NCBI GenBank assembly: GCA_031272455.1
Contig: JAISTS010000110.1
Coordinates: 1 to 45,952, forward strand
Reading direction: 5' to 3'
Length of the DNA stretch: 45,952 bases
DNA from: Tannerella sp.
GTDB lineage: Bacteria > Bacteroidota > Bacteroidia > Bacteroidales > Tannerellaceae
Shown here: piece by piece, positions 1 through 45,952 of the stretch
Layout: every line of letters starts with the position of its first letter
How positions within the stretch are numbered: the stretch's first letter is position 1
Position numbers and translations under genes: made by a program
The notes under the pieces: model-generated
Told to the model about the DNA's origin: nothing
The model's input: the letters and a program-made list of their open reading frames with translations, nothing else
Databases searched by the model: none

Positions 1-261
1 CTGCGCAGTATTGCGGGCGGTCAGCCGCAGTCTCCGGCGGCAATTGCTCCGGTCAAAGTCGCAGCGCTTCAGGTCTATGCGACGGATGGAGTGCTGTATG
101 TCAGCGGCTTAACCGCAGGCGCTACGCTGAGCATTTACGACATTGCAGGCAAGCTGATTTACAGCGCCAAAGCATCGTCGGCGACGCAAAGCATCCCGTT
201 CACCGGCAAAGGCGTTTATATCGTCAAGTCGGGCGACAGCAGCGTAAAAATCAAGTTGTGA
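1..261 (+). CDS. C-terminal tail of a T9SS-exported protein (5' end outside window)
   Basis: The open frame enters from the left edge and stops with TGA at 259-261, giving 86 residues. The last 65 or so residues have the layout of a Por/type IX secretion C-terminal sorting domain: a short beta-rich segment with 'SIYDIAGKLIYS', then 'GKGVYIVKSG' and a basic end 'SVKIKL'. In Bacteroidota this domain directs a protein through the outer membrane by the type IX system and is usually cleaved off. The function of the missing N-terminal part cannot be seen. A strong terminator follows 20 bases later, so this is the end of its transcription unit. Confidence 0.8.
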   Translation: MRSIAGGQPQSPAAIAPVKVAALQVYATDGVLYVSGLTAGATLSIYDIAGKLIYSAKASSATQSIPFTGKGVYIVKSGDSSVKIKL

Positions 262-280
262 GCAACTTATAATGTCATAA

Positions 281-319
281 GAGACTGTCCGCCGCCTGCG
301 CGGGCGGTCTCTTTTTTTT
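281..319 (+). terminator. Rho-independent terminator after the T9SS protein
   Basis: GAGA (281-284) and CCGCC (289-293) pair with GGCGG and TCTC (303-311), with a four-base bulge on the left arm and a GC-rich loop. A run of eight T follows. It lies 20 bases after the stop codon at 261. Confidence 0.85.
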
Positions 320-323
320 ATGA

Positions 324-407
324 ACCACAAAGGCAAACAAGTCAAATAAGTTTCAATTGAAGAAAACCCTTTGCGACCTTTTGCGTTATCTTTGCGCTCT
401 TTGCGGT
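324..407. repeat. Small CTTTGCG-repeat element with terminal inverted repeats
   Basis: Exact CTTTGCG copies start at 369, 390 and 399, and a variant with one extra T lies at 378-385. The left edge ACCACAAAG (324-332) is the reverse complement of the right edge CTTTGCGGT (399-407) with one mismatch. The block sits between the terminator and the DUF433 gene and has no coding potential that I recognise. It resembles a short non-autonomous (MITE/REP-like) element, but a second genomic copy would be needed to show that. Confidence 0.45.
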
Positions 408-448
408 AAAAAAATATTTGTTTTATTAGGTGAATATCTCCAAGCATT

Positions 449-670
449 TCAAGCTGTTTGCAAAGTTCGTTCCCGCTGCGAGGCAAAGGCGAGGCAGGCG
501 AGGATGTCCTGCCGTGTCAGTTCGGGAAAGTCGGCAATGATTTCGTCGAACGACATATCTGCCGACAGCCAGCCCAGCACATCGTAAACCGTGATACGTG
601 TGTTTCGCACGCAAGGTTTGCCGAAACGTTTGGCGGGGTTGATGCGAATAATGTCCTGATACGTATTCAT
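449..670 (-). CDS. DUF433 family protein (VapB-like antitoxin type), orphan
   Basis: This 73-residue protein covers nearly the whole DUF433 family length. The family core is visible: 'RFGKPCVRNTRITVYDVLGWL' spans residues 15-35, followed by 'MSFDEIIADFPELTRQDI'. DUF433 proteins are small helix-turn-helix proteins that usually act as antitoxins to a DUF5615 PIN-like nuclease encoded just downstream. No such partner is present: the 190 bases downstream hold only the repeat element and the facing terminator. The gene may be an orphan antitoxin or the remnant of a pair. The ATG at 668-670 lies 26 bases from a TATCTTTG promoter element on the same strand. Confidence 0.75.
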   Translation of the reverse strand: MNTYQDIIRINPAKRFGKPCVRNTRITVYDVLGWLSADMSFDEIIADFPELTRQDILACLAFASQRERTLQTA

Positions 671-696
671 AAATATTCAGTTTTGTATTGACAGCA

Positions 697-704
697 CAAA
701 GATA
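697..704 (-). promoter_or_regulatory. -7 element of the DUF433 gene
   Basis: On the minus strand this reads TATCTTTG, an exact match to the Bacteroidota -7 consensus TAnnTTTG. No good -33 box is seen at the usual distance. Confidence 0.5.
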
Positions 705-768
705 CTGAGAATTTTTTGTTTTCGACGAGACAGTCAAAAAAATATTTTTGAAAAAAAATTGCGTTTTT

Positions 769-800
769 TTTGGTGGTATCAAAAAAAGTCTGTACATTTG
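769..800 (+). promoter_or_regulatory. Promoter of the glycogen operon
   Basis: TTTG (769-772), a 20-base spacer, then TACATTTG (793-800) match both Bacteroidota promoter boxes at the preferred spacing. Transcription would start near 806. This excludes the upstream in-frame TTG at 748 as a start codon and supports the ATG at 847. Confidence 0.75.
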
Positions 801-846
801 GTTGTTTTTATTTGAGTACGAATTTATAATTAAAGCAGGTGTCATT

Positions 847-2790
847 ATGAGTTACCTTAAGTTCGACAAAACGATGTTGATAAATCTTGAGGAATCGCTG
901 CTACGCGAGGTTCTCAGGACGAACAGGAAAGGCGCGTACCATTGTACGACGATAGTTGATTGCAATACGCGGAAGTATCACGGCGTGCTTGTGATGCCTG
1001 TGCCGGCGATTGACGACGAGAATCACGTGCTGCTCTCGTCGTTCGACGAGACGGTCATTCAGCACGGCGCTTCGTTCAATCTTGGCATCCACAAATACGG
1101 TGGCAACAACTACAGCCCTGCGGGGCACAAATACATCCGCGAATACACAATGGACGTTGTGCCGCGAACGGTATATCGCGTAGGCGGGGTCATTCTCGAA
1201 AAGGAGAAGATTTTCTCGAAGACTGACAATCAGATACTTATAAAATACACTCTGCGCGATGCACATTCGGCGACGACGCTTCGTTTTCGTCCTTTCCTCG
1301 CTTTTCGCAGCGTCAAAGACCTGACTTACTGCAACAACCGCGCCAATCTGTCGTATCAGGAAGTGCCAAACGGCATCAAGATGTGCCTCTACAGCGATTA
1401 TCCCGACCTGTATATGCAGTTTAACAAAAAACCGAAGTTCGTTTACGAGCCATACTGGTACAACGGCATAGAGTATCCGAAAGAGCAGGAGCGGGGTTAC
1501 GAATACAAGGAAGACCTGCTCGTGCCGGGCTATTTTGAGCTGCCTATCCGCAAGGGCGAAAGCATAATTTTCTGCGCAGGAGACATACAGCGCAAGGGAT
1601 TGAAAAATCTTCCCGAAGAATTTGAGGCTGAAGTGCGCGATCGCACACCACGTTCGAGCTTCTTCAACTGCCTGAAAAATTCAGCCCACCAGTTAGCTTA
1701 CCGTCCGAACAACGGCGACAATATCTATCTGCTTGCCGGCTATCCGTGGTTTCGCGTCCGCGCCCGCGATATGTTCGTCGCGATGTCGGGGGCGACGCTC
1801 TGCATCGGCGAGGAAGATGTATATAAACAACTGATGAACAGCGCTATACCCGCCCTGCAAACCTTTATGCGCGACGGGATGCCCGACAAGGTGATACGCG
1901 AAATCAACGAGCCTGACGTGCTGCTCTGGGCTGTCTGGAACATACAGCAGTTCAGCCTGAAAAAAGGCGTCGAAGAGACTAAAACACTTTACGGTGAGTT
2001 AGTTAACGAAATCATCAGCTATATCATTGCGCAGCGACATCCGTATATGAAGGTGTCGAGCGAGAGCGGCTTGGTCTATTGCGAGGGCGCCAACCGACCG
2101 CTCACGTGGATGAATTCGGTGGTCAACGGCAAGCCCGTAGTACCGCGAACAGGCTTTATTGTCGAGCATAATGCGCTGTGGTATAACGCATTGTGCTTCG
2201 CAAAAGAACTCAACGGCGATGGCACACAACCGGAAATCGACAGGCTTATCAAGCTGCTCGACCATTCGTTTCCGGCGACCTTTGTCAATAAATACAATTA
2301 TCTGTTTGATTATGTGAACAATAAAGAACAGGACTGGAGCGTACGTCCCAATATGGTTGTGGCGCTTGCCTGTCCTTACTCGCCTCTGACGAGGTTACAG
2401 AAAAAGGGAGCGCTCGATATCATCACCAAAGAGTTGTTGACACCCAAGGGATTGCGCTCGCTCAGCCCGAAAAGCAACGGCTATCGTCCCAACTGCTCCG
2501 GTTCGCAGCACGAACGCGACCTTGCCTATCATCAGGGTGCAGCGTGGCCCTGGCTATTAGGAATGTATCTCACGGCATACATCGACCTGTTCAAATGGGG
2601 CGGCGTCTCGTTTGCCGAGCGTATGCTGATAAGCCTCGAAGAAGAGATCTCGCAGCACTGCATAGGATGTATTTCCGAAGTGTTCGATGGCAACCCGCCG
2701 TTTGAAGCTCGCGGGGCGTTCTCGTTCCTGATGAGCATAGCCGCCGCTTTGCAGGTGATAGATAAGATAGAAACGTATAATGTCGAATAA
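847..2790 (+). CDS. Glycogen debranching enzyme (amylo-alpha-1,6-glucosidase, GH133-like)
   Basis: The 647-residue protein has the usual debranching-enzyme layout: an N-terminal beta domain (about 1-280) and a C-terminal (alpha/alpha)6 GDE_C domain (about 290-640). Family signatures are 'AGYPWF' and 'RD' near residues 297-310, 'HNALWYNAL' near 440, and 'RDLAYHQGAAWPWLLG' near 560-575. The enzyme would remove alpha-1,6 branch glucose from limit-dextrin or glycogen in the cytoplasm. At residue 423 the sequence reads LTWMN where, as I remember the family, LTWMD is usual. ATG 847 is chosen because the promoter lies between it and the longer frame start. The gene is first in a four-gene operon and is followed after 12 bases by the glycosyltransferase gene. 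Confidence 0.88.
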   Translation: MSYLKFDKTMLINLEESLLREVLRTNRKGAYHCTTIVDCNTRKYHGVLVMPVPAIDDENHVLLSSFDETVIQHGASFNLGIHKYGGNNYSPAGHKYIREYTMDVVPRTVYRVGGVILEKEKIFSKTDNQILIKYTLRDAHSATTLRFRPFLAFRSVKDLTYCNNRANLSYQEVPNGIKMCLYSDYPDLYMQFNKKPKFVYEPYWYNGIEYPKEQERGYEYKEDLLVPGYFELPIRKGESIIFCAGDIQRKGLKNLPEEFEAEVRDRTPRSSFFNCLKNSAHQLAYRPNNGDNIYLLAGYPWFRVRARDMFVAMSGATLCIGEEDVYKQLMNSAIPALQTFMRDGMPDKVIREINEPDVLLWAVWNIQQFSLKKGVEETKTLYGELVNEIISYIIAQRHPYMKVSSESGLVYCEGANRPLTWMNSVVNGKPVVPRTGFIVEHNALWYNALCFAKELNGDGTQPEIDRLIKLLDHSFPATFVNKYNYLFDYVNNKEQDWSVRPNMVVALACPYSPLTRLQKKGALDIITKELLTPKGLRSLSPKSNGYRPNCSGSQHERDLAYHQGAAWPWLLGMYLTAYIDLFKWGGVSFAERMLISLEEEISQHCIGCISEVFDGNPPFEARGAFSFLMSIAAALQVIDKIETYNVE

Positions 2791-2802
2791 TAAGGATAGA
2801 AA

Positions 2803-4065
2803 ATGAAAGCATTAATGTTTGGATGGGAATTTCCGCCGCATATCCTCGGCGGGCTGGGGACGGCGAGCTACGGGCTGTTCAAGGGCATGGCGAAACAAAG
2901 CGATATGGAAATCACGTTTGTGATGCCTAAGCCTTGGGGCGACGAAGACCAAAGCTTCCTGAAAATCATCGGGGCATGCAACACTCCTGTCGTTTACCGC
3001 AATGTGAGCTACGACTATGTCGCCGAGCGATTGGCAAAATTTATGGATCCCGCCAAATATTTTGAGCTGCGCGACCATATCTACGACGACTTCAGCTACC
3101 GTTATGTCAACGACCTCGGATGTATCGAATTTTCAGGCAGATACCCCGACAACCTGCTCGAAGAGATAAACAATTATTCGATAGTGGCGGGCGTGATAGC
3201 ACGGACAGAGCATTTCGACATCATCCACGCGCACGACTGGCTGACCTATCCCGCAGGCATACATACCAAGATGGTTAGCGGCAAACCGCTTGTCATTCAC
3301 GTACATGCAACCGACTACGACCGTAGCCGCGGCAATGTCAATCCCGACGTTTACAATATTGAGAAAAACGGAATGGATTATGCCGACAGGATACTGACAG
3401 TCAGCAATATGACACGCCAGACGGTCATCGACAAATATCATCAGGATCCAAACAAAGTCATCACTGTGCACAATGCCGTTGAGCCGTTAAGTCCTGACAT
3501 ACTGGCGATTACCGACAAACGCGGCGTTACGGACAAAATCGTTACCTTCCTCGGACGCATCACGATGCAGAAAGGACCGGAATTTTTCGTCGAGGCGGCG
3601 GCTAAAGTGCTGGGCAAGACGAAGAATGTGCGTTTTGTGATGGCGGGCAGCGGCGATATGATGGACAAGATGATACGTTTGGCTGCACGTCGCAACATAT
3701 CCGACCGTTTCCATTTCACCGGCTTTATGAAAGGCAAGCAGGTGTATGAGATTTTCCAGTCGAGCGACGTCTATGTAATGCCGTCTGTATCAGAGCCTTT
3801 CGGTATCTCGCCTCTCGAAGCTATGCAGTGCGGCGTCCCTTCGATCATCTCAAAGCAGTCGGGCTGCGCCGAAATCCTCGACTATGCCATCAAGGTTGAC
3901 TACTGGGATATAGAAGCGCTTGCAGACGCTATCTACGGGCTGATTTCCTATCCCGAACTGCACGCTTTCCTGCGCGACGAAGGGCTTAAGGAAGTGAACA
4001 ATATCAAGTGGGAATATGCCGGAATGAAAGTGAGAAATATATATAACGAAGTATTGCATTTATAA
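2803..4065 (+). CDS. Glycosyltransferase (GT4/GT5-type, glycogen-synthase-like)
   Basis: The 420-residue GT-B fold protein starts 'MFGWEFPPHILGGLGTA', the glycine-rich sugar-nucleotide entry loop shared by GT5 glycogen synthases and related GT4 enzymes. 'IHAHDWLT' and 'HVHATDYDR' mark the N-domain. The C-domain carries 'FLGRITMQKGPEFF' and the E-x7-E motif 'SEPFGISPLEAM' (about residues 328-340). In Bacteroidota this gene commonly lies between the debranching enzyme and GH57 genes and is assumed to build the alpha-1,4-glucan. The donor (UDP- or ADP-glucose) cannot be read from the sequence, and no glgC is present in the window. It is 12 bases after the debranching gene and 21 bases before the GH57 gene. 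Confidence 0.85.
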   Translation: MKALMFGWEFPPHILGGLGTASYGLFKGMAKQSDMEITFVMPKPWGDEDQSFLKIIGACNTPVVYRNVSYDYVAERLAKFMDPAKYFELRDHIYDDFSYRYVNDLGCIEFSGRYPDNLLEEINNYSIVAGVIARTEHFDIIHAHDWLTYPAGIHTKMVSGKPLVIHVHATDYDRSRGNVNPDVYNIEKNGMDYADRILTVSNMTRQTVIDKYHQDPNKVITVHNAVEPLSPDILAITDKRGVTDKIVTFLGRITMQKGPEFFVEAAAKVLGKTKNVRFVMAGSGDMMDKMIRLAARRNISDRFHFTGFMKGKQVYEIFQSSDVYVMPSVSEPFGISPLEAMQCGVPSIISKQSGCAEILDYAIKVDYWDIEALADAIYGLISYPELHAFLRDEGLKEVNNIKWEYAGMKVRNIYNEVLHL

Positions 4066-4086
4066 CTAATTGATTGACATAATATT

Positions 4087-5382
4087 ATGAAGACGATTTG
4101 TTTTTATTTCCAGATACACCAGCCATTCCGCCTGCGGAGGTATCGCTTTTTCGACATCGGTAACAGTCATTACTATTACGATGATTTTCAGAACGAAGAG
4201 ATATTCAGGCGGATAGCCGAGAAGTGCTATATCCCAGCCAATCGCACCATCAAAGAGATGATTGAGCAGAGCGGCGGGAAGTTCAAAGTGGCGTTTTCTA
4301 TCACGGGCACAGCTACCGAACAGATGGAAATTTATTCGCCCGAAGTGCTCGACAGTTTCAGGGAACTGGCTCAGTCAGAGAATGTTGAGTTCCTGTCCGA
4401 GACCTACGCGCACTCGCTGTCGTCGCTCGGCGACCCGGACGAATTTCGCTTTGAGGTCAAACAGCATAAGGACAAGCTTAATTCGCTATTCGGAGTAAAG
4501 CCTAAAGTGTTCAGAAACACCGAGTTGATCTATTCCGACGAGATATCCGAACTGGTTTACAGGTTGGGGTTTAAGGGGATGCTGACCGAAGGCGCCAAGC
4601 ACGTATTGAGCTGGAAAAGTCCTAATTACGTCTATTCGTCGGCGACGCAACCTCAACTCAAACTGCTACTGAAAAACGACCGTTTCAGCGAAGACCTCTC
4701 GGTGCGCTTCGGCGACTACTCGTGGAACGAATATCCGCTGACCGCCGACAAGTATATCTCGTGGATAGCCCAGACGCCCGAAACGGAGAAAATATTCAGT
4801 ATCTTCCTGAATTATGAGGTTTTAGGCTCGATGAAAGCCGCCGAAACGGGCATATTCGACTTTTTCAAAGCCCTGCCCAAATATGCGGAGAAAAACGGGA
4901 TAACGTTTTCGCTGCCGTCGGAAGCGCTTGAAGCAAACAAGCCGATATCCTCAATATCAGTGCCTTATCCGATGTCGTGGGTCGATGAAGAAAAAGACTG
5001 CAGCTCGTGGCTCGGCAATGTGCTGCAACAGGAAGCCTTCCGCAAAATCAACGAAATCAGCGAGCGGGTGCGCCTGTGCGAAGACCGCCGCATCCGTCAG
5101 GACTGGATTTACCTCCAGAGCAGCGACCATTTCTATTATATGAACACGAAGCATTACAATATGTTCAGTCCGTACGACAACCCGTACGATGCATTCAATA
5201 ATTATATGAATGTGCTGTCCGACTTTATCTTACGTGTCGAGGCGCAATATCCTTCGTCGGTCGATAACGAAGAGCTGAACTCGCTGCTGACAATGATACG
5301 CAACCAGTCGCAGGAGATAGAACAGCTGCAAAAACAAGTCGAAACGCTGCAAAAAAAGACAAAAACGGCAAAAAAAGGATGA
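4087..5382 (+). CDS. GH57-family alpha-amylase-like protein, catalytic region altered
   Basis: The 431-residue protein has GH57 regions in order: 'FQIHQPFR' (8-15), 'FSITGTATEQM' (70-80), 'FRNTELIYSDE' (142-152; E146 is the likely nucleophile position) and region 4 at 241-263. In region 4 most bacterial homologues, as I recall them, read MDYETFGEHQ with Asp as acid/base. Here it is LNYEVLGSM, so the Asp is Asn242 and the following residues also differ. The protein ends in a coiled coil (about 395-431, 'QSQEIEQLQKQVETLQKK'). It may be an inactive or repurposed GH57 with a binding or regulatory role in glycogen metabolism. There is no signal peptide, so it is cytoplasmic. Its stop overlaps the next start (ATGA). 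Confidence 0.82.
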   Translation: MKTICFYFQIHQPFRLRRYRFFDIGNSHYYYDDFQNEEIFRRIAEKCYIPANRTIKEMIEQSGGKFKVAFSITGTATEQMEIYSPEVLDSFRELAQSENVEFLSETYAHSLSSLGDPDEFRFEVKQHKDKLNSLFGVKPKVFRNTELIYSDEISELVYRLGFKGMLTEGAKHVLSWKSPNYVYSSATQPQLKLLLKNDRFSEDLSVRFGDYSWNEYPLTADKYISWIAQTPETEKIFSIFLNYEVLGSMKAAETGIFDFFKALPKYAEKNGITFSLPSEALEANKPISSISVPYPMSWVDEEKDCSSWLGNVLQQEAFRKINEISERVRLCEDRRIRQDWIYLQSSDHFYYMNTKHYNMFSPYDNPYDAFNNYMNVLSDFILRVEAQYPSSVDNEELNSLLTMIRNQSQEIEQLQKQVETLQKKTKTAKKG

Positions 5383-6263
5383 CAAAGGCTATTATTTCAT
5401 TATTTACAATGCTGACAACCGGCACATTATCGGCTCAGGAACGCATCATCAAACTGTTTCCCGAAGGAGTGCCGGGCGAAGATTCCGTATATGTCGAAAT
5501 AGCTGACAAAACCGGCAATAAGGTTGCTAACGAGACCGTTACGCGCATCACCAATGTTGGCGAACCGTCGATCACAATTTATGAGGCGCCCGAAGAGCTT
5601 GCGAGCGGCTCGGCGATAATCGTTTGTCCGGGCGGAGGCTACAATATTCTGGCTTACGACCTCGAAGGCGACGAAGTATGTCTATGGCTTAACGAGCTGG
5701 GTATCACGGCGATACTGCTCAAATATCGAGTGCCGCGCCGACCTGATAAGGACAAACACGAGGCTCCGCTGCAAGACCTGCAACGTGCTATCAGTGTTGT
5801 ACGTGCCAACGCCGCAAATCTGAACATCGACCCGCGACGTATCGGAGTGATGGGCTTTTCTGCCGGCGCACACCTCTGCGCAATGGCATCTAACTCGTTC
5901 AATAACAGGACTTATCCTGCTAACGACGCGATGGACAGGTTCAGTTGCCGTCCGAATTTCTGCCTGCTCGTTTATCCGGCTTACCTGAGCGGAGATACGG
6001 CATTTCAGCTCGCCCCCGAATTGCAGGTGTCGGAACGCACTCCGCCAACGCTGATAATACAGGCAGAAGACGACAAGGCGCACATTAACAGCAGTTTATT
6101 CTATTATTATGCGCTCAAGGAAGCGGGCGTCCGCGCATGGATGCATCTTTACAGCAAAGGCGGACACGGATACGGGCTGCGCGACACCGGCTCGGTGGTC
6201 AACAGCTGGCCCGACCGCGCCGAAGACTGGTTTCGCGAGATAGGATTAATAGACTCCAACTGA
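5379..6263 (+). CDS. Secreted alpha/beta-hydrolase, acetyl-/feruloyl-esterase-like
   Basis: This is a 294-residue protein with an N-terminal signal peptide (cleavage likely after 'TLSAQ', residue 20). The alpha/beta-hydrolase motifs are clear: oxyanion loop 'CPGGGY' (83-88), nucleophile elbow 'GFSAGA' with Ser161, acid near Asp231/232 in 'QAEDD', and catalytic His263 in 'GGHGYGL'. This pattern belongs to the family often named xylanase-associated esterase or BD-FAE-like acetylesterase. It would remove acyl groups from sugars outside the cytoplasm. It overlaps the GH57 stop by four bases (ATGA), so it is translationally coupled to a cytoplasmic glycogen operon. That is odd for an exported esterase and may just reflect operon capture. 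Confidence 0.82.
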   Translation: MTKAIISLFTMLTTGTLSAQERIIKLFPEGVPGEDSVYVEIADKTGNKVANETVTRITNVGEPSITIYEAPEELASGSAIIVCPGGGYNILAYDLEGDEVCLWLNELGITAILLKYRVPRRPDKDKHEAPLQDLQRAISVVRANAANLNIDPRRIGVMGFSAGAHLCAMASNSFNNRTYPANDAMDRFSCRPNFCLLVYPAYLSGDTAFQLAPELQVSERTPPTLIIQAEDDKAHINSSLFYYYALKEAGVRAWMHLYSKGGHGYGLRDTGSVVNSWPDRAEDWFREIGLIDSN

Positions 6264-6277
6264 CGGAGTAAACAGCT

Positions 6278-8686
6278 TTATTTCAGCGCTTTGCCCTTGC
6301 GTGAGGCAAACGACAGCAAAACGATTGCGCCGGCTGCAGCATACAAATATGCGAATATGCCGGTGATATCGCCGTTGTTGCCGTAAGAATGAAGCCCCGA
6401 CAGGAAATAATTCACACCGAAATAGGTCATAAGCACCGAGGCAAACGCCACAACCGAGCAAAGATTGAAAATCCATAAATTGTACTGCCGCTTGAGCAGA
6501 TGCAGATGCGTAACCATCACATACACAATGATTGTTATCAGCGCCCAAGTCTCTTTCGGATCCCATCCCCAGTATCGCCCCCAAGTCTCGTTTGCCCAAA
6601 CAGCGCCCATAAATGTACCAAACGTCATCAGTATCAACCCAATCCATAGCGACAGTTCGTTGACGACGCTCATTTCGCGCAGCGTTTTTTCGTGTTTTGC
6701 AAGTTTATCTTTTCGCAACACGCTCATTATAACCATATTGGTAATGCCAATCAGACAGCTGACGCCGAAGAAACCGTAAGCCGCCATCAGTACGGCGACG
6801 TGGAACATCAGCCATGGCGAATTGAGCACAGGCGCTAAATAGTTGATTTGCGGGTCCATCCAGTTCAGATTCGAGACAAACATAATTATACCGGCAAACA
6901 GCGTCGCAAGCGCGAAGGTCAGCGGGCTGCGTCGAGCGAAAATCAAGCCGACAAGGACAGTCGCCCAAGCAACATAAACCATAGTCTCGTAGGAATTGCT
7001 CCATGGTGCATAACCACCTATTTGCCAGCGCATTGCCATACCGAGCATGTGGAAATGGAATACTATGAGTACGACAATGCCTAAGGCTCTAATCAGCCAG
7101 CGCAGCCAACGTTTATCGTTGAATATCAGCGCAAAAGCAAGCACCAGCATTAAACCGCCAAGCGAGAGGTAGCCGATTTTACACCAGCGGAAGGGATTCA
7201 GACGGTTGTAGCGCAACTCACGCGCGATTTTGCTCTCGTCCAAGCCAACGCCCTCGCTGCGTTTGGTCTGGTAGGTCGCGATCATCGTCAGCAGCTCGTC
7301 TGCCCCACCCCAGTCGCCACTTTGTATAGCATCCTGCACCGACATAATGTAAGCATAAAAAATGCGGGTAACGAACAGCGAATCTGCGCCTTGGAACATC
7401 GACAGGTCGTCGCCGGGCGCATACCAGCTCATTGTATTCACATCGGGAAAGAGCTTAACAGATTTGTATTCAATCAGTTGATGCATAATATTCGCCTTCT
7501 CGTCCAACTTGATTATCTCCTTATCGAAAGCCGTTCGGTCGGTCGGCAGCTTTGCATAAGCGGCTTCCAAAGGCTGCTGTAACTTATAGCTTGCATCGTC
7601 GTTAAACAGCTCATTGTAAGAGCAATATTTCTTTGTCAACCCAAATTCGGCGCTCATTCGGTCGTTCGCGTATGCGATAAAGGGCAGCTGCGCCCACATA
7701 TCGGGGGCGGCGAGTGCGCTCAAGAGGAACGCATCGGGACTCATCCCTGCTATCGTCGTCTCTTTGTGGAGTTTACGCAGTATTTCCGAGGCAAAAGTAT
7801 TCATCGGGATGACACGTCCATTAGCCGCCCTGACAGCTAAAGCGCCAAAACGCATGGCGTGAGCCTTGTCGATATGTTTGTCAAGCGCGGGTATCGCCTG
7901 CTCAAGATCCGTATTGGCATAGCCACACGTCGCGACCGCCAGAAATAGCGCAGCAGCAAGCGCAACGGGCTTACCCAACTGTCTGATCAGATGGCGTATT
8001 CGACCGTTTTTACCGACTAAACACAGTACGCCTCCTACGAGCAGCATCAAATATCCGGCGTATGTTACGTTGCGTCCTGCCACATCTTTGTTGACGAGCA
8101 GGACAGTGCCTTTACCGTCGCTGTCGTACGATGCCTGAAAGAAGCGGTAACCATTCACATCCAGCACTTTATTCATTCCGACAGTGGCTTGACGCTCTGT
8201 GCCTTTGCTGTGTATTTTCAGATCGCTGCTGAACGATGAGGGGCTTGAAGAGCCGGGGTAATGCTGAAGCGTAAATTTCACTAACTCAACCTGAAACGGC
8301 AAAACGTTGACCCATTCGCCGTGGTTGGTTTGCACTCGCATACGGTCGCCTATCTCACCTTCGCGCAGGTGCAGTTCGCCTTCCTCACTGCAAAAATGCG
8401 TTATCACGGCGCCTGTCAAAATCACGATAAACGACAGATGGAATACGATAAAGCCGATTTTGCGTTTCTTCCACCATCCGCGTACAAGCATCACGGTGAG
8501 GAAGTTAGCCACTAAAAGCAGTTGTACGAAGAACAGCCATGGCGAATAATAGAATAGCGTCTTTGCGAGCGTCGTGCCAAGCGAGTTTTCGACAAAGGTT
8601 GCCGCCGCCAGTCCGACGGCAAATATCGCCAGCAGCACAAGCATTGTCGAATACGAAGAGAATAATTTTTTGAAATAATACATCAT
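6278..8686 (-). CDS. ccsA: Cytochrome c biogenesis protein CcsBA (ResB-CcsA fusion)
   Basis: The 802-residue membrane protein is a fusion of a ResB/CcsB part (about 1-235, with N-terminal membrane segments and a small periplasmic domain) and a CcsA part (about 500-802). The tryptophan-rich haem-handling motif WGWDPKETW lies near residue 700. The expected histidines are present in 'MFHVAVLM' and 'THLHLLK'. Such System II fusions export haem and attach it to apocytochrome c at the outer face of the inner membrane. The middle periplasmic segment (about 250-490) is long, as is usual in Bacteroidota. Its stop is only 14 bases from the convergent esterase gene, with no terminator between them. Confidence 0.92.
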   Translation of the reverse strand: MMYYFKKLFSSYSTMLVLLAIFAVGLAAATFVENSLGTTLAKTLFYYSPWLFFVQLLLVANFLTVMLVRGWWKKRKIGFIVFHLSFIVILTGAVITHFCSEEGELHLREGEIGDRMRVQTNHGEWVNVLPFQVELVKFTLQHYPGSSSPSSFSSDLKIHSKGTERQATVGMNKVLDVNGYRFFQASYDSDGKGTVLLVNKDVAGRNVTYAGYLMLLVGGVLCLVGKNGRIRHLIRQLGKPVALAAALFLAVATCGYANTDLEQAIPALDKHIDKAHAMRFGALAVRAANGRVIPMNTFASEILRKLHKETTIAGMSPDAFLLSALAAPDMWAQLPFIAYANDRMSAEFGLTKKYCSYNELFNDDASYKLQQPLEAAYAKLPTDRTAFDKEIIKLDEKANIMHQLIEYKSVKLFPDVNTMSWYAPGDDLSMFQGADSLFVTRIFYAYIMSVQDAIQSGDWGGADELLTMIATYQTKRSEGVGLDESKIARELRYNRLNPFRWCKIGYLSLGGLMLVLAFALIFNDKRWLRWLIRALGIVVLIVFHFHMLGMAMRWQIGGYAPWSNSYETMVYVAWATVLVGLIFARRSPLTFALATLFAGIIMFVSNLNWMDPQINYLAPVLNSPWLMFHVAVLMAAYGFFGVSCLIGITNMVIMSVLRKDKLAKHEKTLREMSVVNELSLWIGLILMTFGTFMGAVWANETWGRYWGWDPKETWALITIIVYVMVTHLHLLKRQYNLWIFNLCSVVAFASVLMTYFGVNYFLSGLHSYGNNGDITGIFAYLYAAAGAIVLLSFASRKGKALK

Positions 8687-8710
8687 AGATTATTGTACAT
8701 CAAGCAGGTA

Positions 8711-8746
8711 AACAAAAAAGGGGTTGCCTTTCGCAGGCAACCCCTT
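8711..8746 (-). terminator. Rho-independent terminator of the OmpA-family gene
   Basis: AAGGGGTTGCCT (8718-8729) and AGGCAACCCCTT (8735-8746) form a perfect 12-base stem with a five-base loop. On the minus strand the stem is followed by a T-rich run (TTTTTTGTTT). It ends transcripts from the gene at 8810-9985 only 25 bases before the ccsBA start codon. Confidence 0.9.
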
Positions 8747-8809
8747 CATGCTTTATGAGTTCATTTATTATGAAAACTAAGAATTAGATTAAATTTTTAT
8801 TGCGCTTTC

Positions 8810-9985
8810 TTAATCATCGTTTGTATTCATAATCACGACACGGTTCCAAGCGTTTTCGCTATACGGCTGTATTTCGTCGCCCTTCCATTCGATGGAGATA
8901 TTGTTCGACGGGATACCGTATTTGTCGATAAGACGTTTGGCAACGGCGCGTGCACGTCTCTCGGAAATGCCCTTGTTGTAGTCGGGATTACCGGTCAGAC
9001 GGTCAGCATAACCAACGAGCTTAATGGGCAGACTGTGTTTCTTAGCAAATTCTGCCGTATTGAAGATGTTGATTTCCTGATGTTTGTCGATAACTGCGCT
9101 GTTGAGGCGGAAGTAAACGACATTCGTAAGCGACTCTTTCTCTTCCGGAGCAGCGATAATCTGCGGCGGACATTCGGGACAAAATTCCGGACGTTTCGAC
9201 AGTTCGGCATTTTGAGCGCGGAGGGCGTTGATCTGCGAATTGAGGTCGTTGAGCAGATCGTAATCCATAGGCTCGATAACTTCAAATTCTTTCCTTCCGA
9301 GGTTGAAATTCAAACCTAACATTGCCTGAACCGGACGGTCGTAACGCGGTCTTGCGTGCGATTCCCAGTTCCAGTGCTCGGCAAGCAGAGTGTATTGTCC
9401 TTCAACGAAGAGGTCAACGCGCTGGCTCAGACGGAACAGGAACTGTGCACCAAGATTGGTCGAAACCGACTCTGCACGCGGAATGCTCATGCCCAATTCG
9501 TTATTGGCGTCTTGATAGGATACACCCGGACGAAGAGCATAGCCGATACCTGCAAACGGGATGAAGTGGAACACTTTCTTCTCGTTATAGGGCGCCCAGA
9601 AGTTGGTTACGTCCCACAACAGGTCCAAATGAGGATTAATCCATTTGAACTGTTCGCTTTCGGTGCTGTTACTCCAGTTCTTCATCAAACCGCCGTTAAC
9701 TTGCAAACGGACTGCTGCGTAGGGAGTCCACCATTTGCCTATAGAAATGGCGCCCGACGGAGCGATACGGTCGCTGAATGACGGAGCATTGCCGTTGTAG
9801 TCGCCCAACAGGATGTTTCCGCCGCCTGCAATCGAGATAAAGATGTTATCCGACGCTTTGTTCTTCTTAAAGTTCGTCTTCGAACCGTTTTCAGTACTGA
9901 AACCTACTTGCGGTTGAAACTGCTGAGCCGACAGGCTCATTGCCGAACCTAATGCAATCACGAAAAGTAATACTTTAATCTTCAT
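8810..9985 (-). CDS. OmpA-family outer membrane protein (beta-barrel plus peptidoglycan-binding domain)
   Basis: The 391-residue protein has a signal peptide ('MKIKVLLFVIALGSAMSLSAQ', cleaved near residue 21). Residues 45-230 look like an eight-stranded barrel with alternating aromatic strands. A hydrophilic linker with heptads ('LLNDLNSQINALRAQNAEL') follows. The C-terminal OmpA/MotB domain (about 285-388) has 'VVYFRLNSAVIDKHQ', 'LVGYADRLTGNPDYNKGISERRARAV' and 'NRVVIM', the usual diaminopimelate-binding fold. It would anchor the outer membrane to peptidoglycan. It is transcribed alone: a full promoter lies upstream and a strong terminator downstream. Confidence 0.9.
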   Translation of the reverse strand: MKIKVLLFVIALGSAMSLSAQQFQPQVGFSTENGSKTNFKKNKASDNIFISIAGGGNILLGDYNGNAPSFSDRIAPSGAISIGKWWTPYAAVRLQVNGGLMKNWSNSTESEQFKWINPHLDLLWDVTNFWAPYNEKKVFHFIPFAGIGYALRPGVSYQDANNELGMSIPRAESVSTNLGAQFLFRLSQRVDLFVEGQYTLLAEHWNWESHARPRYDRPVQAMLGLNFNLGRKEFEVIEPMDYDLLNDLNSQINALRAQNAELSKRPEFCPECPPQIIAAPEEKESLTNVVYFRLNSAVIDKHQEINIFNTAEFAKKHSLPIKLVGYADRLTGNPDYNKGISERRARAVAKRLIDKYGIPSNNISIEWKGDEIQPYSENAWNRVVIMNTNDD

Positions 9986-10062
9986 AGCTTATAAATTTTT
10001 TATTAAACATTAATTCCTTTATTATTAATAACTTATACTTTTGTTACTTCTAATTCACGCTG

Positions 10063-10093
10063 CAAATATAACGATTTTCCAGAAACGAGCAAA
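10063..10093 (-). promoter_or_regulatory. Promoter of the OmpA-family gene
   Basis: On the minus strand, TTTG (10093-10090), a 19-base spacer and TATATTTG (10070-10063) match both Bacteroidota boxes. This gives a leader of about 70 AT-rich bases before the ATG at 9985. Confidence 0.75.
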
Positions 10094-10229
10094 ATAAAAA
10101 TACTTTTTTTTCTTATTTTTTGCACTTTTTTTTCAAATCTTGCCGTAAATCGCTTCACAAAGCCGCATAAGACGGTGCGAAGTTGAGAATTGATTTTTAA
10201 ATAAACAAATAATTTTACTTTTTTTAACT

Positions 10230-11099
10230 TTATATAAGTCTTTTTAAGTATTGTCCGTAAGGATTATTTTTCATTATTTCGGCGGTTTTATTGATTACAG
10301 AGGCGTCTATCCAGCCTTTTCGGTATGCAATTTCTTCAAGGCAAGCGATTTTCAGTCCTTGACGGCTTTCTATCACTTCGACGAAGGTTGAAGCCTCCGA
10401 GAGCGCTTTATGTGTGCCGGTATCGAGCCATGCGAAACCGCGCCCAAGTATAGTCATTTTCAGCTTGTTATCTTCCAAAAAGACCTGATTGACGGTCGTA
10501 ATCTCCAGCTCGCCTCGCGCCGAGGGGGTGATGGTCTTGGCAACGTCAACAACTTTATTCGGATAAAAATACAGCCCTACGACAGCGTAATTCGATTGCG
10601 GGACGGCAGGTTTTTCCTCGATGCCGGTAACATTGCCATCAGCGTCAACCGTGGCGACGCCGTAGCGTTCGGGGTCGTTGACGTAATAGCCGAAAATGAC
10701 CGCCTTCTGCTCAGCCTCGACCGTTTCGACGGCGTCTTCAAGCATTTTCGTGAAGCTCTGCCCATAGAAAATGTTGTCGCCCAGCACCAAACATACGTTG
10801 TCGTTGCCGATAAAGTTCTCGCCTATGATGAAAGCCTGCGCCAGACCGTCGGGGCTGGGCTGCTCGGCATACGTGAAACTGACGCCGAAATCAGAGCCGT
10901 CGCCCAGCAAACGCCTGAACGCGGGCAGGTCGTAGGGCGTCGAGATGATGAGTATTTCGCGTATTCCCGCAAGCATCAACACGGATAAAGGATAGTAAAT
11001 CATCGGTTTATCGTATATCGGGATAAGCTGTTTCGATATCCCTTTCGTGATGGGATAGAGGCGTGTACCCGATCCGCCTGCCAAAATAATTCCTTTCAT
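10230..11099 (-). CDS. rfbA: Glucose-1-phosphate thymidylyltransferase
   Basis: The 289-residue protein starts '[16 protein letters not shown]', the nucleotide-binding signature, and continues with '[18 protein letters not shown]', typical of RfbA/RmlA. Its length equals the family norm. It converts glucose-1-phosphate and dTTP into dTDP-glucose, the first step to dTDP-rhamnose and other deoxysugars. The frame is open further upstream, but ATG 11099 is chosen from homology and from an AGGAGGT Shine-Dalgarno sequence seven bases ahead. It starts five bases after the fusion gene, with which it forms an operon. The usual partners rfbB, rfbC and rfbD are not in the window. Confidence 0.95.
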
Positions 11100-11103
11100 A
11101 GTT

Positions 11104-11110
11104 GTTACCT
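11104..11110 (-). promoter_or_regulatory. Strong Shine-Dalgarno site of rfbA
   Basis: On the minus strand the upstream gene ends AGG AGG TAA, so the perfect ribosome-binding sequence AGGAGGT overlaps the stop codon of the fusion gene and lies just before the rfbA ATG. Such strong sites are unusual in this window. It points to translational coupling and fixes the start. Confidence 0.75.
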
Positions 11111-12241
11111 CCTGATTCTTATTTGTATAGCATTGGCGACAGGTTGTTCGCTCACGAGGATGAGATAGCCGCCGCCGCCGGCGCCGCTGATTTTCCATCC
11201 CAGAACGCTTTCGTTCCTGCCGTAATCTTCAATCATTTCCATAATATGCGGCGAGACCATGTTCGGAAACATAGCTATCTGCGCTTCAAAACTTTCCCTG
11301 AACGCCTTGCCGAAGCGCGTAATATCCTTTGCCATAATTGCTTGCCAGCAGTCGGCAGCAGCGCAGCTCAAGCGTTGGGCGTTTTCGGGCGTAATATCCG
11401 TATCAGCCAGAACATCGTACTCGGCTGCGCGCGGGAAGATCGTTATCAGCCACAGCCGCTTCTCAAGCCATTCGAGAACGGTATTATCGCTGACCGTTTC
11501 TATAGTATGGGGCCAGTAGTCGCCACTGTAAATCAGCCTGTTAAGTCCGGGCAGCACTATTCCTATTGAGTCCTGCGAGCCGCTGACATACTTGCTGCCG
11601 GGAGGATTTTCAAAGCAGAACAGCGTCCGCGCGAGCTTCACGTTATCACCTTCGGGGATGTCGGTATGCCATAGTTCGATAGCTTTCTTGCGCGAGCTTG
11701 TCGCCATACCGCTGCGGTCATTAAACTCATAATCAGGCTCTATGCTGATGGTTAACACGGCGCCCGCAGCGCAACAGCTGACAGTTGGCTGGTCGAGCCA
11801 TCCGCCCGCAAGGTCGATACGGTAAGGGATACGACATTCCTGACGCAGAGCCGTAGTCGAGCGTACAGGCAAGTCGCCGTGCGGAACGCGCTTACTTACA
11901 ATGTATTCGATGCCAAGATCCTTGCAAAGACGCTCTTTTTCGGGACTGTGCCCGTCGCTGTTTACAAAGAAAATATCCGGTTTAAGCGCCTTGATCTCGT
12001 CTAAAAAATCAATCACGCCGCTACCCGAATTTACCCAGGCATCTTTGACCGCCTTGAGCGCTTTTACCATATAAAGACGCTCGTTTTCGGTGTTGATAGT
12101 CTTACGCGCCTTAAGCTCGTAAATCGTTTTGTCAGAGCCAATTCCCACATAGAGGTCGCCATGCCCCGCCGCTTCCTCAAAGAAAGCGACATGACCACTG
12201 TGCAACATATCATAGCATCCGCTCACAAAGACTTTTTTCAT
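11105..12241 (-). CDS. Nucleotidyltransferase-GHMP kinase fusion (sugar kinase / NDP-sugar synthase)
   Basis: This 378-residue protein joins two enzymes. Residues 1-130 form a cytidylyltransferase-like domain: '[18 protein letters not shown]' has the H-x-G-H nucleotide motif, and '[16 protein letters not shown]' and 'RSTTALRQ' follow. Residues 137-378 form a GHMP kinase: motif 1 '[14 protein letters not shown]', a divergent motif 2 '[10 protein letters not shown]' in place of GLGSS, and motif 3 '[11 protein letters not shown]'. The inferred role is phosphorylation of a sugar at C1 followed by nucleotidyl transfer, as in HldE or Fkp but with a different domain order. The substrate is unknown. 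ATG 12241 is used because an upstream in-frame TTG falls inside the promoter box. It is in an operon with rfbA. Confidence 0.82.
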
Positions 12242-12262
12242 TTGTCTAAAATATTTTAACTG

Positions 12263-12270
12263 CAAATATA
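12263..12270 (-). promoter_or_regulatory. -7 element for the fusion gene-rfbA operon
   Basis: The minus strand reads TATATTTG, matching TAnnTTTG. Transcription would begin near 12256, giving a leader of about 15 bases. No clear -33 box was found. Confidence 0.5.
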
Positions 12271-12414
12271 ACGCATTTATAGCGGTTTTTTGTCTGTCAA
12301 ATCAAAAAAAATTACTAATTTAGGCGCCCGAAAGAGATAACCGCACCGCCCTACTCCGAATTATCGAGGCGTCTGCTGTTGTTGCAAAATCATAAATATT
12401 AACAAGTTACACAA

Positions 12415-13257
12415 ATGAAAACAATGATTGAAGAACGCTGGGGGACGCATCCCGGCGACGTGAAACATTACGACACCGCGCAGTTGCGAAAGGAATTTTT
12501 GGTCGAAACAGTCTTTGAGCCGGATGCTGTCAGGATGACATATACGCACAACGACCGACTGATTTTCGGCGGCATATTGCCTGTAAATGAGGATATTAAA
12601 TTGGAATCGGTGCCGCTTATCCGCTCGGAATATTTCTGCGAACGCCGCGAACTCGGCATTATATGCATTGAAAATGAAGGCATTGTCGAAGTCGATGGAG
12701 TTGCCTACAGCCTGTCGCACAAAGATGCCGTTTATGTTGGCAGAGGCTCTAAAAATGTGATTTTCAAAAGCAAAGACAGTCGTCAGCCGGCTAAATTCTA
12801 TTTTGCTTCGGCTCCGGCTCACAAGGCGTATCCGACGGCTCAAATCACAAAGGAAATGCGCCGCACTCGCCATCTCGGAGCGCCGGAAACATCGAACGAA
12901 CGTATTCTTAATCAGATCATTCTGAACGAAATCGTGCCCTGCTGCCAGTTGCAGATGGGATTGACGGAATTGCAGACCGGCAGCGTATGGAACACGATGC
13001 CCCCGCATACACACTCGCGACGGATGGAGGCGTATTTCTATTTCAAAGTACCTGACGAACAGGCGATTTGCCATTTTATGGGCGAGCCACAGGAGACGCG
13101 CCACATCTTTATGCTCAACGAACAGGCAGTCATATCGCCCTCATGGTCAATACATTCGGCAGCCGGAACGAGCAACTACACGTTTATCTGGGCGATGTGC
13201 GGCGAGAACCTTGCTTATGACGATATGGACACGTTTACCGCTGATAAACTCAAATAA
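12415..13257 (+). CDS. kduI: 5-keto-4-deoxyuronate isomerase
   Basis: The 280-residue protein matches KduI along its length. It is a cytoplasmic cupin enzyme that converts 5-keto-4-deoxyuronate, from unsaturated uronates, into 2,5-diketo-3-deoxygluconate during pectin or glycosaminoglycan breakdown. The metal ligands are visible as His198, His200, Glu205 ('PPHTHSRRMEAYFYF') and His247 ('SWSIHSAAG'). 'NEIVPCCQLQMGLTELQTGSVWN' (172-194) is also typical. The DUF4861 gene follows after 11 bases. KduD, pectate lyases and unsaturated glucuronyl hydrolases are not in the window, so the rest of the pathway must be elsewhere. Confidence 0.95.
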   Translation: MKTMIEERWGTHPGDVKHYDTAQLRKEFLVETVFEPDAVRMTYTHNDRLIFGGILPVNEDIKLESVPLIRSEYFCERRELGIICIENEGIVEVDGVAYSLSHKDAVYVGRGSKNVIFKSKDSRQPAKFYFASAPAHKAYPTAQITKEMRRTRHLGAPETSNERILNQIILNEIVPCCQLQMGLTELQTGSVWNTMPPHTHSRRMEAYFYFKVPDEQAICHFMGEPQETRHIFMLNEQAVISPSWSIHSAAGTSNYTFIWAMCGENLAYDDMDTFTADKLK

Positions 13258-13268
13258 ATCAACGTGAT

Positions 13269-14438
13269 ATGCATAAGATAATTGCCATACTTTGCCTGCT
13301 GTCGGTGTTAACGGCTTGCAACGACACTTCGACACTGAAGATAAGGGTCGAAAATCCAAGCAATTACGACAGACAAGCCGAAATGATTGAAATCCCCGTA
13401 TCTGCGTTGACGGATAAAATTGCGCTTACCGACGAAGCGCCTGCTTACGTCGTGCAGAACAGCAATGGTGAGACGCTGCCCTGTCAGCTGACTTATAACG
13501 GCTTTCTGATATTTCAAGCTGATGTAAAAGCCAAAGACAAAGCCGTTTACACCATCACCGCCGGACAAGCGCAGGCTTTCGCACCAAAGACTTACGGGCG
13601 CCTCATCCGTGAGCGCAAAGACGATTTTGCATGGGAAAACGAGAAAGTCGCGTTCAGGATATACGGCGAGCCGCTGGCGGCGATTGACGGACCGAGTAAC
13701 GGTCTGGACTGCTGGTACAAACGCACGAGCGAACTGATTATCGACAAATGGTATCGCGACGACATAGCCGGAGTGCTGTCGTATCACGAAGATCACGGCG
13801 AAGGGATGGACGATTACAAAGTCGGGCGCAGTCTGGGCGCAGGGATGATGGCACCGTACGTGAGCGACACGCTATGGCTCAACGAGAATTTCGTCGGACA
13901 GAAGCTGCTCGAACAGGGTCCGTTGCGTGTAAGTTTCGAGCTGACTTACAGGGATATAGAGGTAGATGGCAAGACTTTCGGCGAAAAACGGCTGATCTCG
14001 CTCGACGCAGGTTCGCAACTTTGCAAGGTAACGCAAATATATGACACACAGGAAAATATCCCTGTCGCCGCCGGAATTGTCAAACGCGAGGGCAACGATG
14101 CCATACTTAAAAACACGCTGAAAAACGGGATCACGACGCTTATTTACGTCGAGCCATTTAGCACAATCGCTGACAATGTATATATCGGGATGGTCTTTCC
14201 GAGCGGGCTTGAGCGCATCGCAACCGACACATACACAGTAACTAATCCGGTATCATTACGGGACGAGACCTTTTCGCACACGCTCAGCGTTACGACCTGC
14301 AGCGTCGGACAGCCGATTACTTATTATACCGGTTTCGGCTGGAGTAAATGGGGATTTCCGACGGCTAACGACTTTGAACAGTATATCCAACGCTTTGCCG
14401 AGAATATAGAAAACCCACTGATTATTACATATAATTAA
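13269..14438 (+). CDS. DUF4861 family lipoprotein
   Basis: The 389-residue protein begins with a lipoprotein signal ending in the lipobox LTAC (Cys17), so it should be anchored in the outer membrane or periplasm. The rest is beta-rich with motifs such as 'WENEKVAFRIYGEP', 'GPSNGLDCWYKR' and 'SYHEDHGEGMDDYKVGRSLGAG', which I recognise as DUF4861. The family has no proven activity known to me and is often found next to kduI in pectin or rhamnogalacturonan loci, as here (11 bases downstream). A role in handling unsaturated uronates or pectin fragments is inference from context. The histidines and acidic residues near 'HEDHGEGMDDYKVG' are the best candidates for an active site. Confidence 0.8.
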   Translation: MHKIIAILCLLSVLTACNDTSTLKIRVENPSNYDRQAEMIEIPVSALTDKIALTDEAPAYVVQNSNGETLPCQLTYNGFLIFQADVKAKDKAVYTITAGQAQAFAPKTYGRLIRERKDDFAWENEKVAFRIYGEPLAAIDGPSNGLDCWYKRTSELIIDKWYRDDIAGVLSYHEDHGEGMDDYKVGRSLGAGMMAPYVSDTLWLNENFVGQKLLEQGPLRVSFELTYRDIEVDGKTFGEKRLISLDAGSQLCKVTQIYDTQENIPVAAGIVKREGNDAILKNTLKNGITTLIYVEPFSTIADNVYIGMVFPSGLERIATDTYTVTNPVSLRDETFSHTLSVTTCSVGQPITYYTGFGWSKWGFPTANDFEQYIQRFAENIENPLIITYN

Positions 14439-14480
14439 TGTACGCACAAATGAACACTATGATAATTGGATTATTTTTCT

Positions 14481-14488
14481 TACCTTTG
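14481..14488 (+). promoter_or_regulatory. -7 element of the DUF1080 lipoprotein gene
   Basis: TACCTTTG matches TAnnTTTG, with transcription expected near 14494 and the ATG at 14541. The -33 region is not convincing. The gene may therefore be transcribed separately from kduI-DUF4861. Confidence 0.5.
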
Positions 14489-14540
14489 CCAAATAAAAAA
14501 CGAGTTAACTCTTTAATAAACTACTAAATAACAGACAATT

Positions 14541-15914
14541 ATGAAATTTTCTCTTAAACTGGCAACATTATGCCTGACATTATTTTGTGCCGGCTGTTCG
14601 CAGAGCGAACGCTGGACGCCGCTATTCAACGGCAAAGATTTCACCGGTTTCACACAGCTGAACGGGCAGGCGCCCTTCACAGTTGAAGACGGGATGCTGG
14701 TCGGAACGTCCGTCCCCGGTACGCCAAACAGTTTTATGGCGACAGAGCAGGATTACGGCGATTTTATCCTTGAATTTGATGTGCTGTGCGACCCCTCGCT
14801 CAATTCGGGTGTTCAGTTTCGCAGCCTGAGCCTGCCTACGTATGACAACGGTCGCGTACACGGCTACCAATGCGAAATTGACCCGTCAGACCGCGCTTGG
14901 AGCGGAGGTATTTACGATGAGGCGCGTCGCGGATGGCTCGTTACCCTGCTCGACAACCCCGCAGGTCAAAAAGCTTACAACCGCACCGACTGGAACCACT
15001 ATCGCGTCGAATGTCTCGGCAACAATATCCGCATCTGGCTTAACGGCGTGAACACGGCAAACCTGATCGACGACATGACACTGAGCGGATTTATCGCGTT
15101 TCAAGTGCATGCAAGCGGCGAAGATGATCGCGGCAAGACGATCAAATGGAAAAATATCCGTATCATAACTGAAAACGTTGCCAATAATCTCAAAGTCGGC
15201 GAACTCACAGCGGAAGTCAACTTCATACCCAATTATCTGACAGAGAACGAAAAAGCTCTCGGATGGAAACTGCTTTTCGACGGCAAGACATCGACAGGCT
15301 GGCGCGGCGCTCATAAGACCACCTTCCCCGAACACGGATGGAAAATCGCTGACGGACAAATGATTGTACAGAAATCCGACGGCAGCGAGTCAACTAACGG
15401 TGGCGATATCGTAACGGACGAAACCTTTTCGGCGTTTGAGCTGAGTCTCGAATTTAAAATTACGGAAGGCGCCAACAGCGGCATCAAATATTTCGTAACC
15501 GAAAGCGAAAAACAGCACGGCTCGGCTTACGGACTTGAATATCAGATACTTGACGACAAGGTTCATCCTGACGCAAAACTTTACACCACCGTACCCGGAA
15601 GCCGTCAATGCGCCGGTCTCTACGACCTGATAAAACCGCAAAATATCCGTTTCAACGGCGTAGGACAATGGAATAAAGCGACAGTAAAAGTCTTCCCGAA
15701 CAATCATGTTGAGCATTGGCTAAACGGCTTTAAGACTGTAGAATACGAACGCGGCTCGGAGGCGTTCCGCGAATTGGTCAAAGGCAGCAAATACGCCGCT
15801 CCGTCATACAACACCGACGGCTTGTTCGGCGAGGCGGAAAAAGGACATATTCTGCTTCAGGACCATGGCGACGAAGTGGCATTCAGAAGCATAAAAATCA
15901 GGACTTTGAACTAA
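14541..15914 (+). CDS. Two-domain DUF1080 lipoprotein (3-keto-glycoside hydrolase-like)
   Basis: The 457-residue lipoprotein (lipobox CAGC, Cys19) contains two tandem DUF1080 domains, about residues 25-215 ('WTPLFNGKDFTGF' start) and 245-457 ('WKLLFDGKTSTGW' start). Each is a concanavalin-like beta-sandwich ending in a lectin-type motif ('IKWKNIRI', 'VAFRSIKIR'). DUF1080 has been tied to hydrolysis of 3-keto-glycosides in a pathway where a Gfo/Idh-type dehydrogenase first oxidises the sugar. No such dehydrogenase is nearby, so this role is uncertain. The gene ends one base before the stop of the convergent STN-domain gene, with no terminator between. Confidence 0.85.
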   Translation: MKFSLKLATLCLTLFCAGCSQSERWTPLFNGKDFTGFTQLNGQAPFTVEDGMLVGTSVPGTPNSFMATEQDYGDFILEFDVLCDPSLNSGVQFRSLSLPTYDNGRVHGYQCEIDPSDRAWSGGIYDEARRGWLVTLLDNPAGQKAYNRTDWNHYRVECLGNNIRIWLNGVNTANLIDDMTLSGFIAFQVHASGEDDRGKTIKWKNIRIITENVANNLKVGELTAEVNFIPNYLTENEKALGWKLLFDGKTSTGWRGAHKTTFPEHGWKIADGQMIVQKSDGSESTNGGDIVTDETFSAFELSLEFKITEGANSGIKYFVTESEKQHGSAYGLEYQILDDKVHPDAKLYTTVPGSRQCAGLYDLIKPQNIRFNGVGQWNKATVKVFPNNHVEHWLNGFKTVEYERGSEAFRELVKGSKYAAPSYNTDGLFGEAEKGHILLQDHGDEVAFRSIKIRTLN

Positions 15915-15915
15915 T

Positions 15916-17481
15916 TCAGTTTGCATTGACAACGACCTCGCTGACGCTGTTAATCAGTGTCTCGCGCAGTTTTTCTTCGGGCAGGATGATATTGAACCTG
16001 TCCCAAAAATCGTGGTCGTAGGGATGTTGGGTTTCGGAAAAAATCTGACCTGCCGACAGTCGTTCGCTGCGCGGAATGGCGCTGACATCGGTTGTGTCAA
16101 TCTTGCACGTAACCATTTCGAACCAGAAATGCAGTGGCGAGCTGAACAGTTGCCCCTTTTTTCTGACGCGAAACACGATGTCGCCGCGAATATGGTTGAT
16201 AAAATACGGCGACGACGACTCTGATGGCTTGTACGAAACGATGTATGATGCCTGTTTGAGCGACAGTTTCAGGTTGTGCGCCTTGCGGTCGATATAGAAA
16301 TTGGTAGCTTTTTCAACGTAGTCGGGATTGACCTCGAAACGCACCTCTTCCAGCGCTTTACGTTCGCTGTCGATATACAGTTCGCCAGTGAACAGCGGCT
16401 CGTCGTTGCTTGCAACTTGGCGGAACGCTACCACGTTAACAATCCTGTCGTCGATGGCGGTAATGTTGTCGTGGGCATAGCGATACGGCTGCCCTTCGTC
16501 TATCCTGATAAAATCGGGTAACTCCTTCATAATGTCGAGAATAAGACAGGAACGGACGCCCGATTTCATTTTCGGCAGAATGGTATCGCCTTTTGCTATA
16601 TTGGAGACGTGCCGTTTGCGGACGAGGCGGGCATGGTCTGCCGAAGCGTCGTTGCGATAGCCGCTTTTGTAAACCTCAAGCACGGCTTCGGACACATCGA
16701 CCGGACGCTTGCCGTAGTTGATGCCTTCGCGATAAAAAACCGTCAGCAGCGTCGGCTCGACAGGATAATTGTCGTCGCGGCGGTCGAGCATAGCGCCGAT
16801 TTCAGCAAGCGGATTGACGCGGCGCACTTCGATTTCGTTAAGCATAAACACTTTAGGCTCAAGCGCAAAATCCATCCTTCGACCGGCAATCAGGTCGGCT
16901 GCCGTTTCGAGACTTTCGTAGCCGATATGCGAAAAACGGACTGCGGGCTGCCTCAGCGAGTCGGGCGCCAGCAGACGAAACTCGCCACGCTGGTTCGACA
17001 CCGTGCCGACCGACGAATTTACGAGACTGACCGTAGCGTAGGCTATCGGCTCTTTTGTTTCGAGGTCGTGAAGCGTGCCGCTGATTTCGTAATAGCCGCT
17101 GTTGCGGCGTCGCGCCGTATCGACTGCCGCAGTTGGAGTATCAACCGTTTTTTCGGGCAATCGAAGCAAGACGTGGTTGCCGACGATATCTATCCGCAGA
17201 TCCTGTCTGCGCGTGATGACCCGTATCGCGTCGCGCAACGTGTATTCGCCTTTGGGAACGGTCGTTTTGCGGTCGTTGTCTATCACCTGACTGTCATAGA
17301 CAAACATCAGTCCGGTGCGCGCGGTAACGTCTTTGAGCAGTCGGTAAACGGTGTCTTTACGTTTTGAAAACACTATCCGGCGGTTCAGCGGGTCGTCGTC
17401 GTCCGCACGTATGCCGTGAGCGCCTGCAACGAGAAACAGGCAGGTCAGGACGCCCGGCAGGATAGTGTTTTTCAGTGTCAT
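15916..17481 (-). CDS. STN- and carboxypeptidase-regulatory-domain protein without TonB barrel
   Basis: This 521-residue exported protein has a signal peptide (cleaved near residue 26), an STN domain (about 38-110, 'TVYRLLKDVTARTGLMFVYDSQV' and 'YTLRDAIRVITR'), and a carboxypeptidase-D-like regulatory domain (about 132-215, 'ISGTLHDLETKEPIAYATVSLVN'). A long C-terminal domain (about 230-515) is shared with the protein at 18890-20155. In Fec-type signalling the STN domain of a TonB receptor contacts FecR. Here it occurs without plug or barrel, directly downstream of fecR (2-base gap). The protein may sense a signal for this sigma system or be its output. The C-terminal function is unknown. Confidence 0.75.
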   Translation of the reverse strand: MTLKNTILPGVLTCLFLVAGAHGIRADDDDPLNRRIVFSKRKDTVYRLLKDVTARTGLMFVYDSQVIDNDRKTTVPKGEYTLRDAIRVITRRQDLRIDIVGNHVLLRLPEKTVDTPTAAVDTARRRNSGYYEISGTLHDLETKEPIAYATVSLVNSSVGTVSNQRGEFRLLAPDSLRQPAVRFSHIGYESLETAADLIAGRRMDFALEPKVFMLNEIEVRRVNPLAEIGAMLDRRDDNYPVEPTLLTVFYREGINYGKRPVDVSEAVLEVYKSGYRNDASADHARLVRKRHVSNIAKGDTILPKMKSGVRSCLILDIMKELPDFIRIDEGQPYRYAHDNITAIDDRIVNVVAFRQVASNDEPLFTGELYIDSERKALEEVRFEVNPDYVEKATNFYIDRKAHNLKLSLKQASYIVSYKPSESSSPYFINHIRGDIVFRVRKKGQLFSSPLHFWFEMVTCKIDTTDVSAIPRSERLSAGQIFSETQHPYDHDFWDRFNIILPEEKLRETLINSVSEVVVNAN

Positions 17482-17483
17482 CG

Positions 17484-18311
17484 CTAATTATTTGCTGATA
17501 TAAATATTGAATTGTTGCGTCGTGTCTGATGCAGATTTAGCGCCATACATATCAGGTCAGCCATCCCGTCGGCGTCGTCGCCATCGAAAGCCACAGTCAG
17601 CCGCCGGTCTGCCAGTTCGGGCGCTACTTCAAGCCTGACAGCCTCCGGACGCCGATTCAGTATGTCAATCACATTGCCGAGCTTCTCGTCTTTGAAGTGA
17701 AAACGACGATTAAACTCCGCGAAAATCCCGTTTTCGTTATGCAATATCACCGTCCGGTCAGAATGATACAGCACCGTTTGACCGGCTTCGACGGTGATGG
17801 TCGGTTTGCCATTTTTCAGATCTACAGCGACCTTGCCACGACTGACCGACAGCATAAAATCAGACCGTCCCTGCTCGTTGACGGTAAACGCCGTACCTAA
17901 GACGCGGACGCTGGCTGCCGCCGTCTCTATGATAAAGGGCAGGTCGCTGCTGCACACATCGAAAAATGCCTGTCCGCGCAGTTGCACCTCGCGACGGTTC
18001 GTGCCGAAATGCTCTGAACAGTTGAGCGCCGCATTTTCGTCGAGCCATACCACCGTGCCGTCGTCGAGCATCGTTACGAGAGCCGAGCCGCTGGCGTCGT
18101 TGCGCAGGGCGAAATTGTCGTGCGTTGCCGTACCGCTAATCCACCACCCCACCGTCGCCACTACGCACAGCATCGCCGCGATACCTGCAATCCAACGCCA
18201 CGGTATTACCACCCCGCCGCCGCTGTTGTCAATCAGTCCGTCGTGTTCCAACCTTGCAAAGAGATTGTCCCACGCTCGGTTCGTTATTGTTTGTTCTTTA
18301 TTTTCAATCAT
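17484..18311 (-). CDS. FecR-family anti-sigma factor / sigma regulator
   Basis: The 275-residue inner-membrane protein has a short cytoplasmic N-terminus, one membrane helix (about 38-59, 'WIAGIAAMLCVVATVGWWI'), a periplasmic FecR domain (about 85-185, 'TMLDDGTVVWLDENAALN', 'GQAFFDV', 'VRVLGTAFTVNE') and a C-terminal DUF4974/STN-like domain (about 205-273, 'FKDEKLGNVIDILNRR'). Such proteins hold or activate the partner ECF sigma factor and receive a signal from an outer-membrane partner. It lies two bases after the sigma gene and two bases before the STN protein gene, so all three are co-transcribed. Confidence 0.9.
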   Translation of the reverse strand: MIENKEQTITNRAWDNLFARLEHDGLIDNSGGGVVIPWRWIAGIAAMLCVVATVGWWISGTATHDNFALRNDASGSALVTMLDDGTVVWLDENAALNCSEHFGTNRREVQLRGQAFFDVCSSDLPFIIETAAASVRVLGTAFTVNEQGRSDFMLSVSRGKVAVDLKNGKPTITVEAGQTVLYHSDRTVILHNENGIFAEFNRRFHFKDEKLGNVIDILNRRPEAVRLEVAPELADRRLTVAFDGDDADGMADLICMALNLHQTRRNNSIFISANN

Positions 18312-18313
18312 AA

Positions 18314-18847
18314 TCAGTTTCTTAAATATTTTTCCGTCGCTCGCCGCAGTTGAGCGTAAGCTTTTGTCATATCCGCTTCGACGGTTTTGACCGAGACATT
18401 CAACCGGTTGGCAATTTCCGCGTATTTCAGTCTTTCGTTGCGGTACAATCCGAATATTTGCTGCATCCGTTCCGTCATTTGGGCAATGGTCTGTTCGATA
18501 ATTCGCTCCAGTTCAGCGTATTCAAGCTGCTCTTGCGGAGTGCTGTCGCTGTCGGGCGTCGTGAAGTCGGGCGTTTCGCCGATCTGCATTTCTTCGATAT
18601 ACCGTAAGGACTGGTTGCGGACGGCGCGATAGAGGTATCCCGACGCCGAGATGCTAACGTGCAGGTTGGCACGGTTTTTCCATATACCGTAGAAAACGTC
18701 CTGCACCGCATCTTCAGCCGTATCGAACCGTCCCGTGATGCCCGCCGCATAAGCGCACATCCTGACGTGATAGCGACGAAACAGTTGCTCGAATGCCTCA
18801 ATATCACCATTTTGTATCTTACCGAACAGTATAAAATCGTCTGTCAT
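18314..18847 (-). CDS. ECF-type RNA polymerase sigma-70 factor
   Basis: The 177-residue protein contains region 2 (about 15-85, 'FEQLFRRYHVRMCAYAAGI', 'DAVQDVFYGIWKNR') and region 4 (about 118-172, 'QMTERMQQIFGLYRNERLKYAEIANRLNVSVKTV'). It is the usual Bacteroidota FecI-like size. It is paired with the FecR gene two bases downstream and should direct transcription of a small target set, probably including the neighbouring exported proteins. A housekeeping-type -7 element is present 28 bases upstream, so the module can be expressed without its own sigma factor. Confidence 0.93.
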   Translation of the reverse strand: MTDDFILFGKIQNGDIEAFEQLFRRYHVRMCAYAAGITGRFDTAEDAVQDVFYGIWKNRANLHVSISASGYLYRAVRNQSLRYIEEMQIGETPDFTTPDSDSTPQEQLEYAELERIIEQTIAQMTERMQQIFGLYRNERLKYAEIANRLNVSVKTVEADMTKAYAQLRRATEKYLRN

Positions 18848-18875
18848 TGCCGTTTTACGTTTGTCTCTGCGGAAA

Positions 18876-18883
18876 CAAATGTA
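18876..18883 (-). promoter_or_regulatory. -7 element of the sigma-fecR-STN operon
   Basis: On the minus strand this reads TACATTTG, an exact TAnnTTTG match, 28 bases before the ATG at 18847. It lies in the 42-base gap after the stop of the gene at 18890-20155, overlapping nothing coding. No -33 match was seen. Confidence 0.5.
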
Positions 18884-18889
18884 CGACTT

Positions 18890-20155
18890 TTATTTCGATT
18901 TGTCTATCTGTTTCTTTAATTTACCTGCCGCATTTTCTAACGACTCGGTCGGTTCGATGATGTTGTATGCTCCCCAGAAATCGTCGTCGTAGTACGAATC
19001 CACCTCGTAGCTCAGGGATTGGCGCATCGAGAATGCCTCACGTGAAGGAATTTTCGCAACGTTGCTATCCTGACGGTCTGTTACAACTGTCTCGCCGACA
19101 ACGGTATAGTTCGTTGCAAACAGGCGGCGTTTCCAGTCGCACTTGAAGCGGATGCGGTTGAGAATATAATTAAGGTAGGTCTTGCCGTCGCGCTGGATGT
19201 ACGTTACGATATAAGACACTTCTTCGGGCGTAAATCGCAGTCCGGCAGGCTTTTCCTTAAGTATAAGGTCAATGACTTTCAGACGGTCGCGCATATCCAT
19301 ACTGAACTCGGCGCGGGTAAAGGCGAGCGTCTCGCGGTCGATATAGAATGTGCCCGTATAAAGCGGGAAAGGCAGCACGGCTTGCGGCTCAAAGTGCACT
19401 ACAAACTGCAGATTGCCGTCTATCGAGGTCGTCTCGCCCATCCGGTACGAGAAATATTGCAGCATCTCGTCGTCAAGCAGTATGTCGGGATTTTTTACGA
19501 TATCAATAAATGAAATCATATTAGGACCGCCCAGCAGCTTGATACTCAATGTGTCTGCTTTCTTGGGGCTGACGAGTTTGCGCCCTTTGAGAACACGCAC
19601 ACGGTCGCCCGAGGCATCGGTCGAATAAGGACCTTTGTACGACTGTATGACCGCTTCCGAAATGTTGATATAGCTGCGCCGTTTCTGGATAGTCTCGCGG
19701 TAGAAACCCGTCAGCAGGTTTGGCTGCATCGGATAGTTTGTCTCGACCTTGTCCATCGCCGCCTTCACGAGGTCGCGCGGATTTTTCCAACTGAATATCT
19801 CCACTTCGCTAAGGACAAACGACTCTGCAAAAATCAGATAAGTCTGTCCCTGCTTTTCCTTGCCGGCAACCCGTATCAGGGCGTTATGGTAGCCGAGGCA
19901 CGAGAGGGCTATTTCGCGCACATCGGTAGTGTCGCTCAGCTTCAGCGTAAATTCGCCGTCTTCGTTCGTTACGGTGCCGATATTCGTACCGACAGCCGAA
20001 ACATTCACATTCTCAATGGCTTTCTTGGTTCTCGAATCTTTCACTATTCCCGAAACGGAGTAGTAGCCGTCTTCAGTCTGCGCCTCGACTGAAAAAAATC
20101 CGTTGAACGCCAGCAGTAATGCCATCATTATGGCTGCAAAATGTTTTGTTTTCAT
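18890..20155 (-). CDS. Carboxypeptidase-regulatory-like domain protein, relative of the STN protein
   Basis: The 421-residue protein has a signal peptide (cleaved after about residue 25, 'FSVEAQ') and a carboxypeptidase-D regulatory-like domain (about 32-115, 'VSGIVKDSRTKKAIENVNV', 'GTVTNEDGEFTL'). The C-terminal domain (about 125-410) is shared with the protein at 15916-17481: both have 'NYPxxPxLLTxFYRE', an 'xSEAVxxxYK' segment, 'xFYIDRE/ELYIDSE', 'SYIV' and 'DDDFWGAYNII/DHDFWDRFNII'. It lacks the STN domain. It ends 42 bases before the sigma gene on the same strand. The two relatives therefore bracket the sigma/anti-sigma pair, suggesting duplication and division of labour. Its molecular function is unknown. 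Confidence 0.75.
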   Translation of the reverse strand: MKTKHFAAIMMALLLAFNGFFSVEAQTEDGYYSVSGIVKDSRTKKAIENVNVSAVGTNIGTVTNEDGEFTLKLSDTTDVREIALSCLGYHNALIRVAGKEKQGQTYLIFAESFVLSEVEIFSWKNPRDLVKAAMDKVETNYPMQPNLLTGFYRETIQKRRSYINISEAVIQSYKGPYSTDASGDRVRVLKGRKLVSPKKADTLSIKLLGGPNMISFIDIVKNPDILLDDEMLQYFSYRMGETTSIDGNLQFVVHFEPQAVLPFPLYTGTFYIDRETLAFTRAEFSMDMRDRLKVIDLILKEKPAGLRFTPEEVSYIVTYIQRDGKTYLNYILNRIRFKCDWKRRLFATNYTVVGETVVTDRQDSNVAKIPSREAFSMRQSLSYEVDSYYDDDFWGAYNIIEPTESLENAAGKLKKQIDKSK

Positions 20156-20242
20156 TGTTTTACGTTTTTTTGAATTGATAATTTAGTTCGTTTCTTTTTA
20201 TATGAGCGCCGCCACCGCAAAAACCCTAAAAAAAACGACAAA

Positions 20243-20998
20243 TTAGCATCGCTTAAACATTCCGGCATTTGCCTGCGCCGAGGGCATCACGAGGACATCC
20301 TGAATATCGACATGCGGCGGCTGTAGCACGGCGTATGCTACCGCTTCGGCTATGTCGGCAGCGCCAAGCGGCTCAAAACCCTCATACACACGGCCTGCCC
20401 TGTCGCGATCGCCCTTAAAACGGACTATCGAAAATTCGGTCTCGACAGCGCCCGGACATATCTGCGTAACACGTATCCCGTAGGGCAGGAAATCCATCCG
20501 CATAGCCTGACTGAGCGCTCCGACAGCGTATTTCGTAGCACAATAAACGCCTCCGTTAGGATAGACGTTGCGACCGGCTATCGAGCCGATATTGATGATA
20601 TGCCCCGACTGCCGACTTACCATCACGGGCGAGACCACCCGCGTAACGTAGAGCAATCCCTTGATATTCGTGTCTATCATACGTTCCCAGTCATCGACAA
20701 CACCTTCGTGCAGCGGCTCAAGCCCGACGGCAAGACCGGCATTGTTGACGAGGATATCTATGTCGCGCCATCCCTCCGGCAGACTGTCGAAAGCCTGTTG
20801 AACATCGCCGTAATTGCGCACATCGAAAGGCAACGCTATCGTTTCCACTCCGTACATACTGCCGATGGTCGTTTTCAACTCGTCGAGGCGGTCGCGTCGC
20901 CGTCCGTTGATAATCAGCCTGATGCCTTCTTTGGCGAGCCGCAGAGCGACAGCTTTTCCTATGCCCGAAGTGGCTCCTGTGATAAATGCCGTTTTCAT
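20243..20998 (-). CDS. Short-chain dehydrogenase/reductase (YdfG-like)
   Basis: The 251-residue classical SDR has the cofactor loop TGATSGIG (7-14), 'NGRRRDRL' (31-38) favouring NADP(H), 'NNAG' (85-88), and the catalytic triad Ser139, Tyr152, Lys156. The layout is closest to the YdfG/3-hydroxy acid dehydrogenase group acting on serine or malonic semialdehyde-type substrates, but the substrate cannot be fixed from sequence. The gene starts 16 bases after the stop of pgpH on the same strand and may be read from the pgpH transcript. Confidence 0.9.
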   Translation of the reverse strand: MKTAFITGATSGIGKAVALRLAKEGIRLIINGRRRDRLDELKTTIGSMYGVETIALPFDVRNYGDVQQAFDSLPEGWRDIDILVNNAGLAVGLEPLHEGVVDDWERMIDTNIKGLLYVTRVVSPVMVSRQSGHIINIGSIAGRNVYPNGGVYCATKYAVGALSQAMRMDFLPYGIRVTQICPGAVETEFSIVRFKGDRDRAGRVYEGFEPLGAADIAEAVAYAVLQPPHVDIQDVLVMPSAQANAGMFKRC

Positions 20999-21014
20999 TA
21001 TTCTGTTTCTGTTG

Positions 21015-23075
21015 TTATTGAGTTACTGTTCGTTTTTTTTCGCTTTTGAGTTCGGGATAGACGATGCGCGAGTGGTACATCGTACGCAGTTTGTCGGTGA
21101 AAGCCGCTTTGATTTCGCCTATCTCGCGGAATGTTATGGGTGCGTCAGCCAGCAAACCGTCAGCTATCTGGCTGTCGATAATACGGTCAACCTGCTGTTT
21201 GAGAGCATCTTCGGTATATTCTTTCAGGCTGCGGGCGGAGGCTTCGACGGCATCTGCCATCATCAGTATGCCCGTTTCCTTGCTGAAAGGATTGGGTCCG
21301 GGATAGGTAAACAGCTTGTCGTCCACCGTTTTATCCGGATTGGCATTGCGCCACGAGTTATAGAAAAATTTCGTTTTGCCCTTGCCGTGATGGGTGCGGA
21401 TGAAGTCGATAATCTTTTTCGGCAGTCCGGCTTTTTCAGCCATCTTCACTCCGTCGGCGACGTGGCGTATGACGATCTGTGCGCTCTCCTCGAAAGGCAG
21501 GCGGTCGTGCGGATTGACGCCTTCCGCCTGATTTTCAGTGAAATATGACGGGTTGTTCATCTTGCCGATGTCGTGATAGAGCGCTCCGGTGCGCAGCAGT
21601 TGAGTGTCCGCCCCGACAACGGCGCCTGCTTCGGCTGCAAGAATCGACACCTGATTGACGTGCTGGAACGTGCCCGGACAGGTCTCCGACAGCTTTTTGA
21701 GTATAGGGGTGTTGATGTTCGACAACTCGACTAATGTGATGGACGAGACGTAACCGAAGATTTTTTCAACCAAATATATCAGAAGATACGAGAACATCAG
21801 CAGCACGAAATTGATGCCGAAATAGAGCAGCATCAGCCAGTTGATTTTTGAGAAATCGGCGTCCTGATACAGCGAGAGGCTCAGGTAGAACAGCGTATAT
21901 CCCGCAAAAACGCATATCGAACAGCGCACAAGCTGCGAGCGCTGCGTCATCTCTTTCAAAGTGAAGATCACGGCTATTCCGGCTATTATCTGCAAAATCA
22001 GAAACTCGTGCGGGAAAGGCGCCAGCAGCGAACACAACAGTATGGTTATCAGGTGGGTAAACAGAGCGGTATGCGAGTCGAAAAACGTCCTGACAACAAT
22101 AGGCACGATGGCGAATGGCAGCATATAAATGCTTATAAATGAGTAGCGTGCGCATATTTCGGCAAGCAGACAGGTCGTCAGTATGCCGAGCACGATGAAC
22201 AGCATATTGCGGCGGCTGTAGAATATTTCGGGACAGAACGATGCCATATATATGCCGCTGCAAAGCAGAATGCCGAATATCAGGATAAACTGCCCAATCC
22301 AGCTCACTGCCTGCCGTCCGCCGTCGCCCGCCTTCGACAGATAGACCGTCTTGAGCGACGACAATATATTATATGTACGCGTATCGACGACTTCGCCATG
22401 GTCTATTATGCGCTGGTCTTTCTGTACCATCCCCGACGAGACAGACAAGCTCTGTATCTGCTCGTTAAGGATTTTGTCGGTCGTTTCCTTGTCGTACTGC
22501 AGGTTTTCGGCAAGATAACGGTCGATATTGCACGCCTTGAGCAGTTCGGAATCAACAGTCGCCGGAGCATTGCGCAGAATGGCTTCATACGCCGATTTCG
22601 TTGTGTTGAAGTCGCTGACGTTGCGCTGCTCGGCGACATTGTCTTTCAATACCTGCACCCGCACGAGCTTTTGCTGCCGCAGGTTCTCAAGCTCCGTCGC
22701 CGTCATAATGCCCTTGTCGTACAGCTTATCCATCTGGGCTATAGCATATTTAAGACATTCTGCCTGACGGGCGTCGCGCGGCGCCAACTGCTGATAATCA
22801 ATCGTGGCGGTCTCGATATTTCGCGCTTTGACGTCGGCTTCGAGGCGGTAATACGGCTTCGAGAGGGCACGCAGACTGTCTTTTTCGGCTTTCAGCTCGT
22901 GCTCAGTCTTGTAAACGGGAAAGTCGAACGGCGCCGTCAACAGTTCGTACTGCCAGGGCTTGCCGTCGTTAAACTGATAGTTAAACGCGCTTCCGCGAGG
23001 GAAGAAATATGTTATCAACACTGCCGCAACTGCCAACAGGATAACGGGTTGTATGAGCGATTTCTTTGTATTCAT
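21015..23075 (-). CDS. pgpH: Membrane c-di-AMP phosphodiesterase, PgpH type (7TM-HD)
   Basis: The 686-residue protein has one N-terminal membrane helix (about 9-25), an extracytoplasmic 7TMR-HDED domain (about 45-250), a block of seven membrane helices (about 260-455) and a cytoplasmic HD domain (about 470-650). The HD motif is 'ALYHDIGKMNNPSYF', with further metal ligands in 'HDRLPFEES', 'IRHVADG' and 'RTHHGKGKTKFFY'. PgpH proteins hydrolyse cyclic di-AMP, which controls turgor, potassium uptake and the envelope. Its length and order match the family. The ATG at 23075 gives an N-terminus immediately followed by the first helix, so the start is plausible. Confidence 0.93.
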   Translation of the reverse strand: MNTKKSLIQPVILLAVAAVLITYFFPRGSAFNYQFNDGKPWQYELLTAPFDFPVYKTEHELKAEKDSLRALSKPYYRLEADVKARNIETATIDYQQLAPRDARQAECLKYAIAQMDKLYDKGIMTATELENLRQQKLVRVQVLKDNVAEQRNVSDFNTTKSAYEAILRNAPATVDSELLKACNIDRYLAENLQYDKETTDKILNEQIQSLSVSSGMVQKDQRIIDHGEVVDTRTYNILSSLKTVYLSKAGDGGRQAVSWIGQFILIFGILLCSGIYMASFCPEIFYSRRNMLFIVLGILTTCLLAEICARYSFISIYMLPFAIVPIVVRTFFDSHTALFTHLITILLCSLLAPFPHEFLILQIIAGIAVIFTLKEMTQRSQLVRCSICVFAGYTLFYLSLSLYQDADFSKINWLMLLYFGINFVLLMFSYLLIYLVEKIFGYVSSITLVELSNINTPILKKLSETCPGTFQHVNQVSILAAEAGAVVGADTQLLRTGALYHDIGKMNNPSYFTENQAEGVNPHDRLPFEESAQIVIRHVADGVKMAEKAGLPKKIIDFIRTHHGKGKTKFFYNSWRNANPDKTVDDKLFTYPGPNPFSKETGILMMADAVEASARSLKEYTEDALKQQVDRIIDSQIADGLLADAPITFREIGEIKAAFTDKLRTMYHSRIVYPELKSEKKRTVTQ

Positions 23076-23239
23076 TGCAAAAGTATCTGTCGTTATTGAC
23101 TGGCGAAATTACAAAAAAATCTTGTAAATGCCCTTCGTTGCGATTATTTTTTTGGAAGGAACAGCAAAACGACACGTGCGTGCAACGCTACGAGGTGGTT
23201 ATTTATCGAGCAACCAGTCTATTATATTCACCGATTTTA

Positions 23240-23361
23240 TACCTTTGCCGCTGCAATCTGTTGAAGAATAACAGATTTGCCGGAACGTCTTATGCCAATC
23301 AGCACCTTTACAAGGTCCGTTATTTCATAAAACGGACGGATGCGCGCTATCAAGTTTTTTC
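23240..23361 (+). ncRNA. Candidate small structured RNA
   Basis: TACCTTTG (23240-23247) is followed at the expected start site by an 8-base perfect hairpin (AATCTGTT/AACAGATT, 23255-23277, seven-base loop). A second 7-base hairpin follows (GTCCGTT/AACGGAC, 23315-23337), and a run of six T lies at 23355-23360. The order of promoter, stems and T-run suggests a transcript of about 105 bases. The T-run is 17 bases from the stem, so termination is not classical. This rests only on pattern and needs RNA evidence. Confidence 0.25.
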
Positions 23362-23409
23362 GTACAATATTTTTTACAACCATAGTCGCAAAATGTTTTT
23401 AAATTTATC

Positions 23410-23441
23410 TTGTTTTTACCGGTATGGTTTGAATAACTTTG
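23410..23441 (+). promoter_or_regulatory. Promoter-like site upstream of gltX with no obvious gene
   Basis: TTG (23410-23412), a 21-base spacer and TAACTTTG (23434-23441) match the Bacteroidota promoter boxes. It would give either a 220-base gltX leader or a separate short transcript. Confidence 0.4.
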
Positions 23442-23625
23442 CAAACCGGACGAGTTTATGCATCTATACCATAAAAAACTTCGCAAATGTACGAAAAGAT
23501 TTTGAAAAGTATCTCATAGTTCCAACTTTTTCGTTGTATTATTTCAATTGACTGCAAATGCAATGATTATTTTTGAGGCACAGGAATTTTTTGCAAAAAA
23601 ACTGCTGTAAGACAAAATAAAACGC

Positions 23626-23633
23626 TAATTTTG
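23626..23633 (+). promoter_or_regulatory. -7 element of gltX-waaA
   Basis: TAATTTTG fits TAnnTTTG and lies 33 bases before the gltX ATG. The predicted start near 23640 gives a short leader. No -33 match was found. Confidence 0.5.
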
Positions 23634-23666
23634 CGGGCTGAAACAGGAAAATAACGAAAAAGAAAG

Positions 23667-25172
23667 ATGATAAAAGTGCGTTTTGCTCCCAGTCCGACGG
23701 GTCCGCTGCATATTGGCGGCGTCCGCACGGCATTATATAACTATCTGTTTGCCAAGCAGAAAGGCGGTAAGATGATCCTGCGTATCGAAGACACCGACTC
23801 GCAGCGTTTTGTTGAAGGCGCTGAGGAATATATCATTGAGTCGTTTCGCTGGCTTGGCATTGAGTTTGACGAAGGCGTAGGTTTTGGTGGCGACAGCGGT
23901 CCCTATCGTCAGAGCGAGCGCAAAGCGATTTACCGCCAATACGTTAATCAGCTGTTGGATAACAGTCTGGCATACATCGCGTTCGACACGCCCGAAGAGC
24001 TTGAAGCCAAGCGCCGCGAGATACCCAATTTCCAGTACGACTCATCGACGCGAATGCAGATGCGCAACTCGCTGACCTTGCCTGCCGACGAAGTTAAAGC
24101 GCTTATCGACAGCGGCGAACGCTATGTAGTACGTATCAAAATCGAACCCGACGAGCATATCCGCGTCAACGACCTTATCCACGGCGAGGTAACGATTCTA
24201 TCGTCGCTTCTCGACGACAAAGTGCTGTTTAAGTCGTCCGACGGGCTGCCGACTTACCATCTTGCCAACATCGTTGACGACCATCTGATGGGCATCACTC
24301 ACGTCATCCGCGGCGACGAATGGTTGGCGAGCGCACCACTTCACGTGCTGTTGTACAGATACTTAGGCTGGGCTGACACTATGCCCGTCTTTGCGCATCT
24401 GCCCCTGCTGCTCAAGCCCGAAGGCGGCGGCAAGCTAAGCAAACGCGATGGCGACCGGCTCGGTTTTCCCGTTTTCCCGCTCGAATGGCACGACCCGAAG
24501 AGCGGCGAAGTGTCGTCTGGCTATCGCGAAAGCGGTTATCTGCCCGAAGCCGTCATCAATTTCCTTGCTCTGCTGGGCTGGAATCCGGGCGACAACCGCG
24601 AGATGCTGACTGTAGATGAGCTGATCGAGAGTTTCGACCTGTCGCACTGCAGTAAGAGCGGCGCTAAATTCGATTACGAGAAAGGGCGCTGGTTCAACCA
24701 TCAGTATATCCAGAAACGTGATAACGAAGATATTGCGCGAATGTTCGTGCCTGTGCTCAAAAGTCATGGTATCGAAGCGCCCCTCGCGTACATTATAAAA
24801 GTAGTTGCGATGATGAAAGAGCGTGTCAATTTTGTGCCCGAACTGTGGGGGCAGACATATTTCTTTTTCGTCGCTCCGACTGCTTATGACGAAAAAACGC
24901 GGGCAAAACGCTGGAAAGACGACAGCGCCACGCAGCTGACCGAGCTGATCGAGGTGCTGCAGGAGCGCGAGCCGTTCGATGTCGAAGGCACCGAAGAGTA
25001 TGTGAAACAGTGGATTGCTGATAGGGGCTATAATCTTGGCAACATTATGAATGCCGCCCGTCTGGCGCTTGTCGGCGAAGGCATCGGACCGCAGATTTTC
25101 CATATCACCGAGGCTATCGGCAAAGAAGAAACGATACGCCGTCTGCGTCGCGCAATTGAAGTATTAAAATGA
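23667..25172 (+). CDS. gltX: Glutamyl-tRNA synthetase
   Basis: The 501-residue class I synthetase has '[20 protein letters not shown]' (6-25) with the HIGH-type motif HIGG at 15-18, and the KMSKS-type loop 'KLSKR' at 256-260. The C-terminal half is the anticodon-binding helical domain ending '[13 protein letters not shown]'. It charges tRNA-Glu, and in organisms without GlnRS also tRNA-Gln; which applies here cannot be told. Length and motifs are as expected. The waaA start is only one base after the gltX stop, so the two are co-transcribed. Confidence 0.97.
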
Positions 25173-25173
25173 T

Positions 25174-26406
25174 ATGAGGCTGATATACACACTTGTACTG
25201 CATCTGTACGCTTTGGCGACGGAGATCTCATCGCTATTCAACCGTAAGGCGCGTATGACGCGGCTCGGACAATGGCGCACGAACCAAATCCTGCGTGCCA
25301 AGATCGAACCTGACGGGCAATATATCTGGTTTCACGCTGCGTCGCTGGGCGAATTTGAGCAGGGACGCCCGCTGATGGAGGCTATCCGTACACGCTGTCC
25401 GCAGTACAAAATCCTGTTGACATTCTTCTCGCCGTCGGGATATGAGGTGCGCAAAAACTACGAAGGCGCCGATGTGATATGCTATCTGCCGTTCGACACG
25501 CCTTTCCGTGTAAGGAAATTTCTCAATCTGGCGCATCCCTGTATGGCGATTTTCATCAAATACGAATTTTGGATGAATTATCTGCGCGAGCTGCACCGCC
25601 GCAACATACCGACGTATCTCATCTCGGCGATTTTCCGTCGCGACCAGCTCTTTTTCCGCAGCTACGGACGGTGGTATCTCAACGCGCTGACATATTTCAC
25701 TCATCTGTTTGTGCAGGACGAGGCTTCGGCTCAGCTGTTGTCGGAACATAGCATCACCGATGTCAGCATTTGTGGCGACACCCGTTTCGACCGTGTGCGC
25801 GATGTCAGACAGCAGGCGCGGCATTTTTCCGTTCTCGACACTTTTGCTTCGGGCGATCAGCCCGTGCTCGTTGCAGGCAGCACGTGGGCGCCCGACGAAG
25901 ACCTGATAATCAGCTATTTCAACACTCATCCCGGAATGAAACTCATCATCGCGCCTCACGAGATACCCCGCGATCACCTGCTCGACATCGAAGCTAAGCT
26001 GCAACGCCCGTCGCTGCGTTTTTCGGAGACAACCGAGCAGACTGTCGCCGGTAAAGACTGCCTGATAATCGACAGTTTTGGTTTGCTCTCGTCGATATAT
26101 CGCTATGGACAAATGGCTTACATCGGCGGCGGCTTCGGCAGAGGCATACATAACACACTCGAAGCGGCGGTTTACGGCATCCCCGTCATCTTCGGACCTA
26201 ACTATCGCAAATTCAAGGAAGCACGCGACCTGATAGCAATCAAAGGTGGCTTCAGCATCTGTTCGGAGCAGGATTTCGCAAAGCTGATGGACGATTTGCT
26301 TGCTAATCCCGACCGCAGGCAGCAAATATGCTCTGTTGTAGCCGATTACATACAGCGCAACATCGGTGTTACGGATAAGCTTTTCGAGGCGATTTTTCAG
26401 ATATAA
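25174..26406 (+). CDS. waaA: 3-deoxy-D-manno-octulosonic acid (Kdo) transferase
   Basis: The 410-residue GT30 enzyme has an N-terminal membrane-anchor helix, then 'WFHAASLGEFEQGRPLMEAI' (about 50-69), which holds the catalytic glutamate of WaaA/KdtA. The C-terminal half carries 'VLVAGSTWAPDED', 'IAPHEIPRDHL' and 'YIGGGFGRGIHNTLEAAVYG', the CMP-Kdo site. It adds Kdo to lipid A precursor at the inner face of the cytoplasmic membrane. It starts one base after gltX. Its last 10 bases overlap the convergent response-regulator gene, and no terminator separates the two. Confidence 0.94.
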   Translation: MRLIYTLVLHLYALATEISSLFNRKARMTRLGQWRTNQILRAKIEPDGQYIWFHAASLGEFEQGRPLMEAIRTRCPQYKILLTFFSPSGYEVRKNYEGADVICYLPFDTPFRVRKFLNLAHPCMAIFIKYEFWMNYLRELHRRNIPTYLISAIFRRDQLFFRSYGRWYLNALTYFTHLFVQDEASAQLLSEHSITDVSICGDTRFDRVRDVRQQARHFSVLDTFASGDQPVLVAGSTWAPDEDLIISYFNTHPGMKLIIAPHEIPRDHLLDIEAKLQRPSLRFSETTEQTVAGKDCLIIDSFGLLSSIYRYGQMAYIGGGFGRGIHNTLEAAVYGIPVIFGPNYRKFKEARDLIAIKGGFSICSEQDFAKLMDDLLANPDRRQQICSVVADYIQRNIGVTDKLFEAIFQI

Positions 26407-27041
26407 TAATCAGCCATATCAATAATACCGGAGCAGATAGCGTAGCGAACGGCTTCCTGGATACTGTTGACTTCGGTTTTGCGGAAGATATTCTTGCGAT
26501 GCGAATTGACGGTATGAAAACTCAAATTCTTTTCCCACGCAATTTCCTTCGTCGTTTTGCCCAGCGCTATTTCGCGGAGGACAATTTTCTCGGTCGGCGT
26601 CAGCACATCGGGCACCTCAGGCGGCGGCACGGTGTCGCTCAAGACCTGCTCGGCATAGTCGCAGACGTAGGTTTCGCCATACGCGGCATTGGTCAGTGCG
26701 GCAATGATTTCTTCGTCGCTGTCGTGCTTCATCACCACGCTCATGGTGTCGTCCTGCAAGAGCACATAACGCAGAAAACGCACTCCGAGGTCGGCAGAAA
26801 ACAGTATCCACAGCGATTCGCGGGCTTTGGCTTTGAGGGCAAGCATCTGCTGCTGCGACTCGAAATCAAACAGCGAATAGTCGAGCACCACCACCGCATC
26901 GGGATATTCGTTGAGCGCCGACTGCAAGTCCACCAGCCGACCGGCATACACAACGCGCTCAGCCAGCTTCTCGCGAGCCAGCACAGCCATTACGCCTTCG
27001 CGCGTAACGTATTGATTATCGGCAAGTATATACGTCTTCAT
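26397..27041 (-). CDS. LuxR/NarL-type response regulator
   Basis: The 214-residue protein has a receiver-like domain (about 1-125) with Asp8, the probable phospho-acceptor Asp54 ('VVLDYSLFD') and Lys105. A GerE/LuxR helix-turn-helix follows (about 147-206, 'LTPTEKIVLREIALGKTTKEIAWEKNLSFHTVNSH'). The usual second acidic residue beside Asp8 is Asn9 ('ADNQ'), so phosphorylation may be weaker or absent; this is inference. No histidine kinase is adjacent. Orphan regulators of this type are common in Bacteroidota. Its 3' end overlaps the end of waaA by 10 bases on the opposite strand. Confidence 0.9.
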   Translation of the reverse strand: MKTYILADNQYVTREGVMAVLAREKLAERVVYAGRLVDLQSALNEYPDAVVVLDYSLFDFESQQQMLALKAKARESLWILFSADLGVRFLRYVLLQDDTMSVVMKHDSDEEIIAALTNAAYGETYVCDYAEQVLSDTVPPPEVPDVLTPTEKIVLREIALGKTTKEIAWEKNLSFHTVNSHRKNIFRKTEVNSIQEAVRYAICSGIIDMADYYI

Positions 27042-27060
27042 AAAGCCCTTTTTAACGCTA

Positions 27061-27068
27061 CAAAGGTA
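27061..27068 (-). promoter_or_regulatory. -7 element of the response-regulator gene
   Basis: The minus strand reads TACCTTTG, matching TAnnTTTG, 19 bases before the ATG at 27041. The -33 region has no match. Confidence 0.5.
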
Positions 27069-27130
27069 AGGCTTTTATCCGTATCGAAAAATACCATAAA
27101 TATGTTATTTCGCAATTCGGACGGTTGCCG

Positions 27131-27138
27131 TACCTTTG
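27131..27138 (+). promoter_or_regulatory. -7 element of cysK
   Basis: TACCTTTG matches TAnnTTTG. A near -33 box TTTC lies at 27108-27111 with a 19-base spacer. Transcription is expected near 27144, with the cysK ATG at 27173. Confidence 0.6.
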
Positions 27139-27172
27139 CAGGGCAAAAAAATAACAACATAATTGAAAGATA

Positions 27173-28120
27173 ATGGCAAAAATAGCAAAAAAATTGACTG
27201 ACCTGATTGGCAACACGCCGCTTCTGGAGCTTGACGGATACGCAAAACAGCAGGGCGTCGGCGCCCGCCTGATTGGTAAATTAGAGTATTTCAACCCTTT
27301 GGGCAGCGTCAAAGACCGTATCGCCCTCGCGATGGTCGAAGATGCCGAGAAGAAAGGCATACTGAAGCCCGGCGCAACGATTATCGAGCCGACGAGCGGC
27401 AACACGGGCATCGGATTAGCTTTCGTAGCGGCTTCAAAGGGCTATAAGCTGATCCTCACCATGCCTGAGACGATGAGCCTCGAACGGCGCAACCTGCTCA
27501 AGGCGTTGGGAGCGCAACTCGTCCTCACGCCCGGCGCCGAAGGGATGAAAGGCGCAATAGCCAAATCGGAAGCGCTGAAAGGCGAAATCGCAGGCGCTGT
27601 GATACTGCAACAGTTTGAAAATCCGTCGAATCCGGTGATTCACTACGAGACGACAGCCGAAGAAATCTGGCGCGACACCGACGGCAAGGTTGACATCTTC
27701 GTTTCGGGCGTAGGCACAGGCGGAACGGTCAGCGGCGCAGGCAAACGGCTTAAAGAGCTTAATCCCAACATTACAATCATCGCCGTCGAGCCGCTTGAAT
27801 CGCCCGTACTGTCGGGTGGCAATCCTGGACCGCACAAGATACAGGGCATAGGCGCCGGTTTTGTGCCGAAAAACTACGACGCATCGGTCGTTGACAAGAT
27901 TTATCAGGTAAGAAACGACGAAGCTATCCTGACCGGACGCCGTCTGGCACAAACCGAAGGGCTGCTCGTCGGCATTTCGGCGGGTGCAGCAGCATTTGCA
28001 GCGACAGAGCTTGGTAAACTGCCTGAAAATAAGGGCAAAAATATCATCGTCATCCTCCCCGATACGGGCGAGAGATACCTGTCAACAGTGCTCTATTCGT
28101 TCGACGAATATCCTCTCTGA
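27173..28120 (+). CDS. cysK: Cysteine synthase A (O-acetylserine sulfhydrylase)
   Basis: The 315-residue PLP enzyme has '[10 protein letters not shown]' (11-20), the PLP lysine in 'NPLGSVKDR' (Lys47), 'TSGNTGIG' (74-81) for substrate binding, and the phosphate loop '[12 protein letters not shown]' (about 183-194). It makes cysteine from O-acetylserine and sulfide. The motif set fits CysK. No cysE lies next to it. The gene has its own promoter-like element and stands alone. The terminator downstream is oriented for the opposite-strand operon, though its stem may also affect this transcript. Confidence 0.96.
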
Positions 28121-28122
28121 TG

Positions 28123-28159
28123 CAAAAAAAGCGGGAAAGAACAGAGCGTCCTTTCCCGC
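28123..28159 (-). terminator. Rho-independent terminator of the ribokinase-SusCD operon
   Basis: GCGGGAAAG (28131-28139) pairs perfectly with CTTTCCCGC (28151-28159) around an 11-base loop. On the minus strand the stem is followed by seven T. This marks the end of the long operon whose last gene stops at 28187. Confidence 0.88.
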
Positions 28160-28186
28160 AAACATCATTACTGTTGCACTCAAAAC

Positions 28187-29062
28187 TTACTTCACATAAT
28201 CGGCAGCTTTCAGGAAGTCAGCACTTTGCTTCACATCTTGCTCAGGCGTACCGATATAACGTTCGACTTCAACATACCAGTCTTTGACGCCGATTTCATA
28301 CGCCGTATCAAAGATAGGTTTGAAATTCATATAACCGCTGGCGCCGATAGCCTCTTCGTCCTTGATATGCAGGACTTTGATGCGGTTAGGATATTTCTTC
28401 ATATATGCGACAGGATCGCCGCCGCCTTTCTGACACCAGTAAACGTCGTTCTCGAACAGCACGTGGTCGGGGCTGGTGTTTTCGAGAAGCAGGTCATAGA
28501 CGGGCACTCCGTCAATTTTTTCCGTAAACTCGAAGTTATGGTTATGATACCCGAATTTGACGCTTGCGCCGAGCGTGATAAGACCGATCTGGCTGAAATA
28601 GTCGCCATAGCGTTTCACGTTGTCGAGCGTTGCGCCTTCGCCCATCAGCGGCGCCATCGGCATAATCATGTACTTCATTCCGGCTGCTACGTGAGCTTCG
28701 AGAGCCGTTTGCCACCAAGCCATATCGGCGTCGCGGTTGTCCGACAATGTGCGGCTCAGATGCGAGCTGGATAGCCTCATTCCCAAGTCTTCAACGATTT
28801 TCCTAAATTCTGCCGGAGCAAGACCGTAAAACTGTCCAGCGTTATAATTGGCAGTTTCAAGGTCAGTGTAGCCCATTTTGGCAACGATTTCGAGGATGGG
28901 GCGAATGCCTTTTTCCTGAATGTCATCGCGCAGGGAATAGAGCTGGAGACCGATATATTTGGCAGGGGCTGCTTCGCCGCACGAAGACAGCAGTCGAGGC
29001 ATCATAACTCCGCCTGCCATTAACATTGATGCTTTCTTGATAAAATCACGTCTGTTTTGCAT
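28187..29062 (-). CDS. Exported sugar isomerase/epimerase-like TIM-barrel protein (Tat-type, lipoprotein)
   Basis: The 291-residue protein starts 'MQNRRDFIKKASMLM', a twin-arginine signal, and has a lipobox-like LSSC near residue 28, so it is probably a periplasmic lipoprotein. The mature part is an AP-endonuclease-2/xylose-isomerase-like TIM barrel: 'IGLQLYSLRDD', 'MGYTDLETANY', 'KFGYHNHNFEF', 'FENDVYWCQKGG' and 'VLHIKDEE', with metal-binding His, Asp and Glu as expected. Related exported proteins act on sugars or keto-sugars. A phosphosugar substrate is unlikely outside the cytoplasm. The longer upstream start is rejected because it would bury the Tat signal. It is the last gene of the ribokinase-SusCD operon. 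Confidence 0.85.
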   Translation of the reverse strand: MQNRRDFIKKASMLMAGGVMMPRLLSSCGEAAPAKYIGLQLYSLRDDIQEKGIRPILEIVAKMGYTDLETANYNAGQFYGLAPAEFRKIVEDLGMRLSSSHLSRTLSDNRDADMAWWQTALEAHVAAGMKYMIMPMAPLMGEGATLDNVKRYGDYFSQIGLITLGASVKFGYHNHNFEFTEKIDGVPVYDLLLENTSPDHVLFENDVYWCQKGGGDPVAYMKKYPNRIKVLHIKDEEAIGASGYMNFKPIFDTAYEIGVKDWYVEVERYIGTPEQDVKQSADFLKAADYVK

Positions 29063-29143
29063 AAAAATTTTTTTTAATGGTAAAATATTTTGCGGCAAAA
29101 GTAATGATTTTTTTTTAATCACATCATTTTCCGAAAAAAAATA

Positions 29144-30145
29144 TTATGCTCCGGCATAAATCAGGAAACCCAAACCGACGACAAACAGGACAAACATACC
29201 GATATTTAGCCAGTTGGAAATCGACGGAGCGCCCTTAAATTCTTTCCAAATAAGGATGCCCCACAGGGCTGATACCAGCGTCGCGCCCTGCCCAAGTCCG
29301 TAGGATATGGCTGCGCCGGCTTTCTCGGAAGCTATCATACTGAACGACTGACCGATACACCAGATGACGCCGCCAAGTATGCCAACAAGATGGGTGATCG
29401 GTTTGCCTTTGAAATAGCCGCTGATACTCACGGGATTGCCTTCGACCGGACGTTTCATCGCGACGGTGTTGAAGATGAAATTGCTTGCCAGCACTCCGAG
29501 CGCAAAGATGACCACCGCCGTGTAGGGCGTCAGCGTGCCCGCCGCCGGATGAGCGAAGTTGTTCAAATCTATCGCCGCAGCCACGAAACGATAGAAAAAT
29601 GCCATTATCACACCGGCAGCGATACATATCAGTATGCCGCGTGTGGACACTTTTTTTGTTCCGACAAGCGCTTTCTTGTAAGCCAGACCGTTGAGCAGGA
29701 TGGCTACGACAATCAGCGCCACGCCCGTGAAGATATACAGCGGTTCGCCTTTCGCCGCGCCGAAATAGTTGACCAACACGCCCAGCACCAACGCCAGCCC
29801 AATGCCGACAGGAAAAGCGACCGACAATCCGCAGATAGCAATAGCCGCCGCAAGCAGTATGTTCGCCGCGTTGAAGATAATGCCGCCGAGGAAAGCGCTG
29901 CCAAGATTCTGCCAGTCAGCCTGTTGCAGGTCGGCAAGGAACGGACGCCCCTCAGCGCCGATGCTACCCAGCGTGAATGCCGAAATAAGTGCAAAAAGCA
30001 GTACGCCGATGACGTAGTCCCAGTAGAAAAATTCATACCTCCACGTCTTTGCCGCCAACTTCTGAGTATTACCCCACGACCCCCAGCAAAGCATCGTTAC
30101 GACACAGAACATTACGGCTAACGAATAATTTTGTACGATAAACAT
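29144..30145 (-). CDS. DMT-superfamily permease, GRP/RhaT/ureide-permease type
   Basis: The 333-residue protein is almost wholly hydrophobic with about ten membrane helices. 'LCWGSWGNTQKL', 'FYWDYVIGVL' and 'FTLGSIG' near the N-terminus, and 'ISYGLGQGATLVSALWGILIWKEF' near the C-terminus, resemble the glucose/ribose porter (GRP) and RhaT branch. The first block also recalls plant ureide permeases, which carry allantoin and nucleobases. It would bring the small product released in the periplasm (a sugar such as ribose, or a base) into the cytoplasm. It is 34 bases after the second ADP-ribosylglycohydrolase gene in the same operon. The substrate is not proven. Confidence 0.82.
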   Translation of the reverse strand: MFIVQNYSLAVMFCVVTMLCWGSWGNTQKLAAKTWRYEFFYWDYVIGVLLFALISAFTLGSIGAEGRPFLADLQQADWQNLGSAFLGGIIFNAANILLAAAIAICGLSVAFPVGIGLALVLGVLVNYFGAAKGEPLYIFTGVALIVVAILLNGLAYKKALVGTKKVSTRGILICIAAGVIMAFFYRFVAAAIDLNNFAHPAAGTLTPYTAVVIFALGVLASNFIFNTVAMKRPVEGNPVSISGYFKGKPITHLVGILGGVIWCIGQSFSMIASEKAGAAISYGLGQGATLVSALWGILIWKEFKGAPSISNWLNIGMFVLFVVGLGFLIYAGA

Positions 30146-30179
30146 AGTTTTTTGATATTAATAATTAGTACTCGAAATT

Positions 30180-31865
30180 TCAGACAATAGCGACTTCAGC
30201 CCAATAGCCTGCTTCCCATTGCCAATCTGTCGCTTTGTTCTCCAGCTCAACGAAAACATTATCACCTGCAAACGGCGTCAAGTCGAAATTAACTGCCAGC
30301 CAGCCGTCTTTGCCGACAGTATCTTTGCTGACGGTTACAGTTTTCTGCACAGAGCCATTTATACGAATGACAAGTTCCCAATCGCCACCGTCGTGATTAC
30401 TGACAAGCATCTTTAGCGCAGTTTTTTTGTTTTTGGAGATATTAGTTACGTTAATGAGCTTGCACGGCGTTTGTCGATCGAGCGGATGAGTCATCAGAAC
30501 GCCGTTCTTCCCACGGTACGATTCGCGATATCCGGGTTGCATATCGTTTCCGCAATCAGAAACTCTCCATCCATCAAACAGTTTACTTACAGCTTCCTGT
30601 ATATCTCGAAAACTTTTATGTTTGATTTTCGACATCTCCTCTTCGGTAAACTTACTGTCAGCAATCTGTTCGGGTTCCCAACTGAACACGAGAGGACTGG
30701 GCACAGGAGTTTTAACCGGAATCACGAACACATCTTCTCCGTCAACAGTTTCTATTCTTCCGCCTTCGCGAACGATATATTCACGAGCCAGCTTTTCACA
30801 AACGTCAAGCAGAGCCGGAAAATTGTATGCGGTATGCGAAAAAACTTTTTCATTGTCCAGTTTTTCGATGAATCGTGCAGGAAGTTTGGTCGTGCCGAGT
30901 GTGGTGAACAGTACACCTGCAGCGTTTGATGGATTGCAGTCGGAATCCTGTCCGCAACGAGTAGAAATAATGATTGTCTGGTCGAGGTCTTTGTTGCCGT
31001 ATAGCATACCGATAAGAATGTAGGCGCCATTGATTTTCACATCAATACCGCCGTTTGAGCATTTCTGATATTCGGGATCTTCTCGATATTTCGCCTGACA
31101 TTTTTTCCATGTGGCTTCCCAATCGTTGGGATTTTCCTTATACCAAGCAACGACATCGCTTACCATTTCGGCATACTGACATCCGGCTGGAATACACTCT
31201 AATCCGGCATCAATGATTTTTAAGAGGTCGTCCTCAAAAAACGCTTCGGCATACATGCCACCAATAAATTGTCCGGCATACATGCCATCGCTGTAATTCA
31301 TAAGCCTGCCAAATTTCTCGCCTAATGCGATAGCCACCTGCGGCATACCCGGGGCAATCAGCCCCGAGTAGTCCGCTTCTATCTGATAATCAATATCATT
31401 GGGACATTTGTTGAATTGCGGATGACTGCAATCGGGAGGCGCTATTCCGGCTCGAAGATTATTACGACCGGCTGCATTGGCACACCAGAGCGGGTATTCA
31501 CTGTTAGCAAAGTCAATCCCAGCCTGACGAATAGACACATCGGGTCCGTATTCTTCCAAAGTGCGGAGGAACGTCATTTCGGTATAGAGGTCATCCTGAC
31601 CGAAAGCGTCGTTAATCATATCCGGCGTCCATACTGGCATTTTGTCGAGCGGAATAATCTCGTCGCGCCAGCGAAATTCCGTAGGTCCGCCCCAGCAAAC
31701 ACCGGCAATCTGCCCAAGCCAGCCGGCTTTCATTTTGTCGCGATAATCGCTGACTTTCAGCCGTCGGAATTTGCCACTGTCGGAACATCCTGACATACAG
31801 GCAATAAAAACGACACACAATAGTGTGAGTACATTCAGATTGATTTCCTTTTTCATAATCTTCAT
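30180..31865 (-). CDS. ADP-ribosylglycohydrolase-family lipoprotein with C-terminal beta domain
   Basis: The 561-residue protein has a lipoprotein signal (Cys27 in 'CMSGC'). Residues 35-400 form the DraG-like all-helical hydrolase: 'GGPTEF' (59-64), the metal motif 'QDDLYTEM' (90-97), 'NDIDYQIEADYSG' (156-168) and 'RCGQDSDCNPSNAAG' (303-317), which corresponds to the Mg-binding GxDxDT region. A beta-sandwich of about 110 residues follows at the C-terminus and may bind ligand. The canonical family removes ADP-ribose from proteins or splits ADP-ribose-like N- or O-ribosides. An exported, membrane-anchored form should act on external substrates. It lies 12 bases after susD. Confidence 0.85.
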   Translation of the reverse strand: MKIMKKEINLNVLTLLCVVFIACMSGCSDSGKFRRLKVSDYRDKMKAGWLGQIAGVCWGGPTEFRWRDEIIPLDKMPVWTPDMINDAFGQDDLYTEMTFLRTLEEYGPDVSIRQAGIDFANSEYPLWCANAAGRNNLRAGIAPPDCSHPQFNKCPNDIDYQIEADYSGLIAPGMPQVAIALGEKFGRLMNYSDGMYAGQFIGGMYAEAFFEDDLLKIIDAGLECIPAGCQYAEMVSDVVAWYKENPNDWEATWKKCQAKYREDPEYQKCSNGGIDVKINGAYILIGMLYGNKDLDQTIIISTRCGQDSDCNPSNAAGVLFTTLGTTKLPARFIEKLDNEKVFSHTAYNFPALLDVCEKLAREYIVREGGRIETVDGEDVFVIPVKTPVPSPLVFSWEPEQIADSKFTEEEMSKIKHKSFRDIQEAVSKLFDGWRVSDCGNDMQPGYRESYRGKNGVLMTHPLDRQTPCKLINVTNISKNKKTALKMLVSNHDGGDWELVIRINGSVQKTVTVSKDTVGKDGWLAVNFDLTPFAGDNVFVELENKATDWQWEAGYWAEVAIV

Positions 31866-31877
31866 TTATTGATACTG

Positions 31878-33464
31878 TTAATAACCGGGATTTTGCGACA
31901 GGTTGGGATTGAGGGTTATCTCGTTGAATGGTATGGGCCAGAGATAGTTTCTTGACGGATTAAATTCTTTCACATAACCGGATAATTCCACTGTGGCAAG
32001 CGAGCCGCCAGTACCTTCATACGTCATACCTTTGACTGTTCCGGGTATAACTGCTTCGCAGATTTTCCAGCGTCGGATGTCATACAGGCGCAGTCCTTCG
32101 CAAGCCAATTCAACCATTCGTTCGCGACGGACGATTTCGCGCAATTCTGCCTGATCTGTCGTCGTTACGGCAGGCATCTTGACGTCGGCGCGATTGCGAA
32201 TTTGATTAATGGCATCGGTTACCGAAGCGTCAATTGATGCTCCGCCAAGCTCAATACATGCTTCTGCATACGTCAACAATACTTCGGCATAGCGCAGATA
32301 CGCCAGACTAACGCCGCAGTTCCACGGATTGGAATAATCGGAAAAGCTGACATATTTCTTGAAATACCAGCCTGTTGGCGTAACGTTTTCTGCCGAGATG
32401 GTAATATCGTCGCCCGTACCGCTGCCCGGCAGTGTATTTAGCGTATTGCCATCAGGCAGCTGGTCGCCGGTTACGAAGATAGTATAGCCAAGTCGCGGGT
32501 CGCGGTCTTTATACGGGTTCTTCGGGTCGAAACCGCTGTTAGGATTATCAATAGGCAGACCTGTCGTCTTCATCAGGTATGCATCCACGAGTGGTTTTGT
32601 CGGCACCAACTGGCACTGCTGCGTGTAGAGGCTGTTAGGCGTATAGAATGCAAAAATCGAATGTGCGTTGATGTTTTGCGCATATTGACGGGCAAACATA
32701 ATTTCAGACACGCCATCAGCTGCATAATCGAACAGTTCGGGATACGAATCGTGCAATTTATAAGCATTAAGATCTATTACAGCTTTGGCTGCTGTGCGTG
32801 CATCCTGATAACGTCCGGAATATAACATTGCACGGGCTTTAAGTCCGAGCGCTACGCCTTTGGTAACACGCCCGTGTTGAGACTGCTCGACAGGCAGGTC
32901 ATCTGCTGCGGCAGTCAACTCCTGTGCTATGAAATCCCATATCGAACTTGCAGAATCCCTTGTTACGGCTTTTGCGTCGTCTATTGTCAACGTTGCAGTA
33001 ATTAAGGGCACATCACCGTATAGCATCACAAGATTGATAAACGAGAATGCACGCAATGTTTTTGCTTCGGCTACAAGGCGCGACTTCAGAGTCCCGTCAA
33101 TATCTTCAACCAAATCAATGTTTTCGAGGAATGAGTTTACCGCAGCAATAATGGTGTAATAATAAGACCATTCGCTGGCAGCAACATTGCTGCTGGCATT
33201 ATGCGTATTTTTCTCAATCGTCGATTCGTCGCGCCATTGCAAAACGAAATGTGCAATGTCGGTATAGCCATCCATACAGGTATAACGCCACTGACCTCCT
33301 AATATGGAGTAAATTCCGTTGACGGCATATTCGGCGTCCTGCTCTGTTTTCCAAAACAATTCGCTTGCCAACCTGTCCTTAGGGATGGTATTCAGTAAAC
33401 TTTCGCTACAGGAAGAAAAGATAAGCGCAATAAGGCTTATGCAGATATATCTATAAGTTTTCAT
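31878..33464 (-). CDS. SusD/RagB-family outer-membrane lipoprotein
   Basis: The 528-residue lipoprotein has a lipobox 'FSSC' (Cys19) and the SusD signature that follows it ('LLNTIPKDRL', 'FWKTEQDAEYAVNGIYSIL'). The C-terminal SusD segments are present ('ERMVELACEGLRLYDIRRWK', 'YLWPIPFNEITLNPNLSQNPGY'). It is the surface lid that binds ligand and passes it to SusC. It starts 11 bases after the susC stop. The pair is embedded between two ADP-ribosylglycohydrolase genes rather than glycoside hydrolases. This suggests that the ligand is a ribose-containing molecule and not a classic polysaccharide. Confidence 0.96.
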   Translation of the reverse strand: MKTYRYICISLIALIFSSCSESLLNTIPKDRLASELFWKTEQDAEYAVNGIYSILGGQWRYTCMDGYTDIAHFVLQWRDESTIEKNTHNASSNVAASEWSYYYTIIAAVNSFLENIDLVEDIDGTLKSRLVAEAKTLRAFSFINLVMLYGDVPLITATLTIDDAKAVTRDSASSIWDFIAQELTAAADDLPVEQSQHGRVTKGVALGLKARAMLYSGRYQDARTAAKAVIDLNAYKLHDSYPELFDYAADGVSEIMFARQYAQNINAHSIFAFYTPNSLYTQQCQLVPTKPLVDAYLMKTTGLPIDNPNSGFDPKNPYKDRDPRLGYTIFVTGDQLPDGNTLNTLPGSGTGDDITISAENVTPTGWYFKKYVSFSDYSNPWNCGVSLAYLRYAEVLLTYAEACIELGGASIDASVTDAINQIRNRADVKMPAVTTTDQAELREIVRRERMVELACEGLRLYDIRRWKICEAVIPGTVKGMTYEGTGGSLATVELSGYVKEFNPSRNYLWPIPFNEITLNPNLSQNPGY

Positions 33465-33475
33465 CGTTTTGTAAT

Positions 33476-36400
33476 TTAAAAATTAATATTCAGTCCTACT
33501 GTTGTAACAGAAGTTTGCGGGAAACTGCTTTCCTGACTTCGACCCTCCATTTCAGGGTCGATATCATATTTGTTCAGTTCAGAGAACGTCAGCAGGTTTG
33601 TTGCAGAGACATATACGTTGATGCTGCCGATTTTCATCATGTTACAGAAACTTTTCGGTATATCGTACGACAGGCGTAAGGTCTTAAGCCGCAGATAACT
33701 GCCATTTAGCATTGAGAAATCGGATATTTGTGCATTCTTCATCGTATATTTCGTTGGGCGCGGATACTTGGCGTCGGTATGTTCGGGTGTCCAGTAATCC
33801 GACCAGACCTTATGTGCAAATCCACCCCAGATGCCATGTTCAAGGATAGCGCCGGTCATCAGTTTGTCTGACCCGGCTACACCCTGCCAAAAGAGGTCGA
33901 GCCTTAAGTTCTTCCAAGTAACACCCATATTTGACGAAAATGTCCAATCAGGTAATTCGCTGCCGAAAATAACATAGTCGTCAGGCGTCAGCTCGCCGTC
34001 ATTATTCTGGTCAACATACTTGATGTCGCCCGGACCTACTGATCCGTCCCATTTGGCATAACCGTCAACTTCAGCCTGAGTCTGGAAAAATCCATCGGTT
34101 TCAAAGCCATAATATGAGTTAATAGGCTTACCCTCAGTGGTTATAGTACGGTAGTCGCTGTTTCCATAAGCGGAGATATAAGGACCTGTACCAGCGAGAT
34201 CAATGACTTCATTTTTGTTATAGTTAGCATTGAGCGTTACGTCTAATTTAAAGTCGCCGAATGTCTGTCGTGTGCCGAGCAAAAACTCAAAACCGCGATT
34301 TTCAACGATACCGGCATTTTGGTTTGTTGCCGAAAGACCGATGACGGTAGGTATTGGCATTGCCAGCAAAATATCGCTCGTCCGTTTCTTGTAGTAATCA
34401 ACCGACAAGTTCCATTTACTGTCGAACATATAGGCGTCAATACCAAAGTTCAACTGTGTTGTGGTTTCCCACGAAATATCTTCGCTGACCATGCTGGTCT
34501 GTCGGTATCCGGTTGCAAGAGAGCCGTTTAATACATAATTACTTTGGTTATACGTCTTCATAAATGAATATAATCCGACTTGCTGGCTTCCCACTTTACC
34601 CCAAGAGCCTCTCAATTTCAGTTCATTGACTGTAGTTTTAAGCGGCTCGTAAAACGCCTCGTTCGAGATGCGCCATCCTGCAGAGAAAGACGGGAACCAG
34701 CCGTACTGGTGCCCTTTTGCAAAACGCGAAGATCCGTCTCGACGCAAATTGGCTTCTAACAGATAGCGACCGTCGAAATCATAATTTACACGCCCGAATA
34801 AAGAACGCAGTCCCCATTCGGAATTGCCGCCTTCAGCCGATTGAGTAGCATCGTCGGCGCCAAGAGAAAGTGCCTGCAGCTCGTTATTATAGAAACTCTG
34901 ACGATAGCCTTCCACCCAGTCGCTGACATAATGTATTTCGGAATAACCAAGTATTCCGCTTAAAACGTGTTTGCCAAAAGAGTTGTTATACACAGCCTGC
35001 AAGTCGATACCATCTTCCTGCGACTTGCTCCTGTAGTCGTCCATGCTGTTAATCGCGTTGAATGTCCGGCGCTCAGGATGCAATTTGTCGGTAAAATCAT
35101 ATTTGTTGTTGAAATTGGTATAATTTTCCGAATTAATTTGAGAAGAATACTGAGCACTCAGCTTTAGCGATTTAATAAGCTGATAATCAGCCCTAAATAT
35201 ACCAATAATTGCTGTACGCTTTGAACTGGACAATCCCATTTCTTTGGCATTAATAAGCGGACTGTAGCTGTCAACCGACAAACCGTAAGAGCCGTCGCTA
35301 TAATACGGCACTCCCCACTGACTGTTTTGCCACATACGATAGTATGATTCCCATTCATTTATAGGCGCTTTCCTGTCGGTAAAACGGACAGTTACATTGG
35401 ATGTGAATGTGAGTTTGTTGCTGATTTTGTAATCAGTCTTTGCCCGCATTTCAGAAATATTGAATTTATAATTGGGCAAAACGCCATCTTCGTTCATATA
35501 GCGGTACGAAACGCGATTAAGGATTTTTTCCGTTCCGCCGTCGAGCGTGATGGTATGACTGTGCTGAGGAGCAAGTTTGAACATCGCGTCATGCCAAACA
35601 TTAGGTTCGGGATAATTATCCGGGTCTTTGGCGTGATTTGATGTCCACTGCTGGATATATTCATCTGTATAGAATTGATATCCGTAAGTGTTCATGTACG
35701 CGGCATTTTGATGGTTCATATACGTTATGGCATCCATGTGTTCAGGGTTATTGTTAGAACGGGCATAGCCCAGATAACCATTGTACGACACCGTCAACCT
35801 GCCTTCTTTTGGCGCTTTTGTATTGACGAGGATAACTCCGGCGGCTGCTCTTGACCCGTAAATTGCCGCCGAAGCCGCATCTTTGAGAACTGATACCGAT
35901 TCAATATCAACGGGATTAATACGCGACAGATCACCCGGAACACCATCAACAAGAATCAAGGGACTGTTGTCGTTGAGCGAAGTGATTCCGCGAATACGTG
36001 TCGTGTAACTTTCACTTCCCGGAGCGCCGCCACGGTCAATAATAGTTAATCCCGGCAGTTTGCCTTGCATCGCCTGTGTGATGTTTGTCGAATTGCCTTC
36101 CGAAAGGTTTTGGGAATCAATGCTGCTGATAGCATTTGTTACGCTTAACTTGCGCTGTATGCCATAACCGACAACAACAATGTCATCCAGAGTCTTTGCA
36201 TCCTCTAACATCTTGATTGTTAGGGGTTTACCCCCCCCCGCTAATGCGCTGATTTCCTGCGTGTTATAGCCAATATAGGATATTTGCAGGACAGCTCCAT
36301 TTTGTACGTTAATCGAGAACTTACCTTCGGTATCTGTAACAGTACCGTTAGTTGTTCCCTTTTCAAGAACGTTGGCTCCAATAACGGGTTCACCGCTGTT

Positions 36401-36547
36401 GTCAACAACCGTTCCGGTTACTATATTCCCCTGTGCAGCTACTCCGCAGACAATGCACACCAACAGCATAATGATGTTTATGCAGCGCATTATTGTTCGT
36501 GCATGGGAACGAGACGAAACATGATTAGATAAATTAATGTTTTCCAT
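33476..36547 (-). CDS. SusC/RagA-family TonB-dependent transporter with a poly-G tract
   Basis: The 1023-residue protein has a signal peptide, a carboxypeptidase-D-like domain (about 43-118, 'VTGTVVDNSGEPVIGANVLEKG'), the TonB-box region 'LDDIVVVGYG', a plug domain (about 135-240) and a 22-strand barrel ending '...TTVGLNINF'. It should import the ligand captured by SusD through the outer membrane. ATG 36547 gives a long N-region before the hydrophobic segment. A start at the internal Met20 (36490) is also possible. Codons for residues 103-106 contain nine consecutive G (36231-36239), which could slip and shift the frame. It starts 36 bases after the ADP-ribosylglycohydrolase gene upstream. 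Confidence 0.95.
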   Translation of the reverse strand: MENINLSNHVSSRSHARTIMRCINIIMLLVCIVCGVAAQGNIVTGTVVDNSGEPVIGANVLEKGTTNGTVTDTEGKFSINVQNGAVLQISYIGYNTQEISALAGGGKPLTIKMLEDAKTLDDIVVVGYGIQRKLSVTNAISSIDSQNLSEGNSTNITQAMQGKLPGLTIIDRGGAPGSESYTTRIRGITSLNDNSPLILVDGVPGDLSRINPVDIESVSVLKDAASAAIYGSRAAAGVILVNTKAPKEGRLTVSYNGYLGYARSNNNPEHMDAITYMNHQNAAYMNTYGYQFYTDEYIQQWTSNHAKDPDNYPEPNVWHDAMFKLAPQHSHTITLDGGTEKILNRVSYRYMNEDGVLPNYKFNISEMRAKTDYKISNKLTFTSNVTVRFTDRKAPINEWESYYRMWQNSQWGVPYYSDGSYGLSVDSYSPLINAKEMGLSSSKRTAIIGIFRADYQLIKSLKLSAQYSSQINSENYTNFNNKYDFTDKLHPERRTFNAINSMDDYRSKSQEDGIDLQAVYNNSFGKHVLSGILGYSEIHYVSDWVEGYRQSFYNNELQALSLGADDATQSAEGGNSEWGLRSLFGRVNYDFDGRYLLEANLRRDGSSRFAKGHQYGWFPSFSAGWRISNEAFYEPLKTTVNELKLRGSWGKVGSQQVGLYSFMKTYNQSNYVLNGSLATGYRQTSMVSEDISWETTTQLNFGIDAYMFDSKWNLSVDYYKKRTSDILLAMPIPTVIGLSATNQNAGIVENRGFEFLLGTRQTFGDFKLDVTLNANYNKNEVIDLAGTGPYISAYGNSDYRTITTEGKPINSYYGFETDGFFQTQAEVDGYAKWDGSVGPGDIKYVDQNNDGELTPDDYVIFGSELPDWTFSSNMGVTWKNLRLDLFWQGVAGSDKLMTGAILEHGIWGGFAHKVWSDYWTPEHTDAKYPRPTKYTMKNAQISDFSMLNGSYLRLKTLRLSYDIPKSFCNMMKIGSINVYVSATNLLTFSELNKYDIDPEMEGRSQESSFPQTSVTTVGLNINF
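36231..36239 (-). repeat. Homopolymer G9 tract inside susC
   Basis: Nine C on the plus strand (nine G in the coding strand) encode part of 'LAGGGKP' just after the carboxypeptidase-like domain. Gain or loss of one G would cause an early stop and an off state. A nearby GGGG/CCCC pair (36223-36226 and 36231-36234) could form a small hairpin. The present length leaves the gene in frame. Confidence 0.85.
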
Positions 36548-36583
36548 ACGATTATTGTTTTAATTTGAAATAAATTGTAAATT

Positions 36584-38173
36584 TCAATGATGCACCACAC
36601 CGGCAGGCGCGTCTGAATAGATGACAGCGTTGCTGAAATTGATGCTGATATTGTCCACAGGATTGAGCCACTTGAAGGTAACTGTGTGTTTACCTTTGGG
36701 CAGCTGATATTTCCAGAACAGGTCGTGGCGACGCAAGTGGTATCTGGCAGGCAGGTCGACCGATTCGGCAAGGGCGCCGTCGATATACATTTCGGCGTGT
36801 GCTACGTAGCTGTTGTCGTCGTTAGAGCCAAAACGGGCATTTGCGCCTGTCGATCGGACACCGCCCATAAAGACTACGCCTGTACCGTCGAATGTTATTG
36901 CATCAATATCTTTGATATTCTTGTTGATACGTCGCAATTCGACCGGATGATGTCCTTCAAAGCCTTTTTCGTAACGCACGGGCGTCGGCTGCTGACAGGC
37001 TATCGTAACGTCGGAAGCGCCGACCGTACCGCCATTGCGTTCAATCATTTGCAGAGCCTGTTTGTAGCTCATCTCATACGTTTTGTTGAGCGAAATTGTC
37101 GTATAGGCGAAATCCATATCTTCGACATCGACAATTTCTTTTTTCCAGTAATCGGGTATCTTGCTGTAACCCAGAATAGTGCCGAGTATGCCTCCCGACG
37201 ATGCGGGGTTGCAGTCGGAGTCCTGTCCGCAGCGGGTCGAGATATCGATAGTCTTAAAGAAATCGCCTTCGCCATAGAGCAGTCCGATGATGATATAGGC
37301 GCTGTTGATCACCGCGTCGATATTGAACGGCACAAACACGCCGTCGGGGCAGCCGATGTCCTGACTCCATTTTTTCTCACATTCAGCCCAGGTCTGTTTC
37401 CAGTCGTCGGGATACTGTTTATGCCAGCTGATGACGTCGCTCATACATTTATAATATACGCTCTGTTCGGGGATGGTTTTCAGCGCTTCGCTGACGACAA
37501 ACTCAATGTCGTCCGACACAAAAGCCAGAGCATACATAGCTCCGACATAGACGCCGCCGTACCAGCCGTCGCCATAGTTCATTATATGACCGATCTTGTC
37601 CGACACTTCCGACGCGGCATTAGGCATTCCGGGCGACATAATTCCGGCATAGTCAGCCTCGATCTGATAGTCAATATCGTCTGAATGAGGATTATAGAGC
37701 CAGTGCCCCGACTTGGGCGGCATAATCCCGTGCAGGATATTGTACCTTGCCGCCTGATTGGCATGCCAGAGAGCATAACCTGCTGTGGCAAAGGCGACTG
37801 CAAACGAATCGACCGGCGCGTCCAAGCCAAGACGGTCGAAGACGTCAACGAAGGTCAGATCCATATAAACGTCGTCATACAGACCGGGCGTATTGGTCAT
37901 CCACTGCCGGATATAGCCTTCCGACCACGGGATGGTTACGTAGTCCTGAATCATCGTTCCGGGGAACTTAAACTCGGTCGGACCGCCGTAGGTGCAGCCA
38001 ATGGTCTGTCCCGCCCAAGCGCCCTTAATTTTGTCTAACAGCACATCTTTGGTAAGTGTTACTGTTTCAGGGATTTTAGTGCCGGAATTTCCATTCGCCG
38101 ACTGCTGTGTACACGAGAAAAATACACCTGCCATTAGAGCAGGCATCAAGATGCTTAAAATTCTTTTTTTCAT
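36584..38173 (-). CDS. ADP-ribosylglycohydrolase-family lipoprotein (first of two in operon)
   Basis: The 529-residue protein has a lipobox 'FFSC' (Cys21) and then the DraG-like domain (about 40-390). It shares key blocks with the protein at 30180-31865: 'GGPTEF' (63-68), 'YDDVYMDLTF' (99-108), 'DDIDYQIEADYAG' (165-177) and 'RCGQDSDCNPASSGG' (314-328). The last 130 residues are beta-rich ('VVFMGGVRSTGANARFG', 'HTVTFKWLNPVDNISINF') and look like a carbohydrate- or ligand-binding module, different from the tail of the other copy. Substrate is inferred to be an ADP-ribosyl or ribosyl compound outside the cytoplasm. It begins 27 bases after the ribokinase stop. Confidence 0.85.
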   Translation of the reverse strand: MKKRILSILMPALMAGVFFSCTQQSANGNSGTKIPETVTLTKDVLLDKIKGAWAGQTIGCTYGGPTEFKFPGTMIQDYVTIPWSEGYIRQWMTNTPGLYDDVYMDLTFVDVFDRLGLDAPVDSFAVAFATAGYALWHANQAARYNILHGIMPPKSGHWLYNPHSDDIDYQIEADYAGIMSPGMPNAASEVSDKIGHIMNYGDGWYGGVYVGAMYALAFVSDDIEFVVSEALKTIPEQSVYYKCMSDVISWHKQYPDDWKQTWAECEKKWSQDIGCPDGVFVPFNIDAVINSAYIIIGLLYGEGDFFKTIDISTRCGQDSDCNPASSGGILGTILGYSKIPDYWKKEIVDVEDMDFAYTTISLNKTYEMSYKQALQMIERNGGTVGASDVTIACQQPTPVRYEKGFEGHHPVELRRINKNIKDIDAITFDGTGVVFMGGVRSTGANARFGSNDDNSYVAHAEMYIDGALAESVDLPARYHLRRHDLFWKYQLPKGKHTVTFKWLNPVDNISINFSNAVIYSDAPAGVVHH

Positions 38174-38200
38174 GATTTTACAGTTATAATGGTTTAGTAA

Positions 38201-39106
38201 TCAGTATTTTTCAATCTCGTGCCTATAAGGAACAGACGCCTGCGCTCCCATTCGTGTTACGGCGATGGCAGCGGCTTGGCAGGCGAATTTCACCGCGTCG
38301 GCGATGTTTTTGCCTTCGGAAATCCCTACGCACAAGGCGCCGCAGAACGTATCGCCGGCAGCTGTCGTGTCAACAGCCTCAACTTTGACCGCGGGAATTT
38401 CAAAATAATCCGTTCCTTCCTTAACCAAAGCGCCTTTGGCACCGAGCGTAATGATAACAATATCAACACCTTTGGCGCTGATAATATCTGATGCTCGGCG
38501 TGCCGACGACCAGTCTTTGACCGTGATGCCCGACAGCAGTTCAGCCTCCGATTTATTGGGAGTTATAACATACAGATTTTTAAGCAGTTTTGGCGATAGC
38601 ACCTGTGCCGGAGCGGGATTAAGGATAACTTTCACGCCCTTCGATGCCGCTATGTCGGCTGCATATTCGACCGTTGCCATCGGGATTTCGAGCTGCATAA
38701 GCAACAAATCGGCGGCTTCTATCTCAGCGCGCGCCTTTTCGATATCCTGTACCGACAGCGTTCCGTTGGCGCCCGGCGCTACGAGGATGCAGTTTTCGCC
38801 CTTCGCATCGACAGATATAAGCGCCACGCCCGAAGGATTGTCGGCGCTCGAAAAAATATACCGCGTGTCGATGCCCTCAGTTTTGTATAATTCAATGGAT
38901 TGACGCCCGAAAAGGTCGTTGCCCGTTTTCGTGATAAACGACACCTGACCGCCCAGACGAGCTATGGTTACAGCCTGATTCGCCCCTTTGCCGCCGGGGT
39001 TCATCATAAACGTGCCGCCGATAATCGTCTCGCCCGGAACGGGAAGCCGCGATGCCTTAATCACCATATCGGTATTAGAACTGCCTATTACTGCGATTTT
39101 GCTCAT
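38201..39106 (-). CDS. rbsK: Ribokinase (PfkB family)
   Basis: The 301-residue PfkB-fold kinase has 'NPGGKGANQAV' (36-46), the ribokinase sugar-binding glycine motif, and the C-terminal signature 'DTTAAGDTFCGAL' (246-258) with catalytic Asp252. The usual first Gly of GAGD is Ala here (AAGD), a common variation. It phosphorylates ribose (or deoxyribose) at O5 with ATP in the cytoplasm, feeding the pentose phosphate pathway. As the first gene of the operon it is the best clue that the transported product is ribose. A TATTTTTG element lies 27 bases upstream. Confidence 0.92.
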   Translation of the reverse strand: MSKIAVIGSSNTDMVIKASRLPVPGETIIGGTFMMNPGGKGANQAVTIARLGGQVSFITKTGNDLFGRQSIELYKTEGIDTRYIFSSADNPSGVALISVDAKGENCILVAPGANGTLSVQDIEKARAEIEAADLLLMQLEIPMATVEYAADIAASKGVKVILNPAPAQVLSPKLLKNLYVITPNKSEAELLSGITVKDWSSARRASDIISAKGVDIVIITLGAKGALVKEGTDYFEIPAVKVEAVDTTAAGDTFCGALCVGISEGKNIADAVKFACQAAAIAVTRMGAQASVPYRHEIEKY

Positions 39107-39133
39107 TTTTAGGTCTTTTAATTAATTTTGATG

Positions 39134-39141
39134 CAAAAATA
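39134..39141 (-). promoter_or_regulatory. -7 element of the ribokinase-SusCD operon
   Basis: The minus strand reads TATTTTTG, matching TAnnTTTG. A TTTG is present further upstream (39169-39166 on the minus strand) with a 24-base spacer, longer than usual. A weak promoter or one needing an activator is possible. Confidence 0.45.
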
Positions 39142-39271
39142 ATCAGTTAATTATTATCGCGCACGCAAAAAAGTGTCAAAAATGAGAATTTCAACTTACT
39201 AAATATCTCGATAAAAAATTTATTTTCAAACTTATATTTATATGTTTTTTCATAATTACAATATTTTTTCT

Positions 39272-39279
39272 TTACTTTG
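39272..39279 (+). promoter_or_regulatory. Possible -7 element of the helical-protein gene
   Basis: TTACTTTG differs by one base from TAnnTTTG. It lies 19 bases before the ATG at 39299 and downstream of the earlier in-frame ATG at 39242, which supports the later start. Confidence 0.35.
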
Positions 39280-39298
39280 CATTTTAAAACAAAAACTC

Positions 39299-40870
39299 AT
39301 GAAAAAGACTGACGCATTAGTTTTACTCGTTTCTTCGCTAACGAAAGCAGAGAAAAAGAATTTTAGCTCGCACTGTAAAAAATCGGACTATTCTGCACTG
39401 TTCAGATTGATCGATAAAGACCATAATGTTTCGGCTAAAGAACTGAAACAGAAATTTAAACAGAAGCATCAAGGTGCCAATTTTGATGCGACCGTAACGT
39501 ATCTGTACAAAGTACTGCTCGACAGTTTGAGCGATTTGCGTCGCGACCGCGACCGATTTTACTGTCTGTTTGATAACATCCTTAAAGCAAGGATTTTATT
39601 TGAAAAGTCCCTGTTTGAAGAAGCGCTCGATTTGCTTAGCAGCGTAAAAAAAGAGGCGCTTGTAGTGGAAAATTTTTATGCAATGCTCTATGCTTCGCGC
39701 CTCGAACTCGAATATTTGATGTTCCTCAATTTTGCTAACATTACCGAAACGGCGCTCGTCAATAAACATTTCCATATCAATGAGATACAGAAAAAAATGC
39801 AGAAAATCAGCGAACAGTCAGCCCTGTACGAAATGCTAAAATATAGACTGATGCATAAGGGATATATTCATTCACAGAAACAGAAAAACACATTCAACGA
39901 CTTGGTAATTAGCGAAATAAATATCAGCTCGTCGAACAAGGACAGTTTTGAGATAAAAAAGCTACACCTGCTGTTCCAGTCGAATTATCTGATTGGCATA
40001 GGCGACCACGAATCGGCTTCAAATTCGTTACGTGAACTAAATCAGCTTTTTGAGAATAATAGACATCTTTGGAACGACCCGCCGTTTTATTACGTTTCTA
40101 TGCTCGAAGGCATCCTCGACAATCTGCGAAGCATCGGCAGCTACGACGAAATGCCGTATTATATCGGGAGGCTAAAAAATATTCGGAATGTACCTGCCGG
40201 ATTTCAGGCGCATGTCTCTGTGCTTATTTTTCTGTACGAACTGTTTCCTTATCTTGACCGAGGTGATTTTCGTTTAGCTAAGCAACTTGTTGATAAACAC
40301 AAAAATAGACTGTTTGCAGATATGATTAACCTGAATCTGATGAGGCGGGCTGAACTTTCGCTATGTCTTTCAATTATTCACCTCGGACTTGGCGAATATA
40401 AAAAAGCGCAAAGTATTTTAATCAGCGAAATAATACACGATTCAAGAATTTATTCCCTGCCGCTATACCGCACTATCAGGCTAATCAGTCTTATAATCCA
40501 TTACGAACTTGAGCACAATGATATTATCGAACAGACAAGCCGCTCGATAAAACGTGGGATATCGAAAACGAAAGACGCCTATCGTGTTGAATATCTGATG
40601 CTTGACTTCCTGAATAAAAGCGGCGTCGCACTGCATGGTGCAGCCAACAGAAAAGAGCTGTTGAGGAAATTGTCGCCCGAAATGTCCGGTATTAGAAACA
40701 ATATCTTTGAGCGTCAAATACTTAAAAACTTCGATTTCATTGCGTGGATAGAATCTAAACTGACTTTAGTCCCGCTTTCGGAAATACTTGGCAACAAGTT
40801 TGCTCATTTTTCCAGCGTAAACGATTTGCGACCGATGAGGTTGCCGTCGGCGAAAATATCTGCACGGTAG
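39299..40870 (+). CDS. Helical (TPR-like) Bacteroidota protein of unknown function
   Basis: The 523-residue protein has no signal peptide or membrane helix and is predicted by eye to be almost wholly alpha-helical. It begins 'KKTDALVLLVSSLTKAEKKNFSSHCKKSDYSALFRLID', a pattern I associate with a large Bacteroidota family of uncharacterised TPR-like proteins ('SLxKxEKxxF'). Repeats such as 'FEEALDLLSSVKKEALV' and 'GEYKKAQSILISEIIH' look like helical hairpins. I do not know a function. It is divergent from the ribokinase operon (192-base gap) and might be linked to its control, but there is no DNA-binding motif. Its last 67 bases overlap the convergent coiled-coil gene. Confidence 0.8.
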   Translation: MKKTDALVLLVSSLTKAEKKNFSSHCKKSDYSALFRLIDKDHNVSAKELKQKFKQKHQGANFDATVTYLYKVLLDSLSDLRRDRDRFYCLFDNILKARILFEKSLFEEALDLLSSVKKEALVVENFYAMLYASRLELEYLMFLNFANITETALVNKHFHINEIQKKMQKISEQSALYEMLKYRLMHKGYIHSQKQKNTFNDLVISEINISSSNKDSFEIKKLHLLFQSNYLIGIGDHESASNSLRELNQLFENNRHLWNDPPFYYVSMLEGILDNLRSIGSYDEMPYYIGRLKNIRNVPAGFQAHVSVLIFLYELFPYLDRGDFRLAKQLVDKHKNRLFADMINLNLMRRAELSLCLSIIHLGLGEYKKAQSILISEIIHDSRIYSLPLYRTIRLISLIIHYELEHNDIIEQTSRSIKRGISKTKDAYRVEYLMLDFLNKSGVALHGAANRKELLRKLSPEMSGIRNNIFERQILKNFDFIAWIESKLTLVPLSEILGNKFAHFSSVNDLRPMRLPSAKISAR

Positions 40871-41700
40871 GTGCCGGGCGAGAGGTATTCTTCTACATCC
40901 CAGTACATTACGACCTGCACTTCTTCGCCGTCGTATTCGATAGTTTTCATCATCGACCAGGCTATCTCCTTGTTTTCAAACGCGAACACTCCCGAATTTG
41001 CTTTGCGCAGGATATCGTCGTCGGGCTTCATAAGTCGCACATACAAAGCCTTTTCGCCTATCGGGGCGGTGATATTCTTTGCTATCGAGAATTGCAGCAT
41101 CAGCTGTGCTATATTGTTGATTTTCTTAGCGCTTTTGCCTTTCGACGTTAGCGGCGAGACCTGTATGGCGGTAGCGTCGAGGCGACTTGCGAGGTTCACG
41201 CGCTCGGTCAGTTTTTCCTTTTCCTTAGTCAGCTGGGCGGCTGTCGTAGTCGCCTGACGGTATTTTTGCGTTACCTGCCGATTTTCGGTTTTCAGTTTTT
41301 CGTTTTCGGTGTTAAGCGAGTCGATTTGAGCCACATAGCCGCGCATAATTTTTCGCAGCGACTCGAGTTCTTTCTTTAACTCGTTAATACGGCGGGCGTT
41401 GGTGGACTTTACAGTGCGCAACTCCTCCATCAGCCGCTGTACGCGCATCTGCTCGGTAGTCAGCAGAGCGACGAGCGAATCGTTGCCGACGCTAAACTTA
41501 TATCCCTCATATTGAAGCGATAACTCCTCGTATTCGTCCGTCAGCGATTCTTTTTCGAGCGCAAACACCTCTTCCATATCCGCTACGCGCTGCTCCTGAT
41601 AGTAGATGTAATACACAAAAGCGCCCGCCAGCAGCAGGAGTACAACTATCGCCGTGATTATCAGCGATTTTATCTTTATGTTTTTATCTTCGGTACCCAT
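40804..41700 (-). CDS. Membrane-anchored coiled-coil protein of unknown function
   Basis: The 298-residue protein has a short basic N-terminus, one membrane helix (about 12-35, 'SLIITAIVVLLLLAGAFVYYIYY'), a long coiled coil (about 38-170, rich in Glu, Leu and Lys heptads) and a C-terminal beta-rich domain (about 185-298, 'IAQLMLQFSIAKNITAPIGEKALYVRL', 'GTYRADIFADGNLIGRKSFTL'). Most of the protein should face the periplasm. I recognise it only as a conserved-hypothetical Bacteroidota type. Its start region faces guaA divergently. A TTTG...TATCTTTG promoter lies upstream. The 3' end overlaps the gene at 39299-40870 by 67 bases. Confidence 0.82.
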   Translation of the reverse strand: MGTEDKNIKIKSLIITAIVVLLLLAGAFVYYIYYQEQRVADMEEVFALEKESLTDEYEELSLQYEGYKFSVGNDSLVALLTTEQMRVQRLMEELRTVKSTNARRINELKKELESLRKIMRGYVAQIDSLNTENEKLKTENRQVTQKYRQATTTAAQLTKEKEKLTERVNLASRLDATAIQVSPLTSKGKSAKKINNIAQLMLQFSIAKNITAPIGEKALYVRLMKPDDDILRKANSGVFAFENKEIAWSMMKTIEYDGEEVQVVMYWDVEEYLSPGTYRADIFADGNLIGRKSFTLEK

Positions 41701-41733
41701 AAATCCAGATAACGTAAAATATCATACAGACCG

Positions 41734-41767
41734 CAAAGATAGTGATTTATCCGTAAAAAAGAACAAA
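41734..41767 (-). promoter_or_regulatory. Promoter of the coiled-coil protein gene
   Basis: Minus strand TTTG (41767-41764), a 22-base spacer and TATCTTTG (41741-41734) fit the Bacteroidota boxes, 34 bases before the ATG at 41700. Confidence 0.6.
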
Positions 41768-41816
41768 CTTTTCAACACTAACGAAAAAATACGGCTGTTT
41801 TTTAACGAAAATGACG

Positions 41817-41824
41817 TACCTTTG
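41817..41824 (+). promoter_or_regulatory. -7 element of guaA
   Basis: TACCTTTG matches TAnnTTTG. The ATG at 41848 is 23 bases downstream. No -33 match was found. Confidence 0.55.
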
Positions 41825-41847
41825 CAAGCCTGAAACAGTTATTTTTT

Positions 41848-43368
41848 ATGCAAGAAAAGATTATCATTCTCGATTTCGGGTCGCAGACGACACAACTTAT
41901 CGGTCGTAGAATCAGAGAGTTAAATACTTACTGCGAGATTGTGCCTTACAACAAATTCCCGTACGATGACCCGTCGGTCAAAGGCGTGATTTTGTCGGGC
42001 AGTCCTTATTCGGTATATGATACGGCGGCGTTCAAGACTGATTTGTCGGCGTTTCGCGGGCGTTTTCCGCTGCTTGGTATATGCTACGGGGCGCAGTTGC
42101 TCGCCCACACTTCGGGCGGCAAGGTCGAGTCGGCGGGGATGCGCGAATACGGGCGCGCCCACTTGACACGTCTCGACGGCAACGACCGACTGCTGCAAGG
42201 TCTGCAAACCGGCTCGCAGGTCTGGATGTCGCACGGCGATACGATTACGCAGCTCCCGCGTACATTTAATATAATAGCAAGCACCGACGACGTCGCGGCG
42301 GCAGCGTTCAAGGTCGAAAACGAGAATACCTGGGGCGTGCAATTCCATCCCGAAGTATATCATACCGAAGACGGGATGAAGATACTCGACAACTTCCTGA
42401 CGATCTGCGGATGCAGCAAAAACTGGACACCGGCGTCGTTCATCGAGCTGACGGTCAAGGAGTTGAAAGACAAGCTCGGCGACGACAAGGTGATACTTGC
42501 CCTCTCCGGCGGCGTCGATTCGTCGGTAACGGCTGTCCTGCTCAACCGCGCCATCGGCAAAAATCTGACCTGCATTTTCGTTGACCACGGCTTGCTGCGC
42601 AAAAACGAGTTTGCCAAAGTGATGAAGGCTTACGAAGCGCTGAACCTCAACGTCATAGGCGTCAATGCGCACGATAAATTCTATTCCGAGCTGCAAGGCG
42701 TCGAAGAGCCTGAGCAGAAACGCAAAATCATCGGCAAGGGCTTTATTGATGTTTTCGACGAGGAAGCCCGCAAGCTGAAAGACATCAAATGGCTGGGACA
42801 GGGCACGATCTACCCCGATGTGATTGAATCGCTGTCGATTACGGGCACGGTCATCAAGAGCCATCACAACGTTGGCGGTCTGCCGGCGAAGATGAACCTC
42901 AAGCTCGTAGAACCGCTGCGACTGCTGTTTAAGGACGAAGTGCGCCGCGTCGGATACGAACTCGGTATGCCCGAAAACCTTATCAAACGCCATCCCTTCC
43001 CCGGTCCGGGACTGGGCATCCGCATACTCGGCGATGTAACACCCGAAAAAGTGCGCGTGCTGCAGGATGCCGACGATATTTATATCTCGCTGATGCAGGA
43101 ATGGGGCTTGTACGACAGCGTATGGCAGGCTTGCACTATCCTGTTGCCGATACGTTCCGTCGGTGTGATGGGCGACGAGCGCACTTACGAGAACACCGTT
43201 GCCCTGCGAGCCGTAACATCGACCGACGCTATGACAGCAGACTGGGCGCAGCTGCCTTACGACTTCCTCGCAAAGGTTTCAAACGAGATAATCAACAAAG
43301 TCAAGGGCGTAAACCGCGTCGTTTACGACATCAGCTCCAAACCGCCCTCTACTATTGAGTGGGAATAG
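41848..43368 (+). CDS. guaA: GMP synthase (glutamine-hydrolysing)
   Basis: The 506-residue enzyme has an N-terminal class I glutamine amidotransferase domain (about 3-190) with nucleophile Cys79 ('GICYGAQLL'), His167 and Glu169 ('QFHPEVYHT'). The ATP-pyrophosphatase domain has 'LSGGVDSS' (219-226), and the C-terminal dimerisation domain ends '[14 protein letters not shown]'. It converts XMP to GMP. All motifs and the length are normal. It has its own -7 element and appears monocistronic. The convergent DUF2442 gene ends 16 bases after its stop, with no terminator visible. Confidence 0.97.
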
Positions 43369-43384
43369 GACGCCGAGCTACTGT

Positions 43385-43798
43385 TTATGTCATTGCCAGC
43401 TCTTTGCCTATGTTGCGTATGGCATTTCGGATTTCTTCTTCTTTGTCGCTCGGAGGCTGTTTGTATCCACGAATATAGGCAGCGAGAAGGCTTTGCTTCA
43501 TTCCTAAACGACGTGCGATGTCCGATGCGTTCAACTCCGGATGGGTAAGGAACAGCAGCGATATCCCCTGCGGCTCGGTTTGCCGTTCAAGAAAACTGTC
43601 AAATGAAATATCCTCGTCTATATCAGGAAAATGTATGCCTGAATACGAAAATCGGTAATTATTCCGTTGCTCCGTCGTAGCATTGAGCAGCCTGTGATAC
43701 CACAGTAACGACTGCGAATACTGCTTGCCGTCGGCAGTTGAAATGTAAATCTTGCCGTCATCGAACCATAATTTTGCTATATTCAATTGCGTATCCAT
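43385..43798 (-). CDS. DUF2442 protein with C-terminal helix-turn-helix
   Basis: The 137-residue protein has a DUF2442 domain (about 5-82, 'IAKLWFDDGKIYISTADGKQYSQSLLWYHRLL', 'IHFPDIDEDISFD') and a Cro/C1-type helix-turn-helix at the C-terminus (about 88-132, 'NASDIARRLGMKQSLLAAYIRG'). DUF2442 genes are very often paired with a DUF4160 gene, and such pairs are thought of as toxin-antitoxin-like modules. The helix-turn-helix suggests that this partner is the antitoxin or autoregulator. It starts three bases after the DUF4160 stop, so the two are co-translated. The activity of the pair is not established here. Confidence 0.82.
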   Translation of the reverse strand: MDTQLNIAKLWFDDGKIYISTADGKQYSQSLLWYHRLLNATTEQRNNYRFSYSGIHFPDIDEDISFDSFLERQTEPQGISLLFLTHPELNASDIARRLGMKQSLLAAYIRGYKQPPSDKEEEIRNAIRNIGKELAMT

Positions 43799-43801
43799 TG
43801 C

Positions 43802-44032
43802 TCATTGATTTTTAGTCCATTCAGTCTTGATAAGTTCTTGGTTTTCCGCCACAATTTTTATGGCAAACCGCAGGTCTTTCGGTTTTAAGCCGCGATTGTA
43901 AACGAGTTTTATTTCATCCTCCACTTCAAACTTCGCCTCACCGTCAGCATTCTCAACGTGAACGTGAACAGGCTCGTGATCCTTGGAGTAGAAGAAAAAT
44001 CTTAATCCGCAAATGTTTATGACTGTGGGCAT
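43802..44032 (-). CDS. DUF4160 protein (toxin-antitoxin-like partner)
   Basis: The 76-residue protein has the DUF4160 core: 'INICGLRFFFYSKDHEPVHVHVENADGEAKFEVE', with the conserved FFYxxDHEPxHVHV pattern, and a C-terminal helix. Its length is normal. The family is small, found in mobile and toxin-antitoxin-like contexts, and has no proven biochemical role that I know of. A complete promoter is present upstream (TTTG, 20-base spacer, TAACTTTG on the minus strand). It is divergent from the AbrB-like/YafQ module with 140 bases between the starts. Confidence 0.85.
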   Translation of the reverse strand: MPTVINICGLRFFFYSKDHEPVHVHVENADGEAKFEVEDEIKLVYNRGLKPKDLRFAIKIVAENQELIKTEWTKNQ

Positions 44033-44056
44033 CTTCGTTTATTATTATTTTTACCG

Positions 44057-44088
44057 CAAAGTTACGTATTCCGCAACAATTCGCCAAA
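44057..44088 (-). promoter_or_regulatory. Promoter of the DUF4160-DUF2442 pair
   Basis: Minus strand TTTG (44088-44085), a 20-base spacer and TAACTTTG (44064-44057) match both boxes at ideal spacing. The -33 box and spacer lie inside the left 34-base direct repeat. Confidence 0.7.
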
Positions 44089-44094
44089 AAATCA
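44061..44094. repeat. Left copy of a 34-base direct repeat flanking the YafQ module
   Basis: It begins GTTACGTATTCCGCAACAAT and ends with CCAAAAAATCA. It matches 44716-44749 at 33 of 34 positions or better, allowing for the edge, and the similarity continues into the A-rich tail after a two-base insertion. It contains the DUF4160 promoter -33 box. Confidence 0.85.
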
Positions 44095-44138
44095 AGAAAA
44101 AAACACCGCAAAATCGGCTGAAACTAAAAAACAATGAG

Positions 44139-44146
44139 TATTTTTG
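44139..44146 (+). promoter_or_regulatory. -7 element of the AbrB-like/YafQ module
   Basis: TATTTTTG matches TAnnTTTG, 27 bases before the ATG at 44173. The -33 area has no match. Confidence 0.5.
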
Positions 44147-44172
44147 CAGCCGTAAACTAAACTGAACGCAAG

Positions 44173-44424
44173 ATGAAAGCATTAGAATTTAAGACGAAAA
44201 TTAGTGGTAAGTACATTTCTATACCCCGAAAAACGCAGCGCGAGCTTGCTGTAGTTTCTGACGGGGGTAACGCCAATGTGCGTGTTGTATTGCTTATTAC
44301 AGATGGCGAGATCAAAAAAACATCGCATAATAATGGCATTGACGAAGCGATGGATGATGTTGCAAAAGGAAGAGTATATGCCGCCGACGATGCTAAAAGT
44401 TTAATCGCTCAGTGCCTTCTTTGA
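44173..44424 (+). CDS. Small AbrB-like antitoxin of a YafQ toxin
   Basis: This 83-residue protein directly precedes a YafQ-type toxin gene, with the toxin ATG starting two bases after this stop. The N-terminus 'MKALEFKTKISGKYISIPRK' resembles the swapped-hairpin AbrB/SpoVT-like DNA-binding start that many Bacteroidota antitoxins share ('EFKTKI...I.IP'), followed by beta strands 'NVRVVLLITDGE' and an acidic helical tail that would cover the toxin. It probably binds its own promoter and neutralises the toxin. The domain assignment is by pattern only. A TATTTTTG promoter element is upstream. Confidence 0.75.
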   Translation: MKALEFKTKISGKYISIPRKTQRELAVVSDGGNANVRVVLLITDGEIKKTSHNNGIDEAMDDVAKGRVYAADDAKSLIAQCLL

Positions 44425-44425
44425 A

Positions 44426-44704
44426 ATGTATAAAATCGAATATACCAACCGTTTCAAAAAGGACGTTAAGCAAGCGGCAAAGCGGGGTTATGATTTGACC
44501 CTGCTCGAAACTGCAATCAATTTACTTCAGACCACAGGCGTCTTACCAGCTGAATACAGGACGCATCCATTATCAGGTAAATATTTAGGCAAACTCGAAT
44601 GTCATCTCAAACCCGACTGGCTGCTAATCTGGGAAAAGCACGATGACCGTTTGACCTTGCTTTTCTTTGCTACAGGCACTCATTCCGACCTGTTCAAATC
44701 ATAG
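44426..44704 (+). CDS. yafQ: YafQ-type mRNA interferase toxin (RelE/ParE superfamily)
   Basis: The 92-residue protein aligns by eye with YafQ over its whole length: 'RFKKDVKQAAKRG' near the N-terminus, 'HPLSGKYLGKLECHLKPDWLLIW' and 'ATGTHSDLF' near the C-terminus. The catalytic residues of YafQ are kept as His47, His60, Asp64, Trp65, His86 and Phe90. YafQ cuts mRNA on the ribosome. Nothing suggests inactivation. It is co-transcribed with the antitoxin, and a second copy of the flanking direct repeat begins 12 bases after its stop. Confidence 0.9.
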   Translation: MYKIEYTNRFKKDVKQAAKRGYDLTLLETAINLLQTTGVLPAEYRTHPLSGKYLGKLECHLKPDWLLIWEKHDDRLTLLFFATGTHSDLFKS

Positions 44705-44715
44705 GCATCAGTGTG

Positions 44716-44749
44716 GTTACGTATTCAGCAACAATTCGCCAAAAAATCA
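44716..44749. repeat. Right copy of the 34-base direct repeat
   Basis: This is the second copy of the sequence at 44061-44094, in the same orientation, with one substitution in the core. The bases that form the -7 box in the left copy (CAAAGTTA) are GTGGTTA here, so this copy keeps only the -33 half of the promoter. Confidence 0.85.
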
Positions 44750-44877
44750 GCAAGAAAAAAAAAAATCCCCCACCCCACCCCGCCTACACCGCCTCGCAAA
44801 CCGATATTTTCAAATTTTAACATTAGAATATGTTTTATAACATACGCCGATTGAGTACAACCGAATGTCGAAGGCGG

Positions 44878-44885
44878 TATCTTTG
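44878..44885 (+). promoter_or_regulatory. -7 element upstream of the second susC
   Basis: TATCTTTG matches TAnnTTTG. TTG lies 24 bases upstream (44851-44853), at a longer spacing than usual. It would give a leader of about 295 bases. Confidence 0.4.
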
Positions 44886-45187
44886 CCACGCATTAGGCTG
44901 CTGAACGGAAACGCCGCAAGGGAGCTGATGTCGCTGAATATCAGTAATATAGTATTTGGCAGGATGTTTTTTATAAGACGTAAAACAAGGTGAGTATCAG
45001 AACATTACATAATCGAACCGGATTGACGGCGGGAACGACAAAATGTCTCGCTTGGCTCAGCTATATCTTAATTAACGTTAAATCGTTGCGTTTTGCACCG
45101 GAGGTGGCTATAAGCTGCGCTCGGCGCCCTTTTATGTCTGTTATTCAATTAAATAAATTACTTTTTAACTAAATTATTTTTTTACTT

Positions 45188-45952
45188 ATGGAAGAACGAA
45201 AATTCATTTTAAAAAGGAAAGATACATGGCTGAGGCTTTTCGCCATGCTATGTATCTTCAGTTGTTTCTCGTTTGCTGCTTTCAGTCAGAAACGCATTAC
45301 GGGAAAAGTGTTTGACGGATCCGGCGAAGCGATTATCGGCGCCAGCATCCTCGAAAAAGGCACCACCAACGGTACGATTACCGACATCGATGGTGGTTTT
45401 GCGTTAACGGTGCAGAACAATGCCGTACTGCAAGTTTCCTACGTAGGTTACACCTCGCAGGAAATTCCGGTTGGCGACCGCACTACGCTCAACATCGCCC
45501 TCGTCGAAAACGTCGAGGCGCTGCAGGAAGTCGTAGTCGTGGGTTATGGCACCCAGCAGAAAAAGGACATCACAGGCTCTGTGGCTGTCGTTGACACCAA
45601 AGAACTGTTGAAGTCGTCGGGCGCTACCGCAGCAGGACAGCTGCAGGGCAAAGCCGCCGGCGTACACATCGGCACATCCGGCGTACCGGGCGCGCAGACG
45701 ATGGTTCGTATCCGCGGTATCAACACCATCAACGACAACGGTCCGCTCTACGTTATCGACGGCGTTTCGACACGTAACCAGGACCTTGCGAGCCTTAACC
45801 CTAACGACATCGAAAGTATGCAGGTCTTGAAAGACGCATCGTCGGCAGCAATCTACGGAGCGCAAGCCGCTAACGGCGTTATCCTTATCACGACCAAGCG
45901 CGGAACGAAATCCGGACAGCCGACAGTTTCGTACGACGGCTACTACGGTATC
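45188..45952 (+). CDS. SusC/RagA-family TonB-dependent transporter (3' end outside window)
   Basis: The frame is open from ATG 45188 to the right edge (255 codons). It shows a signal peptide (cleaved near 'FAAFSQ', about residue 34), a carboxypeptidase-D-like domain ('ITGKVFDGSGEAIIGASILEKG', about 37-112), the TonB-box-like 'LQEVVVVGYGTQQ' and a plug domain ('VRIRGINTINDNGPLYVIDGVS', 'IYGAQAANGVILITTKRG'). The barrel lies beyond the window. It is the start of a second SusC system and is separate from the operon at 28187-39106. Substrate cannot be judged without its partner genes. Confidence 0.93.
   Translation, partial: MEERKFILKRKDTWLRLFAMLCIFSCFSFAAFSQKRITGKVFDGSGEAIIGASILEKGTTNGTITDIDGGFALTVQNNAVLQVSYVGYTSQEIPVGDRTTLNIALVENVEALQEVVVVGYGTQQKKDITGSVAVVDTKELLKSSGATAAGQLQGKAAGVHIGTSGVPGAQTMVRIRGINTINDNGPLYVIDGVSTRNQDLASLNPNDIESMQVLKDASSAAIYGAQAANGVILITTKRGTKSGQPTVSYDGYYGI

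What the first reader, a model, noticed from the sequence alone, without database searches (positions are those of the whole stretch)
28187..39106. Seven-gene operon with two exported ADP-ribosylglycohydrolases around a SusCD pair and a ribokinase
Seen: rbsK, DraG-like lipoprotein, susC, susD, second DraG-like lipoprotein, DMT permease and Tat-type TIM-barrel lipoprotein lie on one strand with gaps of 11-81 bases. A TAnnTTTG box is at the front and a perfect-stem terminator at the end. Known: SusCD pairs usually go with glycoside hydrolases, and Bacteroides ribose-scavenging loci contain ribokinases, SusCD and nucleoside- or ADP-ribose-directed hydrolases. Inferred: this is a scavenging system for ribose-containing molecules (ADP-ribose, NAD breakdown products, nucleosides or ADP-ribosylated proteins) that cleaves them outside the cytoplasm, imports the product and phosphorylates ribose. 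Two different C-terminal binding domains suggest two substrates or two linkage types.
Basis: partly seen in the sequence, partly recalled or inferred. Interest (0 to 1): 0.75.

Follow-up and report, generated by a model that had tools for sequence, protein, structure and literature searches.

The report
Ribose-scavenging locus with two DraG-like enzymes
This is a mosaic version of the known Bacteroidota ribose-utilization locus, set between two genes that are neighbours in relatives, in which two exported enzymes of the ADP-ribosyl-hydrolase fold probably free ribose from a still unknown molecule.

Summary
The genes, strand, gaps (11-81 bases), promoter-like box and terminator reported are real. 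The unit is not quite the one described. That makes this a member of the known ribose utilization system (RUS). The last gene, the TIM-barrel lipoprotein, is not part of it: in 13 of 20 relatives examined it sits directly beside the gene now found beyond rusR, and the RUS lies between the two. So the system is rusR plus six genes: rbsK, draA, susC, susD, draB, rusT. It is mosaic: RusR and RbsK fall in one RUS lineage, RusT in another (trees); DraB goes with the first, DraA and SusCD with the second, by identity only. DraG-type genes recur in such loci: 64 of 93 draA/draB operons hold rbsK or rusT. Five order-level loci carry three DraG-type genes in a SusC/ribokinase/permease operon, with two further ORFs (esterases in the one checked). 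Acidic active-site residues are invariant, but threonine metal ligands (recalled) are replaced, so an ADP-ribosyl substrate is unproven.

The parts
39242..40870 (+). rusR, divergent regulator gene of the BT2802 family; likely start ATG 39299; last 26 codons (from 40790) lie beyond the family model and run mostly in the antisense of the neighbouring gene
   Evidence: NF058569 578.1 bits over cut-off 550, protein residues 20-516; RusR tree places it with same-genus RUS loci, 100/99
38201..39106 (-). rbsK, ribokinase
   Evidence: TIGR02152 371.5 bits over 299.65; only match over cut-off in the genome
36584..38173 (-). draA, predicted exported lipoprotein of the ADP-ribosylglycohydrolase family; E67, D100, D101, D318, D320 invariant
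   Evidence: PF03747 124.3 bits; invariant columns in 45 sequences
33476..36547 (-). susC-type TonB-dependent transporter
   Evidence: TIGR04056 922 bits; 70-74% identical to SusC of loci L003, L007, L033, L053
31878..33464 (-). susD-type lipoprotein
   Evidence: PF07980 168 bits
30180..31865 (-). draB, second DraG-type lipoprotein; E63, D91, D92, D307, D309 invariant; rare C-terminal domain from about residue 400
   Evidence: PF03747 85.8 bits; C-terminal domain matched only in the window's genome among 393 and 395 sampled genomes, and in G085 of the family
29144..30145 (-). rusT, permease of the ureide-permease/sugar-transport kind, presumed ribose importer
   Evidence: PF07168 84.2 bits, PF06800 38.5 bits; next to rbsK/draA in many loci
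28187..29062 (-). TIM-barrel (PF01261) Tat-type lipoprotein: NOT part of the RUS; neighbour of 40804-41700 in relatives
   Evidence: gene order in 13 of 20 relatives; own TAnnTTTG box at 29096-29103, such a box also in 10 of the 13 gaps of relatives
40804..41700 (-). flanking gene; in 13 of 20 relatives the TIM-barrel gene follows it directly
39134..39141 (-). TAnnTTTG promoter-like box in front of rbsK
28131..28159 (-). intrinsic-terminator-like hairpin after the TIM-barrel gene (13 pairs, T run)

Best explanation
The locus is a ribose utilization system (RUS): rusR facing rbsK-draA-susC-susD-draB-rusT. It lies between two genes that are neighbours in relatives and combines parts of two RUS lineages. 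Working model: SusCD takes a ribose-bearing molecule across the outer membrane (inferred). The lipoproteins DraA and DraB, most likely in the periplasm, hydrolyse ribosyl bonds with a metal-dependent ADP-ribosylhydrolase-type site (acidic residues shown, activity inferred). RusT imports free ribose (inferred from family and linkage; for B. thetaiotaomicron RusT this is a proposed role in print). RbsK makes ribose-5-phosphate (family level). RusR controls the operon (from its family). A nucleoside hydrolase, part of many sister loci, is absent here but encoded elsewhere in the genome, in one case fused to a glycerophosphodiesterase domain.
For: RusR over its curated cut-off. Ribokinase over cut-off and the only such match in the genome. 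Linkage: of 79 loci with a DraG protein, 49 have at least 3.5 kb on both sides, and 31 of 49 hold rbsK or rusT within 3.5 kb; 64 of 93 draA/draB operons hold rbsK or rusT, 44 hold both, 27 a nucleoside hydrolase (this set includes regions chosen by RusR). In 123 family genomes, 29 of 37 with RusR and 27 of 86 without it hold a DraA/DraB hit, Fisher p 1.5e-6, relatedness not corrected for. Five of 14 order-level stretches (L250-L253, L256) share rusR | rbsK-susC-susD-three draG-two other ORFs-rusT (the susD-position ORF of L253 was not labelled); the two ORFs are esterases in L250, the one checked. Position: the flanking pair is adjacent in 13 of 20 relatives. Mosaic: trees of RbsK, RusT and RusR. 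Location: mean acidic residues at +2 to +6 after a crudely found cysteine 0.20 in 80 of 95 distinct DraA against 1.45 in 22 SusD. RusR/RusT/ribose link in B. thetaiotaomicron: passages of PMC12596196.
Against: 15 of 49 well-flanked loci have none of RbsK, RusT, nucleoside hydrolase or RusR within 3.5 kb (at least one of the 15, L053, has rusR, rbsK and rusT further off), and some draA operons hold fucosidase-, sulfatase- or phosphoesterase-type genes, so draA is not tied to ribose alone. 27 genomes have a DraA/DraB hit without RusR. No nucleoside hydrolase is in this operon, and no pyrophosphatase or phosphatase, so ADP-ribose would not give free ribose with these genes alone. Threonine metal ligands (recalled) are replaced. 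No structure could be predicted. Release of ribose and RusT specificity are untested.
Confidence: 0.75

Rival explanations
1. ADP-ribose route: DraA and DraB are true ADP-ribosyl hydrolases that free ADP-ribose from proteins, poly(ADP-ribose) or nucleic acids; other enzymes then strip it to ribose.
For: PF03747 membership and invariant acidic residues; solved-structure relatives found by sequence include MJ1187 (best, 3.4e-8), 6dre, ARH3 and DraG chains (singly, DraA reaches only 6dre at 0.0014, and DraB nothing at E 1).
Against: Replaced threonine ligands and the changed GDxxG motif (roles recalled); no pyrophosphatase, phosphatase or nucleosidase in the operon; 21 bits against 490 for the ADP-ribosylarginine hydrolase model.
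Confidence: 0.25
2. Glycan route: DraA and DraB are ribofuranosidases that cut ribofuranose from acylated bacterial or plant glycans, as in a polysaccharide utilization locus.
For: SusCD pair; two esterases in a three-DraG RUS locus (L250); esterase-type genes in 4, fucosidase-type in 4 and sulfatase-type in 3 of 93 draA/draB operons.
Against: No other glycoside hydrolase in this operon; many sister loci have rbsK-draA-rusT with no SusCD in the operon (15 of 93 operons hold SusCD).
Confidence: 0.25
3. The TIM-barrel lipoprotein is a functional seventh member (sugar isomerase/epimerase step).
For: Same strand, 81-base gap, no terminator-like site between it and rusT in the scan.
Against: In 13 of 20 relatives it is adjacent to the homologue of the gene at 40804-41700 without a RUS between; matches (paralogues included) occur in 114 of 123 family genomes; none lies within 3.5 kb of the DraG gene in the 79 loci counted; it has its own promoter-like box.
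Confidence: 0.07

Closest known systems
Bacteroides thetaiotaomicron rus locus (RUS; RusR BT2802, BT2803-2809)
   Same: RusR family, ribokinase, SusC/SusD, DMT-type permease. B. thetaiotaomicron content as annotated in passages of PMC10434189 and PMC12596196.
   Different: B. thetaiotaomicron has a nucleoside hydrolase and a DUF4969 protein in the locus; the window has two DraG-type lipoproteins and no nucleoside hydrolase in the operon. The primary paper (Glowacki 2020) is not held; its abstract, recalled, says such systems diversified to access ribose from several substrates.
Parabacteroides/Massilibacteroides RUS loci (L005, L012, L020, L007)
   Same: rusR | rbsK-draA-(nucleoside hydrolase)-rusT; L007 has no nucleoside hydrolase but susC-susD at 70% identity.
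   Different: One draA, no draB; gene order differs.
Same-genus rbsK-draB-rusT loci (L145 of G099, L146 of G085)
   Same: RbsK 73-80%, DraB 75-81%, and in L145 RusR 56%.
   Different: No SusCD in the operon; RusT belongs to the other clade; L145 DraB lacks the C-terminal domain.
DraG / ARH3 / Tri1 ADP-ribosylhydrolases
   Same: Family PF03747 and acidic metal-site residues.
   Different: Predicted exported lipoproteins with extra C-terminal regions and altered motifs; activity unknown.

Membership tests
Ribose utilization system (RUS) | BT2802-family regulator RusR | tested here: met
   578.1 bits over 550
Ribose utilization system (RUS) | ribokinase | tested here: met
   371.5 bits over 299.65
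Ribose utilization system (RUS) | SusC/SusD pair | tested here: met
Ribose utilization system (RUS) | RusT-type permease | tested here: inconclusive
   Right permease kind and recurrent linkage; not compared directly with BT2809
Ribose utilization system (RUS) | nucleoside hydrolase in the locus (B. thetaiotaomicron type; not in every RUS locus seen here) | tested here: not met
   none in the operon; two PF01156 matches elsewhere in the genome, one a fusion with GDPD
Ribose utilization system (RUS) | induction by ribose or ribosides | not testable with these tools
   needs expression data
ADP-ribosylglycohydrolase (DraG/ARH) enzymes | PF03747 domain over the curated cut-off | tested here: met
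   124.3 and 85.8 bits over 26.2
ADP-ribosylglycohydrolase (DraG/ARH) enzymes | acidic metal/catalytic residues | tested here: met
   invariant in 45 and 32 sequences
ADP-ribosylglycohydrolase (DraG/ARH) enzymes | threonine (or serine) metal ligands beside the DD and DxD motifs (recalled) | tested here: not met
   Tyr and Cys in DraA (Y99, C321), Gln and Cys in DraB at these places by sequence; no structure
ADP-ribosylglycohydrolase (DraG/ARH) enzymes | ADP-ribosyl hydrolase activity | not testable with these tools
   needs assay

The most novel reading that the evidence does not exclude
The exported DraG-type proteins of RUS loci are a distinct enzyme group that has left ADP-ribosyl chemistry: periplasmic ribofuranosidases, perhaps alpha-specific, that complement the beta-specific nucleoside hydrolases of sister loci and act on acylated ribosides or ribofuranose glycans. 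The window's mosaic locus would then join two specificities in one operon.
Probability: 0.3. Interest if true: 0.65.

Novelty: new variant of a known kind. Interest (0 to 1): 0.4.

Why it matters
It ties a widespread group of predicted exported DraG-family proteins, for which my searches found no known substrate, to ribose catabolism by regulator, kinase and permease linkage. It gives small, testable gene sets (rbsK-draA-rusT, rbsK-draB-rusT, three-DraG operons) for finding the ribose source. It also shows that RUS loci are built from exchangeable parts.

Tried and rejected
Rejected: the TIM-barrel gene as an operon member. Rejected as unproven: named binding domains at the C-termini; DraA's had no Pfam match at E 0.5, and DraB's only one sub-threshold match.

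The primary RUS paper is not held. Three searches for RUS papers and seven for DraG-type proteins in ribose, SusCD or glycan settings listed no paper devoted to this gene set. I saw listings only, plus passages of four papers; two listed papers that hold the word ADP-ribosylglycohydrolase were not opened. That is no proof that it is not in print; the 2020 RUS paper may well show such loci.

Errors corrected: the TIM-barrel query was out of frame and was corrected from then on. The script ended in an error after its counts were printed; the remaining check was redone. The signal-peptide count held duplicate proteins; it was redone on distinct ones.

Biases: counts mix the best 80 of 559 relatives with 40 regions chosen mainly by RusR or DraB hits; contig ends cut some operons. 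One locus of the 80 gave no DraG ORF and is not in the 79. The 20 genomes were picked among the better matches, not at random. The genome is 85.5% complete, so absences in it are provisional. The DraA genome set includes G099, whose only hit is DraB. In the RbsK tree the bootstrap had not fully settled and several rows have long branches. DraA, DraB, SusC and SusD were not put in trees; their affinity rests on identity values.
Full report
What is there. Seven minus-strand ORFs lie at 28187-39106 as reported: ribokinase, two PF03747 proteins with lipoprotein-like signals, SusC, SusD, a permease of the ureide-permease/sugar-transport kind and a PF01261 TIM-barrel protein. With the TIM-barrel gene started at ATG 29062, gaps are 11-81 bases. 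The terminator-like hairpin at 28159-28131 has 13 pairs and a T run. The box in front of rbsK (39134-39141) is one of 54 TAnnTTTG matches in the window, 27.35 being expected.

The missed gene. ORF 39242-40870, divergent from rbsK, matches NCBIfam NF058569 'BT2802 family ribose utilization protein' at 578.1 bits, cut-off 550. The same family is found in 37 of 123 genomes of the bacterial family, 27 of them over the cut-off, and in 34 of 295 genomes drawn from the order, 9 over the cut-off. It identifies the locus as a ribose utilization system (RUS). In B. thetaiotaomicron the RusR-controlled genes BT2803-2809 are required for ribose utilization and their activity is highest on ribose (passages of PMC12596196), and the locus is annotated with ribokinase, SusC, SusD, DUF4969, nucleoside hydrolase and DMT permease (passage of PMC10434189). 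The primary paper (Glowacki 2020) is not held.

The gene that does not belong. I took regions around relatives of the TIM-barrel gene from 20 genomes picked among the better matches. In 13 of 20 it lies directly next to the homologue of the gene at 40804-41700, with no RUS between, and in 10 of these 13 guaA follows, as in the window. In 2 of 20 both genes are present but several kb apart; in 5 of 20 the neighbour is not in the stretch taken (in one of these the gene begins about 350 bases from the contig end). Eleven of the 13 are from the same genus; two of these genomes (G099, G084) carry a RUS elsewhere. In the window the RUS, about 11.6 kb, lies between the stop codon of the 40804 gene, whose C-terminus matches that of relatives, and a TAnnTTTG box before the TIM-barrel gene (29096-29103); such a box is present in 10 of the 13 gaps of relatives. 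RusR ends 26 codons beyond its family model, mostly in the antisense of the 40804 gene. Gain here, rather than loss in the others, is inferred. Read-through into the TIM-barrel gene is possible, since the scan shows no terminator before it.

A mosaic. The RbsK tree puts the window in a 12-row group (98/94) with loci of G085, G099 and G084 (bootstrap not fully settled). The RusR tree puts it with G099, G084 and G085 (100/99), apart from a 31-row group (100/99) of other RUS loci. The RusT tree puts it instead in a 37-row group (100/100) that excludes the RusT of L145, L146 and L147. That 37-row group also holds same-genus rows (G083; and L016, which is the record of G105), so both lineages occur in the genus. 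By identity, DraB goes with the first set (75-81%), and DraA (75%) and SusC/SusD (70-74%) with the second. No trees were made for these four.

DraG-type genes as RUS parts. Of 79 loci with a DraG protein, 49 have 3.5 kb or more on both sides: rbsK or rusT lies within 3.5 kb in 31 of 49, nucleoside hydrolase in 16, RusR in 9, SusC in 6, and none of RbsK, RusT, nucleoside hydrolase or RusR in 15. One of the 15, L053, has these genes further off. In a wider, partly RusR-selected set, 64 of 93 draA/draB operons (window excluded) hold rbsK or rusT, 44 both, 27 a nucleoside hydrolase, 15 a SusCD pair, and 5 hold more than one DraG gene. Across 123 genomes, 29 of 37 with RusR and 27 of 86 without it have a DraA/DraB hit, p 1.5e-6, with no correction for relatedness. 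Among 14 stretches from the order outside the family, five (L250-L253, L256) share rusR | rbsK-susC-susD-three DraG-type genes-two unlabelled ORFs-rusT (in L253 the susD-position ORF was not labelled). Pfam was run on L250 only: the two ORFs are PF00756 esterases and the three DraG-type proteins are PF03747. So two exported DraG proteins in a RUS are not unique.

The enzymes. In 45 DraA relatives E67, D100, D101, D318 and D320 are invariant; in 32 sequences including DraB and three longer relatives, E63, D91, D92, D307 and D309 are. Sequence alignments with solved chains place these on the acidic positions of the family: the first motifs with 2woe (DraG) and 1t5j (MJ1187), the last also with 6dre and ARH3. 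At the neighbouring positions, where classical members have Thr or Ser (roles recalled), DraA has Tyr and Cys, and the GDxxG motif is GCTYG. The site looks active but changed; substrate cannot be read from this. DraB's C-terminal domain was matched only in the window's own genome among 393 genomes sampled from the order and 395 from the phylum, occurs in G085, and is absent from the G099 homologue, which stops before it.

Where they act. Using the first cysteine after residue 12 as a crude lipobox, the mean number of acidic residues at +2 to +6 is 0.20 in 80 of 95 distinct DraA, 0.24 in 34 of 36 nucleoside hydrolases and 1.45 in 22 of 22 SusD (the rest had no such cysteine). Since acidic residues there mark surface export in Bacteroides (recalled), the DraG proteins are probably periplasmic. 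DraB is less clear.

The rest of the genome. This ribokinase is the only one of 7 matching stretches over the ribokinase cut-off. Two PF01156 matches lie on other contigs; one is a 610-aa protein joining nucleoside hydrolase and glycerophosphodiesterase domains.

Verdict. A new variant of a known system: a mosaic RUS with two DraG-type lipoproteins.

Noticed in passing
L248 8484-10316 (G000:C9, window's own genome): A 610-aa predicted lipoprotein fuses a nucleoside hydrolase (PF01156) to a glycerophosphodiester phosphodiesterase (PF03009); it may supply the nucleoside hydrolase missing from the window's RUS.
   Followed up: partly
L250-L253 and L256 (five order-level genomes): A shared operon rusR | rbsK-susC-susD-three DraG-type genes-two unlabelled ORFs-rusT; the two ORFs are PF00756 esterases in L250, the only one checked.
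   Followed up: partly
L036, L037: Three draA genes in tandem after rbsK in Parabacteroides records.
   Followed up: no
L145 5106-6335 (G099): A DraB homologue (81% over 407 residues) that stops before the C-terminal domain, directly before rusT: a natural domain loss or a form without it.
   Followed up: partly
L005, L008, L012, L020, L030 and others: Downstream of Parabacteroides RUS operons the same unlabelled ORFs (about 250, 126 and 311 aa; 12, 11 and 10 copies) recur; not scanned against families, and the shortest and longest look like GtrA-type and glycosyltransferase proteins by eye.
   Followed up: no
window 40790-40870: The rusR frame runs past its family model into the antisense of the neighbouring gene, giving convergent overlapping 3' ends at the presumed junction.
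   Followed up: partly
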